A stretch of DNA of 64,000 nt from Methylobacterium organophilum (GTDB lineage Bacteria; Pseudomonadota; Alphaproteobacteria; Rhizobiales; Beijerinckiaceae), in NCBI RefSeq assembly GCF_022179465.1, contig NZ_BPQV01000010.1, forward strand, positions 1 through 64,000. The letters run 5' to 3'. Shown here piece after piece: positions 1 to 64,000 of the stretch (positions within the stretch are counted from its first letter, which is position 1; each line of letters begins with the position of its first letter). Below the pieces are notes generated by a model that saw nothing but the letters and a program-made list of their open reading frames with translations, did no database searches and was not told the DNA's origin. Made by a program: the position numbers and the translations under genes.

Positions 1-75
1 TCCGAGCTCTCGCGCCAGTCCGAGCGCCTCTCGGCCGAGGTCGCCCACTTCCTGGACACCGTGCGCGCCGCCTGA
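1..75 (+). CDS. Methyl-accepting chemotaxis protein, C-terminal end (partial)
   Basis: Only the last 24 codons and the TGA stop are in the window; the gene starts before base 1. The residues include QSERLSAEVAHFLDTVRAA, the pattern that commonly ends the cytoplasmic signalling helix of chemoreceptors in Alphaproteobacteria (a helix repeat followed by FLxxVRAA). By family, this end lies at the membrane-proximal return helix of the receptor, which controls the CheA kinase. The sensing domain cannot be seen, so the ligand is unknown. The call rests on a short C-terminal signature. Confidence 0.6.
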   Translation, partial: SELSRQSERLSAEVAHFLDTVRAA

Positions 76-162
76 GCGCGGAAGAAACCCCTCCCGCTCT
101 GCGCTTTCCGGCGCGTCCGGCGGAGCGCTGAACTGCGCGGGACGGGCCCGCGCTTTCAAGCG

Positions 163-909
163 CTACAGCACCTTCGGCAGGGCCGATGCGAGCAGGGCGA
201 TGCCGGAAGCGGTCAGGAGGCCCAGGACGAGCTTGCGGAAGGTGGTCTCGCCGAGGCCGACATAGGCGCGGGTTCCGAGGAAAGTCGGGACCAGCATGGC
301 GGGCAGCACCACCGCGAAGGCCGGCAGCATGGTCGGGGTGACGAGGCCCGTACCCAGATAGGTGAGCATCGTCACGAGGAGCATCGCGAGATTGAAGTTC
401 TGGATGACCGCGCGCTGAACCTCCCGCTCGTAGCCGCGCAGGGTGCACCAGAGCGTCGGCAGCGTACCGGTGAAGCCGCCGAGGCCGCTGAGCAGGCCTC
501 CGCCGAGCCCGACCAGCGAATCCGCCAGCCGGCCGCCGACGGTCAGTCGCGGACCATCCTTCGCGACGAGCATGGCCGGGCACCAGACGACGAGCAGGGT
601 GCCGAGCATGACCTTGAACAGGTCGATGTCGAGCCAGGGCAGCAAGGTGACGCCCAGGGGAATCCCGGCCAGTCCGCCGAGCACGAAGGGGGCGAGGCGG
701 CGTAGGTCGTACCCACGCCGCACGGTGAGCGCGGCGACGATCTGTCCGGTCAGGGCGCCCGACACGGCAAGCGGTGCCGCGAGCTTCGGGTCGATCACCC
801 AGGCCCAGACCGACATGGCGACGAGGCCGAAGGCGAAACCCGAGAGGCCCTGGACGAAGCCGGCGAGCCCTGCCCCGAAGGCGAGGATCATATAGGCCGA
901 GAGGGACAT
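163..909 (-). CDS. TauE/SafE-family membrane exporter
   Basis: A 248-residue, very hydrophobic protein with about eight predicted membrane segments. Two Gly-rich motifs in related positions (GLAGFVQGLSG near residue 15 and GLLSGLGGFTG near residue 137) are the inverted-repeat signature of the TauE/SafE family (formerly DUF81). Members export sulfite, sulfoacetate or other small organic anions across the inner membrane; the substrate here cannot be read from sequence. It converges on the chemoreceptor gene and lies downstream of ftsH on the same strand but beyond the ftsH terminator, so it is probably its own unit. Confidence 0.85.
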   Translation of the reverse strand: MSLSAYMILAFGAGLAGFVQGLSGFAFGLVAMSVWAWVIDPKLAAPLAVSGALTGQIVAALTVRRGYDLRRLAPFVLGGLAGIPLGVTLLPWLDIDLFKVMLGTLLVVWCPAMLVAKDGPRLTVGGRLADSLVGLGGGLLSGLGGFTGTLPTLWCTLRGYEREVQRAVIQNFNLAMLLVTMLTYLGTGLVTPTMLPAFAVVLPAMLVPTFLGTRAYVGLGETTFRKLVLGLLTASGIALLASALPKVL

Positions 910-995
910 GGGCCCTGTTTCCGCTCGCGTGCCGTCCCGCTCAGATTCAGCCTCTCAGGCCGACTCGATGAGGTGAAACTCGGGGATCGGGCACG

Positions 996-1021
996 AAAAA
1001 GGGGCGCCCTGCGGCGCCCCT
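996..1021 (-). terminator. Intrinsic terminator of ftsH
   Basis: A perfect 9-bp GC-rich stem (1000-1008 with 1013-1021, 4-base loop) is followed, on the minus strand, by a run of T (AAAAA at 996-1000 on the plus strand). It lies 23 bases past the ftsH stop and closes the pal-cpoB-tilS-ftsH run. Confidence 0.8.
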
Positions 1022-1043
1022 CTGGTTCGACCTCGACGGCGTC

Positions 1044-2966
<1,923 letters not shown>

Positions 2967-3091
2967 CGATCGGTCCTGGGAGGCGTGCGAGCATCATCCC
3001 GCGGCTGCGGGTCGGCTCCACGCGCTCGTCGCCAATGTAGGCGTCGCCCAACCCCTTGCCAAGTAAATCGGGCGTTGCTGGGGCAATCTGG

Positions 3092-4150
3092 TCAACGCTC
3101 TTGGTTGCTGCGATGTGCCAGCGCACGTGCCCGGCGCGGCGGCGCCTGCGCGAGGCGGATCCGTCCGTTCGGGCCGAGGCTGACCAGGACGCCCCGCAGG
3201 GTCCGGCGCAGGGCCCGTCCGTCTTCGAGGGCCGGAAGCAGCTCCGCGAGGACGAGCTGCTCCAGGCGCTCCAGGCGGCGCGGCACCGGATCCGGCTCCC
3301 CCGACGCCACGGCTTCGAGCGCCCGGTCGAACAGGCGGAGCAGGATCGCGGCGGGCTGGCCGCGCAGGACAGCCCCGTCGAGTTCGAGGCGGCCTTCGAG
3401 GGGATGGCCGGCGGGCTGCCGCTCCGCCCGGGCGAGCAGGGCCGCGGCGGCCGTGCCCAGGGCGGCCTCGTCGCGGGCGAGGCGCTCGGCGAGGCGCGCG
3501 AGGCGACTCGCGCTCAGGCCCTCGGCTGCGAGGGCCGGCATCAGGGCCCGGAGGCGGGCGCGGCCGAAGCGGGGATCGCTGTTGGAGGGATCGCGCAGGA
3601 AGGGCAGCGCCCAGGCCTCGCAATAGGCCACGAGATCGGCCTTCGCGATCCCGAGGAAGGGCCGGCCCAGGCCGATCCCCTCTCCCGCGGCCCGCAGCGG
3701 GGCCATGCCGGCGAGCCCAGCCGGGCCGCTTCCGGCGAGGAGGCGCATCAGCACCGTCTCGGCCTGGTCGTCGCGGGTATGGGCCGTGAGGACGAGATCC
3801 GCCCCGATCGCGGCGGCCTGGGCGAAGAGCAGACGGTAGCGCGCGGCACGGGCCGCCGCCTGGAGGCCGCCGCCCTCCGGGGGATCCTCCCAGACCAGCA
3901 CCCGGTGCGGCAGGCCGAGGCTCGCGGCGAGGCGCCCGACCGCCGCGGCCTCGGCCGCCGCTTCGGGCCGCAGGCGGTGATCGACGGTGGCGACGTGGAG
4001 CTCGGCCGTGCCGCGATGGCGGGCGGCGGCCTGGAGGAGCGCGGTCGAATCCGGGCCGCCGGAGACGGCGAGCAGGATCGTCCGGGTGGTCAGGAAGGGC
4101 GCGAGGGCGCGGGCGAGCCGGGCGTCGAGATCCGGCGCCGCGCCGTTCAC
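3092..4150 (-). CDS. tilS: tRNA(Ile)-lysidine synthetase
   Basis: 352 residues. TilS converts cytidine 34 of the CAU-anticodon tRNA-Ile to lysidine with ATP and lysine, changing its codon and amino-acid identity. The N-type ATP pyrophosphatase P-loop SGGPDS is at residues 30-35, and the later motifs of the family (VDHRLRPEAAAEA, AHTRDDQAETVLMRLLAGSG) are present. Start is GTG at 4150, chosen because it overlaps the cpoB stop as GTGA, implying translational coupling. The C-terminal part is short, as is common in Alphaproteobacteria. Confidence 0.95.
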   Translation of the reverse strand: MNGAAPDLDARLARALAPFLTTRTILLAVSGGPDSTALLQAAARHRGTAELHVATVDHRLRPEAAAEAAAVGRLAASLGLPHRVLVWEDPPEGGGLQAAARAARYRLLFAQAAAIGADLVLTAHTRDDQAETVLMRLLAGSGPAGLAGMAPLRAAGEGIGLGRPFLGIAKADLVAYCEAWALPFLRDPSNSDPRFGRARLRALMPALAAEGLSASRLARLAERLARDEAALGTAAAALLARAERQPAGHPLEGRLELDGAVLRGQPAAILLRLFDRALEAVASGEPDPVPRRLERLEQLVLAELLPALEDGRALRRTLRGVLVSLGPNGRIRLAQAPPRRARALAHRSNQER

Positions 4151-5151
4151 GTCGTGCAGCGCGCGCGCTTCTGCTCGCGCTCGACGCCCTGGCGCACGCC
4201 GGCGCCGGCGCTCGGGAACTTGCGCTCGACCTCGGCCAGGGTGGCGCAGGCCTGGGCCTTGGCGCCGAGCGCGGCCAGCGAGGCGCCGAGCTTCATCATC
4301 GCCTCCGGCGCGACTGGCGAATTGGCGTAGTCGGTCGAGACCTTCAGGAATTGCTCGGCCGCCTCGCGGTTGCGGTTGCGCTGCAGGTAGCTCTCGCCGA
4401 GCCAGTAGGTCGCCCTGGCGACGAGCTTGTCGCGGGGATGCGACTGGATGAACTGGCGCAGGCTCATCTCCGCCTGCTCGTATTGACGCTCGCGCACCAG
4501 GGTCGAGGCCGCCTCGAAATCGGCTTCCGCGTCGCCGCTGCCTGTGGCGGCGATGCTGGCCTTGGGCGGCGGCGGGCTGATCGCGCCGGTGGTCGGCACC
4601 CGCGCCGGGGGCGGCGACAGATCGACCGGGCCGCCGAGGCCGGGCGGGGGCAGATCGCCCTCTTCGTGCTCCGCATCGGGATCGGGCAGGGCGCCCTGCG
4701 GCAGGGGCTCGGCCCGGGCCACGGGCGTGGTCTCCAGCGGGGCGGAGGGCGTGGTGGTGCCGAGCTGGCGCGGGGCGCCGGGGGCACCGGGGTTCTGGCC
4801 GGGGTCGAAGGCGTCGCCGCGCTTGCCGGGCCGGCCCTCGCCGGGATTGGTGCCGTAGGGAGCGCCCCCCGAAGGCGAGGCCGCCGGGGCCGGCCCCTTG
4901 CGCGCACTGCCGCCGCCTTTGCTCTCCTGGAAGCGGAACTCGACATCCTCCTGGAACTTGCGCAGCTGTTCCTTGAGGGAGCGGTTCTCGTATTGCAGCT
5001 GCTCGATCTGGCCCGAGAGCTGGCGGGAGACGTTCTCCAGCCGGTTCAGGCGCACGATCAGATCAGCGGCATCCTGGGCCGAGGCGGGGCTCAGGCTCGC
5101 CCATCCGAGGCAGGTGGTCAGCAGCAGGCGGCGCAGCATGGGCATTGGCAC
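4147..5151 (-). CDS. cpoB: Tol-Pal system protein CpoB (YbgF)
   Basis: 334 residues. Periplasmic protein that links outer-membrane constriction by Tol-Pal to septal peptidoglycan synthesis. An N-terminal signal peptide ends near ASAQ (about 26). Next comes a trimerising coiled coil rich in Leu/Glu (about 30-75), a long Pro/Gly-rich linker (about 75-205), and TPR-like helices (about 206-325; segments such as FIQSHPRDKLVARATYWLGE). Start ATG 5151 is followed by in-frame ATG at 5139, which gives an equally good signal peptide. It sits between pal and tilS and overlaps tilS by 4 bases. Confidence 0.92.
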   Translation of the reverse strand: MPMPMLRRLLLTTCLGWASLSPASAQDAADLIVRLNRLENVSRQLSGQIEQLQYENRSLKEQLRKFQEDVEFRFQESKGGGSARKGPAPAASPSGGAPYGTNPGEGRPGKRGDAFDPGQNPGAPGAPRQLGTTTPSAPLETTPVARAEPLPQGALPDPDAEHEEGDLPPPGLGGPVDLSPPPARVPTTGAISPPPPKASIAATGSGDAEADFEAASTLVRERQYEQAEMSLRQFIQSHPRDKLVARATYWLGESYLQRNRNREAAEQFLKVSTDYANSPVAPEAMMKLGASLAALGAKAQACATLAEVERKFPSAGAGVRQGVEREQKRARCTT

Positions 5152-5205
5152 CGTGGATCGTCCGGGAAGGCGGGGCGTCGACCCGCCGCCCCTGCCCTAG
5201 CAAAT

Positions 5206-5234
5206 GCCCGCACCGCAGCAAACCCGGTGCGGGC
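5206..5234 (-). terminator. Hairpin downstream of pal
   Basis: A 9-bp perfect inverted repeat (5206-5214 with 5226-5234) lies between the pal stop and the cpoB start. Only a short ATTTG follows on the minus strand, so it may weaken read-through, set a processing boundary, or terminate part of the pal transcripts. Confidence 0.45.
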
Positions 5235-5263
5235 GGGTCGTTTCGGCCTCGGTCGCCGAGGCT

Positions 5264-5770
5264 TCAGGAGCCGGCGCCGCCGTCGAGGACGCTCACCGCG
5301 CGGCGGTTCTGCGACCAGCAGGAGATGTCGTTGCAGACCGCGACCGGGCGCTCCTTGCCGTAGGAGACGGTGCGGATCCGGCTCGCGGCGATGCCGCGGG
5401 AGGCGAGGTAGTCGTTGACCGCCTGCGCGCGCCGGGCGCCGAGGGAGAAGTTGTACTCGCGCGTGCCGCGCTCGTCGGCATGGCCCTCGATCAGGAAGGT
5501 GTAGCGCGGGTAGCGCTGCAGCCAGGAGGCCTGCTTGTCGAGGGTGGCGGTGGCGGTGGGCGTCAGGTCGGAGGAATCCGACTCGAAGAAGACGCGGTCG
5601 CCGACATTCACCACGAAGTCCTGCGGGCTGCCCGGACGGGCGGCACCGCCGTTGGCCCCGAAGGCGGAGGCGTCGGCGAGGTCCTTGTCGTTGGAGCAGG
5701 CGGCGACGCTGAGCGCGGCGCAGAGCGCGGCCGCCAGGGCCATCGCACGGGCATGCGCGGGTCTCGACAT
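5264..5770 (-). CDS. pal: Peptidoglycan-associated lipoprotein Pal
   Basis: 168 residues from ATG 5770, chosen because the signal peptide begins right there; the frame stays open upstream to 6442 but reads as Arg-rich noise. The lipobox VAAC puts the lipidated Cys at residue 25, so the mature protein is anchored in the outer membrane. An OmpA-like peptidoglycan-binding domain follows (about 55-165) with the diagnostic stretches IEGHADERGTREYN and LGARRAQAVNDYL. Pal ties the outer membrane to the wall and works with TolQRAB during division. No tolB lies upstream here, although tolB-pal is the usual order. Confidence 0.96.
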   Translation of the reverse strand: MSRPAHARAMALAAALCAALSVAACSNDKDLADASAFGANGGAARPGSPQDFVVNVGDRVFFESDSSDLTPTATATLDKQASWLQRYPRYTFLIEGHADERGTREYNFSLGARRAQAVNDYLASRGIAASRIRTVSYGKERPVAVCNDISCWSQNRRAVSVLDGGAGS

Positions 5771-6045
5771 GGGCTTCAATCTCCTGGAGGCGGCGGGCGC
5801 CGGAGAGGGCCGCCCCGTCACGTGTCTTCGTCCGCGGATTTCTAGTCTTGCACGGTTAAGCGAAGGTTCCGTCAACCTTGACGGTGCGGTGCCATCGCCC
5901 ACCGGCGCGCTTCGCGAAGTGTTCCCGCACACCACGGTGCCGCCGGTCGCTCCTGTTCGCCCGGCAATTGGGGCGAGGCCGCGGCGGGAGCGGTTCGGGC
6001 CGGACGAAGGCGCGGCATCGTTGCGCTGCGGCAACAGCGCGGATC

Positions 6046-6378
6046 TCAGGCCGCGCGCAGATCCGCGATGGCCCAGGTCGCCGCCTCCGCAGCCGCGACG
6101 GCGGCCTCGAGCGGCGCGGACAGGTCGCCGCCGCGCAGGCAGGCGCGTTCGAGATCGGCGCAGGCCTGCGAGAGCGGCAGGAAGCCGAGGGAGCCGCTGA
6201 CCGAGACCAGGGCATGGGCATCGGAGGAGAGCTGCGTCGTGTCCCGCGCGGCCGGCCGCAGGCGCCCGGCGATCTCGTGATCGAGCCGGGCGAGCAGGTC
6301 CATCAGCTTCGTGCGGCCGAACAGCTCTTCCAGCTCCGCCACGACCTCCCCGTCGAACACCGCGCCCTCGCGACGCAT
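6046..6378 (-). CDS. HPt-domain phosphotransfer protein
   Basis: 110 residues, mostly helical. The stretch around residues 53-66 (DAHALVSVSGSLGF) fits the HPt motif AHxLKGxxxxxG with the phospho-accepting His at residue 55; the usual Lys after it is replaced by Val. HPt proteins shuttle phosphoryl groups between response-regulator domains in multistep phosphorelays. It is transcribed away from a single-domain response regulator 107 bases off, which suggests (inference) that the two are partners. No kinase gene is nearby. Confidence 0.75.
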   Translation of the reverse strand: MRREGAVFDGEVVAELEELFGRTKLMDLLARLDHEIAGRLRPAARDTTQLSSDAHALVSVSGSLGFLPLSQACADLERACLRGGDLSAPLEAAVAAAEAATWAIADLRAA

Positions 6379-6485
6379 CGCCTGCTCCCGATTCCCGAAA
6401 GTCGGACTCAGGCGCGCGGGGCATTGAGAAAAGCTTAACCAATCCAGGTTGTGATCGATAAAATCACTTGCCTGCGGATCGTCGC

Positions 6486-6884
6486 ATGTCCCCGCTTGCC
6501 AGCGTCCTCGTGGTCGAAGACAATTATCTCCTGCTGGAGATGCTGACGATGCTGTGCGAGCGGGAGGGCATCGCCGTGCTCTCGGCCTCCAGCGGCGAGG
6601 CGGCCCTGACCATGCTGCGCAAGCGCGGGGCCGAGATCGACTGGCTGTTCACCGACATCAACCTGCCGGGCCTGATCGACGGCTGGATGGTGGCCGATGC
6701 CTATCGGGCGATCCATCCCGACCGTCCGGTGATCTACGCCTCCACCGCCGCCCGGATGGACCGGCGGCCGGTGCCCGGCAGCATCTATGTCCGCAAGCCT
6801 TTCCAGATCCGCGAGATCGTCGAGCTCGCCCGGATGATGGCCGGGGAGGCCCAACCGCCAGTGCGTCTCAGCGCGGCGGGCTGA
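6486..6884 (+). CDS. Single-domain response regulator (CheY-like)
   Basis: 132 residues from ATG 6486; a TTG at 6468 would add six residues and lacks support. The receiver fold is clear: acidic pair in VVEDN (11-12), phospho-acceptor Asp57 in TDINLPG, Thr in the STAAR loop, and Lys in YVRKPFQ. There is no output domain, so it should act by protein-protein contact or as a phosphorelay intermediate. Divergent from the HPt gene at 6046-6378. Confidence 0.88.
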   Translation: MSPLASVLVVEDNYLLLEMLTMLCEREGIAVLSASSGEAALTMLRKRGAEIDWLFTDINLPGLIDGWMVADAYRAIHPDRPVIYASTAARMDRRPVPGSIYVRKPFQIREIVELARMMAGEAQPPVRLSAAG

Positions 6885-7000
6885 GGGCGAGACCCAGCCC
6901 GATCCTTGCCAAGCGATTCCACCCAGCGATTCCATGCGACCACCTCGCATCCTGCAATCGGGGGCATGGCCTGATCGGGGCCCGGTGCGGGCCGGCTCTT

Positions 7001-7348
7001 CTACCGGCCCGAGGCCATGATGGGGTTCGGCGTCAGGGGCGAGCGCTCCATGACCAGCAGGGTCGGCCGCGTCCCCGTGGCTTCCATCGCCTTGAAGACC
7101 GCCTGCAGCTCCTCGGACGCCGCGGCGCGCTGGGCATCCTCGACCGTGTCGAATTCCGTGAAGCTGATCGTGTTGGGGCTGCCGGCCAGGGAACGGTAGC
7201 CCATGAAGGAGATGGCTCCCGGCATGGACAGGACCCGATCCAGCAAGCCCTGAACCTGCTGCACATAGGCCTCGTCCAGAGTATCCGGTTCGAATCGGTC
7301 GTAGAGCAGGACGCCGTAGGCAATGCCACCCTCCCGTAATAGATTCAC
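7001..7348 (-). CDS. Hypothetical protein, possible dimeric alpha-beta barrel fold
   Basis: 115 residues, no signal peptide or membrane segment. The sequence alternates short strands and helices, with a segment SISFTEF-like (NTISFTEFDTVEDAQRAA) resembling stress-responsive or antibiotic-biosynthesis-monooxygenase type alpha-beta barrels, where a strand is followed by a xxEDAQ/A helix. That likeness is weak and no catalytic residue is recognised. The stop codon overlaps a GC-rich inverted repeat (6989-6995 with 7004-7010). The 280 bases upstream are AT-richer and probably hold its promoter and that of the divergent GSCFA gene. Confidence 0.6.
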   Translation of the reverse strand: MNLLREGGIAYGVLLYDRFEPDTLDEAYVQQVQGLLDRVLSMPGAISFMGYRSLAGSPNTISFTEFDTVEDAQRAAASEELQAVFKAMEATGTRPTLLVMERSPLTPNPIMASGR

Positions 7349-7628
7349 TGATTTTGATTTGGCGCGTGAAACCTAATTTGAATAGATTTGATGCACAAGC
7401 TTGGCGATTGATTTTTGAAAATTGCTTCGGTCCGTGCGGCGTCGATACGAAGTCATTTGAAACTGTTCGTCGGTATTGTTTTCACTTTCGCGCCTCTGGG
7501 CGGCGTGCCCGGTAGCCCGGCCCATCGTGCCGGTTTGCAAGAGCCGCTGGAGGGCAGGTCGCCCTCCCCTCGCCACCGGCCATGCGCTAAGCCTTCCCGG
7601 CGGCCGCCGGGGCCGCTCTGGCACAGGC

Positions 7629-8690
7629 GTGACCGTGACAAATCCCTATTCCGGCCTACCGGATGCGCGCTTCTGGCGCCGGGCCGTGGCCGGGCCGGCG
7701 CCCTTCGCTCTCAACCCTGCCGGGATCGGACCCTTCCCGATCACCCGGGAGGACCGCATCGCCACCGGCGGCAGTTGCTTCGCGCAGAACGTCGCTCGCG
7801 CCCTGCGGGACACAGGCTTCCACTACCACGTCACCGAGACGGCCCCGGAAGGCCTGACCGAGGCGGAGGCGGCGCGGCGCCAGTTCGGTACCTATTCGGC
7901 CCGCTACGGCAACCTCTATCACACCCGCCAACTCGTTCAGCTCTTCGACCGCGCCTATGGTGCCTTCGCGCCGGAAGAGGCCGCCTGGGCAAGGCCGGAT
8001 GGCCGCTTCGTCGATCCCTTCCGCCCCACGATCGAGCCCGAAGGCTTCGCGGATGCGGGGGCGGTGGCGGAGGCCGCGCGGGCGCATCTCGCGGCCGTGC
8101 GGACCCTCTTCGAGACCCTCGATGTGTTCGTCTTCACCCTCGGGCTGACGGAGGGTTGGCGGGCGCGGAGGGACGGCGCCGCCTATCCCCTCGCCCCCGG
8201 CGTGGCGGGCGGTGCCTTCGACCCGGAGCGGTATGCCTTCGTGAACGCCACCGTCTCGGAGACGGTGTCCGATCTCGACGGCTTCCTCGAACGGCTGCGC
8301 GGGGTGAACGCCCGGGCCCGGGTGATCCTGACCGTCTCGCCGGTACCGCTGATCGCGACCTACGAGGACCGACATGTGCTGCTCTCCAGCACCTATTCCA
8401 AGGCGGTGCTCCGGGCCGCGGCCGGCGAGGTCGCGCAGAAGCACGCCAACGTCGCCTATTTCCCGGCCTACGAGATCGTCACCGGCGGCCCGAATGCCGG
8501 GCGCTACTTCGAGGAAGACCTGCGCTCCGTGACGCCGGCCGGCATCGCCCATGTGATGCGGGTGTTCCTCGCCGCCTATGTCGAGGCGGCTGCCGCCCCG
8601 GCACCGGTCGCGCCCGCGGCGCCGGCGGAATTCGCGAGCGTGGCCGGGGTGATCTGTGACGAGGAGGAAATCGAACGGAGCGTCGGCTGA
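7629..8690 (+). CDS. GSCFA-domain protein
   Basis: About 353 residues from GTG 7629 (GTG 7635 is also possible); the frame is open back to 7476, but that stretch is low-complexity and Arg-rich. The defining GSCF sequence occurs in TGGSCFAQN near residue 40, followed by conserved blocks (YGNLYHTRQLVQL, VFVFTLGLTEGW, LTVSPVPLIAT). GSCFA proteins belong to the SGNH/GDSL hydrolase clan and are found in polysaccharide-producing bacteria; the substrate is not known. An Ala/Pro-rich linker precedes an acidic C-terminus. It is alone on its strand. Confidence 0.85.
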   Translation: MTVTNPYSGLPDARFWRRAVAGPAPFALNPAGIGPFPITREDRIATGGSCFAQNVARALRDTGFHYHVTETAPEGLTEAEAARRQFGTYSARYGNLYHTRQLVQLFDRAYGAFAPEEAAWARPDGRFVDPFRPTIEPEGFADAGAVAEAARAHLAAVRTLFETLDVFVFTLGLTEGWRARRDGAAYPLAPGVAGGAFDPERYAFVNATVSETVSDLDGFLERLRGVNARARVILTVSPVPLIATYEDRHVLLSSTYSKAVLRAAAGEVAQKHANVAYFPAYEIVTGGPNAGRYFEEDLRSVTPAGIAHVMRVFLAAYVEAAAAPAPVAPAAPAEFASVAGVICDEEEIERSVG

Positions 8691-8758
8691 TCGGCCGCAC
8701 GGATCCGCGGTCCCGTCACGAGGGTTGGCACTCCGATCCTGCCTTCCGGAGCCGAGCC

Positions 8759-9055
8759 GTGCCGCGTGCCCGCCTTCTCGCCGTCGCCCTCTGCTGCGCA
8801 AGCTCTCCGGCACTCGCGCGGATCTCGACCCTGGATCTGACCTGCGCTCAGGCCCGCGGGCTGCTGATGCGGGAGGGCGCGGCGGTGCTCGGGACCGGCG
8901 GTCAGACCTACGACCGCTTCGTGCGTGACGCGAGCTTCTGTCAGCCGACGGAGGTGGGCCGACGCGCCTTCGTGCCGGCACGCGACACGCGGGCCTGCTT
9001 CATCGGTTACACCTGCTACGAGCCGAGCGCGAACGACCGCTTCGGGGATTACTGA
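8759..9055 (+). CDS. Small secreted Cys-containing protein, function unknown
   Basis: 98 residues from GTG 8759 with a GGAG sequence about 7 bases upstream. A clear Sec signal peptide (LLAVALCCASSPALA) ends near residue 20. The mature part has four Cys (in LTCAQA, SFCQP, RACFIG, YTCYEP), suggesting two disulfides in the periplasm or outside the cell. No known family is recognised. It ends just before the hsp20 terminator, towards which it converges. Confidence 0.7.
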   Translation: MPRARLLAVALCCASSPALARISTLDLTCAQARGLLMREGAAVLGTGGQTYDRFVRDASFCQPTEVGRRAFVPARDTRACFIGYTCYEPSANDRFGDY

Positions 9056-9074
9056 TACCGAAGCCGGTAGATGC

Positions 9075-9104
9075 AAAAACGCCCCGGCCTGGCGGGCCGG
9101 GGCG
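9075..9104 (-). terminator. Intrinsic terminator of hsp20
   Basis: A perfect 10-bp GC stem (9080-9089 with 9095-9104, 5-base loop) is followed on the minus strand by a run of five T (AAAAA at 9075-9079 on plus). It lies 23 bases after the hsp20 stop and may also stop the convergent 98-residue gene less efficiently. Confidence 0.85.
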
Positions 9105-9126
9105 CTCTCCTGAAAAGATCGGGCGA

Positions 9127-9600
9127 TTAGGCCGCCTGCTGGACCGAACCCTCGATCGCCGGCTGGCTCGAGGCTCGGCCGGAGGCGATCTGGATCTGGC
9201 GCGGCTTCTTGGCCTCCGGGATCTCGCGGACGAGATCGACGTGGAGAAGCCCATTCTCGAGCGTGGCGCCGGTGACCTGGACATGGTCCGCAAGCTGGAA
9301 CCGGCGCTCGAAGGCGCGCGCGGCGATGCCCTGATGCAGGACTTCCACCGACTTGTTCTCCACGGGCTTGCGCTCGCCCTTGATCGTCAGCGCATTCTCC
9401 TTGACCTCGATGGAGAGGTCGGACTCGGTGAAGCCGGCAACCGCGACGGTGACGCGGTAGGTGGTCTCGCCGGTGCGCTCAATGTTGTAGGGCGGGTAGG
9501 TCGGTGCCTGCTCCGCGCTCACGAAGCCGTCGAGGGCGGCGAACAGCCGATCGAAGCCGACGGTGGAGCGATAGAGGGGAGCGAGGTCGAACTGACGCAT
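9127..9600 (-). CDS. Hsp20/alpha-crystallin small heat shock protein
   Basis: 157 residues. ATP-independent holdase that keeps unfolding cytosolic proteins soluble during heat stress. The N-terminal FDLAPLYRSTVGFDRLF block is typical of the IbpA class, the alpha-crystallin domain spans about 38-135 (VAVAGFTESDLSIEVKE, ARAFERRFQL, LENGLLHVDL), and an IxI-type tail motif IQI lies near 138. Start ATG 9600 has an ACGGAGGA ribosome-binding site that is folded into the ROSE-like leader directly upstream. Single-gene unit closed by a strong terminator. Confidence 0.95.
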   Translation of the reverse strand: MRQFDLAPLYRSTVGFDRLFAALDGFVSAEQAPTYPPYNIERTGETTYRVTVAVAGFTESDLSIEVKENALTIKGERKPVENKSVEVLHQGIAARAFERRFQLADHVQVTGATLENGLLHVDLVREIPEAKKPRQIQIASGRASSQPAIEGSVQQAA

Positions 9601-9690
9601 GACATATCCTCCGTAAGAAGCAACATGTATCGAAGCTGGTCCGCCCTCGGGCCGGACCGTCGCGCCGCCGTATCGGCCGGCGCGTTGCTG
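9601..9690 (-). promoter_or_regulatory. ROSE-like RNA thermometer in the hsp20 leader
   Basis: Read on the minus strand, the leader contains three consecutive hairpins. The first has a 7-bp stem near 9684-9660. The second pairs GGTCCG (9658-9653) with CGGACC (9643-9638). The last spans about 9628-9602 and traps the ribosome-binding site: CTTC (9620-9617) pairs GGAG (9612-9609). Below that come a G opposite G, a U-A pair, a U opposite U and an ACAU/AUGU clamp. The UUGCU sequence facing the Shine-Dalgarno with the odd G-G pairing is the hallmark of ROSE elements on alphaproteobacterial small heat shock genes. By family, heat melts the hairpin and opens translation. Confidence 0.75.
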
Positions 9691-9791
9691 ATATCGGTCC
9701 GGGGAAAGACCTCCGCAAGAGCTTGGTGGCGTCTTCGGACGAAGTTTTTTCGCTTCCCCAATCCCTGCCTTCCCGTCTGGATCCGCCGCCG

Positions 9792-10772
9792 ATGCTGACC
9801 TTGAGATCGACGCCCGACAATCCCGTACCGCCGGGCGGCACGCTGGTGCCGGTGCGGACGGCGGATGGCGTGTCGTTGCGGGCCGCGACCTGGCGGCCGA
9901 CCACCCGCACCATCAGGGGAACCGTCTGCCTGCTGCAGGGCCGAGCCGAGTTCATCGAGAAATACTACGAGACGATCGCCGATCTGCGCCGCCGCGGTTT
10001 CTGCGTGGTGGCCTTCGACTGGCGCGGCCAGGGGGAATCGGGCCGGCAGGTGCGCGACCCCCACAAGGGGCATGTCCGCCGCTTCTCCGATTTCCGGCGC
10101 GACCTGACGGCGATCGAGGAGGCGGTTCTGGTGCCGCTCATGCCCGAGCCGTATTTCTGCCTGGCCCATTCCATGGGGGGCGCCGTGGCCCTGACCGGCG
10201 CCCTGGAGGGCTGGCTCCCGTTCAAGCGGCTCGTCACCGTGGCGCCGATGCTGTCGATCCGGATGGTGCGCTGGCCGACGGTCGCCGCCGTGCTCTCCCG
10301 CGGGCTGCATCGCCTCGGCTTCGGCCGCTGCTACATCCCGCTCGGCGGCCCCACCTCGATCGCGACGAAACCCTTTGCCGGCAACCGCCTCTCGAGCGAT
10401 CCGAAGCGCTATGCCCGCAACGCCGCGGCGGCGGCGAGCGTCGGCGCGGGCGCGGTGGGCGACCCGACCATCGCCTGGCTGGCCTCGGCCTTCCGGGCCA
10501 TGCGGGTGCTGCGCGATCCCCGGGTGCCGCCGCGTATCACCCTGCCGGTGCTGGTGGTGGCGGCCGGCGCCGACCCGGTCTGCGGCACGCCGGTGACGGA
10601 GCGCTTCGCGAGCCGTCTCAAGGCCGGACATCTGATCGTGCTGCCGGGCGCCCGCCACGAGATCCTGACGGAATGCGACGCGATCCGCACCGATTTCTGG
10701 GCCGCCTTCGACGCCTTCATCCCCGGCAGCGAGGCCGCGGTGGAACGGCGGATGGAGCGGGTGGAGGCCTAA
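9792..10772 (+). CDS. Alpha/beta hydrolase, lysophospholipase-like
   Basis: 326 residues from ATG 9792; the frame is open from TTG 9723, but the added residues do not look structured. The fold shows the oxyanion region FDWRGQGESG (75-84), nucleophile Ser127 in AHSMGG, a late Asp in VVAAGADPVCG and a catalytic His in GARHEIL. This order matches the PldB/monoglyceride-lipase group, which cleaves acyl esters of lysophospholipids or glycerides. No signal peptide, so cytosolic or membrane-associated. Its stop is four bases from that of the convergent hisN-like gene. Confidence 0.85.
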   Translation: MLTLRSTPDNPVPPGGTLVPVRTADGVSLRAATWRPTTRTIRGTVCLLQGRAEFIEKYYETIADLRRRGFCVVAFDWRGQGESGRQVRDPHKGHVRRFSDFRRDLTAIEEAVLVPLMPEPYFCLAHSMGGAVALTGALEGWLPFKRLVTVAPMLSIRMVRWPTVAAVLSRGLHRLGFGRCYIPLGGPTSIATKPFAGNRLSSDPKRYARNAAAAASVGAGAVGDPTIAWLASAFRAMRVLRDPRVPPRITLPVLVVAAGADPVCGTPVTERFASRLKAGHLIVLPGARHEILTECDAIRTDFWAAFDAFIPGSEAAVERRMERVEA

Positions 10773-10776
10773 GGCC

Positions 10777-11574
10777 TCACGCCCTGCCGTTGAGCCGCGC
10801 CAGGGCCGCCTCGTGCAGGCGGCGGTTGCCGGCGGCGACGATGCGGCCGCCTCCCGTCGCCGGGCTGCCGTCCCAGGCGGTGACGACGCCGCCGGCGCCT
10901 TCCACGATCGGGATCAGGGCGACGATGTCGTAGGGCTTCAGCCCGGCCTCGACCACGAGGTCGATCTGGCCGGCGGCGAGCATGCAATAGGCGTAGCAAT
11001 CGGCGCCGTAGCGCGACAGCCGCACTGCGTCCTCGACCGCGCGGAAGCCCTCCCGCTCCTCGCCCTCCGCGAAGAGCCGGGGATCGGTCGTCGCCAGGAT
11101 CGCGTCCGCGAGGCGCTCGGTGATCCGGGCCTGCAAACGGCGCTCCCCCTTGGGCGTGCGCACGCTGGCGGTCCGGCCGTCGCCGGTGAAGCGCTCCTGG
11201 AGATAGGGCTGGTGCATCATGCCACGCACGGCGGCGCCGTGATGGGTGAGCCCGATCAGGGTGCCCCAGGTCGGCAGCCCCGCGATGAAGGCACGGGTGC
11301 CGTCGATCGGGTCGAGCACCCAGACGCATTCCGCATCGGTGTTCTGGGCGCCGAACTCCTCGCCGAGGATGCCGTGGGTCGGGAAATGCGCGCGGATCAT
11401 GTTGCGCATCACCGTCTCGGCGGCGCGGTCGGCCTCCGTGACCGGATCGAACGCGCCGGCCGAGCCCCGCGCCTTGTCGTCCATGCCGAAATGGCCGCGG
11501 AAGAAGGGCAGGATCGCTGCCCCGGACTGGGTCGCGAGATCCTCAACGAACCGGGCGAGATCGACGACGCTCAT
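10777..11574 (-). CDS. hisN: Histidinol-phosphatase HisN (inositol monophosphatase superfamily)
   Basis: 265 residues from ATG 11574. The metal-binding phosphatase motifs are intact: PVTEAD (45-50), GEEFG with Glu72/Glu73, and DPIDGTRAF with Asp88 and Asp91; the C-terminal motif appears as VVEAGLKPYDIVALIPIVEGAGG. The sequence TRAFIAGLPTWGTLIGL after the DPIDGT motif is characteristic of HisN-type rather than SuhB-type members. HisN dephosphorylates histidinol phosphate in histidine synthesis. Other histidine genes are not adjacent, so a different sugar phosphate cannot be ruled out. Confidence 0.82.
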   Translation of the reverse strand: MSVVDLARFVEDLATQSGAAILPFFRGHFGMDDKARGSAGAFDPVTEADRAAETVMRNMIRAHFPTHGILGEEFGAQNTDAECVWVLDPIDGTRAFIAGLPTWGTLIGLTHHGAAVRGMMHQPYLQERFTGDGRTASVRTPKGERRLQARITERLADAILATTDPRLFAEGEEREGFRAVEDAVRLSRYGADCYAYCMLAAGQIDLVVEAGLKPYDIVALIPIVEGAGGVVTAWDGSPATGGGRIVAAGNRRLHEAALARLNGRA

Positions 11575-11672
11575 CGGATGGTCCCTGTCGCTTGACGGCG
11601 GCAGGAACGAAGGCTCCGCGGAAGCGCTCCCGTCAACCCGGCGGGGGTGACATTCGGCCCGCCGCGACCGGA

Positions 11673-13688
11673 TCAGGCCGGCTCGGGAAGCGCTTGGCGC
11701 GGCGGTGTCGCCTCGACCGAGAGCGGGCCGGCTTCCGTGTCCGGTCCGACCGCCGAGCGGGTCGCCGCCAGCACGACCTCGATCGTGTCGCGCAGGGAGA
11801 CCGTGTGCTCGTCCGCGCCGATCTCCCGGCGCCGGACCGAGTCGGACAGGATCGGATCGTCGAGCCGCCACAGGCCGACCGCGACCGGCACGCCGGGGAC
11901 CCTCTGCTTCAGCCGGGCGACGAGGCGGCGGATATGGGTCGGCTCGCCGCTGATCGCGAGCGAGACCACGCAGATCATCTTCACCGGGCCCGGCTCCCAA
12001 TGGGCGATGTTGGCCCGCGCCACCTCGGCGAAGGGCACGATGCGGGTGCCGAAGCCGTGCTTGCGGAGGAGCTGCGCGACGATCGCCGTGCCCGGCTCGT
12101 CGAGGAAGCCGCGGCCGGCGACGCAGACCACCGCCCCGTCCCGGCGCCATTCCTCCGGCAGCGCCTCCGGATCGTTCTCGACCACCGGCTCGCCGTCACA
12201 GGAGGTTTCGCCGACGCTGCCGATGACGAGCCGGCGCGCGACGCCGGCGGGGGTGTTGGGCGCCCCGTCCGGCCGGTCCTCCAGATCCTCGATCAGGGCG
12301 GTGATGGAGGCGCGGATGTCGGCTTTCTGGTCGGGGGTCAGCACGCCGCGGGCGGCGTCCCGTGCGGCGAGTTCGAGCCCCTTCAGCACGACCTCGTCGT
12401 AATAGGCCGAGAGCGAGCATTCCCGCAGGATCAGCTCGGCATGTTCCTGCGCCTCCTCCGGGTCGTCGGCGAGCATGCGCTGGTAGAAGTTCTCCACCGG
12501 GGTCAGGGCCGGCCGGTCGCTGAACAGCACGTCGAGGAATTCGAGCCGGTCGACATGGCGGCCGAGCACGACGAGGCAGACGGTGAGCGGCGTCGAGAGC
12601 AGGAGGCCGACCGGTCCCCAGAGCCAGGTCCAGAACAGGGCCGAGATCAGCACCGCGAAGGGCGAGAGCCCGGTCGAGTGCCCGTAGACCAGGGGCTCGA
12701 TGATCTGCCCGACCACGGGCTCGATCACCGCGAACAGGATGAGCGTGGCGATGACCATGCTCCAGCCGGGATCGACGGCGGCGGCGAGCGCGAGCGGCAG
12801 GATCGCGGAGAGGAAGGCGCCGATATACGGCACGAAACGCATGACCGCGGAGAAGATGCCCCAGAGCACCGGGTTCGGCACACCGATGAACCAGAGCCCG
12901 ACGCAGATCACCACGCCGAAGGCCGTGTTGAGGGCGAGCTGGCCGAGGAAGTAGCGGGACAGGCGCCGGGCCGCGTCGTCCATGGCCACGGTGGTGCGGT
13001 GCAGGTCGCTCGACCCGGCCAGCCGGATCAGCCGGTCGCGCAGGTCTTCCCGCTGCATCAGGATGAAGAGCAGCACCACGATCACGATGCCCGAGGTCGC
13101 CACCGGCTGCACCACCGGCGCGAGCACGGTGTTGGCGAGCTCGAAGGCGCTCGGCGGCCGGTCCTTCATCTCGACGAGGACGGGCTTGGGCGGCGGATTC
13201 GCGGCATCGCTGGGCTTCGGGGCGGGCTTCTGCTCCTTGTTCTCCTCGGGGCCCTGGTGGATCGCCCGGTTGATGTTGGCGATGTAGTCCATGGCGTGGC
13301 CGAGACTGCCCTGGCGCAGATTCTCGATCTTCCGCTCGATCGTGTGCTGGTAGCGCGGCACGTCCCGCACGAGATCGGCCACCTGCACCCCGATCACGGT
13401 GGTGAGGGCGGCGATGATGCCGGTGGCCAGGATCACCGAGGCGATCACCGAGAGCAGCCGGCCGAGCTTCGCCTTGCGCAGCAGGTTCACCAGCGGCCCG
13501 AGCACGAAGGACAGGAGCACCGCGATGGCGATGGGGATCAGGACTTCCCGGCCGAGATAGAGCCCGGCGACGATCAGGGCTCCCACGATCAGCGAGGAGG
13601 CGAGCGGCCCCTTCGGCGTCTCGGCGGCCGGAATGCGGGTGGCACGGGGCGGAACGACGAGACCTTCTGCGCGGGGATTGGGCTTCAT
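11673..13688 (-). CDS. AI-2E/PerM-family transporter with long soluble C-terminus
   Basis: About 671 residues from ATG 13688 (GTG 13709 adds seven). The first 400 residues hold some eight membrane segments and the AI-2E family region (former UPF0118), with the typical EPVVGQIIEPLVYG and STPLTVCLVVLGRH stretches. Family members include TqsA, reported to export autoinducer-2, and Na+/H+ antiporters; substrate here unknown. Unlike the usual 350-residue protein, about 270 hydrophilic residues follow, containing alternating strand/helix segments (VVCVAGRGFLDEPGTAIVAQ, PVKMICVVSLAISGEPTHIR) that suggest a Rossmann-like sensor domain. It lies between the hisN-like gene and pxpA. Confidence 0.82.
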   Translation of the reverse strand: MKPNPRAEGLVVPPRATRIPAAETPKGPLASSLIVGALIVAGLYLGREVLIPIAIAVLLSFVLGPLVNLLRKAKLGRLLSVIASVILATGIIAALTTVIGVQVADLVRDVPRYQHTIERKIENLRQGSLGHAMDYIANINRAIHQGPEENKEQKPAPKPSDAANPPPKPVLVEMKDRPPSAFELANTVLAPVVQPVATSGIVIVVLLFILMQREDLRDRLIRLAGSSDLHRTTVAMDDAARRLSRYFLGQLALNTAFGVVICVGLWFIGVPNPVLWGIFSAVMRFVPYIGAFLSAILPLALAAAVDPGWSMVIATLILFAVIEPVVGQIIEPLVYGHSTGLSPFAVLISALFWTWLWGPVGLLLSTPLTVCLVVLGRHVDRLEFLDVLFSDRPALTPVENFYQRMLADDPEEAQEHAELILRECSLSAYYDEVVLKGLELAARDAARGVLTPDQKADIRASITALIEDLEDRPDGAPNTPAGVARRLVIGSVGETSCDGEPVVENDPEALPEEWRRDGAVVCVAGRGFLDEPGTAIVAQLLRKHGFGTRIVPFAEVARANIAHWEPGPVKMICVVSLAISGEPTHIRRLVARLKQRVPGVPVAVGLWRLDDPILSDSVRRREIGADEHTVSLRDTIEVVLAATRSAVGPDTEAGPLSVEATPPRQALPEPA

Positions 13689-13808
13689 GGGGGCGGCTAC
13701 TCTCGACACGTCGTCCGGAACGGCTCCGCTTGGGCGCCGTTCGGTCGGGAAACCCCCAACCGCGCCAAAACGATCCCAGCCTGTATTCGTGATGCGAAAG
13801 CGTCCGGC

Positions 13809-14579
13809 TCAGGCGCCGCAGCAGGCTTCGACCGCGATTCCGGCCCGTTCCAGGCCCGCGCGCACCGCCCTCGCCGCAGCGAGGGCGCCGGGCGTGTCGC
13901 CATGCACGCAGACCGTGTCGATTCCGACCGGGAGCAGCTGGCCCGAGGCGGTGAGGACGCCGCCCTCCTCCACCATGCGCAGGACGCGGGCGGCGATCGC
14001 TTCGGCGTCATGGATGACGGCGCCGGGCGTCCCGCGGGGAGCGAGCTGGCCGTCCTCGGCATAGGCGCGGTCGGCGTAGATCTCGCGCAGGCTGCGCAGG
14101 CCGGCCGACTCGGCCGCGCGCTCGGCGGCCAGGCCCGGCATCACCATGAGGGCGAGGCCGCGATCGACGCCGGCCACGGCCCGGGCGACGGCCTCGGCGA
14201 TCTCCGGCTCCGCGTTGGCGAGATTGGCCAGGGCGCCATGCGCCTTCACGTAGCTGACCCGGTGGCCGGCCAGCGCGGCGCAGGCCTGCATCGCCCCGAT
14301 CTGATAGGCGACGTCCCGCTCGATCTCCCGCACCGGCTGGCGGATGACCCGGCGCCCGAAGCCGCGCAGATCGTGGAAGCCGGGATGCGCGCCGATGGCC
14401 ACGCCCCGCGCCTTCGCGGCGGCGGCGGTCTCGACCATGATGGTGGGATCGCCGGCATGGAAGCCGCAGGCGATGCTGGCGGAGGTGACGACATCGAGGA
14501 GCGCCTCGTCCTCGCCGAGGCGCCAGGGGCCGTAGCCCTCGCCGAGGTCGGCGTTGAGGTCGATGCGGGCCGTGCTCAT
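13809..14579 (-). CDS. pxpA: 5-oxoprolinase subunit A (LamB/YcsF family)
   Basis: 256 residues from ATG 14579, the usual length. The family start IDLNADLGEGYG, the IACGFHAGDP block, the GAHPGFHDLRGFGRR block and the late VCVHGDTPGA are all present. PxpA works with PxpB and PxpC to hydrolyse 5-oxoproline to glutamate using ATP; those partners are not in this window. The start overlaps the stop of the upstream XRE regulator by 4 bases, so the two are probably translated together. Confidence 0.92.
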   Translation of the reverse strand: MSTARIDLNADLGEGYGPWRLGEDEALLDVVTSASIACGFHAGDPTIMVETAAAAKARGVAIGAHPGFHDLRGFGRRVIRQPVREIERDVAYQIGAMQACAALAGHRVSYVKAHGALANLANAEPEIAEAVARAVAGVDRGLALMVMPGLAAERAAESAGLRSLREIYADRAYAEDGQLAPRGTPGAVIHDAEAIAARVLRMVEEGGVLTASGQLLPVGIDTVCVHGDTPGALAAARAVRAGLERAGIAVEACCGA

Positions 14580-14893
14580 CGCTTCGCCCGCATGGATCTC
14601 GACGCCTCCTCCTCCGCCTCCGAATCGTCCGTCGCCTCCGTCTCGTCTCGGGGCTTGCCGCGCATCAGGACACCGTAGCCCTCGTCCGCGTCGCCGATGA
14701 AGCGGATCCCCTCCCCTTCGAGCACCTTCCGAATCGAGGCCAGCGTCCTCTGGCGGGGCATCACCTGATCGCTCTCGATCATGTTGAGGGTGACGACGGA
14801 GACCGCGGCGCGACTCGCCAACACGCCCTGCGTCCATTTCAGGAGGCCGCGGCCGGCGCGGATCTGCGCGGAGGTAATGGTCGGTGTGGTCAT
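14576..14893 (-). CDS. XRE-family transcriptional regulator
   Basis: 105 residues. A single helix-turn-helix domain covers about residues 7-65 (SAQIRAGRGLLKWTQGVLAS, then TLNMIESDQVMPRQRTLASI), followed by an acidic linker and a basic tail. Its short form resembles regulators found in many Alphaproteobacteria. Because it precedes and overlaps pxpA, local control of that operon is a reasonable inference. No ligand domain is seen. Confidence 0.8.
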   Translation of the reverse strand: MTTPTITSAQIRAGRGLLKWTQGVLASRAAVSVVTLNMIESDQVMPRQRTLASIRKVLEGEGIRFIGDADEGYGVLMRGKPRDETEATDDSEAEEEASRSMRAKR

Positions 14894-15221
14894 GGGCGGG
14901 ACATGGTCGAAACTGAAAGAATTTTCAAGTTTCGGGTTGAGGTGGCGCCAGGCTCGGCCTTATCCACCCCCTCATCGCGACGCCGCACCTCCTGGAAGCG
15001 GACGGCGTCGCTCCACCGGCGCGGGCCGGTTGGCACTCGGTTATCAACGGCCAGCGAAGCCCCGAGCGCAAATTTATGACACGCCCGCGTCTCCCCTCGG
15101 CCCCGTTCGGACGGAGCATGGCATGAATCAGCACGACCTCAGCGTCGCGGCATTCGCCCGTCCGGAAGCGGATTGGCTTTGGCCAGAGGGTCGAGTTCGC
15201 GGCATGCGTCGCGCGGGCCGC
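14894..15221. other. Intergenic stretch without a recognised gene
   Basis: 328 bases between the XRE regulator (minus) and the Y-RNA-like element (plus). It should contain the XRE promoter in its first part, where there is an AT-richer patch (about 14905-14935). A short frame starting ATGAATCAGCAC at 15123 runs into the RNA region and matches nothing known. If the upstream part of the rsr gene once lay here it is no longer recognisable. Confidence 0.5.
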
Positions 15222-15306
15222 TGACGAACGGTTCTCTTTGGGTAGAGGAGCCCTCGGGCTCCGGGGTTCGATCCCCCACGGCTCGCGAGAGCCGCTCCGT
15301 TCGTCG
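15222..15306 (+). ncRNA. Y-RNA-like (YrlA-type) tRNA-mimicking RNA
   Basis: The ends pair in a long stem: GACGAACGG (15223-15231) with CCGTTCGTC (15297-15305), plus a U-G pair outside. Inside lie four small hairpins. A D-arm-like one has CTCT/AGAG (15234-15237, 15244-15247) around a loop with GGGT. A short anticodon-like one is GAGCC/GGCTC (15248-15261). A T-arm-like one is GGGG-TTCGATC-CCCC (15263-15277) with the invariant T-loop bases. The last is a CGGCTC/GAGCCG stem closed by a GCGA tetraloop (15279-15294). Bacterial Y RNAs, partners of Ro60-type proteins, have exactly this design of paired ends plus a tRNA-like module. It lies 23 bases before an rsr fragment on the same strand, which strongly supports the call. 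The anticodon arm is too short for a normal tRNA. Confidence 0.65.
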
Positions 15307-15328
15307 TCCCATGTCCGCGCGGTCGTAA

Positions 15329-15878
15329 GAGCCCACGGGCCGGCGGATCGTCCTCGCGCTCGACGTGCCGGGCTCGGTGGCGACCGGCTCGATTGCCGAG
15401 AGCGGGCTGACCCCGCGGGAGGCGGCCGCTGCCATGGCGCTCGTCACCGCGGCCACCGAGGAGCACTGGCAGGTCGTCGGCTTCACCGCCGTGGGCCGCC
15501 GCTCCTGGAGCCAGGGCGCGGCGCTCACCCCGCTGCCGATCGGACCGTCGATGCGGCTCGACCAGGCGGTGGAGGCGACCGCGAACCTGCCCTTCGGCAG
15601 GACGGATTGCTCGCTGCCGATGGGTGGGCGCTGGAGCACGGCGTCAAGGCCGATGCGTTCGTGGTCTACACGGACTCGGAGACCTGGGCGGGCCCCGTGC
15701 ATCCGGTGCAGGCGCTGCGGACGTACCGGGAGAAGACCGCATCGCCGCGAAGCTCGTGGTCGTGGGGCTCGTCTCCAATGGCTTCAGCATCGCCGATCCG
15801 GAGGATCCCGGCATGCTCGACGTGGTCGGCTTCGACACGGCGGCGCCGGCGCTGATCGCGGATTTCATCCGCGGTTGA
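15329..15878 (+). pseudogene. rsr: Remnant of rsr (Ro60/TROVE protein), C-terminal vWA part
   Basis: Three consecutive reading frames join into a continuous match to the C-terminal von Willebrand A-like domain of bacterial Ro60 (Rsr) proteins. Frame one, from 15329 to about 15622, includes [26 protein letters not shown] and [12 protein letters not shown]. Frame two, about 15625-15738, includes [20 protein letters not shown]. Frame three, about 15740 to the TGA at 15876, includes [16 protein letters not shown] and [18 protein letters not shown]. Each junction fits a single-base deletion. The metal-site motif DxSGS reads DVPGSV, a stop lies at 15326, and the whole RNA-binding TROVE ring is absent. 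It cannot make a working Rsr. The intact protein would bind Y RNA and act in RNA decay and stress survival. Confidence 0.85.
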
Positions 15879-15891
15879 ATGACGAGAACGG

Positions 15892-15923
15892 ACGGCGCCG
15901 GGTGAGAACCCCGGCGCCGTTTT
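15892..15923 (+). terminator. Intrinsic terminator after the rsr remnant
   Basis: A perfect 11-bp stem (15892-15902 with 15910-15920, loop of 7) is followed by TTTTC. It lies 13 bases past the remnant's stop on the same strand and is still intact, so it could end a transcript started at the Y-RNA-like element. Confidence 0.8.
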
Positions 15924-15972
15924 CATGCGTCCGTACGAGAGGCATCTCGCCGCTCCGGACGCGCCGGGGCTT

Positions 15973-17280
15973 CTAGACCAGAATCGGCAGGGCCTCCTGG
16001 TCCTCCATCCCGAAGACGCGCCGGTAGCGCTCGATCTCGGCGGCCGGGCCCTGGGCCTTGGTGGGGTTGTCGGAGATCTTGACCGTGGGGCGGCCGTCGG
16101 CCTCGATCACCTTGCAGACGATGGAGATCGGGTCCAGCCGTCCGTCCGGCACCAGGCCGCGGAAGTCGTTGGTGAGCAGGGTGCCCCAGCCGTAGCCGAG
16201 GCGCATGCGCCCGTGGAAATGGGCGTGGATCCGCTCGATGCCCTCGATGTCGAGGCCGTCCGAGAAGATCGCGAGCTTGCCCGCCGGGTCGCAGCCGCGG
16301 GCGCGCCAGAAGGCCATGGCCTCCTCGCCCCCGGCGATCGGCTCCTTCGAATCGATGCGGATGCCGGTCCAGGCGGTAAGCCAGTCGGGGGCGTTGGCGA
16401 GGAAGCCGCTGGTGCCGTAGGTGTCCGGCAGCGCCACCAGGAGGTTGCCTGCGTAGTCCTGCTGCCAGTCGGCCAGCACGGCGTAGGGTGCGCGGGCGAG
16501 CGCCGCGTCGTCATCGCCTGCGAGCGCCGCATAGACCATCGGCAGCTCGTGGGCGTTGGTGCCCACCGCCTCGACCTCGCGGCGCTGGGCGATGAGGCAG
16601 TTGGAGGTGCCGAGGAATTTCGCGCCGAGGCCCTCGTTCATGGCCTGCACGCACCAGTCCTGCCACAGGAAGCCGTGGCGCCGCCGCGTGCCGAAATCCG
16701 CGATGGACAGGTCCGGCAGCCGGCGCAGGCGCTCGATCTTCTCCCAGACCCGGGTCATGGCCCTCGCATAGAGCACCTGCAGCTCGAAGCGGCCCATGTC
16801 GCGCAGGGTGGCACGGGAGCGCAGCTCGTTGAGGATGGCGAGGGCCGGCACCTCCCACATCGTGGTCTCGAGCCAGCGGCCGTGGAAGGTGAGGACGTAT
16901 TGCCCGTTCCGCCGCGTCAGCTCGTAATCCGGCAGCTGGAAGGTCTCGAACCAGGCGACGAACTCCGCCGAGAACATCTGGCGCTTGCCGTAGAAGCTGT
17001 TGCCGCGCAGCCAGGTCGCCTCGCCGCGGCTGAGCCGGAGGGTGCGGGCGTGGTCGAGCTGCTCGCGCAGCTGGCCCTCCTCGATCTCGTCGGCGATCCG
17101 GATCCGGCTGGTGCGGTTCTGGATGCCGAAGGTGACCGCGACCTCGGCATGCCGGCGCAGGATCGTCTGCGCCATCAGGAGCTTGTAGAAATCGGTGTCG
17201 AGGAGCGACCGCACGATCGGGTCGATGCGGAAATTGTGGTTGTAGACCCGCGTCGCGATGTCGAGCATCGATGCCGTCAC
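15973..17280 (-). CDS. pncB: Nicotinate phosphoribosyltransferase
   Basis: 435 residues. Makes nicotinate mononucleotide from nicotinate and PRPP in the NAD salvage (Preiss-Handler) route, cytosolic. Family blocks are clear: [19 protein letters not shown] near residue 25, [14 protein letters not shown] and [24 protein letters not shown] (about 205-245), and the PRPP-binding [13 protein letters not shown] followed by [11 protein letters not shown] (about 337-372). The start at 17280 ([15 protein letters not shown]) has a second ATG four codons on; either is possible. Monocistronic by spacing. Confidence 0.96.
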
Positions 17281-17379
17281 GCCTCCCTCGGGCGCAGGGC
17301 CCTTCGGCGGCAGAGGCTCACGCGCCGCCCGCCCCTGTCAACCTTGGCGCTTACCCGCCGCCGCGGGCCCGGGGCGCCC

Positions 17380-17991
17380 TCAGCGCAGGGCTGCGGCGGC
17401 CGCGGCGGCCCGGCGGATCGCCTGGGCGTCGGGCGTGCCGGCCGGCACCACCCAGCTGCCGCCGACGCAGAGCACGGAGGGATGCGCGAGCCAGTCCGGC
17501 GCGGTGGCCTCGGTGATGCCGCCGGTCGGGCAGAAGCGGACGGCGCCGAACACGGCGGCGAGCGCCTTGAGCGCCTTGAGGCCCCCGGAGGCTTCCGCCG
17601 GGAAGAACTTGAAGCGGTCGAGCCCGTGGTCGAGGCCGCGCATGATGTCGGCGGCGTTGGCCACGCCCGGCAGGTAGGGCACGCCGCTGCGCTTGGCGGC
17701 ATCGGTCAGCGGATCGGTCAGGCCGGGGCTGACGATGTACTGGGCGCCGGCCGAGAGGGCCGCGTCGAGATCCTTCGGATTGAGCACGGTGCCGGCGCCG
17801 ACCACCGCGCCCTCAACCTTGGACATCTCGCGGATGACGTCGAGGGCGGCCGGCGTGCGCAGGGTCACCTCCAGGGCGGTGAGGCCGCCGCCGACCAGCG
17901 CCTCGGCGATGGGGGCGGCATGGGCCACGTCGTCGATCACCAGGACCGGGATCACGGGAACGGAGCGCATCAGCGCGTCGATGGTGCTCAT
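17380..17991 (-). CDS. eda: KDPG/KHG aldolase (2-dehydro-3-deoxy-phosphogluconate aldolase)
   Basis: 203 residues from ATG 17991. Class I aldolase that splits KDPG into pyruvate and glyceraldehyde 3-phosphate, the last step of the Entner-Doudoroff pathway. Schiff-base Lys128 lies in RFKFFPAE, the catalytic Glu41 and Arg45 in LEVTLRT, and the phosphate loop in PTGGI. It follows edd on the same strand after about 70 bases and should be co-transcribed with it. The C-terminus is an Ala-rich run. Confidence 0.96.
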
Positions 17992-18062
17992 GGCAATGTC
18001 CTCAGAGGCGGGCTCTCTCCCCCCTTCGGGGAGGAGCGTGACCGGGATGTGTCGTGGGCGCT

Positions 18063-19886
<1,824 letters not shown>

Positions 19887-20312
19887 GCGTGACGGCCTCG
19901 TTCGGATTCGGACGGCGCTGGCGCCCCGCAAGAACGGGGCCCGCCATGCAGCCTCTTAACATGGAGCGGTTCCAAAAGGGGATCCCGTCCGCCCGTGCGG
20001 GACCATCGGGCGCATGATATGGCGCGACCTCGACAAGCGCTCGTCCGCTCGCCATGTGGACGTCTCGCGAGCTTTCTGCAAACACAGATTGCAGATTCGA
20101 CGCATCTCTGAATGTATTTTCAGTAGAATCATCGCGCAATAAAAAGTGTATGCGCGATCGAGATTGTGCGTCTTCGATGGATGGGTATGACTTGGCCTCG
20201 CTGAAGCGTCGCCACTCCAGTCGTGAAGGCCCGGGCACCGGGCTTGCGGCGGAATAGCCAACCGCCGCCGCCGAAAGGCTGAGCAGGCAGGCTGGGGAGG
20301 AGGTGAGTCCAT
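19887..20312. other. Intergenic region upstream of edd
   Basis: 426 bases without a supported gene. An AT-rich patch around 20080-20160, unlike its surroundings, fits a promoter for edd on the minus strand. From about 20225 on the plus strand the sequence turns Gly/Arg-codon-rich and ends in a purine-rich ribosome-binding-site-like GGAGGAGG (20296-20303) that precedes the tiny ORF at 20313. Confidence 0.5.
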
Positions 20313-20396
20313 GTGATCGGAATACCGATCCTGACCATCACCGTAACCAAAAACGCTACCGCGTGGTCTCTGACCATCACGGTAGCGCTCTGGTAA
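20313..20396 (+). CDS. Candidate 27-residue hydrophobic peptide with doubled LTITV motif
   Basis: A GTG start at 20313 sits 9 bases after a strong GGAGGAGG and opens a 27-codon frame closed by TAA-TAG. The peptide is rich in Ile, Thr, Val and Trp and contains LTITV twice, spaced so that it could form two beta strands, with a short TKNATAW turn between. The DNA shows this as a 15-base direct repeat (20331-20345 and 20370-20384, one mismatch). No family is recognised. The same DNA forms a hairpin on the other strand (see the terminator at 20349-20387), so the ORF may be incidental. Expression is untested. Confidence 0.35.
   Translation: MIGIPILTITVTKNATAWSLTITVALW
20349..20387 (-). terminator. 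Possible terminator of hslO
   Basis: On the minus strand CGCTACCG (20387-20380) pairs with CGGTAGCG (20361-20354), with a further GGTCA/TGACC-type inner pairing, and five T follow (AAAAA at 20349-20353 on plus). It is about 120 bases past the hslO stop. A second, stronger GC hairpin without a T run lies closer, at 20411-20442. Confidence 0.55.
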
Positions 20397-20410
20397 TAGG
20401 CTCTTGAGTA

Positions 20411-20442
20411 GAGGGCCGACGGGGTGCCACCCGCCGGCCCTC
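20411..20442. repeat. GC-rich hairpin downstream of hslO
   Basis: GAGGGCCG (20411-20418) pairs with CGGCCCTC (20435-20442) around an inner GGGT/ACCC stem with a 3-base loop. It has no T run on either strand. It could protect the 3' end of the hslO transcript or end the short transcript of the candidate peptide at 20313. Confidence 0.5.
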
Positions 20443-20507
20443 ACCGCCAATCTAGTACAGTGCGGCCCGCTTGCAAATCTCCGCACGCATCGCGGAGCGT
20501 CCTCGCC

Positions 20508-21524
20508 TCACTCCGAGCGGGCCGAGATCTCCGCCTCGACCTCGGCCGGGTCGAGAACATAGCGCCGCGAGCAGAACTCGCAGGTGATGCCGATGTGGCC
20601 GTCATCGGCCACGAGGTCGCGCCGCTCCTGCGGGGAGAAGGAGCGGATCATGCCCATCACCCGCTCCCGCGAGCAGCGACAGGCCTCGATGATCGGCTGC
20701 GCTTCGAACACGCGCACTCCGCGCTCGTGGAAGAGCCGGTAGAGAAGCCGCTCGCTCGACACCGCCGGATCGACGAGTTCGTGATCGGCCACGGTGCCCA
20801 CCAGGGAACGGGCCTCGACCCAGGCATCGTCCTCGGCAAGGCCCGCCTCGTCGAGGCGCGCGTAGCCCTCCGGCGCATCGCCCGGCGGCAGATCGGCTTG
20901 GCGCATGCGTTCGGGCGAGGTCGGCAGGAACTGTACGAGCAGCCCCCCCGCGCGCCAGCGCGCCGCCCCCCCCTCCAGGGCTTCGGCCACGGCGAGGCGG
21001 ACCTGCGTCGGGATCTGTTCCGACTGGCGGAAATACTGGTGGGCCGCCTCCTCCAGGTCCTGGCCCTCCAGGGCGACGACGCCCTGGTAGCGGCTCTGGG
21101 CGCTGCCCTGGTCGATGGTCATGGCGAGATGGCCCTTGCCCATCAGGTCCGGCGCCCGGGCCCGCTCGCCGAGCGTCGCCACGGCCGCCGCGTCGAAGCG
21201 CGCGGTGGCGCGCAGGCGATCGGGGGCCTCGAAATCGACGACGATCATCTCGACCGGGCCGTCCGTCTTGGTCTGGAGCTGGAAGCGGCCCTGGAACTTC
21301 AGCGAGGCGCCGAGCAACGCCGTCAGGGCCGCCGCCTCGCCGAGCAGGCGCGCCACGGAATCGGGATAGCCGTGGCGCCGCAGGATGGTGTCGACGGAGG
21401 GGCCGAGCCGCACGGCGCGCCCGCGCACGTCGAGCGCCTCGACGGCGAAGGGCAGTACGGCATCGTCGCCGCCCTCGAAGGGGGCGACGGGTTCGCTGGG
21501 GCGGGTCTCGTGTCCGGAAGCCAT
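20508..21524 (-). CDS. hslO: Redox-regulated chaperone Hsp33
   Basis: 338 residues from ATG 21524. Hsp33 is a cytosolic holdase switched on when oxidants remove zinc from its C-terminal centre. The four zinc Cys are present as CRC (282, 284) and CEFC (315, 318). The N-terminal core carries the usual GEAAALTALLGASLKFQGRF and AMTIDQGSAQSRYQGVV stretches. The longer N-terminus (about 30 extra residues) is common in this group. Frame extension upstream to 22112 overlaps gmk and is not coding. Confidence 0.95.
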   Translation of the reverse strand: MASGHETRPSEPVAPFEGGDDAVLPFAVEALDVRGRAVRLGPSVDTILRRHGYPDSVARLLGEAAALTALLGASLKFQGRFQLQTKTDGPVEMIVVDFEAPDRLRATARFDAAAVATLGERARAPDLMGKGHLAMTIDQGSAQSRYQGVVALEGQDLEEAAHQYFRQSEQIPTQVRLAVAEALEGGAARWRAGGLLVQFLPTSPERMRQADLPPGDAPEGYARLDEAGLAEDDAWVEARSLVGTVADHELVDPAVSSERLLYRLFHERGVRVFEAQPIIEACRCSRERVMGMIRSFSPQERRDLVADDGHIGITCEFCSRRYVLDPAEVEAEISARSE

Positions 21525-21691
21525 GGAAACTCCGTGTCCGGCGCGAACAGGTTCGTCCGGGGCTTGAAACGGGGCCGCCACGCCGACCGCCCCCGCCCCG
21601 CTTGAAGCGGGATAGCGGAGGGGGGCATGTGGGGGCAAATTCGGCGAAGCCCCGATATGGTGATCCCTCGCCGGTTCCGCGAGGGGAGCCC

Positions 21692-22369
21692 TCAGCCCTG
21701 GGCGTCGGCCTCCGCCAGCAGCCCGTCCACGAAGTCGGAGAGGCCGACCCGGCGGGTGCGCTTCAGGCGCTCGGCGGACAGAATGGCCTGAAGCGCCTTG
21801 AAGGCGTCCTGCAGGTCGTCGTTGACGAGGACGTAGTCGTACTCGGTCCAGCGCTGGATCTCGACCCGGGCATTGGCGAGGCGCTTCTCGATGGTCTCGG
21901 GCGAATCCTCGGCCCGGCGCTCCAGCCGGTGACGCAGCTCGGCGAAGCTCGGCGGCAGGATGAAGACCGTGACGACGTCGTCCTTGAGCTTGGAGCGGAC
22001 CTGCCGCGTGCCCTGGTAGTCGATGTCGAAGATCATGTCCCGGCCGGCGGCGAGGGCCTTCTCCACGGGACGACGGGGCGTGCCGTAGAAATTGCCGTGC
22101 ACCTCGGCCCATTCGAGCAGGTCGTCGCGGGCCCGCAGGTCCTGGAAGGCTTCCTGGTCGATGAAGTTGTAATGCTTGCCGTCGATCTCCGAGGGGCGGC
22201 GCTGGCGCGTCGTCACGGAGATCGACAGTTCGAGCCCCCAGCCGCCGTCATTGGCGATGGCCCGCGTCAGCGTCGTCTTGCCGGCGCCGGAGGGGGAGGA
22301 CAGGATCAGGACCAGGCCGCGGCCCTTCACCTTGTCGCCGCGCAGGGGCGCGCCCGCAGACCCGCTCAC
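21692..22369 (-). CDS. gmk: Guanylate kinase
   Basis: 225 residues. Phosphorylates GMP to GDP with ATP, essential for guanine nucleotide supply. P-loop SSPSGAGKTT is at residues 24-33, followed by ISVTTRQRRPSEIDGKHYNF for GMP binding and the lid region with RLERRAEDSPETIEKRL. The first 18 residues before the core are an extension; an internal start is possible. It follows the YicC gene by 46 bases on the same strand, a widely conserved pair. Confidence 0.97.
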   Translation of the reverse strand: MSGSAGAPLRGDKVKGRGLVLILSSPSGAGKTTLTRAIANDGGWGLELSISVTTRQRRPSEIDGKHYNFIDQEAFQDLRARDDLLEWAEVHGNFYGTPRRPVEKALAAGRDMIFDIDYQGTRQVRSKLKDDVVTVFILPPSFAELRHRLERRAEDSPETIEKRLANARVEIQRWTEYDYVLVNDDLQDAFKALQAILSAERLKRTRRVGLSDFVDGLLAEADAQG

Positions 22370-22415
22370 CGCTTCACCCCACCCGTGTTCGTTGCATGCA
22401 TCATCGGAAACATCG

Positions 22416-23291
22416 TCACTCGACGTTTTGAACCTGCTCGCGGAATTGCTCCACCACGGCCTTCAAGTCGAGTCCGATCCGCGAAAGGCTGATGTCGCCG
22501 GCCTTGGCGCAGAGGGTGTTCGATTCGCGGCCGAGCTCCTGGGCCAGGAAATCGAGCCGGCGGCCGATGGCGCCCCCCTTGGCCAGCAACTCGCGGGCGG
22601 CGTCGAGATGGGCGCGCAGCCGGTCGAGCTCCTCGCGGACATCGGCCTTGGCGGCGATCAGCACTGCCTCCTGGTGCAGCCGGTCGGGGTCGAGGCTGCC
22701 GCTCTCCGAAAGGGCCGCAACCGCGGCCGCCAGCCGGGCGCGCACCGCCTCCGGTTTGCGGGCGGGGTTCTCCTCGGCGGCCCGGGTCAGGCGCTCCATC
22801 TGCGCGATCTGGCCTTCGATCACCTCGCGCAGGGCCCGCCCCTCGGCCTGGCGAGCGGCCACCAGATCGGCCACCAGGCGCTCGGCGCCGGCGGCGAGGT
22901 CACGGGCCAGGATGTCGGGATCGGCGCCGGCTTCCTCCTCGGTCTCGATGACGCCGCGCACGGCGAGCAGGCCGTCGAGGGTGACGGGGCCGATGCCCGG
23001 CGGGAGCGGCACCCGCGCGGCGGCGGCGGCGAGGTCCGCGAGCAAGGCCTCGTTGACCCGCACCCGAGGGGTGGATTCGGGCTTGGACAGGGTCAGGGAG
23101 AGCTGGCACTGGCCGCGGGCGAGCGCCCTCTGCAGGGCGGCCCGGGCCGCCTCCCCGGCGCCGTCGAGGCCGCTCGGCACGCGCAGGCGGATGTCGAGCC
23201 CGCGCCCGTTCACGGAGCGGATCTCCCAGAGCCATTGCACCGGGCCGGTGCTGCCGGCGGCGCGGGCGAAGCCCGTCATGCTCGCGATCAT
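22416..23291 (-). CDS. YicC family endoribonuclease-like protein
   Basis: 291 residues. Starts with the family signature IASMTGFARA and ends with the conserved DUF1732 block (GRRLDFLAQELGRESNTL, then VEQFREQVQNVE). E. coli YicC has been linked to decay of the small RNA RyhB and is described as an RNase; the role here is by family only. Cytosolic. Adjacent to gmk, as in most proteobacteria. Confidence 0.92.
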   Translation of the reverse strand: MIASMTGFARAAGSTGPVQWLWEIRSVNGRGLDIRLRVPSGLDGAGEAARAALQRALARGQCQLSLTLSKPESTPRVRVNEALLADLAAAAARVPLPPGIGPVTLDGLLAVRGVIETEEEAGADPDILARDLAAGAERLVADLVAARQAEGRALREVIEGQIAQMERLTRAAEENPARKPEAVRARLAAAVAALSESGSLDPDRLHQEAVLIAAKADVREELDRLRAHLDAARELLAKGGAIGRRLDFLAQELGRESNTLCAKAGDISLSRIGLDLKAVVEQFREQVQNVE

Positions 23292-23513
23292 GCGTCGATC
23301 CGTACCCTCTGAGGCGACCTGGCGCGCGGTATCACGTTTTCTCCGTCGCTGTCCCTAGGGGCTCTCGCCGTGCCCTGCGGGGGGGAGATGCGTACACCCG
23401 GATGAGGGATCGGCCGGGGCTGCGTTCGATCGGATGGCGCTCCTGTCGCGGAAGGTCCGTGCCGCGCCCGCTTCCCGGGTGAGCCGGCAGGCCCGCTATG
23501 CTAGGGCCGACCC

Positions 23514-24422
23514 ATGACCACCCGCACCGCCACCGTGATCGGCTCCGGAGCCATCCTGCTCTGGTCGCTGCTCGCCCTGTTCACGGCCGCCTCCGGTGCG
23601 GTGCCGCCGTTCCAGCTCGCCGCCATGACCTTTCTGATCGGCGGTCTTCTCGGCTGCGCCAGCTGGATCGCCCGGCCCTCGGGGCTCTCGGCCCTGCGCC
23701 AGCCTCTGGCGGTCTGGGCGCTGGGGATCGGCGGGCTGTTCGGCTACCACGCGCTCTACTTCGCGGCCCTGCGCCTCGCGCCGCCGGCGGAGGCCGGGCT
23801 CATCAACTATCTCTGGCCGCTCCTGATCGTGATGTTCTCCGCGCTGCTGCCGGGCGAGAGAGGCCTGCGCGCCGCCCATGTCGGCGGTGCCCTCCTCGGC
23901 CTCGCCGGTGTCGTCGCGCTGTTTCTCGGCCGTGGGACGCTGAGCTTCGAGGCGAGCGCCGTGCCGGGCTATCTCGCGGCCTTCGCCTGCGCCTTCGTCT
24001 GGTCGGGCTATTCGGTGCTGTCGCGCCGGGTCGGGGCGGTGCCGACGGACGCGGTGGCCGGCTTCTGCCTCGCCACGGCGGCGTTGAGCCTCGTCTGCCA
24101 CCTCGCCTTCGAGCGCACGGTCTGGCCGGAGGGTTCGAGCCAATGGGCCGCGGTCGCGGCTCTGGGCCTTGGCCCGGTCGGGGCGGCGTTCTACCTCTGG
24201 GACATCGGCGTGAAGCGCGGCGACATCCGCCTCCTCGGCGTCGGCTCCTACGCCGCCCCGGTGCTCTCGACGCTGATCCTCGTCGCCGCCGGCTACGCCC
24301 CGGCGACTTGGCCGCTGGCGCTGGCCTGCGGGCTCATCGTGGCCGGTGCGCTGGTGGCGACGCGGGCCGGCGGGAGCCGCGAGGAGGCGGTCGCGGAAGG
24401 GGGCGTTAGAGAATCTCGGTGA
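23514..24422 (+). CDS. EamA/DMT-family exporter (YddG-like)
   Basis: 302 residues with about ten membrane segments arranged as two EamA repeats. The order and motifs (LLWSLLALFT at the start, EAGLINYLWPLLIVMFSALLPGE, then LGVGSYAAPVLSTLILV) resemble the YddG aromatic-amino-acid exporter group. Substrate is inferred only. It is inserted between the YicC and mltG genes, which are often close in related genomes, and points the opposite way. Confidence 0.85.
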   Translation: MTTRTATVIGSGAILLWSLLALFTAASGAVPPFQLAAMTFLIGGLLGCASWIARPSGLSALRQPLAVWALGIGGLFGYHALYFAALRLAPPAEAGLINYLWPLLIVMFSALLPGERGLRAAHVGGALLGLAGVVALFLGRGTLSFEASAVPGYLAAFACAFVWSGYSVLSRRVGAVPTDAVAGFCLATAALSLVCHLAFERTVWPEGSSQWAAVAALGLGPVGAAFYLWDIGVKRGDIRLLGVGSYAAPVLSTLILVAAGYAPATWPLALACGLIVAGALVATRAGGSREEAVAEGGVRESR

Positions 24423-24483
24423 CGGCGCCCGATCGGGCGGGGATGAGCTTTCCCCCTGCCCGAGAACGCGGCCTGCCGTCACC
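24418..24483. terminator. Long-armed inverted repeat between convergent genes
   Basis: GGTGACGGC (24418-24426, covering the exporter's TGA) pairs with GCCGTCACC (24475-24483); a smaller GC hairpin is nested inside. It separates the exporter from the convergent mltG gene and could block transcription from both sides. No T run is present, so termination is inferred from position. Confidence 0.35.
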
Positions 24484-24542
24484 GCCGAGAGCCGCCTCCG
24501 AAACCGGAGCCGCGCCCGATCCTATCGCAACGGTCTGCCGGA

Positions 24543-25943
24543 TCAGGGATTCTTGAGCACCGGCACGGTCTTGGGCGAGCCCAGGTCGTAGGTCTTGTTG
24601 CGCAGGGGATCGAGCTTGGTGCCCTCGGAGGCGTCGAAGGCCTTCGGACGCGGGGCGTTCGGATCGGTCGGCGCGCCGTCATAGGCCATGGCCGAGTTGC
24701 CGCCCGGCGCGTAGGCCGGGGCGCGGCCCGGCGTCCCCGGCTGGGCCGCGGTCGGATCGGCGGTGTTGGGATCGACCTTGTCGACCGGGTTGGCGTCCGG
24801 CTGCTGCGCCTGCTGACGGGCCTTCTCGACCTGGCGCCAGCGGGTCACGTTGCGCTGGTGGGATTCGAGCGTGTCGGCGAAGGCGTGGCCGCCGGTGCCG
24901 TCCGCGACGAAGTAGAGGTCCTTGGTCCGCGAGGGATTGGCCACCGCCTCGAGGGCCGCGCGGCCCGGATTGGCGATGGGCCCCGGGGGCAGCCCCTCGA
25001 TCACATAGGTGTTGTAGGGGGTCGCCCGCTCGATCTCGGAGCGCTGGATGCCGCGCCCGAGGGTGCCGCGGCCGCCGACGAGGCCATAGACGATGGTCGG
25101 GTCGGATTGCAGGCGCATCCGCTTGTTCAGGCGGTTGATGAACACGCCGGCGACCCGGGGCCGCTCGTCCGCCCGGCCGGTCTCCTTCTCGACGATCGAG
25201 GCCAGGGTGACCATCTCCGCCGGGGTGCGGATCGGGATCTCGTTGTTCCGGCGCATCCAGATCTGGTTGAGCACCTCGCGCTGCTTGGTGCGCATCAGGT
25301 TGAGGATCTGCTGGCGGGTGGCGCCGCGCTCGAACTTGTAGGTGTCGGGCAGCAGCGAACCCTCCGGCGGGATCTCCGCGATCTCGCCGGAGAGCACGTC
25401 GTTGTCGTTGAGCCGCACCACGATCTGCTCGGAAGTGAGCCCCTCGGGGAAGGTGATCGAGTGCTGGACCTGCCGCCCGTTCACCAGCGTGTCGATGGCG
25501 TCGGTGATGCTGGCATGGGCCTTGAAATTGTACTCGCCATGCTTGAGCGGGCCCTTGCCGCCGAAGCGGGCCGCGAATTCGAACAGGGCGACGTGGTCGA
25601 TCACGCCCTCCCGCTGCAGGATCTCCGCGATCTCGCTGGTGCCGCTGCGGTTGGGGATGACGACGACCTTGTCGTTCGCCAGGGGCCCGGGCTCATGCGT
25701 CTGCCGGTTGAACAGCGTCAGCGCGATCATGGCGCCGATGGCGGCCACGACGAACAGCGTGAAGAAGCCGCTGAGCCGCGCGAGCAGCCCGCCGCGGCTG
25801 CGCTCCGGTTTCTCCGGGGGCGGCGGGGCCGCGGTGGGCTTGATCGCCTCGCTCGGTGAGCGCGGGGAGAGGCGGCCGGGCAGCGCAGGCTCGTCCGAGG
25901 CGGTCGGCGTCGGCGGCGGCGTGGTGCGTCTGCGGAAGAGCAT
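24543..25943 (-). CDS. mltG: Endolytic murein transglycosylase MltG
   Basis: 466 residues from ATG 25943 (ATG 25994 would add 17). MltG cuts nascent glycan strands at the inner membrane and limits their length. A Pro-rich cytosolic N-terminus precedes one membrane segment (about 70-92), a LysM-like region (RSGTSEIAEILQREGVIDH), and the YceG catalytic domain with LLPDTYKFERGATRQQIL and the active-site Glu region ASIVEKETG. The final 100 residues are a Pro/Ala/Gly-rich extension not found in E. coli MltG. Confidence 0.94.
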   Translation of the reverse strand: MLFRRRTTPPPTPTASDEPALPGRLSPRSPSEAIKPTAAPPPPEKPERSRGGLLARLSGFFTLFVVAAIGAMIALTLFNRQTHEPGPLANDKVVVIPNRSGTSEIAEILQREGVIDHVALFEFAARFGGKGPLKHGEYNFKAHASITDAIDTLVNGRQVQHSITFPEGLTSEQIVVRLNDNDVLSGEIAEIPPEGSLLPDTYKFERGATRQQILNLMRTKQREVLNQIWMRRNNEIPIRTPAEMVTLASIVEKETGRADERPRVAGVFINRLNKRMRLQSDPTIVYGLVGGRGTLGRGIQRSEIERATPYNTYVIEGLPPGPIANPGRAALEAVANPSRTKDLYFVADGTGGHAFADTLESHQRNVTRWRQVEKARQQAQQPDANPVDKVDPNTADPTAAQPGTPGRAPAYAPGGNSAMAYDGAPTDPNAPRPKAFDASEGTKLDPLRNKTYDLGSPKTVPVLKNP

Positions 25944-26048
25944 CGGGATCCTGTCGAGAGCCGAGGCGGCGTCGGTCGGCGGCGCGCACCGCATGGGCCG
26001 GGCGCCGAGAGCCTATCCAATTTTGTGGCAAAAATCGCGTGGTCGACG

Positions 26049-27851
26049 TCAGGGGACGCGCCAGAGGCGCAGGGGGCCGCCGGACGCCCCCACGGGTTCG
26101 AGCCAGGCGACGGCGGTTTGCCCCCGCGCGAGACGGGTCGCGAAGGGCGTTCTGTCGTCGAGGGAGGCGGGGGGCGTGGCGGCGCAGAGCGCGACGTAGC
26201 GGATGCCCAGGGCTTCGACCTGGCGGCGCATCGCGTCCTCGTCCGCCCCGAAGGCCTCCAGCGATGCCTGCAGACCGGCGCTGGCGCGGTGATAGGGAGC
26301 CGCGACGATGGAATGCGGCGTGTTGAGGAGGATCGCCGGGCCGAGATCGATCGGGGCGAGGACGAGGCCCGGCGGCAGGCCGGCCAAAGTCCGGAAGGCT
26401 TCCGGCGCGGTGCATGAGCCGGTCTGCGCCGGTGCCTCGGTGGGGACCGATGGGGCGAGGGCTTTCGCCAGGCTGACCGGCAGGAGCCAGACCGGGCTCA
26501 GCAGGCAGAGCGCCGCCGCAACCGGGCCGAGGCGGTGCGCGGGCGGCTGCGTCGTGTCGCCGATCAGGGCGAAGGCCCGGTCGAGGGCCGCCCCCGCGAC
26601 GAGGGGCACGAAGGCGATGGCGACGAAGAAGCCGCGGAACTGGAAGCCGCTCTGCGCCGCGCCCATGGCGAGAAAGAGGGCGCAGAGCAGGAAGACCCGG
26701 CGGGGGCCCGGGCCGCGCAGGGCGAAGAGGGCCGAAACGAGGGCCGCCGGCAGCAGCACGAACGCGTAGCCGAAGCCTTCGGCCGGCGCGTCGTGCAGGA
26801 TGGCGGGAAGCGGCCGCATCTCGAAGATCTTGTGCAGCCAATGCGCGCGCACGACCTCCGGCATCCCCGGAAAGGGGCCGCCGAGGCAGTGCGGGAAGAG
26901 CCAGGCGAAGCCGGCAAGGGATACCGCGCCGCCGGCCGCCAGGAGGCCGAGACGTGCGACAGGCGGCGCCTGCTCCGGCAGGAGCGCGGCAGCGAGGGCG
27001 AGGAGGCCCGCGCTGCCGGCGAGCCAGAGCCAGGGCGGCGAGAGGGCATCGCAGGCGCCGACGGCCCAGAGGGCGGGATCGGTCTGCAGGGCGAACAGGC
27101 CCCCCGCCCCCAGGCCGAGGGCGAGGCCGAAGCCGAGGAAGCGCGGGAGCGCGACCCGGCCCGTCAGCCCCCAGGCTCCGAGGACGAACAGGCCGGCGAC
27201 GGCGATGAGCGGAACCGCTTCGAGCCCGATCGCCAGGGACAGGGCGCAGAGGAAGCCGGCCAGGGCCGCGGGCGCGGCCCGGCGCGCCGGGTCCATCAGG
27301 CAGAGGCCGACGCCGATCAGGCAGAGGATCTGGACGTTGTGGTGATCGATCCGGCCCGGGCGGAACTGGAGCACGAGGCCGAGGGTGAGGCTCGCGGCGA
27401 AGACGGCGAGAATGGCCGCCCGGCGTGAGAGCAGGCGTGCCGTTCCCCGGTAGAGGATGGCCAGGTAGAGCGCGAAGAGCAGGGGCGGCCACAGGGCCAC
27501 GGTCAGCCCCTCCGCCAAGCGGGGGCCGACCCACGGGGTGAGCCCGGCGATCGCGGCGGCGAGGGGCGCATCGAGCAGGCGCGACCAGTGGCTCTGCACC
27601 CCCACGGGCGGCAGGAACCGGTGCTGGACGAGATCGAACCAGGGCTGGCCGTTCACGAGGTCGCGCACCTCGGCGAGCCGCATGGCGTCGTCGGTGTCGG
27701 GGAAATGCAGGCCGAGGGCCGCGACGAAGCCCTCCGGCGAGAAGGCGCAGGCAAGGCCGATTCCCGCGAGCAGCCAGAGCAGCGCCGGGCGTTCGAGGAG
27801 GCCGGAGCCGGATTGGGGAATGGCGGCGGGAGGCGCAGCCGTGGCGCTCAT
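26049..27851 (-). CDS. Polytopic membrane protein, GT39/GT-C-like glycosyltransferase candidate
   Basis: 600 residues with about twelve membrane segments and a soluble C-terminal region (about 430-600). The first lumenal loop has an acidic pair in FPDTDDAMRLAEVRDLV followed by QPWFDLVQHRF. This matches the usual design of GT-C enzymes, which use lipid-linked sugars and keep a catalytic Asp in that loop. RPGRIDHHNVQ in a later loop also fits. Specific activity is unknown. It is the last gene of a four-gene minus-strand run starting at 30769. Confidence 0.7.
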   Translation of the reverse strand: MSATAAPPAAIPQSGSGLLERPALLWLLAGIGLACAFSPEGFVAALGLHFPDTDDAMRLAEVRDLVNGQPWFDLVQHRFLPPVGVQSHWSRLLDAPLAAAIAGLTPWVGPRLAEGLTVALWPPLLFALYLAILYRGTARLLSRRAAILAVFAASLTLGLVLQFRPGRIDHHNVQILCLIGVGLCLMDPARRAAPAALAGFLCALSLAIGLEAVPLIAVAGLFVLGAWGLTGRVALPRFLGFGLALGLGAGGLFALQTDPALWAVGACDALSPPWLWLAGSAGLLALAAALLPEQAPPVARLGLLAAGGAVSLAGFAWLFPHCLGGPFPGMPEVVRAHWLHKIFEMRPLPAILHDAPAEGFGYAFVLLPAALVSALFALRGPGPRRVFLLCALFLAMGAAQSGFQFRGFFVAIAFVPLVAGAALDRAFALIGDTTQPPAHRLGPVAAALCLLSPVWLLPVSLAKALAPSVPTEAPAQTGSCTAPEAFRTLAGLPPGLVLAPIDLGPAILLNTPHSIVAAPYHRASAGLQASLEAFGADEDAMRRQVEALGIRYVALCAATPPASLDDRTPFATRLARGQTAVAWLEPVGASGGPLRLWRVP

Positions 27852-27861
27852 GACGCGCGGG

Positions 27862-29067
27862 TCAGCCGGCCGCGCCGGCCGGCGCGGGTTGCGCGGCGGG
27901 GCGAGCGAGGATGGCGCGCAATTCGCCGAGATAGATGGCGAGGACCAGCGCGGGCGCGATGCCGAGGCCGGCCATGTTGAGCGGCATCATCAGCGTCGGG
28001 GCGAGCCAAGCCGCGAGCAGCCAGGGCGAGACCGGCTCGGAGGTGCGATCGCAGAGCCGCCAGACCGCGACCGCCGCCACGCCGGTGAGGTCGTAGTTGA
28101 AGGCGTAGGGCGTCAGCAGGGGCGCCGCGCAGACCACCAGCGCGGCGCGGGCACGCGGATCGGCCGTGCGCCGGACCGCCCACACCGTCGCCGCCAGCAC
28201 CGGCAGGGAGATGCAGGCCTGCAGCGCCAGGGCGGCCTGCATCGGCAGCCCGAAGGTGCGTCCGCCCGCATAGATCGAGGCCATCATGTAGGGATAGAAG
28301 CCCTGGAAGCGCTCGAGCAGCAGCCACTGGAAGGCGCTCGTCGTGGTGAGATAGGCCCGCCAGGGCTCGATCCCGAACACCAGGACGGAGGCCGCGACCA
28401 GCACGAGCGCCGTAGCGCAGGCCGCGGCGATCGTCCGCCAGGCGCCGAGCGCGATCAGGACGAAGGGCAGTGCCAGGCCGAGATGCGGCTTGTAGGTCAG
28501 AAGCCCGAACAGCACGCCCGCGAGCCAGGGTCGCCGATCGAGCCAGAGCATGCCGCCGAGCAGCAGGAAGCCCGTCAGGAAACCGTTCTGCCCGCCGAGC
28601 GTGTTGATGAGGCAAGCCGGCGCGAGGGCGAGGAGAACGAATGCCCTCGCACGCTCGCCAGGGGGCAGCGCGCTCGCTGCGGTCCCGGCGAAGGCGGCGA
28701 ACAGGCCGAACGTCCACAGCGACAGCGCAGCGAAGTAGGGCATCTGGCCGAGCGGCCAGAGCATCAGCAGCGCGAAGGGCGGATAGCCCCAGTTGTGGAA
28801 GGGCAGCGTCGCGCCGAACACCTCGCCGATGGCACGCGCGTAAGCCTCCAGGTCGAACAGCGTCGCGAGGCGCCCCGAGAAGGCGAGTTGCGGGCCGACC
28901 CAGTTGTTGATGAAGTCGCGGCCGATCGGGTGACCGGTGACGTCGAGCCCGCCGCCCGCCGGCCAGTAGTAGCGCCACGCCAGCGGCAGCGTCACCAGCA
29001 ATCCGAGCGCCACGAAGACGGGCGCCCGGATTCCCGCCGGCTGCTCCGTTCTGGCCTGCCCTGGCAT
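27862..29067 (-). CDS. DUF2029/GT87-type membrane mannosyltransferase-like protein
   Basis: 401 residues from ATG 29067, whose A is shared with the TGA of the upstream methyltransferase (TGATG). About ten membrane segments and the family pattern of a loop after the first segment with GRDFINNWVGPQLA plus ALSLWTF and GLLTYKPHLGLALP. GT87 enzymes (such as PimE) transfer mannose from polyprenyl phosphate on the periplasmic face; the donor may come from the GT2 gene at 29783-30769. Sugar identity is inferred. Confidence 0.82.
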   Translation of the reverse strand: MPGQARTEQPAGIRAPVFVALGLLVTLPLAWRYYWPAGGGLDVTGHPIGRDFINNWVGPQLAFSGRLATLFDLEAYARAIGEVFGATLPFHNWGYPPFALLMLWPLGQMPYFAALSLWTFGLFAAFAGTAASALPPGERARAFVLLALAPACLINTLGGQNGFLTGFLLLGGMLWLDRRPWLAGVLFGLLTYKPHLGLALPFVLIALGAWRTIAAACATALVLVAASVLVFGIEPWRAYLTTTSAFQWLLLERFQGFYPYMMASIYAGGRTFGLPMQAALALQACISLPVLAATVWAVRRTADPRARAALVVCAAPLLTPYAFNYDLTGVAAVAVWRLCDRTSEPVSPWLLAAWLAPTLMMPLNMAGLGIAPALVLAIYLGELRAILARPAAQPAPAGAAG

Positions 29068-29774
29068 CAGCGTGCGGCCCCGTCGACGTGGAGATAGAGG
29101 TTCGAGCTGAACGGCCCCAGGGGAATTCCGGTTCGGCCGATGCGTCCCGTCAGACCTGGCGGCAATGCGGCGGCGAGCCGCGCGCGCGTCATCAGGATCA
29201 GGTTTTCCGGCTCGCACCAGCTCTCCTTGCCGAGCGCCCGGCATGCGAGGCGGAAGCCCGCATCCGAGAAATGCAGGAACGGGATCGCGGTGTGATGCTC
29301 GATCGGAAAGAAGCGGTGCGGCACCGTCACGAAGACCGTGCGGGCGACGCGGGTCATCTCCCGCAGCATAGTGCGCTGATTGGCCGGGCTGCCCACATGC
29401 TCCAGAACCGCATTGCAGACGGCGATGTCGAACTGGCCATCGGCGAAGGGCAGCAGGCAGTCGGTCGCGACCTGGCGGTAGGCGATCTCGGGAAAGGCGG
29501 CCTGGAAGGCCTCCGCGGTGCCGAGCCCGACCGCCGTGATGTGCGCACGGTGCGGGTAGGTTCGCTCCAGCACGTTGGCGGCGTCGTTCAGCACGTCGGA
29601 GATACCGACATCGAGGATGGTGCTGTCGGGCGTCGGCCGGCATAGCCGCCGGAAGTCGGCATGGATGCGGTCGCGGGCGGCGGCCACGAGCGTCTCGGCG
29701 AAGGAGCGCGGCGGCGCGACCTCGTAGTAGCGGCCGTCGACCGGCCTCTCGTTCGGCAGGGTGGAGGCGGACAT
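29067..29774 (-). CDS. Class I SAM-dependent methyltransferase
   Basis: 235 residues. Rossmann-fold methyltransferase: motif I appears as TILDVGISDVLN (about 50-61), an acidic/variable motif II follows, and motif IV/post reads DIAVCNAVLEHVGSP, typical of the Methyltransf_11 group. The substrate is probably a sugar or lipid-linked intermediate, inferred from flanking glycosyltransferase genes. It is coupled to the GT87 gene by a 1-base stop/start overlap and lies 8 bases from the GT2 gene. Confidence 0.85.
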   Translation of the reverse strand: MSASTLPNERPVDGRYYEVAPPRSFAETLVAAARDRIHADFRRLCRPTPDSTILDVGISDVLNDAANVLERTYPHRAHITAVGLGTAEAFQAAFPEIAYRQVATDCLLPFADGQFDIAVCNAVLEHVGSPANQRTMLREMTRVARTVFVTVPHRFFPIEHHTAIPFLHFSDAGFRLACRALGKESWCEPENLILMTRARLAAALPPGLTGRIGRTGIPLGPFSSNLYLHVDGAAR

Positions 29775-29782
29775 GGTCGGGC

Positions 29783-30769
29783 TCAGGCGGTGCCGGGAGC
29801 GGGCAGGTCGAGGTAGCGCATGCGCTTGAACTCGCGGGCGCTGGCGCAGACCGCGTCGACGATGATGCCGCAGGTCAGGCTCATCACTGCGAGCTGCATC
29901 AGGGCGGCCGCGAGGATCGCGGTGGGAAGGCGTGGCACCAGCCCCGTTTCGAGGTAGGTCGCGACCACGGGCAGCCCGAGGGCCAGCGAGGCGAGGCCGA
30001 AGCCGGCGGCCGCGAGGCCGAAGAACCTGAGTGGCTTCAGGGCCTTGTACATGCGGACGATCTTGAGGAGGATGCGCGTGCCGTCGCGGAAGGTCTTCAG
30101 CTTGCTGCGCGAATCGGCTGGCCGCTCGCCGTAGGGAAGCGCGATCTCGGCCGAGGCGAGCCGCAGGTCGAGGGCGTGCACGGTCAGCTCGGTCTCGATC
30201 TCGAAGCCCGAGGAGGTCGCGGGGAAGGACTTGGCGAAGCGCCGCGACAGGACGCGATAGCCCGACAGAATATCGGTGAAACCCCGTCCGAACAGTCCCT
30301 CGACGATGCGGTTGAACATCACGTTGCCGAAGCGGTGGCCGCGGGGAAAGGCGCCCTCCTCGCCCATGCGGATGCCCACCACCATGTCGATCTGCTGGGC
30401 GATCAGGGCATCGATCAGGCGGCCTGCTGCGGTTGCGTCGTAGGTCTCGTCGGCATCGGCCAGCACGTAGATGTCGGCATCGATGTCGGCAAACATGCGC
30501 CGCACGACGTTGCCCTTGCCCTGGCGCCGCTCGTGCCGGACGATCGCGCCGGCCGCGGTCGCGATTTCCGCGGTCCGGTCGGTCGAGTTGTTGTCGTAGA
30601 CGTAGATCGTGGCGCCCGGCAGCACCCTGCGGAACGTGGCGATCACGGTGCCGACCGTGGCCTCTTCGTTGAAGCAGGGCAGCAGTACGGCGATCGAGCG
30701 GTTGCGGACGAAGCTGCCCTGCGGCAGCAGATCCTGCAGTTCCTCGCGGATGCGTTCCGGTCGCTGCAT
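29783..30769 (-). CDS. Glycosyltransferase family 2 with C-terminal membrane anchor
   Basis: 328 residues. GT-A domain with AVLLPCFNEEATVGTV (about 27-42), nucleotide-binding YDNNSTDRT, catalytic-site DADETYD (near 105) and DILSGYRVLSRRF. Two membrane helices at about 243-305 form the anchor. This layout resembles polyprenyl-phosphate mannose/glucose synthases (DPM1-like), which load a sugar onto the carrier lipid used by GT-C enzymes. First gene of the minus-strand block. The divergent flavoprotein gene starts 186 bases away. Confidence 0.88.
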   Translation of the reverse strand: MQRPERIREELQDLLPQGSFVRNRSIAVLLPCFNEEATVGTVIATFRRVLPGATIYVYDNNSTDRTAEIATAAGAIVRHERRQGKGNVVRRMFADIDADIYVLADADETYDATAAGRLIDALIAQQIDMVVGIRMGEEGAFPRGHRFGNVMFNRIVEGLFGRGFTDILSGYRVLSRRFAKSFPATSSGFEIETELTVHALDLRLASAEIALPYGERPADSRSKLKTFRDGTRILLKIVRMYKALKPLRFFGLAAAGFGLASLALGLPVVATYLETGLVPRLPTAILAAALMQLAVMSLTCGIIVDAVCASAREFKRMRYLDLPAPGTA

Positions 30770-30954
30770 CGGCTGACTCCGCCGCCCGTTCCGCCTGTCC
30801 GTGATCGGGCCGGCGCGGAGCCTAGCGACGCACGGTTAACGGAAAGCGAGCGGGGGTGGCGTGCGCCCAGCGCCCCAAGTGAGGCTGCGTTTACCACTGC
30901 AACGCTAGAACCGAGCGAGGCCGTCCGCTCCGGGGCGGTGGCGGAGCTTGCGTG

Positions 30955-32460
30955 ATGAGCCACCACACCGAGACCCTGGTGATCGGTGCCGGGCCGGCGG
31001 GGCTGACGGCGGGGTATCTTCTCTCCAAGGAGGGGCGCGACGTCACCGTTCTGGAGCGCGATCCGTCTCAGGTCGGAGGCATCAGCCGCACGGTTTCCCA
31101 TCACGGCTATCTGTTCGACATCGGCGGGCACCGCTTCTTCTCGAAGTCCAAGGCGGTGGTGGATCTCTGGGACGAGATCCTGCCCAACGATTTCATCGAC
31201 CGGCCGCGGCTGTCGCGGATCTATTACAAGGGCAAGTACTACGCCTATCCGCTGAAGGCTTTCGAGGCCCTGCGCAACCTGGGCCTGCTGCAGAGCGCGG
31301 CCTGCGTCGGCTCCTATCTGCTGGCGCGGGCCCGGCCGGTGCGCGAGCCGAAGACCTTCCACGAATGGGTGCGCAACCAGTTCGGCGAGCGGCTGTTCGC
31401 GATCTTCTTCAAGACCTACACCGAGAAGGTCTGGGGGATGTCTTGCGACGCGATTTCCGCCGATTGGGCGGCGCAGCGCATCAAGGGGCTCGATCTCGGC
31501 GCCGCGATCCGCGACGCGGTGGTGCGTTCGCTGGGCCTGCGCAAGAAGAAGCCGGCGGCGGGCGAGCCGGTGATCAAGACGCTGATCGAATCCTTCCGCT
31601 ATCCCCGGCGTGGCCCCGGCATGATGTGGGAGGCCGCCGCCGAGAGGATCGCGGCGCAGGGGGGCAAGGTGCTGCTCGACCGTGGCGTCGACGGCCTGCG
31701 CTACGACGCGCGTACCGGGCTCTGGACCGTGACCGCGCTGCGCGGCGACGGCGCGCGGGAGACCTTCACCGCCCGCCACGTGATCTCCTCCGCACCGCTG
31801 CGCGAGCTGGTCGATGCCCTGCGCCCGACGCCCCTCTCGACCTTCAACGCCCGGGCGCTGGCCTATCGCGACTTCCTGACCGTGGCGCTGATCGCCAAGG
31901 CGCGGGAGGATTTCCCCGACAACTGGATCTATATCCACGACCCCGCGGTGCAGGTTGGCCGCGTGCAGAACTTCCGCTCCTGGTCGCCGGAGATGGTGCC
32001 GGACGAGCGCTTTACTTGCCTCGGCCTCGAATATTTCTGCTTCGAGGGCGACGGGCTGTGGAACGCCTCGGACGCGGAGCTGGTCGCGCTCGCCAAGCGC
32101 GAGATCGGCCAGATCGGTCTGATCGCCCCCGAGGACGTGGTCGATGCCTGCGTGGTGCGCCAGCCGAAGGCCTATCCGGTCTACGACGAGGACTACAAGG
32201 CGCATGTCGCCACGATCCGGCGCGACCTGGAGAGCGCCTTCCCGAGCCTGCACCTCGTCGGGCGCAACGGCATGCACAAGTACAACAATCAGGACCACGC
32301 GATGATGACTGCGATGCTCACGGTCAAGAACATCCTCGCGGGCGAGCGGCTCTACGACACCTGGTGCGTGAACGAGGACGCCGAATACGCCGAGGCCGGC
32401 GTGTCGGGCGCGCAGGAGGCCCTCGCGAGCGAGCGGCTCGTGCCGCGCCGGGCGGCCTGA
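30955..32460 (+). CDS. FAD-dependent oxidoreductase, UDP-galactopyranose mutase-like
   Basis: 501 residues from ATG 30955 (a GTG one codon earlier is also in frame). N-terminal dinucleotide-binding motif VIGAGPAGLTAGYLLSKEG (8-26) and GGISRTV, then GHRFFSKSKAVVDLW and YYKGKYYAYPLKA in the positions seen in Glf-type mutases and related protoporphyrinogen-oxidase-like enzymes. It probably acts on a nucleotide sugar in the cytosol, consistent with surrounding glycosyltransferases. It is longer than classical Glf (about 370-400), so a related carbohydrate flavoenzyme is equally possible. Confidence 0.8.
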   Translation: MSHHTETLVIGAGPAGLTAGYLLSKEGRDVTVLERDPSQVGGISRTVSHHGYLFDIGGHRFFSKSKAVVDLWDEILPNDFIDRPRLSRIYYKGKYYAYPLKAFEALRNLGLLQSAACVGSYLLARARPVREPKTFHEWVRNQFGERLFAIFFKTYTEKVWGMSCDAISADWAAQRIKGLDLGAAIRDAVVRSLGLRKKKPAAGEPVIKTLIESFRYPRRGPGMMWEAAAERIAAQGGKVLLDRGVDGLRYDARTGLWTVTALRGDGARETFTARHVISSAPLRELVDALRPTPLSTFNARALAYRDFLTVALIAKAREDFPDNWIYIHDPAVQVGRVQNFRSWSPEMVPDERFTCLGLEYFCFEGDGLWNASDAELVALAKREIGQIGLIAPEDVVDACVVRQPKAYPVYDEDYKAHVATIRRDLESAFPSLHLVGRNGMHKYNNQDHAMMTAMLTVKNILAGERLYDTWCVNEDAEYAEAGVSGAQEALASERLVPRRAA

Positions 32461-32466
32461 AGGGGC

Positions 32467-32490
32467 GCCCGCGGCTTCGAAGCGGCGGGC
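32467..32490. terminator. Hairpin between convergent genes
   Basis: GCCCGC (32467-32472) pairs with GCGGGC (32485-32490) around the palindrome GCTTCGAAGC (32474-32483). It lies between the ends of the flavoprotein gene and the molybdenum hydroxylase gene. No T run; role inferred from position. Confidence 0.4.
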
Positions 32491-32506
32491 CCCCGGCTTC
32501 GGAGCC

Positions 32507-35248
32507 TCACCCCGCCCGCTCCGAAGCGCCTCCCAAGGCCGAGAAGATCCGGTCGGGTGCGAAGGGCGTCGCGCTGAGGCGCACCCCGGTCGCGTCGCGG
32601 ATCGCGTTGGCGAGGGCGGCGGCGATCGGGTTGTAGGGCGCCTCGCTCATCGATTTCGCGCCGAGCGGCCCGACCGTGTCGTAGGTGTCGGCGAAGATCA
32701 CCTGCGTCAGCGGCACGTCGGCGATGGCCGGGATGTGGTAATTGCGGAAGGTCTGGGTGAGGACGCCGCCCTCCGCGTCGAGCTGCACCTCCTCGTAGAG
32801 CGCGGCACCCAGCGCCTGGGCCACGCCCCCCTCGATCTGGCCGCGGCACTGCATCGGGTTCATCACCCGGCCCGCATCGGCGGCGTGGACGCTGCGCAGG
32901 ATGCGCACCTCGCCGGTGACCGGGTGCACGGCGACCCGGAAGGCCTGGACGTTGAAGGCCACCGAGCGCGGCGTGCCGTCCGAGAAGCCGGCCGCCTCGA
33001 TCCCCTCCCCCGCCGCCAGGGCGGCCAGGGGAAGAATGCCCCCCGGCACGGCGACGTGATCGGCCGCGATCCGGCAGGATTCGGGGACCGTGCCCGCCCG
33101 AAGCGCGGCGGCGGCCCGGATCGCCTCGGCCAGCGCCTGCGCCGCCCGCATCGTCGCCTGCCCGGCCACCACCGTGCCGGTGCTGCCATAGGCGCCGGTA
33201 TCGTGGCCGACCATATCGGTATCCGATTGCCGCAGGACGATGCGCGCGACGCTGGTGCCGAGGACCGAGGCCGCGATCTGTCGGTGCACGGTGCTGGTGC
33301 CGTTGCCGAACTCGGCGGTGCCGACGAACAGGGCGTAGGTCCCGTCCGGTTCGAGCCGGATGCGGGCATCCGCCCGGTGCCCGCGGGGCGGGATCGTGTC
33401 GATCATGCCCATGGCCATGCCGGTGCCGACCTGCCAGTCCGGGCCGGGGGACGGCAGGCCGGGATCCTCCGTCAGCGCGGCCTGGACCGCGTCCAGGCAC
33501 TGGTCGAGCCCGTAGCTGCCATACGCGACGTCGTGCGGCTCCAGGCTGGTCGAGACCATGGGATCGCCGGGGCGCACGGCGTTGATCCGGCGCATGGCGA
33601 AGGGATCGATCGCCAGGCTGCGGGCGAGCTCGTCGAGGGCGGATTCCATGGCGAAGATGGTCTGGCTCAGGCCGTAGCCCCGGAAGGCGCCGGACGGGAC
33701 CGTGTGCGTGTAGACCGCATAGCCGTCGACCCGCTTGTTCGGGCAGCGATAGGCGGCGATCGACTCGTTGCAGCCGTGGTGGAGCACGCCGCCGCCATGG
33801 TTGCCGTAGGCGCCGGTGTTGGAGACGACGTGGAGCTGGATGGCGGTGAGGGTGCCGTCGCGCTTCGCCCCGAGCTTCACCCGCACCCGCATGGGATGGC
33901 GGGTGGTCGAGGCGGCGAATTGCTCGGCGCGCGTCATCTCCCATTTGACCGGCCGGCCGGTCTTGAGGATCGCGAGGGCCACGAGGTCCTCGGTCAGCGT
34001 CTCCTGCTTGCCGCCGAAGCCGCCGCCGACCCGTTCGCAGAGCACCCGAACCCGGTCGCGGTCGAGGTCGAACAGGGCGCAGAGGGCATCGCGGGTCAGG
34101 AAGGGCACCTGCGTCGAGGAGCGGATCACGAGGCGCCCCTCCGCATCGAGCCAGCCCACGGCCCCATGGGTCTCCAGATGGGCGTGCTGCACCCGCTGCG
34201 AGACGTAGGTGCCCTCGTGGATCGCGTCGGCCTCGGCGAAGCCCGCCTCCACATCGCCGATCCGGCCATGGGCCTCCCCGGCGAGATTGGGATGGGACAG
34301 GAGCGGCGGCGCGTCCTCGCCGGGGCGGTCGGAGCCGTCATGGACCCGCGGCGCCTCCGGCCGCATGGCGGCGTCCGGGTCGAACACGGCCGGCCGGGTC
34401 TCGTATTCGACCACGAGGGCGCGGCAGCCGGCCTCGGCCGCCGCCTCGCTCTCGGCGACGACCGCCGCGACCCGCTGGCCCTTGAAGCGCACGACCGCGT
34501 CGAGGATCAGCGTGTCCGCGGGATCGTCGTGGGGATTCTCGTGACGGCCGGTGGAGAAGCGGCGGGCGGGAACATCCTCGTGGGTGAGCACCGCGACGAC
34601 GCCGGGCACGGCGAGGGCGGCGGCGCGGTCGATCTGCAGGATGCGGGCATGGGCGTGGGGGGCGCGCAGCACCTTGAGATGCAGCAGTCCGGGAATCGCG
34701 AGGTCGAAGGTATAGGGCGTGCGCCCGCTCACCACCCCGGGTCCCGCCGGTGCGGGCAGGCTGCGCCCGACCGGATCGCCCGCCTCCGCCTCGACATGGC
34801 CGATGCCGGCGATGGCGTCGCGGATGGCGCGGTAGCCGGTGCAGCGGCAGAGATTGCCCTTCAGCGCGGCGTCGAGATCCTGGCGGCGGCCCTGGTCCAG
34901 GGCGGCGGCGGTCATCACCATGCCCGGCGTGCAGAAGCCGCACTGGAAGCCCTGGGCGGCGAGGAAGGCCTCCTGCATCGGATGCATCGCCTCCGGCACC
35001 CCCTCCGAGAGGCGGCAGGGTCCGGCCAGCCCCTCGATCGTCGTCACCGCCCGGCCCTCGGCGCGGAAGGCCGGAAGCAGGCAGGAATGGACCGGCTCCC
35101 CATCGAGATGGACGGTGCAGGCGCCGCAATCGCCGGCATCGCAGCCCTTCTTGACGCCGAACCAGCCGAGATCGCGCAGGAAGGTGCGCAGGCACTGGCC
35201 GGGGCGCGGCTCCGCCTCGAAGGCGCCCCCGTTCACGCTGAGCTGCAT
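32507..35248 (-). CDS. Molybdenum hydroxylase: fused [2Fe-2S] and molybdopterin-binding subunit
   Basis: 913 residues from ATG 35248. Residues 1-150 are a complete two-cluster iron-sulfur subunit: Cys 36, 41, 44, 56 for the ferredoxin-type cluster and Cys 103, 106, 134, 136 for the second. From about 165 on it is a xanthine dehydrogenase/aldehyde oxidase type molybdopterin domain, with the GAFRGYG loop and the active-site Glu near the end in GPLGAKSMSEAP. Usually these parts are separate chains in bacteria. The substrate (purine, aldehyde or N-heterocycle) cannot be told. Coupled to the FAD subunit by TGATG. No XdhC-type maturation gene is nearby. Confidence 0.92.
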   Translation of the reverse strand: MQLSVNGGAFEAEPRPGQCLRTFLRDLGWFGVKKGCDAGDCGACTVHLDGEPVHSCLLPAFRAEGRAVTTIEGLAGPCRLSEGVPEAMHPMQEAFLAAQGFQCGFCTPGMVMTAAALDQGRRQDLDAALKGNLCRCTGYRAIRDAIAGIGHVEAEAGDPVGRSLPAPAGPGVVSGRTPYTFDLAIPGLLHLKVLRAPHAHARILQIDRAAALAVPGVVAVLTHEDVPARRFSTGRHENPHDDPADTLILDAVVRFKGQRVAAVVAESEAAAEAGCRALVVEYETRPAVFDPDAAMRPEAPRVHDGSDRPGEDAPPLLSHPNLAGEAHGRIGDVEAGFAEADAIHEGTYVSQRVQHAHLETHGAVGWLDAEGRLVIRSSTQVPFLTRDALCALFDLDRDRVRVLCERVGGGFGGKQETLTEDLVALAILKTGRPVKWEMTRAEQFAASTTRHPMRVRVKLGAKRDGTLTAIQLHVVSNTGAYGNHGGGVLHHGCNESIAAYRCPNKRVDGYAVYTHTVPSGAFRGYGLSQTIFAMESALDELARSLAIDPFAMRRINAVRPGDPMVSTSLEPHDVAYGSYGLDQCLDAVQAALTEDPGLPSPGPDWQVGTGMAMGMIDTIPPRGHRADARIRLEPDGTYALFVGTAEFGNGTSTVHRQIAASVLGTSVARIVLRQSDTDMVGHDTGAYGSTGTVVAGQATMRAAQALAEAIRAAAALRAGTVPESCRIAADHVAVPGGILPLAALAAGEGIEAAGFSDGTPRSVAFNVQAFRVAVHPVTGEVRILRSVHAADAGRVMNPMQCRGQIEGGVAQALGAALYEEVQLDAEGGVLTQTFRNYHIPAIADVPLTQVIFADTYDTVGPLGAKSMSEAPYNPIAAALANAIRDATGVRLSATPFAPDRIFSALGGASERAG

Positions 35249-36072
35249 CAGGCGATCTCCCCGGAAAGCTCGGCCCGGATGTCGTGTGCGAGGTGATGGG
35301 TCACGCGTTCCCGCCAGTCCGGCGCGCCGTGCACGTCGTCGTACCAGAGGGAGGCGGGGATCGCGGCGGCGAGGGCCGCGGTCAACGCGTCGGCATCCGG
35401 GACCGTCGCGAAAGCGATCTTCACCGGACGGCGGGTCGAGGCGGTGACGGTGAGGGCGAAGGCCCCTGCAGCGTCCAGGGTCCCGATCAGGAGGGCGCCG
35501 GAGCGGCCGTTCGGGCTCAGGGAGATGCGGCGGAAGGCCGTGCGGCGGCGCAGGGCCGCCACCGGCAGCGCGATGCTGCGCAGGATCTCGCCGGGGGCGA
35601 GGGCCGTGCTCTGCGGCCCCAATACGAAGGCTTCGACGGGCAGCTGGCGCTCGCCGCCCTGCGGCGTCCACAGGGTGCAGATTCCGTCGAGGGCCGCCGT
35701 CAGCGCGATCATCGGCCCGGCGGGCAGCGCCATGCAGAGATTGCCGCCGACGGTCGCGAGGTTCCAGACCTTGAAGGAGCCGAGCAGCGCCCGGCAGCAC
35801 TGGCCGACGAGGGGGGCCGCCGTCCAGGCGGGCGGCAGGTCCAGCCGCTCCAGGGCGGCGATGGTGCAGGTCGCCGCGAGGGTGAGCCCCGCCGCGTCGA
35901 TGCGATGCGTCTCCCAGCCGAGCCCGGTCAGGTCGATCAGGCGGCGCAGGGAAGGCTGCGGCTCGGAGAAGAGCCAGGTTCCGCCCGCGAGCCAGGCGTC
36001 GCCCGGCTGCCAGCCCGGCAGATCCGCCTTGTCCCGTGGCTTCACCACCGTCTCGATCGTGTTGAGATCCAT
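35248..36072 (-). CDS. Molybdenum hydroxylase FAD-binding subunit
   Basis: 274 residues from ATG 36072 (MDLNTIETVVKPRD); the open frame above that is noise. FAD_binding_5-type (CoxM/XdhB) subunit, with LAGGTWLFSE as the first FAD loop and WNLATVGGNLCMALPAGP as the second, then a short CO-dehydrogenase-flavoprotein C-terminal domain. It would pass electrons from the iron-sulfur clusters of its partner to NAD+ or another acceptor. First gene of a two-gene unit. Confidence 0.88.
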   Translation of the reverse strand: MDLNTIETVVKPRDKADLPGWQPGDAWLAGGTWLFSEPQPSLRRLIDLTGLGWETHRIDAAGLTLAATCTIAALERLDLPPAWTAAPLVGQCCRALLGSFKVWNLATVGGNLCMALPAGPMIALTAALDGICTLWTPQGGERQLPVEAFVLGPQSTALAPGEILRSIALPVAALRRRTAFRRISLSPNGRSGALLIGTLDAAGAFALTVTASTRRPVKIAFATVPDADALTAALAAAIPASLWYDDVHGAPDWRERVTHHLAHDIRAELSGEIA

Positions 36073-36482
36073 CGTCTTCCGGTCCGGCGCCCCTCGCCTC
36101 TCTGCACCCCACGCAAGAACGCTTCCAGCTCGGCCGTCGCCGTGGCGGATCGCGTCATCCTGCGGCGGCTGGGCGAAGGCTGGCCATTTCGCAGGCGGTG
36201 TTTCGCGGATTGATGTGTCCGCGATCCCGATGCCGTCCCGGTCCCGCGGCGCTGCCGCTCCGGCCTCGTTCCGGGTCGCCGGGGACCGGCGCGGGGCGGC
36301 CAATGTTTGCCGCGCCCCAATCTTGCCTTGAGAGAACGCAGTTCCGCTCAGGATTCGTCAACCTGATGCCGTCACATCGAAGTTGATGGGATGGCCGATC
36401 CGGGGAGGCTCGGCGCCCGAACTTCGGGCTTTTCAGAAAATCGGCCGGTCCCGACGACCTGCCTGGCAAAAATGGTGTCCCA
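36073..36482. other. Divergent intergenic region with a small hairpin
   Basis: 410 bases between the FAD subunit gene (minus) and a 77-residue ORF (plus). The only clear structure is GCCCG-AACTT-CGGGC followed by TTTT (36415-36433), a weak terminator-like hairpin on the plus strand just before the small ORF. It might end a short leader transcript. No gene is supported. Confidence 0.45.
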
Positions 36483-36716
36483 GTGAGCTTCATCGTCAAT
36501 GCACGGACGGGCGCGGGCCAGGTCAGCTTCGAGCGGGATTCGATGCTCTCCGCCCTGGAACAGGCGCTGACCATGAGCGCGGCGGGCATGCAGGGCGTCG
36601 TGATCGTCGACAGCCTCGGCGCCCGTCACACGCCGGCCGAGGTGAGCCGCAGCCTTCTCGCCGCCTGGGGCGGTGGCAAGGGCGGCGACGCCATCCGCGT
36701 GAAGCGCGCCGCCTGA
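36483..36716 (+). CDS. Small conserved-looking hypothetical protein
   Basis: 77 residues from GTG 36483. Composition is balanced, unlike the Arg/Pro-rich noise frames around it, and it predicts a strand-helix-strand-helix layout (SFERDSMLSALEQALTMS, then GVVIVDSLGARHTPAEV). No signal peptide or known domain is seen. A Shine-Dalgarno sequence is not obvious. It converges towards the flippase gene. Confidence 0.55.
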   Translation: MSFIVNARTGAGQVSFERDSMLSALEQALTMSAAGMQGVVIVDSLGARHTPAEVSRSLLAAWGGGKGGDAIRVKRAA

Positions 36717-36804
36717 CCGCGCGACCCGTGCCGCCGCGCTGCGGCGGCCGGATGTGGCGGGCTCATCCCATGGGGGGCGACCGTTCGCGGCCCGGTCGCG
36801 GGCC

Positions 36805-38091
36805 TCAGGCGTTCCCGGTGCTCCCGGCGAGCCGTCGCTCCGTGCGGACCGACCGGGCGGACCCGGCCGGCGCGAAGACGGCGCTGCAGGCGACGAGGAC
36901 GATCGTCTCGGACAGGAGCAGGCCGAGGATCGACCAGGCCGGCGTCGAGACGACGAGGAGCAGCGTCACCGCCGCCATGCCGGCCGCCGCGCTCGCGGCC
37001 GAGAGGCCGGCCAGGAAGCGGAAATCCTGGGCCGTCTCCAGCAGCAGGCGCGGCGCCCCGTAGGCCAGGGAGACGGTCACCACCGCCCAGAGCAGGCCCG
37101 TGATCAGGGCGAGGGGCTCGTGGGCGTAGCGCCCCGCGAAGAGATGCGCGTCGATCACCGGCATGCCGAGGAGAAGCAGGCCGCCATAGGCGAGGCAGCC
37201 GGCGACGAGCAGGAGCGTGGCGCGGCGGGCGAGGCGCCGGGCGCCCGTGAGATCCCCCGAAGCGAGATGCGCGGCGATCTCGGGCTGGACCATGTTGCCG
37301 AGCGCCGAGGCGCCGAGGCGCAGGGGCGCGAACAGCACCAGGCAGGCGGCGATGGGGGCATAGGCGTCGGGCCCCGCGATCAGGGCGACCACCAGAACCT
37401 GACCCTGGCCCTGCAGCGTCGTGGTGGTGACGCCGAGGAGCGACCAGCCGAGTTTCCCGCGCAAAGCCCCGTAGCGCCGGCGGAACGGCGCGCCGAAGCT
37501 GACCCGCACCCGCTCGCGCAGGGCGGCGAGGGAGACCAGGATTCCCGCGGCATGGGCGCAGGCCAGGGCCACGAACACGCCCTCGATGCGCCGGGCATCG
37601 TCGCCATGCACCAGCAGGAGCGCCAGCCCCGTGCCGAGCAGGGCGAAGGTGAGGTCGCCGAGGCCCGATTCCAGGGGCCGGCGCTTGGCGAAGAAGGCCA
37701 GCCGCAGGTAGCTGCGCAGGCACCAGAGCGCGACGAAGAGGCCGCCCGGCAGGGGATGCACCTGCGGCGTGAACAGGAGCGCCACGCAGACGCCGGCCCC
37801 GATCAGCACCGAGATGAGGAGCGCCCCGGAGCCGAAGGTCACCTCGATCGCCTTCGCCCCGGCGCGGCCGAGGCGCGGCGGCACGAAGGTGATGGCGGGC
37901 ACGCCGGCGAGCGCCCGGACATAGGTGAGGCCGATGCCGCCCACCAGGAAGACGATGGAGAAGACGCCGTAATCGTACTGGGTGAGCGTGCGCACCAGCG
38001 CGATGTTGAGCGCGAAATGGAACGCGCTCTGGACGAACTCGCCGCCGAGGATGAGGACGAAGCGCGCCAGCAGCCCCTTGTCCCGGGTCAT
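36805..38091 (-). CDS. Wzx-like polysaccharide flippase
   Basis: 428 residues with about twelve membrane segments, MOP-superfamily style. The opening (KGLLARFVLILGGEFVQSAF, then TLTQYDYGVFSIVFLVGGI) is like that of Polysacc_synt and oligosaccharide flippases, which move undecaprenyl-linked repeat units to the periplasmic side. It is the downstream partner of a GT4 gene with which it overlaps by 4 bases. It is the only flippase candidate in the window, so it may serve both exopolysaccharide blocks. Confidence 0.85.
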   Translation of the reverse strand: MTRDKGLLARFVLILGGEFVQSAFHFALNIALVRTLTQYDYGVFSIVFLVGGIGLTYVRALAGVPAITFVPPRLGRAGAKAIEVTFGSGALLISVLIGAGVCVALLFTPQVHPLPGGLFVALWCLRSYLRLAFFAKRRPLESGLGDLTFALLGTGLALLLVHGDDARRIEGVFVALACAHAAGILVSLAALRERVRVSFGAPFRRRYGALRGKLGWSLLGVTTTTLQGQGQVLVVALIAGPDAYAPIAACLVLFAPLRLGASALGNMVQPEIAAHLASGDLTGARRLARRATLLLVAGCLAYGGLLLLGMPVIDAHLFAGRYAHEPLALITGLLWAVVTVSLAYGAPRLLLETAQDFRFLAGLSAASAAAGMAAVTLLLVVSTPAWSILGLLLSETIVLVACSAVFAPAGSARSVRTERRLAGSTGNA

Positions 38092-39251
38092 CGGTACACC
38101 GCGCTGCCGGCCGGCGCCGGGGCGCGGCTCGTCCGCGCGCCGAGCACGCCCTCGAGGGCGGCGCTCAGCGCCTCCGCGCAGGCGCCCTGGGCGAAGATCC
38201 GCTCGTAGCGAGCCCGTGCGGCGGCCGGGTAACCGGACCAGGAATCCGGCTCGGCGATGATGGCGGCAAGCGCCTGGGCGAGCGCGTCCGCCCGGCCGGG
38301 GGGCACGATCCAGCCGGTGCGGCCATGCTCGACCACCTCCGGCAGGCCGCCGATCCGCGAGACGATCGGGGGCACGCCGTGGGCCATCGCCTCGATCGCC
38401 ACGCGGCCGAGGGATTCGGGCAGGCGGGAGGGCACGGCGACGACATCCGCCCAGCGGAAATGCGCCCCCGGATCCGGCACGAAGGGCAGGCAGGTCACGG
38501 TTCCGGCAAGGCCGGAGGCGAGGATGGTCTCGGCGAGGGCCCGCTCCCGGGCCTCGTCCTCGAAGGCGCTGCCGACGATGCGCACCGCGATCCGGTGCTT
38601 GAGGGCCTCCGGCAGCTGCGCCAGGGCCTCCAGCAGCACGTCCTGACCCTTGATGCGGCTGATCCGCCCGAGCATCAGCAGGCGCAGGGGGCGCGTGCCG
38701 TCATAGCCCATGCCCTTCGGGGCGCCGGGATCGGCGATGCCGTTATAGACGACGCGCTGGCCGATCCGCGCCGGCAGGGCGAAGGCGGCCTGCGTCGCCC
38801 GGGAATTGAACACGATCTCGGCCCGGCTCCCGCGCAGCAGGGCCCGCAGGCCCTGGCGCACCATGCCCTCCGGGATCTCGTGGACATGGACGATGGTGCG
38901 GCCCGGGCTCAGCCCGGCGGCGAGGAGGTAATCCGCCACGACGCAGGTGTTCACGTAGACGAGGTCGCTCCGGCGCAGCCGCCAGAGGGCGCGGCCGACG
39001 GCGAGGGGCAGGCGGAGCAGGCCGAGGGTGGCGAGGCGCGGCAGATCGCGGCGGCGCAGCACCCAGAGCGGAACGATGGTGACCTTCGAGGCAAAGTCCC
39101 GCAGCGGGACGACGATCGGTCCGTCGCTGGGCAGGAGGACTTCGATGAAGGCCTGTGGATAGGAGGCGCGGATCACGCGCACGCTTTCCACGAAGCTCCG
39201 GTCCGAGCCGTAAAGCTCGTAGCCCTGATGCACGCAGGTAATGCGGGTCAT
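38088..39251 (-). CDS. Glycosyltransferase family 4
   Basis: 387 residues from ATG 39251. N-terminal acceptor-side loop GYELYGSDRSFVE, donor-binding LMLGRISRIKGQDVLLEAL in the middle, and the C-terminal ExnE-type element PESLGRVAIEAMAHGVPPIV followed by GGLPEVVEHGRTGWIVPPG. Cytosolic retaining glycosyltransferase that should add one sugar to the lipid-linked repeat. It shares a 207-base divergent region with the GT gene at 39458. Confidence 0.92.
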   Translation of the reverse strand: MTRITCVHQGYELYGSDRSFVESVRVIRASYPQAFIEVLLPSDGPIVVPLRDFASKVTIVPLWVLRRRDLPRLATLGLLRLPLAVGRALWRLRRSDLVYVNTCVVADYLLAAGLSPGRTIVHVHEIPEGMVRQGLRALLRGSRAEIVFNSRATQAAFALPARIGQRVVYNGIADPGAPKGMGYDGTRPLRLLMLGRISRIKGQDVLLEALAQLPEALKHRIAVRIVGSAFEDEARERALAETILASGLAGTVTCLPFVPDPGAHFRWADVVAVPSRLPESLGRVAIEAMAHGVPPIVSRIGGLPEVVEHGRTGWIVPPGRADALAQALAAIIAEPDSWSGYPAAARARYERIFAQGACAEALSAALEGVLGARTSRAPAPAGSAVYR

Positions 39252-39457
39252 CCAGAGTTCCCTGTGCTCCCAATCGGCACGATTGACGACGTTGCAACCC
39301 GAGAATGGCAAAAGGCGAGCCGGGCGCGAAGTTTGCGCAACCTTCCGTCGAGGTGGCGCAGTGCTGCCGGAGCTGTGCAAAAATCCTTCGGGGATGATTG
39401 CGACATCCTTTCGTCATCCCGTTGCGAGACGCACGACGTTTCATTGTGAGACCAGGT

Positions 39458-40636
39458 ATGACCCTGCCCCGACCTTCCGTCCTGATCCTCGGGACGCGCG
39501 GCATCCCGGCGGCCCATGGCGGCTTCGAGACCTTCGCGGAGCGGCTCGCGCTGTTCCTGGCCGGCCGCGGCTGGCAGGTGCGCGTCTATTGCCAGCGTGA
39601 GGTGGAGAGGGTCGCGCAGCGCTTCGCCACCGAGACGTGGCGGGGCGTCGAGCTGATCCATGTCGAGGTGGCCTCCAAGGGGCCCTGGGCCACCCTCGAA
39701 TTCGACTATCATTGCGTCGTCGATGCGGCGCGGCGGGACGGCGTCTGCCTCGTGCTCGGCTATAACGGCGCGGTGTTCCTGCCGCTCCTGCGGCTGCGCG
39801 GCCGTCCGGTCCTCACCAACATGGACGGCATCGAGTGGCGCCGGCCGAAATGGATGTGGGCCGTGCGCAGCTGGTTCTGGGTCAACGAGTGGATCGCCGC
39901 CTGGTCCTCGCACCGGCTGGTAGCGGACCATCCGGTCATCGCCGACCACCTCGCGACGCGGCGCCCCCGCAGCGCCATCGCCACGATTCCCTATGGCGGC
40001 GACCCGGTCACCGAGGCCCCGGACGCGCCGGTGCGGGCGCTCGGGCTGGAGCCCGGACGCTATCTGGTGTCGATCGCCCGCATCGAGCCCGACAACAACA
40101 TCCTCACCTTCGTCGAGGCCTTCGCGCGGCGGCGGCGGAACGCGACCCTGGTGGTGCTGGGCAAGCTCGATCCCGCCAATCCCTACCATGCGCGCGTGAA
40201 GGCGGCCGCGGGGGACGAGGTGCTGTTCCCGGGCGCCATCTACGATGCCGGCACCGTGAAGGCGTTGCGCTTCCACGCCCGGGCCTATCTGCACGGCCAT
40301 TCGGTCGGCGGCACGAATCCGTCCCTGGTCGAGGCGCTCTGGGCCGGCAGCCCGATCATCGCCCACGACAACGCCTATAACCGCGGCACCGCCGGCGAGG
40401 GACAGGCCTATTTCACGGATGCCGAATCCTGCGAGCGGCTGATCGTCGACATGCTCGAGAACGACGAGCGGGCCGGGGCCGCGCGCCGCGCGGCGCGGCG
40501 TCAGGCGAAGCGGTTCGACTGGACCGAAATCCTCGAAACCTACGAGGACGAGATCCGGGCGCTCGGCGGCTACGCGGCGGCACCGACCGGCGGCGGCGCG
40601 CCGGCCGCCCTCGGGATGGCGCAGCGCTCGCGATGA
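39458..40636 (+). CDS. DUF1972/GT4 glycosyltransferase
   Basis: 392 residues from ATG 39458. The N-terminus reads ILGTRGIPAAHGGFETFAERL, the diagnostic opening of the DUF1972 group often named rhamnosyl- or glucosyltransferases in capsule loci. The GT1 donor domain follows (LEPGRYLVSIARIEPDNN, GHSVGGTNPSLVEALWAGSPII). It extends the repeat unit on the cytosolic face. Its stop overlaps the GH5 start as ATGA. Confidence 0.92.
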   Translation: MTLPRPSVLILGTRGIPAAHGGFETFAERLALFLAGRGWQVRVYCQREVERVAQRFATETWRGVELIHVEVASKGPWATLEFDYHCVVDAARRDGVCLVLGYNGAVFLPLLRLRGRPVLTNMDGIEWRRPKWMWAVRSWFWVNEWIAAWSSHRLVADHPVIADHLATRRPRSAIATIPYGGDPVTEAPDAPVRALGLEPGRYLVSIARIEPDNNILTFVEAFARRRRNATLVVLGKLDPANPYHARVKAAAGDEVLFPGAIYDAGTVKALRFHARAYLHGHSVGGTNPSLVEALWAGSPIIAHDNAYNRGTAGEGQAYFTDAESCERLIVDMLENDERAGAARRAARRQAKRFDWTEILETYEDEIRALGGYAAAPTGGGAPAALGMAQRSR

Positions 40637-41904
40637 GCCCTCCCTCGGAGGACGACCGCCCGACCCGCCGGGGGGCGATCGCCGGGGCCCTCGCCTGCGC
40701 CGCCCTGCCGGGCTCCTCGCCGGGCGCCTGCGCCGCGCCCGAGCCGATCGCCCTGCGCCGGGGCGTCAACCTCTGGCCCTGGTTCGCCCTGACCCGGGAA
40801 TACCCGCCGCCGCGCACGGATTACGGCTGGCCCGCTTTCCAGCCGGAGCGGCCGGTGCCGACGCGGCAGGATCTGGCGCGCCTCGCCGCGTCGGGGCTCG
40901 ACTTCGTACGGCTGCCGGTCGATCCCGGCCCCTTCCTCGCCTTCACGGACCGGCAGCGCGACGCGCTCTTCGCCGAACTGGACGGCGCGGTCGACGCGAT
41001 CCTCGGGGCCGGCCTGTCCCTGGTCCTCAACGTCCATGCCAATGGGGCCACGCATCACTACAACCCCGCCGCGCTCTACGGCAGCGCCCAGGCGCCGCTC
41101 TGGCCGGACTACCGCGCCTTCGTGGCCGCCCTCGCCGCGCGCTTCGGCCGTCGGGGACGTGTCGCCCTCGAACCGGTGAACGAGCCGCCCCAAGGGTGCG
41201 GGGCGGCCGCTTGGGACGCCCTGCAGCGAGACCTGCTCGCGGCGGCGCGGGCGGCCTCGTCCGGCCTCACCCTCGTCGCCACCGGGGCCTGCGGCAGCAT
41301 GGTCCCGGGCCTGCTCGCCCTCGATCCGAAGCGGCTCGCCGCCTTCGCGCCGCTCCTCTACGACGTGCATTTCTACGAGCCCTACCTGTTCAGCCACCAG
41401 GGTGCCTCCTGGATGCGCGAGCCGGTCTACCGCGCCCTCAACGCCGTGCCCTGGCCGGGCTCGGCCGGCCGCCTCGACGAGACCCTTGCCGCGGTGCGGG
41501 CGCGGATGGCGGCGGATACCGGGCGGAGCCGGGCGGAGAAGGCGGCGGCCTACCGGATCACCGAAGCGAAGATGGCGGAGTATTTCGCCGCGAATCCGGA
41601 CCGGCGCTTCCTCGACCGCTATCTCTCCGCGGTGCGGGGCTGGGCGGACACGCATGGCCTGCCGCCCGGGCGGATCCTGATGGGGGAGTTCGGGGCGCTG
41701 CGCAGCGATGCCCGCTACGTCGCGGCGAAGGCCGCCGACCGTGCCCGCTACGTGCGCGACGTGCGCGAGAGCGCCGAATCCTTCGGCTTCGCCTGGGCCT
41801 TCTGGAACCTGTTCGACGGCATGGGCCTGATCGACGACACGACCCGCGCGCCCGATGCGGCGATCTTCACGGCGCTCGGCCTGCGCGTGCCCTCCCCGCG
41901 CTGA
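40633..41904 (+). CDS. Glycoside hydrolase family 5 (cellulase-like), exported
   Basis: 423 residues. A twin-Arg signal-like N-terminus (TRRGAIAGALACAALPG) suggests export. The TIM-barrel hydrolase shows the acid/base Glu in LEPVNEPP (near 183) and the nucleophile Glu in ILMGEFGA (near 352), plus DVHFYEP. GH5 enzymes cut beta-glucan or beta-mannan-type links. Coupled to a glycosyltransferase and next to a polymerase, it probably trims or turns over the local exopolysaccharide. Confidence 0.87.
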   Translation: MSPPSEDDRPTRRGAIAGALACAALPGSSPGACAAPEPIALRRGVNLWPWFALTREYPPPRTDYGWPAFQPERPVPTRQDLARLAASGLDFVRLPVDPGPFLAFTDRQRDALFAELDGAVDAILGAGLSLVLNVHANGATHHYNPAALYGSAQAPLWPDYRAFVAALAARFGRRGRVALEPVNEPPQGCGAAAWDALQRDLLAAARAASSGLTLVATGACGSMVPGLLALDPKRLAAFAPLLYDVHFYEPYLFSHQGASWMREPVYRALNAVPWPGSAGRLDETLAAVRARMAADTGRSRAEKAAAYRITEAKMAEYFAANPDRRFLDRYLSAVRGWADTHGLPPGRILMGEFGALRSDARYVAAKAADRARYVRDVRESAESFGFAWAFWNLFDGMGLIDDTTRAPDAAIFTALGLRVPSPR

Positions 41905-41916
41905 GCCTGCCACGGT

Positions 41917-43200
41917 TCAGCGGCGGGCATCGGGGCGTTCGGGCAGGGGCCGATAGAGGGCGAGGAGCAGGATCGCGAATTTCGACAGCAGCGTCGTCTT
42001 TCCACCCAGACTCTCGAAGGTCATGATCAGCATGAGGAAGGCGATCATCGGCAGGGCGATGCCCCGGCGGCAATGCCGGGCGACCTCGACCAGGAAGAGC
42101 GTCACGCCGATCATGAGCAGGCCGGTCATCAGCGCGCCCTGGTAGAGCAGCGTGCGGATCACCGGGTTCTCGATGCCCCATTCGAGGCCGTTGATGCGGC
42201 GCAGGCTCTCGACCAGGGCGGTGTCGGGGCCGAAGACGAGCTGACGCAGGGGCAGCTTGCCGAACAGCGCGAACATCTCGACGCGGGCATTGGCGCTGCC
42301 GCCATCCGAGGAGAAGCGCTGGAGCAGCGCGTCGAAGAAGCCGAAATAGGCGAGCGCGCCGATGCCGAGGGGCACGAGCGGCAGGGCGAACACGGCCGCC
42401 GCGGCGGCGAGCAGCGGGATCCGCCCGGCCATCAGGGTCCGGTGGAGCAGCAGCAGGCCGTAGCCGCCGCCGAGCACCAGGGTGACGACCATGCCGGAGC
42501 GGCCGCCGAAGGTGACGAGGGCGGCCGATTGCAGCCCGATCATGCCGAGGCGCAGGAGCGGCGGCATCGATCCGCCCCCCGCGATGAGGGCGAGGACATA
42601 GACCGAGGTGAGCGTGGCGTTGCCGAGCGGGTGCCCCTGCAGGGAGGTCGAGCGCGTGTCGTTCCCGAACAATTCGCCGTCGAGGCGATAGGGGAAGAAG
42701 CGCTGGTTGGTGGCGAACTCGACGAGGCCGAGCCCGGCATTGGCGAGCATCACCGCGTGCACCACCCATTCCAGCCGGCGCAGGGTGCGCGCCTCCGCGT
42801 CGGCAAGCAGGATGCCGATGAGGCCCGGCAGCATGAAGGTGTCGAGGGCGCCGGCCATGCCGGGGGCGCCGCGCAGGACGATGTGCAGGAAATAGACGAG
42901 GCCGATGATCGTCATCAGCGCGCTCGCCGGCCGGCGCGCGGCGGCGCTGGCGAGATAGGCGACCGGGTTGCCGGCCCGCAGCATAGTCACGGCGAAGAGG
43001 AGGCCGGACAGGTAGGTCGCGGGGTGCAGCTTGTGGATCGCCGAGCCGGTGAGCCCGTCGTAATTGATGCCGACGAGCCAGAGCATGCCGCCGGACACGC
43101 CCATGATGATCGCCGCCGTGAGGAGCAGCACCGGCTCCATGCTCAGCCGCAGGCCGCGCCGCCGCGGGGGCGCCCAGGCGGCCTGGCCGGACGGGATCAT
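41917..43200 (-). CDS. Wzy/VpsF-like polysaccharide polymerase
   Basis: 427 residues, eleven to twelve membrane segments and one larger periplasmic loop (about 175-200, ATNQRFFPYRLDGELFGNDTR) that carries FxxxxFGNxxR-like residues seen in VpsF-family proteins. It would join repeat units in the periplasm. Transcribed after the GumC-like gene with a 4-base overlap. It converges on the GH5 gene with 12 bases between them. Confidence 0.8.
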   Translation of the reverse strand: MIPSGQAAWAPPRRRGLRLSMEPVLLLTAAIIMGVSGGMLWLVGINYDGLTGSAIHKLHPATYLSGLLFAVTMLRAGNPVAYLASAAARRPASALMTIIGLVYFLHIVLRGAPGMAGALDTFMLPGLIGILLADAEARTLRRLEWVVHAVMLANAGLGLVEFATNQRFFPYRLDGELFGNDTRSTSLQGHPLGNATLTSVYVLALIAGGGSMPPLLRLGMIGLQSAALVTFGGRSGMVVTLVLGGGYGLLLLHRTLMAGRIPLLAAAAAVFALPLVPLGIGALAYFGFFDALLQRFSSDGGSANARVEMFALFGKLPLRQLVFGPDTALVESLRRINGLEWGIENPVIRTLLYQGALMTGLLMIGVTLFLVEVARHCRRGIALPMIAFLMLIMTFESLGGKTTLLSKFAILLLALYRPLPERPDARR

Positions 43201-45257
43201 CGACCCGCCTTTCCGCCCTCGATCATGAGGGTGCCCGCGATCGGGCGCTGCAGCGTGGCGGCGACCTTGCCGAGGTCGATCAGGTCCTTCTGCCGGGTCA
43301 GGCCGCCACGGGCGACCACGAGCAGCCGGTCGACCGAGGCCGCCAGGGCGCCGATGCGGAGATTCTCCGAGAGGGTGCCGCCGTCGAACAGCACCAGATC
43401 GTAGCGGCTGCCGATACCGGCGAGGAAGCGGCTGACATTCTCCCGCTCGAAGGCGTCGCGCACCGGCTTCTGGCCGTTGCCGACACCGAGCCGGCGGGCC
43501 CCCGTGGCGGTGTCTTCCGCCGAGACGGCATTGAGGCTCTGCTCGCCCCGCAGCACCTCCAAGAGGCCGCCCTCCCCGACCTGGCCGGCGCTGAGATCGG
43601 CCTCGATCACCAGGACCCGGTCGCCTCTCGCCGTCGCCACGGCGGCGAGGAGGTCGATGGCCGCCTTGCGCTCGCCCGCGTCGGAGGCGGCGGCCGTCAC
43701 CATCACGGTGAGCGCCCGCTGGCCGCCCGGGGAGCTGTTCAGGCCGTAGAGCCCGTCCAGGGCGAAGGCGGCCGGGGCGGCCCCACTCCCCTTGGCGAGG
43801 TGCCTGGCCCCGGGCAGCACCGCCAGGACCGGGGCGCCGAGGAGCCGTTCGAGCTGGCGGCGGGAGAGCAGCGTCGGATTCACGTATTCCCGCACCAGGG
43901 CGAGACCCGCGCCGCAGCCGAGGCCGCCGGCGAGGCCCGCGCCGATGACGAGCAGGCGCAGGGGCCAGCTCCGCTCCTCCGGCGGGCGCGCCCAGGTGAT
44001 GACGCGGGCATTGGTGGGATCGACGCCGGCCTGCTCGCCGACCTCGCGGGAGCGCACCAGGAAGGCGTTGTAGACCGAGCGCGCGGCCTCGACCTCCCGC
44101 TCCAGCTCGCGCAACTGCACGCTGGCCTTGCCGGTCTGGACGGACTCGGCCCGCAGGGCGTCGAGATTGCCGGTGAGCATGCGCTCGTTGGTCAGGGCGC
44201 GCTGATATTCGATCTCCGCGGCCTGGACGATGCGGTCGAGCTCGGCATCGATCAGCCGCTTCACGTCGGCCTTCTGCGTGCGCACCGCCTGGATGAAGGG
44301 ATGGCGCGCCCCGAGCTGGGTGCGCAGATCCGCCTCCCGGCTGGTCAGATCGGCATATTGCGAGCGCAGCCGCTCGATCACCGCGGAGGAGATCGCCTCC
44401 GGGGCGGCGCCGGGATCGAAGGCCCGGCCGCGGGCGTCGCGCACCGCCTGGAGCCGGCTCTTGGCATCGGTGGTGCGGTTGCGGGCGGCCACGAGCCGGG
44501 CGTTGCTGTCGGTGATCTGCTGCTCGTTGACGATGCGGCCCGAGGAGGCGATCAGCCCGTTCTTGGCCTTGAAGGCCTCGAGCCGCGTCTCGGCCTTGTT
44601 CACGTCCGCGCGCAGGGCGTCGAGGCGCGCGCTCAGCTCGCCGGCGGCGCGCCGGGCCGCGTCGGCGCGGGCATCGGCCTGATCGGCGAGGTAGCCCTTG
44701 GCGATGGCGTTGACGATCCGCGCGGTCTTGTCCGGGTCGGAGGCGGTCACGATCACGTCGATGACGAAGACCTTGTCGGCGCGCTTGACCGCGAGCTTGC
44801 GGCGCAGGCTGCGCAGGGCCTTGGCCTTGGCTGCCTCCGGGCTCTCGTCGGCGCTGCCGGTGAAGCTCTGAACAAGGCGGCTCAGCAGGCCCGTGCTCGG
44901 CCCCCCGAATTCCGGATCGGTCTCGAGGCCGACCTCGGCGATCGCCCGCAGCAGCACGCTGTCGGATTCAATGACGCGCACCTGGCTCTCGACCTGGGCG
45001 ATGCCGCCATCCGGCGAGAGCGCGGAGGAATTGAGGTCGTTGGACACGACCTGCCGGTCCCGCGGGTCGATCAGGATCTGCGAGGTCGCCGTGTAGAGCG
45101 AGGGCGCGAGGAAGGCGTAGAGCAGGGACCCGGCCGTGACGAGCGCGGTGACGAGCAGGATCGTGCGGTAGCGCCGCGCCAGGATGCGCCAGAGATCGCC
45201 CACCTCGGCGGTGGTGTCCGGCGTCTCGCTCGCGCCGCGGTCCATGCCCGGGGACAT
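43197..45257 (-). CDS. GumC/Wzc-like exopolysaccharide co-polymerase with altered kinase domain
   Basis: 686 residues from ATG 45257; the frame is open to GTG 45365, and an ATG at 45245 is also possible. Wzz domain with the first membrane helix near 30-52 (TILLVTALVTAGSLLYAFLA), a long periplasmic coiled coil (about 160-420) and a second helix near 435-460. The C-terminus has the fold of a BY-kinase, but the P-loop region reads VTAAASDAGERKAA with no GKS/T, and Walker A' is VLVIEADLS. There is no Tyr cluster at the end. It likely sets chain length without ATP hydrolysis. Overlaps the polymerase gene. Confidence 0.88.
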   Translation of the reverse strand: MSPGMDRGASETPDTTAEVGDLWRILARRYRTILLVTALVTAGSLLYAFLAPSLYTATSQILIDPRDRQVVSNDLNSSALSPDGGIAQVESQVRVIESDSVLLRAIAEVGLETDPEFGGPSTGLLSRLVQSFTGSADESPEAAKAKALRSLRRKLAVKRADKVFVIDVIVTASDPDKTARIVNAIAKGYLADQADARADAARRAAGELSARLDALRADVNKAETRLEAFKAKNGLIASSGRIVNEQQITDSNARLVAARNRTTDAKSRLQAVRDARGRAFDPGAAPEAISSAVIERLRSQYADLTSREADLRTQLGARHPFIQAVRTQKADVKRLIDAELDRIVQAAEIEYQRALTNERMLTGNLDALRAESVQTGKASVQLRELEREVEAARSVYNAFLVRSREVGEQAGVDPTNARVITWARPPEERSWPLRLLVIGAGLAGGLGCGAGLALVREYVNPTLLSRRQLERLLGAPVLAVLPGARHLAKGSGAAPAAFALDGLYGLNSSPGGQRALTVMVTAAASDAGERKAAIDLLAAVATARGDRVLVIEADLSAGQVGEGGLLEVLRGEQSLNAVSAEDTATGARRLGVGNGQKPVRDAFERENVSRFLAGIGSRYDLVLFDGGTLSENLRIGALAASVDRLLVVARGGLTRQKDLIDLGKVAATLQRPIAGTLMIEGGKAGR

Positions 45258-45561
45258 GAGCCACTGCGTCTGGGGGAGATTGCGATCGATCCGTGCCACG
45301 CTCGGCCACTGTTGGTTCAAAACAGGTCTCCGTGCCGCCTGCACCGTCCGATCTGCAAGCCGCACGCCCCGGGCTGCTTATAGAGGTCCCGATCTGCGCA
45401 GGACACGGCCGCCGGCCGACCATGAACACGTGATCGGGAAGAAGAATTCCATTCGAGACAAGAAAGTAAACAGGGCCCCTCGCCGCGAGCAGGCGCATCG
45501 TTTCGTCATGCGGCCCGAGATGAGCCGACCGGATCGGATCCGTGCGGAGGCGAGAGGGCCG

Positions 45562-46092
45562 TCACGGGCCGGCCTGATCCTGCGTCTCCTCGCCCGCGGT
45601 CCGGCCGTCGTCGCGGGCGCGGTGGAGCACGAAGATCGCGATCACCATCGTCAGGATCAGGCCGGCCAGAACGCCGAGCTCGATCATCGAGGCCTGGAAC
45701 AGCGCCTGCTTTTCCGGCGACCAGTCCTTGGCGTGGGTGATCTCCGAGGATTGCAGGGTGATCACCAGCACCCGTCGGATCGAGGCGATGAGCCCGACGA
45801 TCAGGAACGGCTCGCAGGTCAGCTTGCCCGAGCGCATCGATACCCGCACCGTGTGCAGGATCTCAATGAGCATCAGCAGGAACAGCAACCGGTCCACCAC
45901 CTCGAGGATCTGGTCGGCGCCGCCCAGGGTGGTGAGCGCCGCCCAGGTCAGCCCGGCGGCATCGATCAGCGCGACGAGGGCGGTGAGGGCGAGCAGCGCG
46001 CCGAGCGCCGCGTAGATGGCATGCTCGGTGTGGAGGAAGATGAAGCTCGCCGCGCGCGTGAGCCGGCCCTGATCGTCCCCGTTGCTGGACAT
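45562..46092 (-). CDS. PsiE-family membrane protein
   Basis: 176 residues with four membrane segments and a short cytosolic N-terminus. The central stretch VVDRLLFLLMLIEILHTVRVSMRSG followed by PFLIVGLIASIRRVLVITLQ is the PsiE (phosphate-starvation-inducible E) pattern. Function is not known in any organism; E. coli psiE responds to phosphate and cAMP-CRP. Stands alone between the exopolysaccharide block and the MFS gene. Confidence 0.85.
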   Translation of the reverse strand: MSSNGDDQGRLTRAASFIFLHTEHAIYAALGALLALTALVALIDAAGLTWAALTTLGGADQILEVVDRLLFLLMLIEILHTVRVSMRSGKLTCEPFLIVGLIASIRRVLVITLQSSEITHAKDWSPEKQALFQASMIELGVLAGLILTMVIAIFVLHRARDDGRTAGEETQDQAGP

Positions 46093-46381
46093 GGCGCGCC
46101 TTCCCCCCTCTGTCCGGGCGATCTGACAGGATCGGAGCTGACGCGTCCAGCGCCGCGGTGCGCACCCGGCTCGCGGCCCCGGTCCCGTGGCCCGGCTTGC
46201 CCTCTCGCTCGCCGCCGGGACCGCCGCCCAGGCTGCCCCCGGCGCCGTCGTCCGCGTGCAGCGTCATCGGCGGCCTCGCCCCATTCCGGCCTTGCTGTGG
46301 GCGTGTGGAGAGCCTCCCTCCGCACAAGGCCCGATTCGTGACGCGTCCCGAGACTTCCCGCCTGTCCGCAGCGTTCCGCGC

Positions 46382-47923
46382 ATGAACGCGCCGCTTCCCG
46401 CCGCGCGGGCGCCCCTGAGCCAAGCCGAGATCCGCGCCATCGTGATCGGCCTCGTCGCGGCGATGCTGCTCGCGGCCCTCGACCAGACCATCGTGGCGAC
46501 CGCCCTGCCGACGATCGGGCGCGATCTCGGGGATGCCGGCGACCTGCCCTGGATCGTCACCGCCTATCTGCTCGCCTCCACGGCGGTCACGCCGCTCTAC
46601 GGCAAGCTCTCCGACATCCACGGCCGCCGCATCATGCTGCTGATCGCGATCGGCACCTTCAGCCTCGGCTCCCTGCTCTGCGCCCTGGCCCCGAGCATGG
46701 CGGCGCTCGCCCTGGCGCGGGGGCTGCAGGGCATCGGCGGCGGCGGCCTCATCGCCCTCGCCCAGACCATCCTCGCCGACATCATGTCGCCCAAGGAGCG
46801 GGCGCGCTATCAGATCTACATCGCCGGCGTGTTCGCCCTCGCCTCGGTGGCGGGGCCGCTGCTGGGCGGCTTCCTCGCCGAGCATCTGCACTGGTCGGCG
46901 ATCTTCTGGATCAACCTGCCGATCGGGCTCCTCGCCTTCGCCCTCACCAACGGGCAGCTGAAGCGCCTGCCCCGCAACGAGCGGCGCCACCGCGTCGACT
47001 ATCCCGGCGCCCTGCTGCTGGTGCTGAGCTCCACGAGCCTGATGCTGGCGCTGAGCTGGGGCGGCCTGCGCTATCCCTGGGGCTCGGCGCCCGTGCTCGG
47101 GCTCCTGGCCCTCGGCCTGGTCGTCGGCGCGCTCTTCGCGGCACGGCTCGCGACGGCGCCGGAGCCCCTGATCCCGACCAGCGTCCTGAAGGATCGGGTG
47201 GTGTACAGCGCGACGCTCGCCGCCTGCTTCGCCATGGGCACCCTGATCGGGCTCTCGATCTACGTGCCGATCTTCCTCGAAGGCGTCATCGGCCTCAGCG
47301 CCAGCCAGTCCGGCGCGGCGATGGTGCCCCTGATGGTCGGCACCGTGCTCGGCGCGACCGCCTCGGGCCGGGCGATGGTCTCTCTGCGGCACTACAAGCG
47401 CGTGCCCCTGGCGATGCTGCTGATCAGTATCGCCTGCTGCGCGGCGCTCGCCGCCGGGAGCCGGAGCCTGCCGCTCTGGCTCCTGGAGATCCTGTTCGTG
47501 CTGCTCTCCATGGGGATCGGCACGGTGCTGCCCCTCTCGACGATCGCGATCCAGAACGCGGTCCCCCGGCATCAGCTCGGCATCGCGACGGCCTCGATGA
47601 ACTTCTTCCGCTCCCTGGGCGGCGCCCTGATCGTGGCCGTGTTCGGGACGATCGTGCTGGGCGGGGCGATGGCCGGCGACGGCGCGGGCGTCCGGGACAT
47701 GGAGAGCCTGATCCGCGGCGCCGAGGCGGGGCAGCTCGCCCTCACCTTCCGCTCCGTCTTCGCCGCCGCCTGCCTCGGCCTGATCCTGGCCTTCGGCTTC
47801 CTCGCCCTCATGGAGGAGCGTCCCTTGCGCGAACAGGCCGGCGGAAGCGATCAGCCGTCGCCTCCTGCACAGTGTCAGCCGGCACGGCCACCGCGGCGCG
47901 GTCATCGGTATTGGCCGGTGTGA
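46382..47923 (+). CDS. MFS multidrug transporter (DHA2 family), 3' end altered
   Basis: 513 residues from ATG 46382; upstream in-frame sequence is noise. Fourteen membrane segments, motif A region LYGKLSDIHGRRIM and the family opening LLAALDQTIVATALPTIGRDL. It should export drugs or other amphipathic compounds with protons. The last 30 residues or so (from about 47835) are Pro/Arg-rich and antisense to a broken IS5-type transposase, so the native tail was probably replaced when the element inserted. The membrane part looks complete. Confidence 0.9.
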   Translation: MNAPLPAARAPLSQAEIRAIVIGLVAAMLLAALDQTIVATALPTIGRDLGDAGDLPWIVTAYLLASTAVTPLYGKLSDIHGRRIMLLIAIGTFSLGSLLCALAPSMAALALARGLQGIGGGGLIALAQTILADIMSPKERARYQIYIAGVFALASVAGPLLGGFLAEHLHWSAIFWINLPIGLLAFALTNGQLKRLPRNERRHRVDYPGALLLVLSSTSLMLALSWGGLRYPWGSAPVLGLLALGLVVGALFAARLATAPEPLIPTSVLKDRVVYSATLAACFAMGTLIGLSIYVPIFLEGVIGLSASQSGAAMVPLMVGTVLGATASGRAMVSLRHYKRVPLAMLLISIACCAALAAGSRSLPLWLLEILFVLLSMGIGTVLPLSTIAIQNAVPRHQLGIATASMNFFRSLGGALIVAVFGTIVLGGAMAGDGAGVRDMESLIRGAEAGQLALTFRSVFAAACLGLILAFGFLALMEERPLREQAGGSDQPSPPAQCQPARPPRRGHRYWPV

Positions 47924-48310
47924 CGTGCAGCGCCAGTACTTGGCCGAGCGTATCGACGGCCGCATGAAGCTTCGAGCCTCGGGTGCGCTTGTGTCCGTCC
48001 CAGGCCGCGCGGGCGCCACTCTCGGGCGTCGAATGCAAGGTGCGGCTCTCGAGCATGACGGCGGAGGGCTCCTCGGCTCGGCTGCAGCTAGGCGCAACAC
48101 GGCGCGCAGGTCGTGGACCAAGCTCTCGAAGCAGCCGGCCCGCAGCCAGCGTTGCGCCTAATCGTATACGCGGCTAGGGCGGCAGATCCTGGGGCATCGC
48201 ACCCCAAGCCACGCCGTAACGCACCACGTAACGCAGGCCGTTGGACACCTCCCGCTGGCGGTGCTCGCGCTGGGCGGCGGTCTCGGGCAAGGCTGGCGCG
48301 AAAAAACCTC
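47850..48310 (-). mobile_element. Truncated, frameshifted IS5-family transposase
   Basis: Minus-strand pieces in shifted frames match an IS5-type transposase in order. They are LPETAAQREHRQREVSNGLR and YGVAWGAMPQDLPP (about 48307-48178), an in-frame stop, then AQRWLRAG and CFESLVHDLRAVLRLAA, and a further frame with ESRTLHSTPESGARA, DGHKRTRGSKLHAAVDTLG and ALHVTPANTDDRA (to about 47870). The first catalytic Asp of the LDS motif reads Glu, and the rest of the DDE domain is missing. No terminal inverted repeats were found. It is dead. It lies between the MFS and thermonuclease-like genes. Confidence 0.85.
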
Positions 48311-48336
48311 CGGGATGGGCCGCGGCTGGTTTCGCT

Positions 48337-48870
48337 CTACGGGCGCATGCCTTCCGTCACGATGCCTGCGACCGCGCCGAGGGAGGTGTAGCTGTCCCGC
48401 TGGCGCTCGGCCGGGTCGGCGAAGGAGCCGCTCCAGAGGCCTTCGCGCCTGGCCCAGGCCGGGAGTTCGGCTGTTGCGTAGGGACGGTCTCCGGTCCGCT
48501 CGGCCATGGCGTGGCCATGCGAGACCATCCAGGCGTTCAGGTCTTCCTCGTCCTTGTGGCAGATGGAGAGCGCGCGGCCCGCGGCATCGATCCCCTGCAC
48601 GATCTGACAGTGGAGGGTCGCGCCGCGCACGTGGTGTTCGAGCGCCTGGGCCGATTGGAGACCGCACCGGTAAGGAAGGCTCTTCCCGTTCAGGCAGATT
48701 TCCTGGAGGCCTGGCGCGGCGAGCCCGTAGAGGCCGATCACGCGGCCGCCGACGAGAAGCGTATCCCCTTCGAGGACCGTCGCCTTGCCGGTGACGGTCT
48801 CGCCGGCCTGGGCCGCACCGGACAAGGCCAGGGCGACGAGACCCAGGCTCCCCCATCCTACGCGCTTCAT
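48337..48870 (-). CDS. Secreted thermonuclease-like (SNase-fold) protein
   Basis: 177 residues with a Sec signal peptide (about 1-22, LGLVALALSGAAQAG). The SNase-like barrel is recognisable from TGKATVLEGDTLLVGGRVIGLYG, the Cys pair in LQEICLNGKSLPYRCG and HVRGATLHCQIV. In active nucleases the loop reads RLxGIDAPE; here it is IGLYGLAAPG, so the catalytic Arg, Asp and Glu appear lost. It may bind rather than cut nucleic acid, or have another role in the periplasm. Confidence 0.78.
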   Translation of the reverse strand: MKRVGWGSLGLVALALSGAAQAGETVTGKATVLEGDTLLVGGRVIGLYGLAAPGLQEICLNGKSLPYRCGLQSAQALEHHVRGATLHCQIVQGIDAAGRALSICHKDEEDLNAWMVSHGHAMAERTGDRPYATAELPAWARREGLWSGSFADPAERQRDSYTSLGAVAGIVTEGMRP

Positions 48871-48981
48871 GAGGCTGGCGCCCTCGCATCGTTGCTGGTC
48901 ATCGCCGCGGGAGCATGTCTCGTGCCGTTTTCGCGATCGCGCGCCCTTCAGCCCCGGAAAGGGCGCCGGTCTCGGGGGCTC

Positions 48982-51516
48982 TCAGGCATGGAACAGCCCG
49001 TGATCCTGGAAGTGGAAGTCGTCGGCCGTCAGGGAGGCGGCCTTCACGTTCTTCAGCAGGATCGTGTCCGTTGCGCTCAGCTTGATCAGCGTGTCGCTCC
49101 CCGAGGCGGTGATCAGGTGGCGCGCCTGCAGGTCGGCGAAGCTGGCGGCCTGGGACGCGTCGAGCACGAGCAGGTCGTGTCCGGTCTCGGCGCCGCTCTG
49201 GAATCCGGTCACCGTGTCCTTCCCGAAGCCGGCGGCGAAGACGAAGGTGTCGCCGCCCGCACTCTTGAACAGATCCGTCACGCCCGCCGTCGACGTGAGC
49301 GTGACGCCGGCTTTGTAGGCCGTCTGTGAGTGGGACTGATCGAGATTCGTCCGATCGAGGAGGACGACCTTGCCGCTGCCGTCGAGGACGCTGTGCTCGG
49401 CCGTGTAACTCTGGCCGGTGATGCCGCTCTTATAGATGTCCTTGGACTTGTCGGCATGGATCTGCGTCTGCGTGACGAGGCCGTTGCTTCCGTAGGCCAC
49501 GGTGTCCGAGCTGCCATCGGCCTTGACCACCCCATGCGACGTGAGCGTGCCCGCGGCGTCGTAGAGATCGGTGATCTTCGTGCCCGTCGCCGGATCGTAG
49601 CTGTAGCCGTAGGCGGGGCTGCCATCGGCATGGGCGCGGCTGATCGCGGTCAGGTTGCCCTTGGCGTCGTAGACGAGATGCTCGTCCGTGTAGTTCTGGC
49701 CGGTGATGCCGGTCTTGTCGACGATTTTGGACTTGTCGGCATGGATCTGCGTCTGCGTGACGAGGCCGTTGCTGCCATAGGCGACGGTGTTCGAGCTTCC
49801 ATCGGCCTTCACCACGGCGTGCGACACCAGAGAGAGGTCCGGTGCGGTTTCCGCCCGAAGCAGCGAGGCGCCGCCGGTGCCGCTGCGGGCATAGCTGAAC
49901 GTCTCCGAGCTGCCATCGGCCTGGACCACCGCGTGGGACGTGAGCGTGCCCGCGGCGTCGTAGAGATCGGTGATCTTCGTGCCCGTCGCCGGATCGTAGC
50001 TGTAGCCGTAGGCGGGGCTGCCATCGGCATGGGCGCGGCTGATCGCGGTCAGGTTGCCCTTGGTGTCGTAGACGAGATGCTCGTCCGTGTAGTTCTGGCC
50101 GGTGATGCCGGTCTTGTCGATGTCCTTGGAGCCGTCGGCGTGAACCCGCGTCATCGACGACAGGGTTCCGTCGGCCGCGATCACGACCGTCTGCGCGAGG
50201 GAGGCCTTGCCCAGGTTGCCCGCGGCATCCTGCGCCCGGGCGGTCAGAACATGCGTGCCCGCCGCGAGCGCGGGAAGGTTTCCGAAGCTGTAGACCCCCG
50301 TCACCGCGTTCGCCGTGGTCGTCGCAAGCGCCTTCGTGCCGTCGTAGAGCGTCACCGTGGCGCCGGGCTCCGCCGTGCCGGCGGCCAGCGGGTTCGGCAC
50401 GGCCTTGCCGATCGAGCCCGCCAATTCGAGGAACGGCGCGGCCGGAGCCACGGTGTCGAGGACGATCGTCACCGCCTTGCTGGTGCCGGTCTTGCCGTTG
50501 CTGTCCGTGTCCTTCGCCGTCAGCGTATGCGTGCCCTCGCCGGTGAGGGTGACCTTGGCGCTCCAGCTGCCATCGGACTTGACCGTCGTGGTGCCGATCA
50601 CCTTTCCGCCGTCGAGGATCGAGACGGTGGTCCCGGCATAGGCGGTGCCGACGGTGCCGGTGAGGGTCTGGGTGGCCTTGTTCGTCGTGCCGCCGGAGGT
50701 CGTCACGGTCACGACCGGAAGAACGGGTGCGCTGGCCGAGCGCGCCTCGTAGGCCCGGAAATAGTCGACGTAAAGCGAGACGTCCTTGAGGTTGGGATCG
50801 ATCGGCCAGCCGCCGCCTGCGGCGAGGTTGATCATGAACATCAGATTGCTGTCGAGGGTCGCGGGCGTCGCGATCGACCAATAGGCCCGGTCGTCGAAAT
50901 AGAACGTCATCCGCTCGGGCGTGATCTCGACGCCGTAGGTGTGCCAGCCCGAGGAGACGACCCCGGCCCCCGGTGTCGCGCGGGCATATTGCTTGGTTTC
51001 GCCCTCGAGCGTCTTCCCGGCCCAGTTCCAGTCATGCACCACGCTGGAGAACTGCGTCGGAATCGCGGTTCCGTAATTCTCCATCACGTCGACTTCGACG
51101 ACATGGTCGCGGTCCGCGGAGAGCCGCTCCGACTCGATCCCCCAGAAGGCCGGCCAGATGCCGGTTCCCTGGGGCAGCCACATCCGGGCTTCGTAATAGC
51201 CGTAGGGGTTTCCGTCCTGCGGCGTCTTGCTGGTGCCGTCCGGGAAGGTGTTGGAGATCAGACCGCTCTGCAATTGGCCGCTGGCATCGCGGGTCATGTT
51301 GATGCGCAAAGCGGATTCCCCGCCCTGCTTGACGATGGAGAAGGGCGAATTGCTCGCGCTGGCCGACACGAAGCGGGCCTCGCCGAAGCTGCCGCCCCAG
51401 GGTTGACCACTGTACCAGTTCGCATCCGCCGTCCGGCTCGCCGAGACGCTCAGGGTGCTGAACTCGTCCGCAAAAACCAGATTGTATCCTGCCGGGGCCG
51501 TCATGCCGTTGCCCAA
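48982..51516 (-). CDS. Type-I-secreted GH16 glycanase with Ig-like domains and repeats
   Basis: 844 residues (ATG 51504 is an alternative start). Residues about 8-265 are a GH16 beta-glycanase: ExDxxE site EVDVME with Glu141, Asp143, Glu146. Two bacterial Ig-like domains follow (about 270-455), then a region (about 460-740) of repeated segments such as YGSNGLVTQTQIHADKSK and ITGQNYTDEHLVYD. The end (about 745-844; GGDTFVFAAGFGKDTVTGF, DTILLKNV, LTADDFHF) is the usual C-terminal part of type I secretion substrates. No signal peptide is present, which agrees. ExsH/ExoK-like enzymes shorten exopolysaccharide outside the cell; the neighbouring operon makes one. Confidence 0.9.
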   Translation of the reverse strand: MGNGMTAPAGYNLVFADEFSTLSVSASRTADANWYSGQPWGGSFGEARFVSASASNSPFSIVKQGGESALRINMTRDASGQLQSGLISNTFPDGTSKTPQDGNPYGYYEARMWLPQGTGIWPAFWGIESERLSADRDHVVEVDVMENYGTAIPTQFSSVVHDWNWAGKTLEGETKQYARATPGAGVVSSGWHTYGVEITPERMTFYFDDRAYWSIATPATLDSNLMFMINLAAGGGWPIDPNLKDVSLYVDYFRAYEARSASAPVLPVVTVTTSGGTTNKATQTLTGTVGTAYAGTTVSILDGGKVIGTTTVKSDGSWSAKVTLTGEGTHTLTAKDTDSNGKTGTSKAVTIVLDTVAPAAPFLELAGSIGKAVPNPLAAGTAEPGATVTLYDGTKALATTTANAVTGVYSFGNLPALAAGTHVLTARAQDAAGNLGKASLAQTVVIAADGTLSSMTRVHADGSKDIDKTGITGQNYTDEHLVYDTKGNLTAISRAHADGSPAYGYSYDPATGTKITDLYDAAGTLTSHAVVQADGSSETFSYARSGTGGASLLRAETAPDLSLVSHAVVKADGSSNTVAYGSNGLVTQTQIHADKSKIVDKTGITGQNYTDEHLVYDAKGNLTAISRAHADGSPAYGYSYDPATGTKITDLYDAAGTLTSHGVVKADGSSDTVAYGSNGLVTQTQIHADKSKDIYKSGITGQSYTAEHSVLDGSGKVVLLDRTNLDQSHSQTAYKAGVTLTSTAGVTDLFKSAGGDTFVFAAGFGKDTVTGFQSGAETGHDLLVLDASQAASFADLQARHLITASGSDTLIKLSATDTILLKNVKAASLTADDFHFQDHGLFHA
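49538..49721. repeat. 184-bp direct repeat, copy A
   Basis: Nearly identical to 49937-50120 (one difference noted, in the GCGTCGTAG/GTGTCGTAG segment), offset 399 bases, a whole number of codons. It lies inside the GH16 gene and encodes the same protein segment (tandem repeat unit). Very low divergence suggests recent duplication or gene conversion. Confidence 0.9.
49937..50120. repeat. 184-bp direct repeat, copy B
   Basis: Partner of 49538-49721. A shorter related pair overlaps the pattern: the segment beginning TTGGACTTGTCGGCATGGA at 49442 recurs at 49727, 285 bases (95 codons) later, and continues for about 90 bases with few changes. Confidence 0.9.
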
Positions 51517-52748
51517 TCATCAGAAGATCGTGCGAACAGCAGGATGTATCCAAAATAATAAAACGTGAATTTCGATCTATTCGGGAATTTTCTCGCGATA
51601 AATAGGCGAAGGAGGATTACGAATTTCGAATCACTAACGACAAATATTGTCCGATTTTATAACTGAACATTCATCATGCCTTGAGCGTGCCCTTTGCCCT
51701 GGAGAGGATGCCGAGGTGGCGCGAAAGACCGTGACGCAGCAAAGGCTTGAGGGAGGGGCGCTGAGGATCCGATCGGAGGGGCCGTCACCCCGGCGGTCGG
51801 CCGGGTTGGCCGCCCGATAGGCGCCGAGACCTCGGCCTTCGTGGCGATTTCTCGGCTCGCTGAGGTGGGCGCCGTTTGGCTGCGCGAGAGGGCCCCGTCC
51901 GCCCGCGCCCGCAGCCGTCACGGCAACGAGCTGCGCCTTCTGGCTCCTCTCCGAAAAGTTTCCTGGCCTCTCGGTTTCCGCGACCCGACCGCGCGAGGGA
52001 CGCGAACCGGTTCGGCCGCGGTCCGGAGGCTCGCCGGCGGGTTCACGGGAAGCGTCCCACACAGTCCATCCTTGCGCGCGAGGCGTCCAACGGGAGGGAA
52101 CTGCCAACGCGGGAGGCGAAATCAAACTATGCCGGTCGCAATGTCCGGATCGACAGATATCAGCGAGTTTTTGCGCAAGGAAAATTTGTACTCGGATCAT
52201 AATTACCGCAATGGGTGACTTGATTCTTCAAGGATCAAAAACGGAATGAAAATGGTTTTTGCGCGTCTTCGGATGTTCCCGAATCCGTTGTGGGCGGCGG
52301 AGTGTCAAACTGAACTGCGTAGTCTCCCGATCTTTGCTCAACGGATGATCGCATCAACGAGAGGCTGCTGGTTTTGGTGCGCCGCACCATGAGCGGTTTC
52401 GCATTCTTGCATCGAAAGATCTTGATCCGATTCGAATGAATACCTGAGAAGGCGCGTTTTCTCGGAGACCGAGAACAATATCTCTACGACTGGTTGCAAA
52501 ATAGCTCAAGCACGCCACGAGCAGCAAAATTGTGCATATTTTCTGAACGTTCCGTGCTGCTCGATTCTACCTACGTAATACGAAATTACGTCAGGAAGTT
52601 CACTATTGCTCTCGTGGCTGGCCTCGAAGGGGGAAATAATAAGCCAGCTTGCCTATTTTTTTGGCTTTTCTTGTGCGCTGCAAACTGGAACACTGAGTTA
52701 ATGTGTGGTAAATGTCTCCACTAAAGGTTGTGGCGAAAGGGGGACTGA
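51517..52748. other. 1.2-kb regulatory region between the GH16 gene and the exopolysaccharide operon
   Basis: No gene is supported here. Bases 51530-51670 and 52130-52740 are clearly AT-richer than the rest of the window, as expected for promoters and protein-binding DNA; 51680-52110 has ordinary GC. Two perfect short palindromes stand out: GACAAATATTGTC at 51639-51651 near the GH16 start, and ACGTAAT-5-ATTACGT at 52573-52591 upstream of the sugar transferase. A 76-codon frame (52494-52724) has an unusual composition and no ribosome-binding site. Long AT-rich leaders before exo/pss operons are often bound by MucR-type regulators; that link is inference. Confidence 0.6.
52573..52591. promoter_or_regulatory. 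Candidate operator upstream of the exopolysaccharide operon
   Basis: A perfect 7-bp inverted repeat, ACGTAAT (52573-52579) and ATTACGT (52585-52591), separated by ACGAA. It is AT-rich in a GC-rich genome, has the size of a dimeric regulator site, and lies 158 bases before the sugar transferase start. The binding protein is unknown. Confidence 0.45.
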
Positions 52749-53453
52749 GTGTCGAATCCAAATCTCTTTGCCTTCGGCATGCGTCTCAAGGGGGGTGCCC
52801 CCAACGTTCCGAGCCGGACCGCTTTCGCGGCGCGGCGAACGGTCGACCGGGCTTTCAAGCGGAGCTTCGATTTCAGCCTCGCGTTCTCGGTCCTCGCGAT
52901 CCTGCTGCCGCTCTTCGCCCTTGTTGCGCTGTCCATCTGGATCGTCGATGGCGGCTCTCCCTTCTTCCGCCATGCCCGCCTCGGTCGGGGGCGTTCGAGC
53001 TTCGGCTGCCTCAAGTTCCGCACCATGCGCATCGATGGCCAGGAGGTGCTCGCCCGCCATCTTGCCGAGAATCCGGATGCGCTGGTCGAGTGGAACCGGA
53101 CGCGCAAGCTGAAGGATGACCCGCGCGTCACGCCGATCGGCCGCGTGCTGCGCAAGACGAGCCTCGACGAACTGCCGCAGCTCATCAACATCCTCCGCGG
53201 CGAGATGAGCGTCGTCGGTCCGCGTCCGATCGTGGAGGAGGAGGTCGAGCGGTATGGTGATGCGGCGCAGGCCTATTTCGCGGTCCGCCCGGGTCTGACC
53301 GGTGCCTGGCAGGTGAGCGGCCGCTCCGACACGACCTACGCGGAGCGTGTCCGGCTCGACCGTCAGTATGTCGAGACCTGGAGCTTCCTGAGCGATCTGA
53401 AGATCATCCTCCGGACCATCCCGGTCGTGTTCTTCGTCAAGGGCGCCTACTGA
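52749..53453 (+). CDS. Exopolysaccharide priming sugar transferase (ExoY/WbaP type)
   Basis: 234 residues from GTG 52749, with AAAGGGGG about 6 bases upstream. One membrane helix (about 38-62) precedes the bacterial sugar transferase domain: FRTMRIDGQEVL, the catalytic-region RKTSLDELPQLINILRGEMS, VGPRPIVEEEVERYG and RPGLTGAWQVSGRS. The end FVKGAY is like that of ExoY. It moves hexose-1-phosphate from a nucleotide sugar to undecaprenyl phosphate, the first step of repeat-unit synthesis. First gene of the long operon. Confidence 0.95.
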   Translation: MSNPNLFAFGMRLKGGAPNVPSRTAFAARRTVDRAFKRSFDFSLAFSVLAILLPLFALVALSIWIVDGGSPFFRHARLGRGRSSFGCLKFRTMRIDGQEVLARHLAENPDALVEWNRTRKLKDDPRVTPIGRVLRKTSLDELPQLINILRGEMSVVGPRPIVEEEVERYGDAAQAYFAVRPGLTGAWQVSGRSDTTYAERVRLDRQYVETWSFLSDLKIILRTIPVVFFVKGAY

Positions 53454-53662
53454 CCGCGATCGGGATGCGCGCGATGCGGCTCTCTGGAGTGGCGTCGTCG
53501 GTTTTTTGCTGAGGCGCCCTTCGGGCAGGGGCAGGGTTCTGCGCCCGGCCGATGCTCGATGTCCCCTCCCTGAGCGTCGCGGTCCGTAGGATGGCCGCGC
53601 GCCTCGCGGGCGAGGGCCGCGAGGCGTCGGACCGTCCCGATTGCCGAGGCCGGAGGAGTATC

Positions 53663-54835
53663 ATGCGCGTTGCGATCATCCATTACTGGCTCGTCGGCAT
53701 GCGGGGCGGCGAGAAGGTCCTCGAAGCCCTCGGCCGGATGTATCCGGAGGCCGACATCTTCACGCATGTGGTGGTGCCCGAGGCCCTGTCCGAGGATCTG
53801 CGCCGGCACCGGATCCGGACCTCTTTCATCGCGAAGCTGCCCCGCGCGGCGCGGAACTACAAATCCTACCTGCCGCTGATGCCCCTCGCCTTGGAGCAGC
53901 TCGATCTCAGCGGATACGATCTGATCATCAGCAGCGAGTCCGGGCCCGCAAAGGGCATCATCCCGCCCGAAGGGGCGGTGCATGTCTGCTACTGCCACTC
54001 GCCGATGCGCTACATCTGGAACATGTACCACGATTACCGGCGCACGGCCGGGCGCGTGGCCAAGGCGGCGATGCCGCTCATGACGCATTACCTGCGCACC
54101 TGGGACGAGAGCTCGGCGGCGCGGGTCGACCACTTCGTCGCCAATTCCCGCACCGTGGCCTCTCGGATCCGCCGCTATTACCGGCGCGAGTCCGACGTCG
54201 TGCACCCGCCCGTGGATGTCGGCGCCTTCGCGCCCGTCGGTCCGGAGGAGGTCGGCGACTACTACCTGATGGTCGGCGAACTCGTCCGCTACAAGAGACC
54301 GGACATCGCCGTACAGACCTTCAACTCCCTCGGCCGCCGCCTGGTGGTGATCGGAGGCGGGGAGATGCTGGCGGAACTGCGCGCGCTCGCCGGCCCGACC
54401 GTGCAGGTGCTGGGCGCTCAGCCCTTCGAACAACTGCGCCATCACTACGCGCGGGCACGCGGGCTGATCTTTCCGGGCGAGGAGGATTTCGGGATCGTGC
54501 CCGTCGAGGCCATGGCGAGCGGCCGTCCGGTCATCGCCTACAATCGCGGCGGCGCGACCGAGACGGTGGTGGACGGGCGCACCGGCACCTTCTTCGAGGA
54601 GCAGAGCATGGACTCGCTCGTCGACGCGGTCGAGCGCCTGGAGGGTATGCCGCTCGATTCGGCCGAGATCGTCCGGCACGCGCGGCAGTTCAATCCCGAG
54701 CGCTTCGAGCAGCGCATGCGCGAGGCCGTCGCGGGGGCCTGGGCGCAGGTTCACGGTCGGCGCCCGCCCACGGAGGCGCTCGAGGATTTGGCGCAACCGC
54801 TCCGGTTCGGAAGCCGCCGAGTGGCCTATGCCTGA
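53663..54835 (+). CDS. Glycosyltransferase family 4
   Basis: 390 residues from ATG 53663, chosen for the GGAGGAG ribosome-binding site 5 bases upstream; the frame is open back to 53552. The opening IHYWLVGMRGGEKVLEALG and CYCHSPMRYIWNMYHDYRR match WbaZ-like mannosyl/galactosyltransferases. Donor-binding side: LMVGELVRYKRPDIAV and FGIVPVEAMASGRPVIAYNRGG. Likely adds an early sugar to the primed lipid. Stop and next in-frame ATG form TGATG. Confidence 0.92.
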   Translation: MRVAIIHYWLVGMRGGEKVLEALGRMYPEADIFTHVVVPEALSEDLRRHRIRTSFIAKLPRAARNYKSYLPLMPLALEQLDLSGYDLIISSESGPAKGIIPPEGAVHVCYCHSPMRYIWNMYHDYRRTAGRVAKAAMPLMTHYLRTWDESSAARVDHFVANSRTVASRIRRYYRRESDVVHPPVDVGAFAPVGPEEVGDYYLMVGELVRYKRPDIAVQTFNSLGRRLVVIGGGEMLAELRALAGPTVQVLGAQPFEQLRHHYARARGLIFPGEEDFGIVPVEAMASGRPVIAYNRGGATETVVDGRTGTFFEEQSMDSLVDAVERLEGMPLDSAEIVRHARQFNPERFEQRMREAVAGAWAQVHGRRPPTEALEDLAQPLRFGSRRVAYA

Positions 54836-54864
54836 TGCCGTCGGCGGAGGGAGGGGCACCTGCG

Positions 54865-55812
54865 ATGAGGATCACCCGCCAGTTTGAGCGGCCGTCCTCC
54901 CGCCCGATCTGGGGTGGGGATCGCCCGGTCGCGGACGCGACGCGGGGGCTCAAGGAGACGCTCCGCCTGCTGCGCCGGAACCTGCCGTTCCTGGCCGTCT
55001 GGGTATCGGTCTGGCTCGCCGGCGGGCTCCTCTACGTGAAGCGTCTCGCGCCCGAATTCGTGGCCAGCACCCAGGTGCTGCTGCAGCCGCGCCTGATCGT
55101 CAACGACGGTCCCGAGGACGTGCGCCACTTCCATCAGTTCACGGTCGACGGCGATCAATGCGAGACGGAGCTGCGGGTGCTGCGCTCGGAACAGCTGCTC
55201 TACCGCGTGTTCAAGATGCTCGATCTTGCGGATTCGCCGGAGAGCCGCAGCGGGCCCAACGGTCTGTGGGCGTTCCTCGCGGCGCAGGCCCACCGTCTCG
55301 AAAGAAACAGCCAGCCTTCCGATGCCGACATCGAGGCGTTCTATGCCTTCGCCGATCGGGTGAGAGCGCGCCGGCTCGGCCTCTCCTACGTGATCGAGAT
55401 CTCCTACCGGGCGCAGAGCGCGGCGCAGGCCGCCCGCGTCGCCAATGCGATCGCGGTCGCCTATGCCGCGCATCGCCTGCGGGGCGTGCTTGCCCGCGAA
55501 CAGCGGCGCGGCGTTTATCTGGAGAGCCGGCTGAAGGGCCTCTACAGCCAGATCCTGGCCGCCGATGCGGGCGTGCGCTTCGGGACGATCCCCGACGCAC
55601 GCATGCCCGATGCCGATGTGCGCCTGCTCGGCCCCGCCAACGTGCCCCTGCGCAGCTCCTACCCGAAGAGCGGCCCGTTCCTTCTCATGATGGCGGGGCT
55701 CGGCACCTTGAGCGGCCTGCTGATCATCCTTCTGCCCGGGCCTGCGCCGGTCCGGCCCGCCGCTCGGCGGGGCCCTCTTCCGAACTTCCTTCAACGCATG
55801 AGGCTCGCGTGA
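54865..55812 (+). CDS. Wzz-type chain-length determinant protein
   Basis: 315 residues from ATG 54865, preferred because GGAGGGAGGGG lies just upstream; ATG 54835, which overlaps the previous stop, is the alternative. Membrane helix near 40-60 (LAVWVSVWLAGGLLYVK), Wzz domain with VASTQVLLQPRLIVNDG, a periplasmic helical part, and a second helix near 280-298. There is no kinase domain. With the Wzc-like gene at 60870 it probably shapes polymer length. TGATG overlap with the export gene. Confidence 0.85.
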   Translation: MRITRQFERPSSRPIWGGDRPVADATRGLKETLRLLRRNLPFLAVWVSVWLAGGLLYVKRLAPEFVASTQVLLQPRLIVNDGPEDVRHFHQFTVDGDQCETELRVLRSEQLLYRVFKMLDLADSPESRSGPNGLWAFLAAQAHRLERNSQPSDADIEAFYAFADRVRARRLGLSYVIEISYRAQSAAQAARVANAIAVAYAAHRLRGVLAREQRRGVYLESRLKGLYSQILAADAGVRFGTIPDARMPDADVRLLGPANVPLRSSYPKSGPFLLMMAGLGTLSGLLIILLPGPAPVRPAARRGPLPNFLQRMRLA

Positions 55813-57110
55813 TGCGTTATCCCTTCCGTCTGCCTCTGGCCTTTCTCTCCCTCCTCGTCGCCGCCGCTCCCCTCAGGGCCGAGGATGGCTATCGGCTCGG
55901 CCCTCAGGACCAGCTCCAGGTCAAGGTGTCGGATCTGCGCGCCGGCACCGGCGAGGCCTATCAGTGGCAGGCCTTCACCGGCGAGTTCACCGTGGCCCCC
56001 TCCGGGAAGGTGGCGCTTCCGGTCGTGGGCGAGATCGATGCGAGCGGGCGCACCACCACCGACATCGCCGCCGACCTCGCGGCGCGGCTTCAGGCCAAGG
56101 CGGGCCTCGCCGCCAAGCCGGACGCTTCGGTGCAGATCGTCAAGTTCCGGCCCTTCTACGTCATGGGCAGCGTCGAGAAGCCCGGCGAGTACGAGTTCCG
56201 GCCCAATCTCAACGTCCTGCAGGCGGTGAGCATCGCCGGGGGGCTTCAGCGGGTCCCGACCGACGTGCTCCTGAACTTCGTCCGGGATGCGGTGCAGTCA
56301 CGCGGCGAGATCAAGGAGCTGAGCGCGACCCGCCTCGCCCTGATCGCCCGCCAGACGCGGCTGGACGCGGAGATCAAGGACATCCCCCTGACCTTCCCGG
56401 CCGAGCTGGAGGTCCGTGCCCAGGAGCCCGAGATCGCCCGGATCCTGAGGGAGGAGCGCTTGGCCCTGGTCACCCGGCAGAACGCGGTGAACTCGCAGAT
56501 CACGAACCTGACGCAGTACAAGGAATTCCTTGGGGAGCAGATCAACTCCCTGACGGCCAAGGACGCCAATACGGCCACGCAGCTCGACCTCATGAAGAAG
56601 GAGCTTGAGCGCATCACCAGCCTGGTGACGAGGGGATTGTCGGCGATCCCGCGTCAGCTGGAAGCCTCCGCGACGACCGCGCAGCTCGAATCGAACCGGC
56701 TGGATGCGCAGATCGCGATGATCCGGGCGCGCCAGGACATCTCGAAGGCCGATCGTGACATCCTCGACCTGCGGGACCAGCGCCGGAACACGGCGTTGCA
56801 GGAGGCTGCCGAGACCCGGATCAAGCTGAACGAGACGGAGGCGAAGCTCGAGGCCGCCAACAACCTGCTCTATCAGGCCGAGATGCGGTCGCCGATGACG
56901 GTGCTTGCCAACAGCGAGGCTTACGCCAAGCCCGAATACGTCATCTTCCGCCGTCGCGACGGGAAGGCCGAGACGCTGCCCGCGAGCGAGGACGATCTGC
57001 TGCAGCCGGGCGACGTGGTGCGCGTGCGTCCTCGTCTGGCCGCACCGTCTGGCGCGCCGGTTGCAAGCAACGGCAATGCCCGCGCCGCCGCGCAGGCGAC
57101 CGACTTCTGA
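55812..57110 (+). CDS. Polysaccharide export protein, ExoF/Wza-like
   Basis: 432 residues with a Sec signal peptide (about 1-22, LSLLVAAAPLRAED). Poly_export domain opens with YRLGPQDQLQVKV, an SLBB-like segment follows (FYVMGSVEKPGEYEFRPNL), then a long helical coiled coil (about 180-370) and a late second SLBB-like part. This layout, with coiled coil between, is that of ExoF in rhizobia. It is expected to bridge the periplasm towards the outer-membrane pore. No lipobox is seen, unlike classical Wza. Confidence 0.92.
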   Translation: MRYPFRLPLAFLSLLVAAAPLRAEDGYRLGPQDQLQVKVSDLRAGTGEAYQWQAFTGEFTVAPSGKVALPVVGEIDASGRTTTDIAADLAARLQAKAGLAAKPDASVQIVKFRPFYVMGSVEKPGEYEFRPNLNVLQAVSIAGGLQRVPTDVLLNFVRDAVQSRGEIKELSATRLALIARQTRLDAEIKDIPLTFPAELEVRAQEPEIARILREERLALVTRQNAVNSQITNLTQYKEFLGEQINSLTAKDANTATQLDLMKKELERITSLVTRGLSAIPRQLEASATTAQLESNRLDAQIAMIRARQDISKADRDILDLRDQRRNTALQEAAETRIKLNETEAKLEAANNLLYQAEMRSPMTVLANSEAYAKPEYVIFRRRDGKAETLPASEDDLLQPGDVVRVRPRLAAPSGAPVASNGNARAAAQATDF

Positions 57111-57164
57111 GGGTGGCCCGATGCGAGGGGCGGGCACAGGCACGATGCCAGGGGAGACACGCCC

Positions 57165-58610
57165 GTGAGCTGGCCGGCTGTCGTCCTGTGGCTGCTCCTC
57201 TTCGCGGCTACCTTTTCGAGCGGCCCGGGGCTCCTCTACCTGCTGATGGCCTGCGGCGCGCTCGGCTCGCTGCAGATGCTGCCGGGCGACGGAGGCGGCG
57301 CGAACCTGCTGCCCCAATCGGCCTGCGCCGCCCTGTTGGTCTGCAAGGTTCTGCTCCAGCGCGGCAACGTCCTGCGGGGGCTTGAGGCCGCGCTCGATCC
57401 GCAGCGACTCGTCCTGTTCTCGGCGTTCCTCGTCTACGCCGCCTTCGGTGCCCTGGTGCTGCCGCGCCTCTTCTCGGGGATGATGGAAGTCGTCCCGGTC
57501 TCGGCTTTCCGCTTCGGTACGGACGTCCTGAAACCGAGCTCGGGCAACATGACGCAGACCTGCTACATGGCCCTGTCATACGCGACGACCCTCGTCTTCG
57601 CGGTGATCGGTGCGACGCAGGCAACGCGCCACCACTACGCGCAGGCCGTGCTGGTGGCCGCCTACGTGCTGATCGCGACCGGCGTGATCGACCTCGTCAC
57701 CTACACGCTCGGCATCGGGGCCGTGCTCGACCCCTTCCGCACCGCGACCTACGCGATGCTGACCGATGTCGAGGCGGAGGGCGCCAAGCGGGTCGTCGGA
57801 TTGATGCCCGAGGCCTCCAGTTACGGATCCGCCTGCGTCGGCATGGTCGCCGCGCTCACCTTCATGCGGCACATCTACGGAAAAGGGACGCAGCAGTTGG
57901 TGGTGGCCCTGGCCATCGGTCTGCTGACCGTGATGATCCTGCTCTCCACCTCCTCCACCGCCTATGTCGGCTTCGCCGTGTTCGGAGCGGTCTACGGGAT
58001 GGACCTCATGGTGCGGATGCTCAATCGGCAGAGCCTGCGCCGCGACTACGTCACGCTCGAACTCACGTTGATCGCGTTCGCGGCGCTCGGGGTTTTCGCG
58101 GCCTTCGTCATCAAGCCGGACCTTTTCGATCCCATCGTGCAGATGGTCGACAAGATGGTCTTTCAGAAGACGGCCTCGGCCTCCTATGTCGAGCGCAGCC
58201 TGTGGACCCGGGTCGGCTGGCACGCCTTCCTCGATTCCGGGGGGCTTGGTGCGGGTCTCGGCTCGATCCGCGTGTCGAACTGGGCGGTGTCCATTCTGGG
58301 CAGCACCGGTGTCGTCGGTGCGCTGCTGATGTTCGGCTTCGTGACCCAGATGATCGTTGCGGCGCCCCGCGAGGCGTCGCCTGAAGCCATTGTCTTCGCG
58401 ACCGTGACCAAGCTCAGTCTTCTGCCCGTGCTCGTCATGTACCAGCTCTCGGGCACCATTCCCGATATCGGGATCGCTGCTTCCGCCGCACTGGGCCTGA
58501 TCGCGGCGACGCATATGCCAAGCCTCCGCAGGGATCGGCGGCTCAGGCCGGAGCGCGGCTTGCACGCGCCGCTCGGGCTGTCGGCTCCCCTGTCCGAGGC
58601 GCGCCGATGA
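57165..58610 (+). CDS. Exopolysaccharide polymerase-like (Wzy/ExoQ-type) membrane protein
   Basis: 481 residues from GTG 57165, with GGGGAG 9 bases upstream. Ten to twelve membrane segments and a periplasmic loop ending in LWTRVGWHAFLDSGGLGAGLGSIRVSNW. That last pattern (a GxGxGSxR-like stretch) is shared by O-antigen ligase/polymerase proteins. It should link repeat units after flipping. Position between the export protein and glycosyltransferases fits. Confidence 0.82.
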   Translation: MSWPAVVLWLLLFAATFSSGPGLLYLLMACGALGSLQMLPGDGGGANLLPQSACAALLVCKVLLQRGNVLRGLEAALDPQRLVLFSAFLVYAAFGALVLPRLFSGMMEVVPVSAFRFGTDVLKPSSGNMTQTCYMALSYATTLVFAVIGATQATRHHYAQAVLVAAYVLIATGVIDLVTYTLGIGAVLDPFRTATYAMLTDVEAEGAKRVVGLMPEASSYGSACVGMVAALTFMRHIYGKGTQQLVVALAIGLLTVMILLSTSSTAYVGFAVFGAVYGMDLMVRMLNRQSLRRDYVTLELTLIAFAALGVFAAFVIKPDLFDPIVQMVDKMVFQKTASASYVERSLWTRVGWHAFLDSGGLGAGLGSIRVSNWAVSILGSTGVVGALLMFGFVTQMIVAAPREASPEAIVFATVTKLSLLPVLVMYQLSGTIPDIGIAASAALGLIAATHMPSLRRDRRLRPERGLHAPLGLSAPLSEARR

Positions 58611-58796
58611 CTGGTCAAGCGCCGTCGGCCCGATCCAAGGCCATTCTTGTGTGCAGTCTGTACAAGTCTATCTACTTAGATCGGCCCGACCCTGTTGCGG
58701 ACTCTTCCAAGAGGATTGAAACTTGCCGTCATGGGCGCACCGCAATCCTCGTTTGTGGCGAAACGACGCGGTCCGCGTTTCTTCAGGGAGGGGCCG

Positions 58797-59927
58797 ATGG
58801 CCCAGGCCGCCGGGCCTCCGTTCGCCGCCAGCACACTCGTGAGACCTTCGACCACGCAGCTTCCGGCACCAGCCTTCTCCATCAATGGTCGTTTCTATAC
58901 GCAGCCCGTGACGGGGGTGCAGCGTTACGCCCGGGAGATCGTCCGCGAGATCGACGGGCTGCTCGTGCAGCAGGAAAAACACGCGAGCGTGATTTTGCCG
59001 CCGGTCACCTCCGGCCTCCCGCCCTTCGGCGCGATCGAGTCTCAGGTCGCCGGAGGAGCCTCGGGCCATACCTGGGAGCAGGCTGTGCTCCCGGCCCGGG
59101 CAGAGGCGCCGATTCTCAACCTGTGCAACACGGGCCCGCTGCTGGCCCGGCGTCAGATCGTGTGCATGCACGACGAGAACGTGTTCGTGGAGGCGGACAG
59201 TTACAGTTTTGTCTTCCGCGCCCTCTATCGTCTGCTTCTGCCGGGGCTGGCGCGTCGGGGTGCGATCGTCACCACGGTCTCGCATTACTCCGCCCGGCAA
59301 CTGGCCAGGCATCTCGCGATCGAGCCGGGCGACATCACGGTGATCCACAACGGTCACGAGCACGCGCTGCGCTGGGATGCGGGAGCCTCGTTCCTGCCGG
59401 AACGGATGCCGCTGGACCGGCCGTTCGTGTTGCTGCTGGGCAGCCGCGCGCGCCACAAGAACGCGGCATTCATTCTTCGCCAGGCGGAAGTGCTCGACGG
59501 ATTGGGACTCGACCTCGTGGTGGCGGGCGGCTCGGCACCGATCTTCGCACGTACGGAGATGGTCGAGGCGCGCAACATCCGCCGGCTCGGCTTCGTCACG
59601 GACCACGATCTGGCGTGGCTCTACGCGAACGCGCTCTGCCTCGCCTTTCCGTCCCGGGCGGAGGGGTTCGGATTGCCGGTGGTCGAAGCGATGGCGCTGG
59701 GCTGCCCGGTGGTGTCCTCCGATCGCACCTGCCTTCCGGAGATCTGCGGCGGTGCGGCCCTGTTGGCGGGACCGGACGACGCCGCGGCCTGGCAAGGGCA
59801 TTTCCAGGCCCTTCTGGCCTCGTCGACGCTTCGGGCCGACCTGCGCGGGCGCGGCCGGGAACGCGCGGCGACCTTTTCCTGGCGGGCCTCGGCCCAGGCC
59901 TATCTCGACCTCATCGCGCGCCTGTGA
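58797..59927 (+). CDS. Glycosyltransferase family 4
   Basis: 376 residues from ATG 58797, chosen because AGGGAGGGG lies 3-5 bases upstream; ATG 58731 and TTG 58695 are longer alternatives. N-terminal SINGRFYTQPVTGVQRYAREI is the entry loop of this subgroup (TGVQR motif). The donor site is LLGSRARHKNAAFIL and FPSRAEGFGLPVVEAMALGCPVV. Adds a sugar to the repeat unit in the cytosol. Separated by 186 bases from the polymerase, so an internal promoter is possible. Confidence 0.92.
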   Translation: MAQAAGPPFAASTLVRPSTTQLPAPAFSINGRFYTQPVTGVQRYAREIVREIDGLLVQQEKHASVILPPVTSGLPPFGAIESQVAGGASGHTWEQAVLPARAEAPILNLCNTGPLLARRQIVCMHDENVFVEADSYSFVFRALYRLLLPGLARRGAIVTTVSHYSARQLARHLAIEPGDITVIHNGHEHALRWDAGASFLPERMPLDRPFVLLLGSRARHKNAAFILRQAEVLDGLGLDLVVAGGSAPIFARTEMVEARNIRRLGFVTDHDLAWLYANALCLAFPSRAEGFGLPVVEAMALGCPVVSSDRTCLPEICGGAALLAGPDDAAAWQGHFQALLASSTLRADLRGRGRERAATFSWRASAQAYLDLIARL

Positions 59928-59967
59928 CGTGGCGCCGTTTCGTTGGCGCAATGCCGGAGACTTCACG

Positions 59968-60873
59968 ATGACCCTCACGCCTTCCCCTCGCACCGGCGGG
60001 GCAACCCCGCGCGTCTGCGTCGGCATCGCGACCCGCGGCCGCCCGGAGCAGCTTGCCGCGATGATCGACAATCTCCGCTTCCAGACCCTGGCGCCGGAAT
60101 CGATCATCGTCTGCTGCACGGGGCCGCAGGATGTGGGGGCGGCGACCGCCCGCCCGGGGGTGCGCGTGATCTACGAGCAGCCGGGCCTGGCCCGGCAGCG
60201 CAACGGCGTCCTGCGGGCCCTCCCGGAGGGCACCGATTTCCTCGTGTTCTTCGATGACGATTTCTACCCGCATCCGCGTTGGATCGAGACCGTCGTGGAC
60301 GCCTTCCAGAAGGACCCGGTGCTGGCCTGCGTGACCGGCCACGTGGTGGCGGACGGGATCCTCGGCCCCGGCCTGACCCGGGAGGAGGCGCTGGCCGCCA
60401 TCGCCGCCCATGATCCGGCCGCGAGCGACTGGGTGGTCGAGGGGTATAGCCCCTACGGCTGCAACATGGCCTTCCGTTGCGCGACCATCGCCGGACTGAC
60501 CTTCGACGAGCGGCTGGTGCTCTACGGCTGGCTCGAGGATCGCGACTTCGGTGCGGCGGTGGCGCAGCGCGGCGGTCGACTGATCAAGCTCGGAACCGCC
60601 GTCGGCGTCCATCTCGGCGTAAAGGGCGGCCGTGTCTCCGGACGCAAGCTCGGCTATTCGCAGGTGATGAACCCGGTCTACATGCACCGCAAGAGCACGA
60701 TGACGACGGCTCAGGTGCTTCGGCAGATCGCGCGCAACATCGCGGCCAACCTCACCAAATCCATCCGGCCAGAGCCGTATGTGGATCGTCGCGGCCGACT
60801 TCTCGGCAACCTGATCGCCGCGCTCGACCTCCTCCGCCTGCGCCTGACCCCTGAACGGGCGGCGTCCCTATGA
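59968..60873 (+). CDS. Glycosyltransferase family 2
   Basis: 301 residues. GT-A fold with CVGIATRGRPEQLAAMIDNL at the start, the metal-binding FFDDDFYPHPRW (near 92), and GYSPYGCNMAFRC plus GWLEDRDFGAAVAQRGG as acceptor/catalytic region. Inverting transferase by family. Overlaps the Wzc-like gene by ATGA. Confidence 0.92.
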   Translation: MTLTPSPRTGGATPRVCVGIATRGRPEQLAAMIDNLRFQTLAPESIIVCCTGPQDVGAATARPGVRVIYEQPGLARQRNGVLRALPEGTDFLVFFDDDFYPHPRWIETVVDAFQKDPVLACVTGHVVADGILGPGLTREEALAAIAAHDPAASDWVVEGYSPYGCNMAFRCATIAGLTFDERLVLYGWLEDRDFGAAVAQRGGRLIKLGTAVGVHLGVKGGRVSGRKLGYSQVMNPVYMHRKSTMTTAQVLRQIARNIAANLTKSIRPEPYVDRRGRLLGNLIAALDLLRLRLTPERAASL

Positions 60874-62597
60874 ACTACTCGGCGCCTCTCTTCCGCACGG
60901 ACGGTTCCGGCAGCACGAGTCCTGTGCCGGAGTTTGACTTGGCGAATTCGCGTCTTCCCGAGTTCGACGAGCCGGCGGGTTCGTTGATCGGCGATCTGAT
61001 CGCGGCGGTACGACGCAACGTCGTCGGCCTGCTTGTCTGGATCCTCGTCTGCGTCGCCGGGGCGGTCGGCTATGTGGTCACGGCTCAGCCGGAGTTTCTC
61101 GCGTCGGCCCAGATCGCGCTGGAGCCGCGCCTTCGCCTGCCGCCCGGGGCCGACGCCGCGGCTGCGGCCGCGGCCACCGCGCCCACCCTCGACAGCGCCC
61201 AGGCCGAGAGCCAGCTCCAGGTCATCCGCTCCGTGCGCAACCTGCGCTACGTGTTCGACACCCTGAAGCTCGACGCGGATCCGGCCTATGCGGATGCGGG
61301 CCCGGGCATGATCGGACGGATCCTCGGGGCGGTGGGGAGGCTCCTGCCGTTCGGAGGCGGCTCGTCGCTCTCGCCCGAGGAGGCCGCGGCCCGCGCCCGT
61401 GAGATCGCCTTCCAGAACTTCTCGGACCGGGTACAGGTCCGCCGCCTCGGGCAGTCCTACGTGCTGGAGGTGTCCTTCCGGGGCCTCACGGCGCGCGACG
61501 CCGCCCGGATCACCAACGGGATCGCGGCCTCCTACATCCGCGATCAGGTGCTGGTCCGCGCCGCCTCCGATCAGCGCGGGAGCGAGTTCCTGCAGGGGCG
61601 CATCGCCACGATCCAGGCGGAGAAGAAGGCTGCGGACGAGGCCGTCGCCAGTGGTGTGATTCAGCCGGACGTCCAGTTCCCGGACTCGGACGCGCGCATC
61701 GTCGGCGCGGCCCTGGAGCCGCTCACCACCGCCTATCCGCGGACGAAGCTCATCCTGCTGCTGGCCGGGCTCTTCGGCATCGCCAGCGGGATCGGCGCCA
61801 TCGCGGTCCTGCACAGCTTCGACCGGGTCGTCCGCACGCCCGGACAGATCCGGCAGACCCTCGGCGTCGATTGCCTCGCCGTCGTGCCCCGTCTGCGCCA
61901 CGGCGCGGCGAGGCTGCCGGACACCGCGGCCTTGGATCATCCGACTTCCGACTTCGCCCAGGCGCTCCGGCTCCTGCGGGCCGTTCTGTTCACCGCGGGA
62001 AATGATGGCCAGCCGGTCTCGGTCGGTTTCGTCTCGTGCCTGCCGGACGAGGGCCGCAGCGCGCTCTCGGTCAACTTGGCCTGCCTGCTGGCGGCCTCGA
62101 GCGACCGGGTGGTGCTCATCGATGCCGATCTCCAGAACCCCGATCTCAGCCGGCGTCTCGCGCCCAGGGCCGAGGCAGGGCTCGACGAATTCCTGAGGGC
62201 GCACCGGTCGGGCGCGGATCTGCCGGAGCTGCCCCTGGCGGGGACGCTCAGCTTCGTGCCGGCTGCCGCCGAAGGGCGCACCGCCCATCCCAACACCTTC
62301 CTCGGCGCCAGCCCCATGCGCGAGGCCCTGACACGCTTCGACGGGCGCCGAGATCTGATCCTCGACCTGCCGGCTCTCAGCCGCTCGTCCGACGTCCAGG
62401 CGATCGGCGACCTGCTCTCGGGCGTCGTCCTCGTCGCCGCCCTGAATCGAACCACGCTCGACCAGCTGACGGAGGCCAGGCGTTCGCTGCACGCCGCCAA
62501 TATCCGCGTGCTCGGCGTCGTGCTCAACGAGCCCGACGCCCTTCGTAAATCGAGGAGATCCGTCTTTGCATCAGCCCTTGCCGCGGTGCGACAGTAG
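60870..62597 (+). CDS. Wzc-like co-polymerase with altered P-loop kinase domain
   Basis: 575 residues. Wzz part with membrane helix near 50-72 and second helix near 290-312 (LILLLAGLFGIASGIGAIAV), then a BY-kinase-like domain (about 350-560). The P-loop position reads FVSCLPDEGRSALSVN, with Arg instead of the essential Lys of GKS/T. Walker A' is intact (VVLIDADLQNPDLS) and Walker B is LILDLPAL. There is no Tyr-rich tail. Regulates polymer length and export, perhaps without kinase activity. The next gene starts inside its end. Confidence 0.88.
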   Translation: MNYSAPLFRTDGSGSTSPVPEFDLANSRLPEFDEPAGSLIGDLIAAVRRNVVGLLVWILVCVAGAVGYVVTAQPEFLASAQIALEPRLRLPPGADAAAAAAATAPTLDSAQAESQLQVIRSVRNLRYVFDTLKLDADPAYADAGPGMIGRILGAVGRLLPFGGGSSLSPEEAAARAREIAFQNFSDRVQVRRLGQSYVLEVSFRGLTARDAARITNGIAASYIRDQVLVRAASDQRGSEFLQGRIATIQAEKKAADEAVASGVIQPDVQFPDSDARIVGAALEPLTTAYPRTKLILLLAGLFGIASGIGAIAVLHSFDRVVRTPGQIRQTLGVDCLAVVPRLRHGAARLPDTAALDHPTSDFAQALRLLRAVLFTAGNDGQPVSVGFVSCLPDEGRSALSVNLACLLAASSDRVVLIDADLQNPDLSRRLAPRAEAGLDEFLRAHRSGADLPELPLAGTLSFVPAAAEGRTAHPNTFLGASPMREALTRFDGRRDLILDLPALSRSSDVQAIGDLLSGVVLVAALNRTTLDQLTEARRSLHAANIRVLGVVLNEPDALRKSRRSVFASALAAVRQ

Positions 62598-63849
62598 CCC
62601 GGTCCGGCCTTCGCGGCCGGAGGGACTTCGCGTCGGCTTGTTCAACGTCAAGTACAGCCCCAACCTGGGGGATGGCCTTCTCTCGGAGTGCCTGGAGGCG
62701 GAGCTCGTCCGCATTGTCCCCGGCCTCACGGTCGAGTCCTTCGATCTCGCCGGGCGCGACCGCTACGAGGCGGGCGGTCGTCTGCGCGGCGTTGCCCTGG
62801 GCGTTCTCCAGAGTAGCCCGACTCCCGTGCGGCACAGGCTCGCCCGCGTTCTGCTCGGCCGGTCCTTGCAGCGGATCCGGCCGTCGTGGCGGGCCCGGCT
62901 CGGGAGAATCGACGTGGCCGTGACCGGCGGCGGCAACCTGTTCAGCGACGCGGATCTCAACTTTCCGCTCAAGATCGATGCCGCCTGGGGGGAGTTGCGG
63001 GCGGCCGGTATCCCGAGCGCCGTTTTCGCCGTGGGCGTTTCGGACAACTGGTCCGAGACCGGCGCCGCGCTCTTCCGGCGGGCGTTTGCCGGCACGCAGG
63101 TGCCCTACGCGTCGGTGCGCGATACGCGCTCGGCCGAGATCTGGAATCGGCGGCTCGGACCCCATGGCGTGCCGCGCGCCCGGGTGGTGCACGATCCGGG
63201 GCTGCTCGTGGCCAGGCACGTCCCGCAGGAGCGCACGGGGGCTGGCCGGCCCCTGATCGGCTTGGGCCTCACCCATCCGACGGCGCTTCGCTACCATTCG
63301 GACGAGGAATCGCCGAGCGAGCGCAGCCTAACCCAATGGTATGTCGAGCTGGTGCGCGGGTGCCGCGCCCGTGGCTGGCACGTCCACGTCTTCACCAACG
63401 GCAGCCCGGAGGACGAAGCCTATCTGCGCCGCGTCTATCCGCTCCTGGCGGAAGGCGACTCCGCGGCGGGCCTCCAGTTTGCTCCCCGCTTCGCCAACCC
63501 GACCGAACTCGCGACCTTCGTCTCCGGCCTCGACCTGCTGATGGCGCACCGGCTGCACGCCAACATCGCCGCCTATTCCTATGCCGTGCCGCAGATCGGC
63601 TTCTCGTGGGATGTGAAACTGGCGAGCTTCCTGACCCAGATCGGGCGGAGCGATTACATCTGCCGGGCTGGTTCCGATGCGACGGACGATGTGCTGGCGC
63701 TCGCGGATCTTGCGATGCGGGAGGGGATCGATCGCCCCCGGCATCAGCAGATCGTCGAGGCGGCTTCCGCCGATGTCGCGGTCCTCGCCGAAGCCCTGAA
63801 GGTCGGAGCCGGGTTGAGCGCGTCACCCTCCCGCGAGGCGCAGGCGTGA
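62566..63849 (+). CDS. Polysaccharide pyruvyl transferase family protein
   Basis: 427 residues from TTG 62566, supported by GAGGAG about 8 bases upstream; it overlaps the Wzc-like gene by 32 bases. PF04230-type fold: GLFNVKYSPNLGDGLLSECLE at the start, VAVTGGGNLFSD, and the C-terminal AHRLHANIAAYSYAVPQIGFSWDVKL. Family enzymes add ketal pyruvate from PEP to sugars of the repeat unit and make the polymer acidic. The product would then be a pyruvylated exopolysaccharide (inference). Confidence 0.9.
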   Translation: MHQPLPRCDSSPVRPSRPEGLRVGLFNVKYSPNLGDGLLSECLEAELVRIVPGLTVESFDLAGRDRYEAGGRLRGVALGVLQSSPTPVRHRLARVLLGRSLQRIRPSWRARLGRIDVAVTGGGNLFSDADLNFPLKIDAAWGELRAAGIPSAVFAVGVSDNWSETGAALFRRAFAGTQVPYASVRDTRSAEIWNRRLGPHGVPRARVVHDPGLLVARHVPQERTGAGRPLIGLGLTHPTALRYHSDEESPSERSLTQWYVELVRGCRARGWHVHVFTNGSPEDEAYLRRVYPLLAEGDSAAGLQFAPRFANPTELATFVSGLDLLMAHRLHANIAAYSYAVPQIGFSWDVKLASFLTQIGRSDYICRAGSDATDDVLALADLAMREGIDRPRHQQIVEAASADVAVLAEALKVGAGLSASPSREAQA

Positions 63850-64000
63850 GCGCGGCCGTTCTCCCCCGACCGGCGTCCAGGCGGATGCCGAGCCGCGTCG
63901 TGGTCATCAACGACCGGTCCCTCGCCTTCGGGGGCGCCACCGGGCTGGCCCTGCTCAGCGCGTCGCTGCTGCGTCGGCGAGGTCTTCCGGTCCGCCTGGT
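63846..64000 (+). CDS. Glycosyltransferase, N-terminal part (cut by window end)
   Basis: Starts at GTG 63846, overlapping the previous stop as GTGA, and is open to the end of the window (51 complete codons). VVVINDRSLAFGGATGLALL followed by a Leu/Arg helix is typical for the first strand and glycine loop of GT4-type enzymes. An internal ATG at 63885 may be the true start. The operon therefore continues beyond the window. Confidence 0.6.
   Translation, partial: MSAAVLPRPASRRMPSRVVVINDRSLAFGGATGLALLSASLLRRRGLPVRL

Follow-up and report, generated by a model that had tools for sequence, protein, structure and literature searches.

The window analyzed here is a stretch of 64,000 nucleotides of the Methylobacterium organophilum genome (contig NZ_BPQV01000010.1, positions 1 to 64,000 of the forward strand), and near 15 kb it carries a Y RNA unit beside the remains of rsr, the Ro60 gene. 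The unit with its flanking helix occupies 15207..15323 (+); the whole span was matched by two covariance models (R2 and R3, described below), and orthologues were found in three genomes. It is followed by a deletion junction (15321..15331, +) and by the rsr relic (15344..15878, +), in which a vWA_Ro60 domain persists with two one-base frameshifts and the TROVE domain is absent. An eroded, shorter Y RNA-like unit lies upstream (15015..15093, +; R2 18.1 bits, E = 0.077 in the window), its counterpart having a 9-bp stem in all three relatives, and the neighboring gene at 15973-17280 has its closest named matches in Methylobacterium and Methylorubrum.

The ends of the RNA are paired in two successive helices. 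The 5′ strand of the outer helix (15211..15218, +) pairs with its 3′ strand (15313..15320, +), which ends at the deletion breakpoint; 8/8 pairs are present in each of the four window-type sequences and are invariant among them, covariation of this helix being seen in other Y RNA types. The inner (terminal) stem joins 15223..15231 (+) to 15297..15305 (+) with 9/9 pairs (8/9 in relatives), and the bases between the two helices number four on one side (C first) and seven on the other. Looked at as a Ro60 site, the paired ends hold two complete helices with unpaired bases, including a C, between them (exact bulge read by eye), and C15219, which adjoins the 5′ strand of the outer helix, could be the bulged C of such a site. 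The earlier note had given the RNA as 15222-15306; its stems were correctly placed, but the unit is longer (~15207-15323) and the Ro60-site-like outer helix had been missed.

Within the inner stem lies a tRNA-like head. An anticodon-arm-like hairpin (15247..15262, +; 6/6 pairs, three double compensatory changes versus relatives) precedes a T-arm-like hairpin (15263..15277, +) with the 7-nt loop TTCGATC, which in turn precedes an acceptor-like hairpin closed by GCGA (15279..15294, +; 6/6 pairs, one double change). The last of these was aligned by both R2 and R3 to the acceptor stem of the Y RNA types 1 and 2 described below; only two bases, without a D-arm, separate it from the 3′ stem. The perfect 9-bp stem, anticodon-like hairpin, T-arm and GCGA hairpin that had been read from the letters lie in the sequence at these coordinates, and the minimum-energy fold contains them too. 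A D-arm-like hairpin had also been proposed, and one is present (15234..15247, +), but it is weak (only 3 bp in the minimum-energy fold) and its register is not conserved, the relatives folding another hairpin register there; it is the weakest part of the structure claim. The proposed permuted tRNA mimic fits the separate tetraloop hairpin after the T-arm, which alignment places on the acceptor stem of YrlA-like RNAs.

Matches to vWA_Ro60 (PF25045) fall in three frames at 15344-15869, and with the TROVE domain gone they uphold the earlier claim of a dead Ro60 gene adjoining the RNA. Alignment of the relic to intact relatives showed a changed motif in the vWA part, which we take to be the metal site of vWA domains. 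At the junction, multiple alignments jump (L042 from 4754 to 6270, L044 from 4858 to 6379, L043 from 4696 to 6313), corresponding to ~1.5-1.6 kb lost relative to genomes G054, G092 and G009. The missing stretch runs from the end of the window RNA to the start of the vWA domain; in these relatives it includes the beginning of rsr, accompanied by one type 2 and one type 1 Y RNA in G054 and G092, and by a type 1 RNA and a type 2-like unit of less regular form in G009. The outer helix ends no more than ~10 bases from the breakpoint (15320-15331), so the deletion only narrowly missed the window RNA. The frameshifts could be errors of the draft sequence; the deletion is less easily explained in this way. 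The suggestion that an Rsr might be encoded elsewhere was not borne out: TROVE had no match in the window genome (5.06 Mb draft), where vWA_Ro60 matched in the relic only and no second Rsr gene was found.

Evidence for the Y RNA structure

Folding gave an ambiguous picture of the RNA. Only 2 of 200 dinucleotide shuffles of 15215-15315 were as stable (z = −3.0), and equal or greater stability was reached by 185 of 2,000 random 111-nt pieces of the G+C-rich window. Perfect 9-bp stems closing 70-99 nt occur 86 times on both strands of the window, two of them around a GTTCRA motif. Because equally stable folds and such stems are common in the window, stems and fold alone are little proof, and the Y RNA structure is accepted here because of comparison: orthologues, compensatory changes and an independent model match.

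Orthologues of the RNA were found by blastn among 112 genus genomes (window genome aside) in G009, G054 and G092, with 82% identity over 111 nt, and a further 28-nt match in G090; all three orthologues adjoin intact rsr. The compensatory changes that had been called for in related genomes are there: relative to these three rsr-bearing relatives the window RNA shows four double changes, in three of the six anticodon-like pairs and in one acceptor-like pair, as counted from only four window-type sequences, three of which are nearly identical. The RNA had been described as structurally intact, and all pairs of its five main helices are kept in the window; one A-C position of the relatives is an A-T pair there.

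Identification as a Y RNA is borne out by genus covariance models built without the window RNA. R2, made from 24 type 1 (YrlA-like) RNAs of other loci and including neither the window RNA nor its orthologues, gave it a score of 55.4 bits in the window (E = 1.3e-9) and, across the window genome, returned it as the sole match at E up to 0.01. R3, a model of type 2 Y RNAs, scored it at 47.6 bits in the window (E = 3.8e-8); in a genus-wide run with strict filters R3 gave no match in the window genome, though the window RNA had matched in the window alone. R1, a window-type model from four sequences, matched 16 of 112 genus genomes, namely the four window-type genomes (>100 bits) and twelve others (31-49 bits), all of which have rsr except G044. 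Assignment to the YrlA type specifically does not hold. The YrlA covariance model proposed as a check, RF02553, found nothing in 15000-15500 at E up to 10, the window RNA was not among its six matches in the genome, and the whole window had no Rfam match at gathering score; moreover, no D-arm follows the acceptor hairpin, so the order is not that of YrlA. A consensus scan for a promoter or terminator, which says little, found none.

Y RNA rows preceding rsr

In the genus, a two-helix frame is repeated up to five times, with different heads, upstream of intact rsr and in the same direction, and R2 matches number one to five per genome in the 30 genomes with real matches. Type 1 has the order T-arm, acceptor hairpin with tetraloop, D-arm, which is the YrlA order. 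Its pattern matched 26 of 28 loci, including L013, which lacks a proper T-arm; the alignment comprised 24 sequences, leaving out L013 (no T-arm or 5′ flank delimited) and L024 (5′ end cut wrongly). In the 12 of 28 loci that were scanned with it, Rfam YrlA scored type 1 copies at ~42-52 bits, below its gathering score of 69. Across the 24 sequences 94.8% of cells were paired, eight pairs had changed on both sides (reached by 14 of 500 shuffles), and the covariation score of 0.179 against a shuffle mean of 0.093 was reached by none of 500 shuffles. Type 2 has the order D 3′ half, anticodon-like arm, T-arm, acceptor hairpin, D 5′ half, and was found in 24 of 28 loci, with no match in L006, L015, L016 and L033. 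Here 92.0% of cells were paired, seven pairs showed double changes (17 of 500 shuffles) and the covariation score was 0.114 against 0.080 in shuffles (0 of 500 reaching it); the number of further pair types was no better than in shuffles (127 of 500). The D-stem of type 2 rests on conservation and not on covariation, because its four pairs are invariant in all 24 sequences.

Both types share with the window RNA an outer helix, an inner stem, a T-arm and an acceptor hairpin. The window type has the order D-like, anticodon-like, T, acceptor, whereas the D-stem of type 2 would pair across the two ends of the head. On our interpretation, the Ro60 handle replaces the anticodon arm in type 1, sits inside the D-loop in type 2, where the two ends of the head would together form the D-stem, and lies between acceptor and D-arm in the window type. 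We consider it an even call whether the Methylobacterium rsr rows, of up to five Y RNAs, permute one tRNA circularly in different ways on a shared Ro60-binding handle and can outlive the Ro60 gene.

The rows hold other elements as well. A further head type (~113 nt; L020 1124-1236) and a minimal type consisting of T-arm and hairpin only (L020 1294-1357) both have counterparts in other loci. The row is preceded by a conserved short open frame or DNA motif (15123-15224, +; MNQHDLSVAAFARP..., core VAAFARP), found by pattern in 23 of 30 loci with variability of 0.17 (codon position 1), 0.115 (position 2) and 0.213 (position 3); it may be either a small protein or a regulatory DNA motif. Downstream of rsr in L007, several microRNA hairpin models matched 3312-3424 below their cut-offs, and because they matched on both strands this segment is probably a long inverted repeat.

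Loss of rsr and the fate of the RNAs

Of the 112 genus genomes, 28 matched TROVE, always with an open frame no shorter than 543 aa; vWA_Ro60 matched those 28 and the window genome. In a genus-wide run at E up to 0.01 with strict filters, by which very divergent or weak copies could be missed, R2 matched 41 of 112 genomes: every one of the 28 rsr-bearing genomes, the window genome, G044, and 11 that lack rsr. The match is by construction in the 24 rsr-bearing genomes that supplied R2 sequences; the four independent ones (G014, G040, G098 and G100) also match. The 11 apparent orphans (E from 3e-4 to 7e-3) were rejected, being partial matches that lie on tRNA genes in 11/11 cases, ten of them on tandem tRNA pairs; R3 likewise matched 15 rsr-less genomes, every time (15/15) over tRNA genes. 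Tandem tRNA genes (L127-L132, L231-L243) are false positives for permuted models because neighboring T- and D-arms adjoin. Under the same strict filters, then, R2 found a full-length Y RNA match in none of the 82 genus genomes without TROVE, vWA_Ro60 or the G044 remnant. At family level, TROVE matched 26 of 398 genomes searched; 15 of the 26 belong to other genera, and for five of those 15 the match was below the family cut-off. All 15 non-genus TROVE loci have an R2 match at E up to 5.2e-6 (three partial), none of which lies on an ARAGORN tRNA. At some family loci, for example L222 and L225, R2 matches follow TROVE downstream, on the same strand.

G044 represents a second loss of rsr. Its row (L125) shows 100% identity with Methylorubrum rhodesianum DSM 5687 over 1,100 bp and contains five Y RNAs followed by the first part of rsr only, ~1.49 kb being missing relative to G063; TROVE and vWA_Ro60 have no match there because the ~82 rsr codons that remain are too few. 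The G044 Y RNAs carry 14 private changes in 608 sites, compared with 6-17 in seven rsr-bearing genomes, and the rsr remnant carries eight in 249 sites, of which six fall in first or second codon positions, compared with 0-8 in rsr-bearing genomes. In the window relic, differences from L020 are distributed 17:13:45 over codon positions 1:2:3 (20:15:48 for intact L008 versus L020). Because these differences still concentrate at third positions, the death of rsr seems recent. Changes private to the window relic are distributed 9:4:9, against 4:4:7 for those common to three relatives, which hints at mildly relaxed constraint. Selection on the RNAs after rsr loss was sought by these codon-position and private-change counts, and they indicated only recent losses. 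Two separate deletions, in the window genome and in G044, have left Y RNAs behind, and both look recent. Since the loss is recent, an intact RNA is no proof of selection.

Very probably, the window element is a recently orphaned bacterial Y RNA gene from the row preceding rsr, one not proven to be Rsr-independent. An Rsr-independent function of the RNA, newly acquired or retained, such as binding PNPase or a tRNA enzyme through its head, with selection since rsr died, is unlikely in our estimation; the earlier note had raised such a role. The five main helices are fully paired, and the A-T pair in place of the relatives' A-C could also reflect continued selection; the breakpoint falls directly after the outer helix, the short Y-like unit upstream has eroded and the window RNA has not, G044 keeps five Y RNAs beside its cut rsr with no excess of private changes, and a PNPase gene is present in the window genome. 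Against this, the 82 rsr-less genomes hold no full-length match (E up to 0.01, strict filters), Ro60 loss lowers Y RNA levels in the organisms tested, according to PMC4726728, and the largely gene-like relic and the G044 remnant, whose 8/249 private changes fall within the range of rsr-bearing genomes, leave little time for decay. We hold it a shade less probable still that the element is a structured cis-acting leader of rsr, bound by Rsr to control its own expression and never a free RNA. Units in the genus do lie upstream of rsr in the same direction, but self-contained closing helices, a copy number varying from one to five and several architectures would be expected of separate RNAs, and some family loci place their matches downstream of TROVE. 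Hardly credible is a tRNA pseudogene, an odd tRNA-Sec or a chance fold of G+C-rich DNA: stems of this length are common in the window and Rfam tRNA-Sec reaches 25.2 bits, but ARAGORN finds no tRNA or tmRNA gene in the window, and the orthologues with compensatory changes, the model matches and the genus-wide link to rsr all argue otherwise. The tRNA-Sec identity was itself rejected, its score being weak (cut-off 47 bits) and the relatives incompatible with it.

In relatives with rsr, the double-helical end would hold the Ro60 ring, as reported for Deinococcus, and the tRNA-like head would gate that ring or tether PNPase. In the window genome, as comparison shows, ~1.5 kb right after the RNA has gone, together with the two downstream Y RNAs and the TROVE domain, leaving what is presumably a recent orphan that still folds and has lost its stabilizing partner. 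Such an RNA is probably scarce or quickly degraded, with decay of the gene to follow, because Ro60 stabilizes its Y RNAs.

To our knowledge, the reasons why a tRNA-like RNA is needed by the Ro60 ring, and why some bacteria have several, are open. In the rows, a single organism combines several heads with the same handle. Two natural genomes, including that of a named culture-collection strain, have lost the handle-binding protein and kept the RNAs. Together, rows and losses allow direct tests of Y RNA stability, modification and function in the absence of Ro60, as well as of the importance of individual arms of the tRNA mimic; if the reading as a permutation series is true, natural Ro60 knock-outs are already given.

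Relation to known Y RNA systems

Ro60 binds the lower stem of Y RNAs and stabilizes them, as described in PMC4726728 and PMC4030889. The vertebrate Ro60 site is given there as a seven-pair helix with one bulged C and a three-base bulge opposite (PMC4726728), and bacterial Y RNAs reportedly retain the bulged C (PMC4030889); the outer helix of the window RNA and the unpaired bases next to it, with the bulge read by eye, resemble this site. In Deinococcus, Rsr, Y RNA and PNPase form the complex RYPER (PMC8394870), in which Rsr is reported to hold the helical end of the Y RNA and the tRNA-like head to gate the ring or tether PNPase (PMC8394870, PMC7790460). The likeness of the window locus to the D. 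radiodurans complex would lie in the expected partners and logic, the genome having a PNPase gene; because Rsr is broken, a RYPER-like complex cannot form there.

Superposition of a bacterial Y RNA (6CU1) on tRNA with circular permutation is already in print (PMC11472068). Among the matches listed, judged by title and start of abstract, no paper pointed to rows or head types of Methylobacterium Y RNAs, which the main bacterial Y RNA papers may nevertheless describe. With YrlA (RF02553; Salmonella, Mycobacterium; 6CU1) the window RNA shares paired ends, a T-arm followed by a closed acceptor-like hairpin and a gene beside rsr. It differs in having neither a D-arm after the acceptor hairpin nor an Rfam YrlA match, and in carrying its anticodon-like and weak D-like hairpins before the T-arm.
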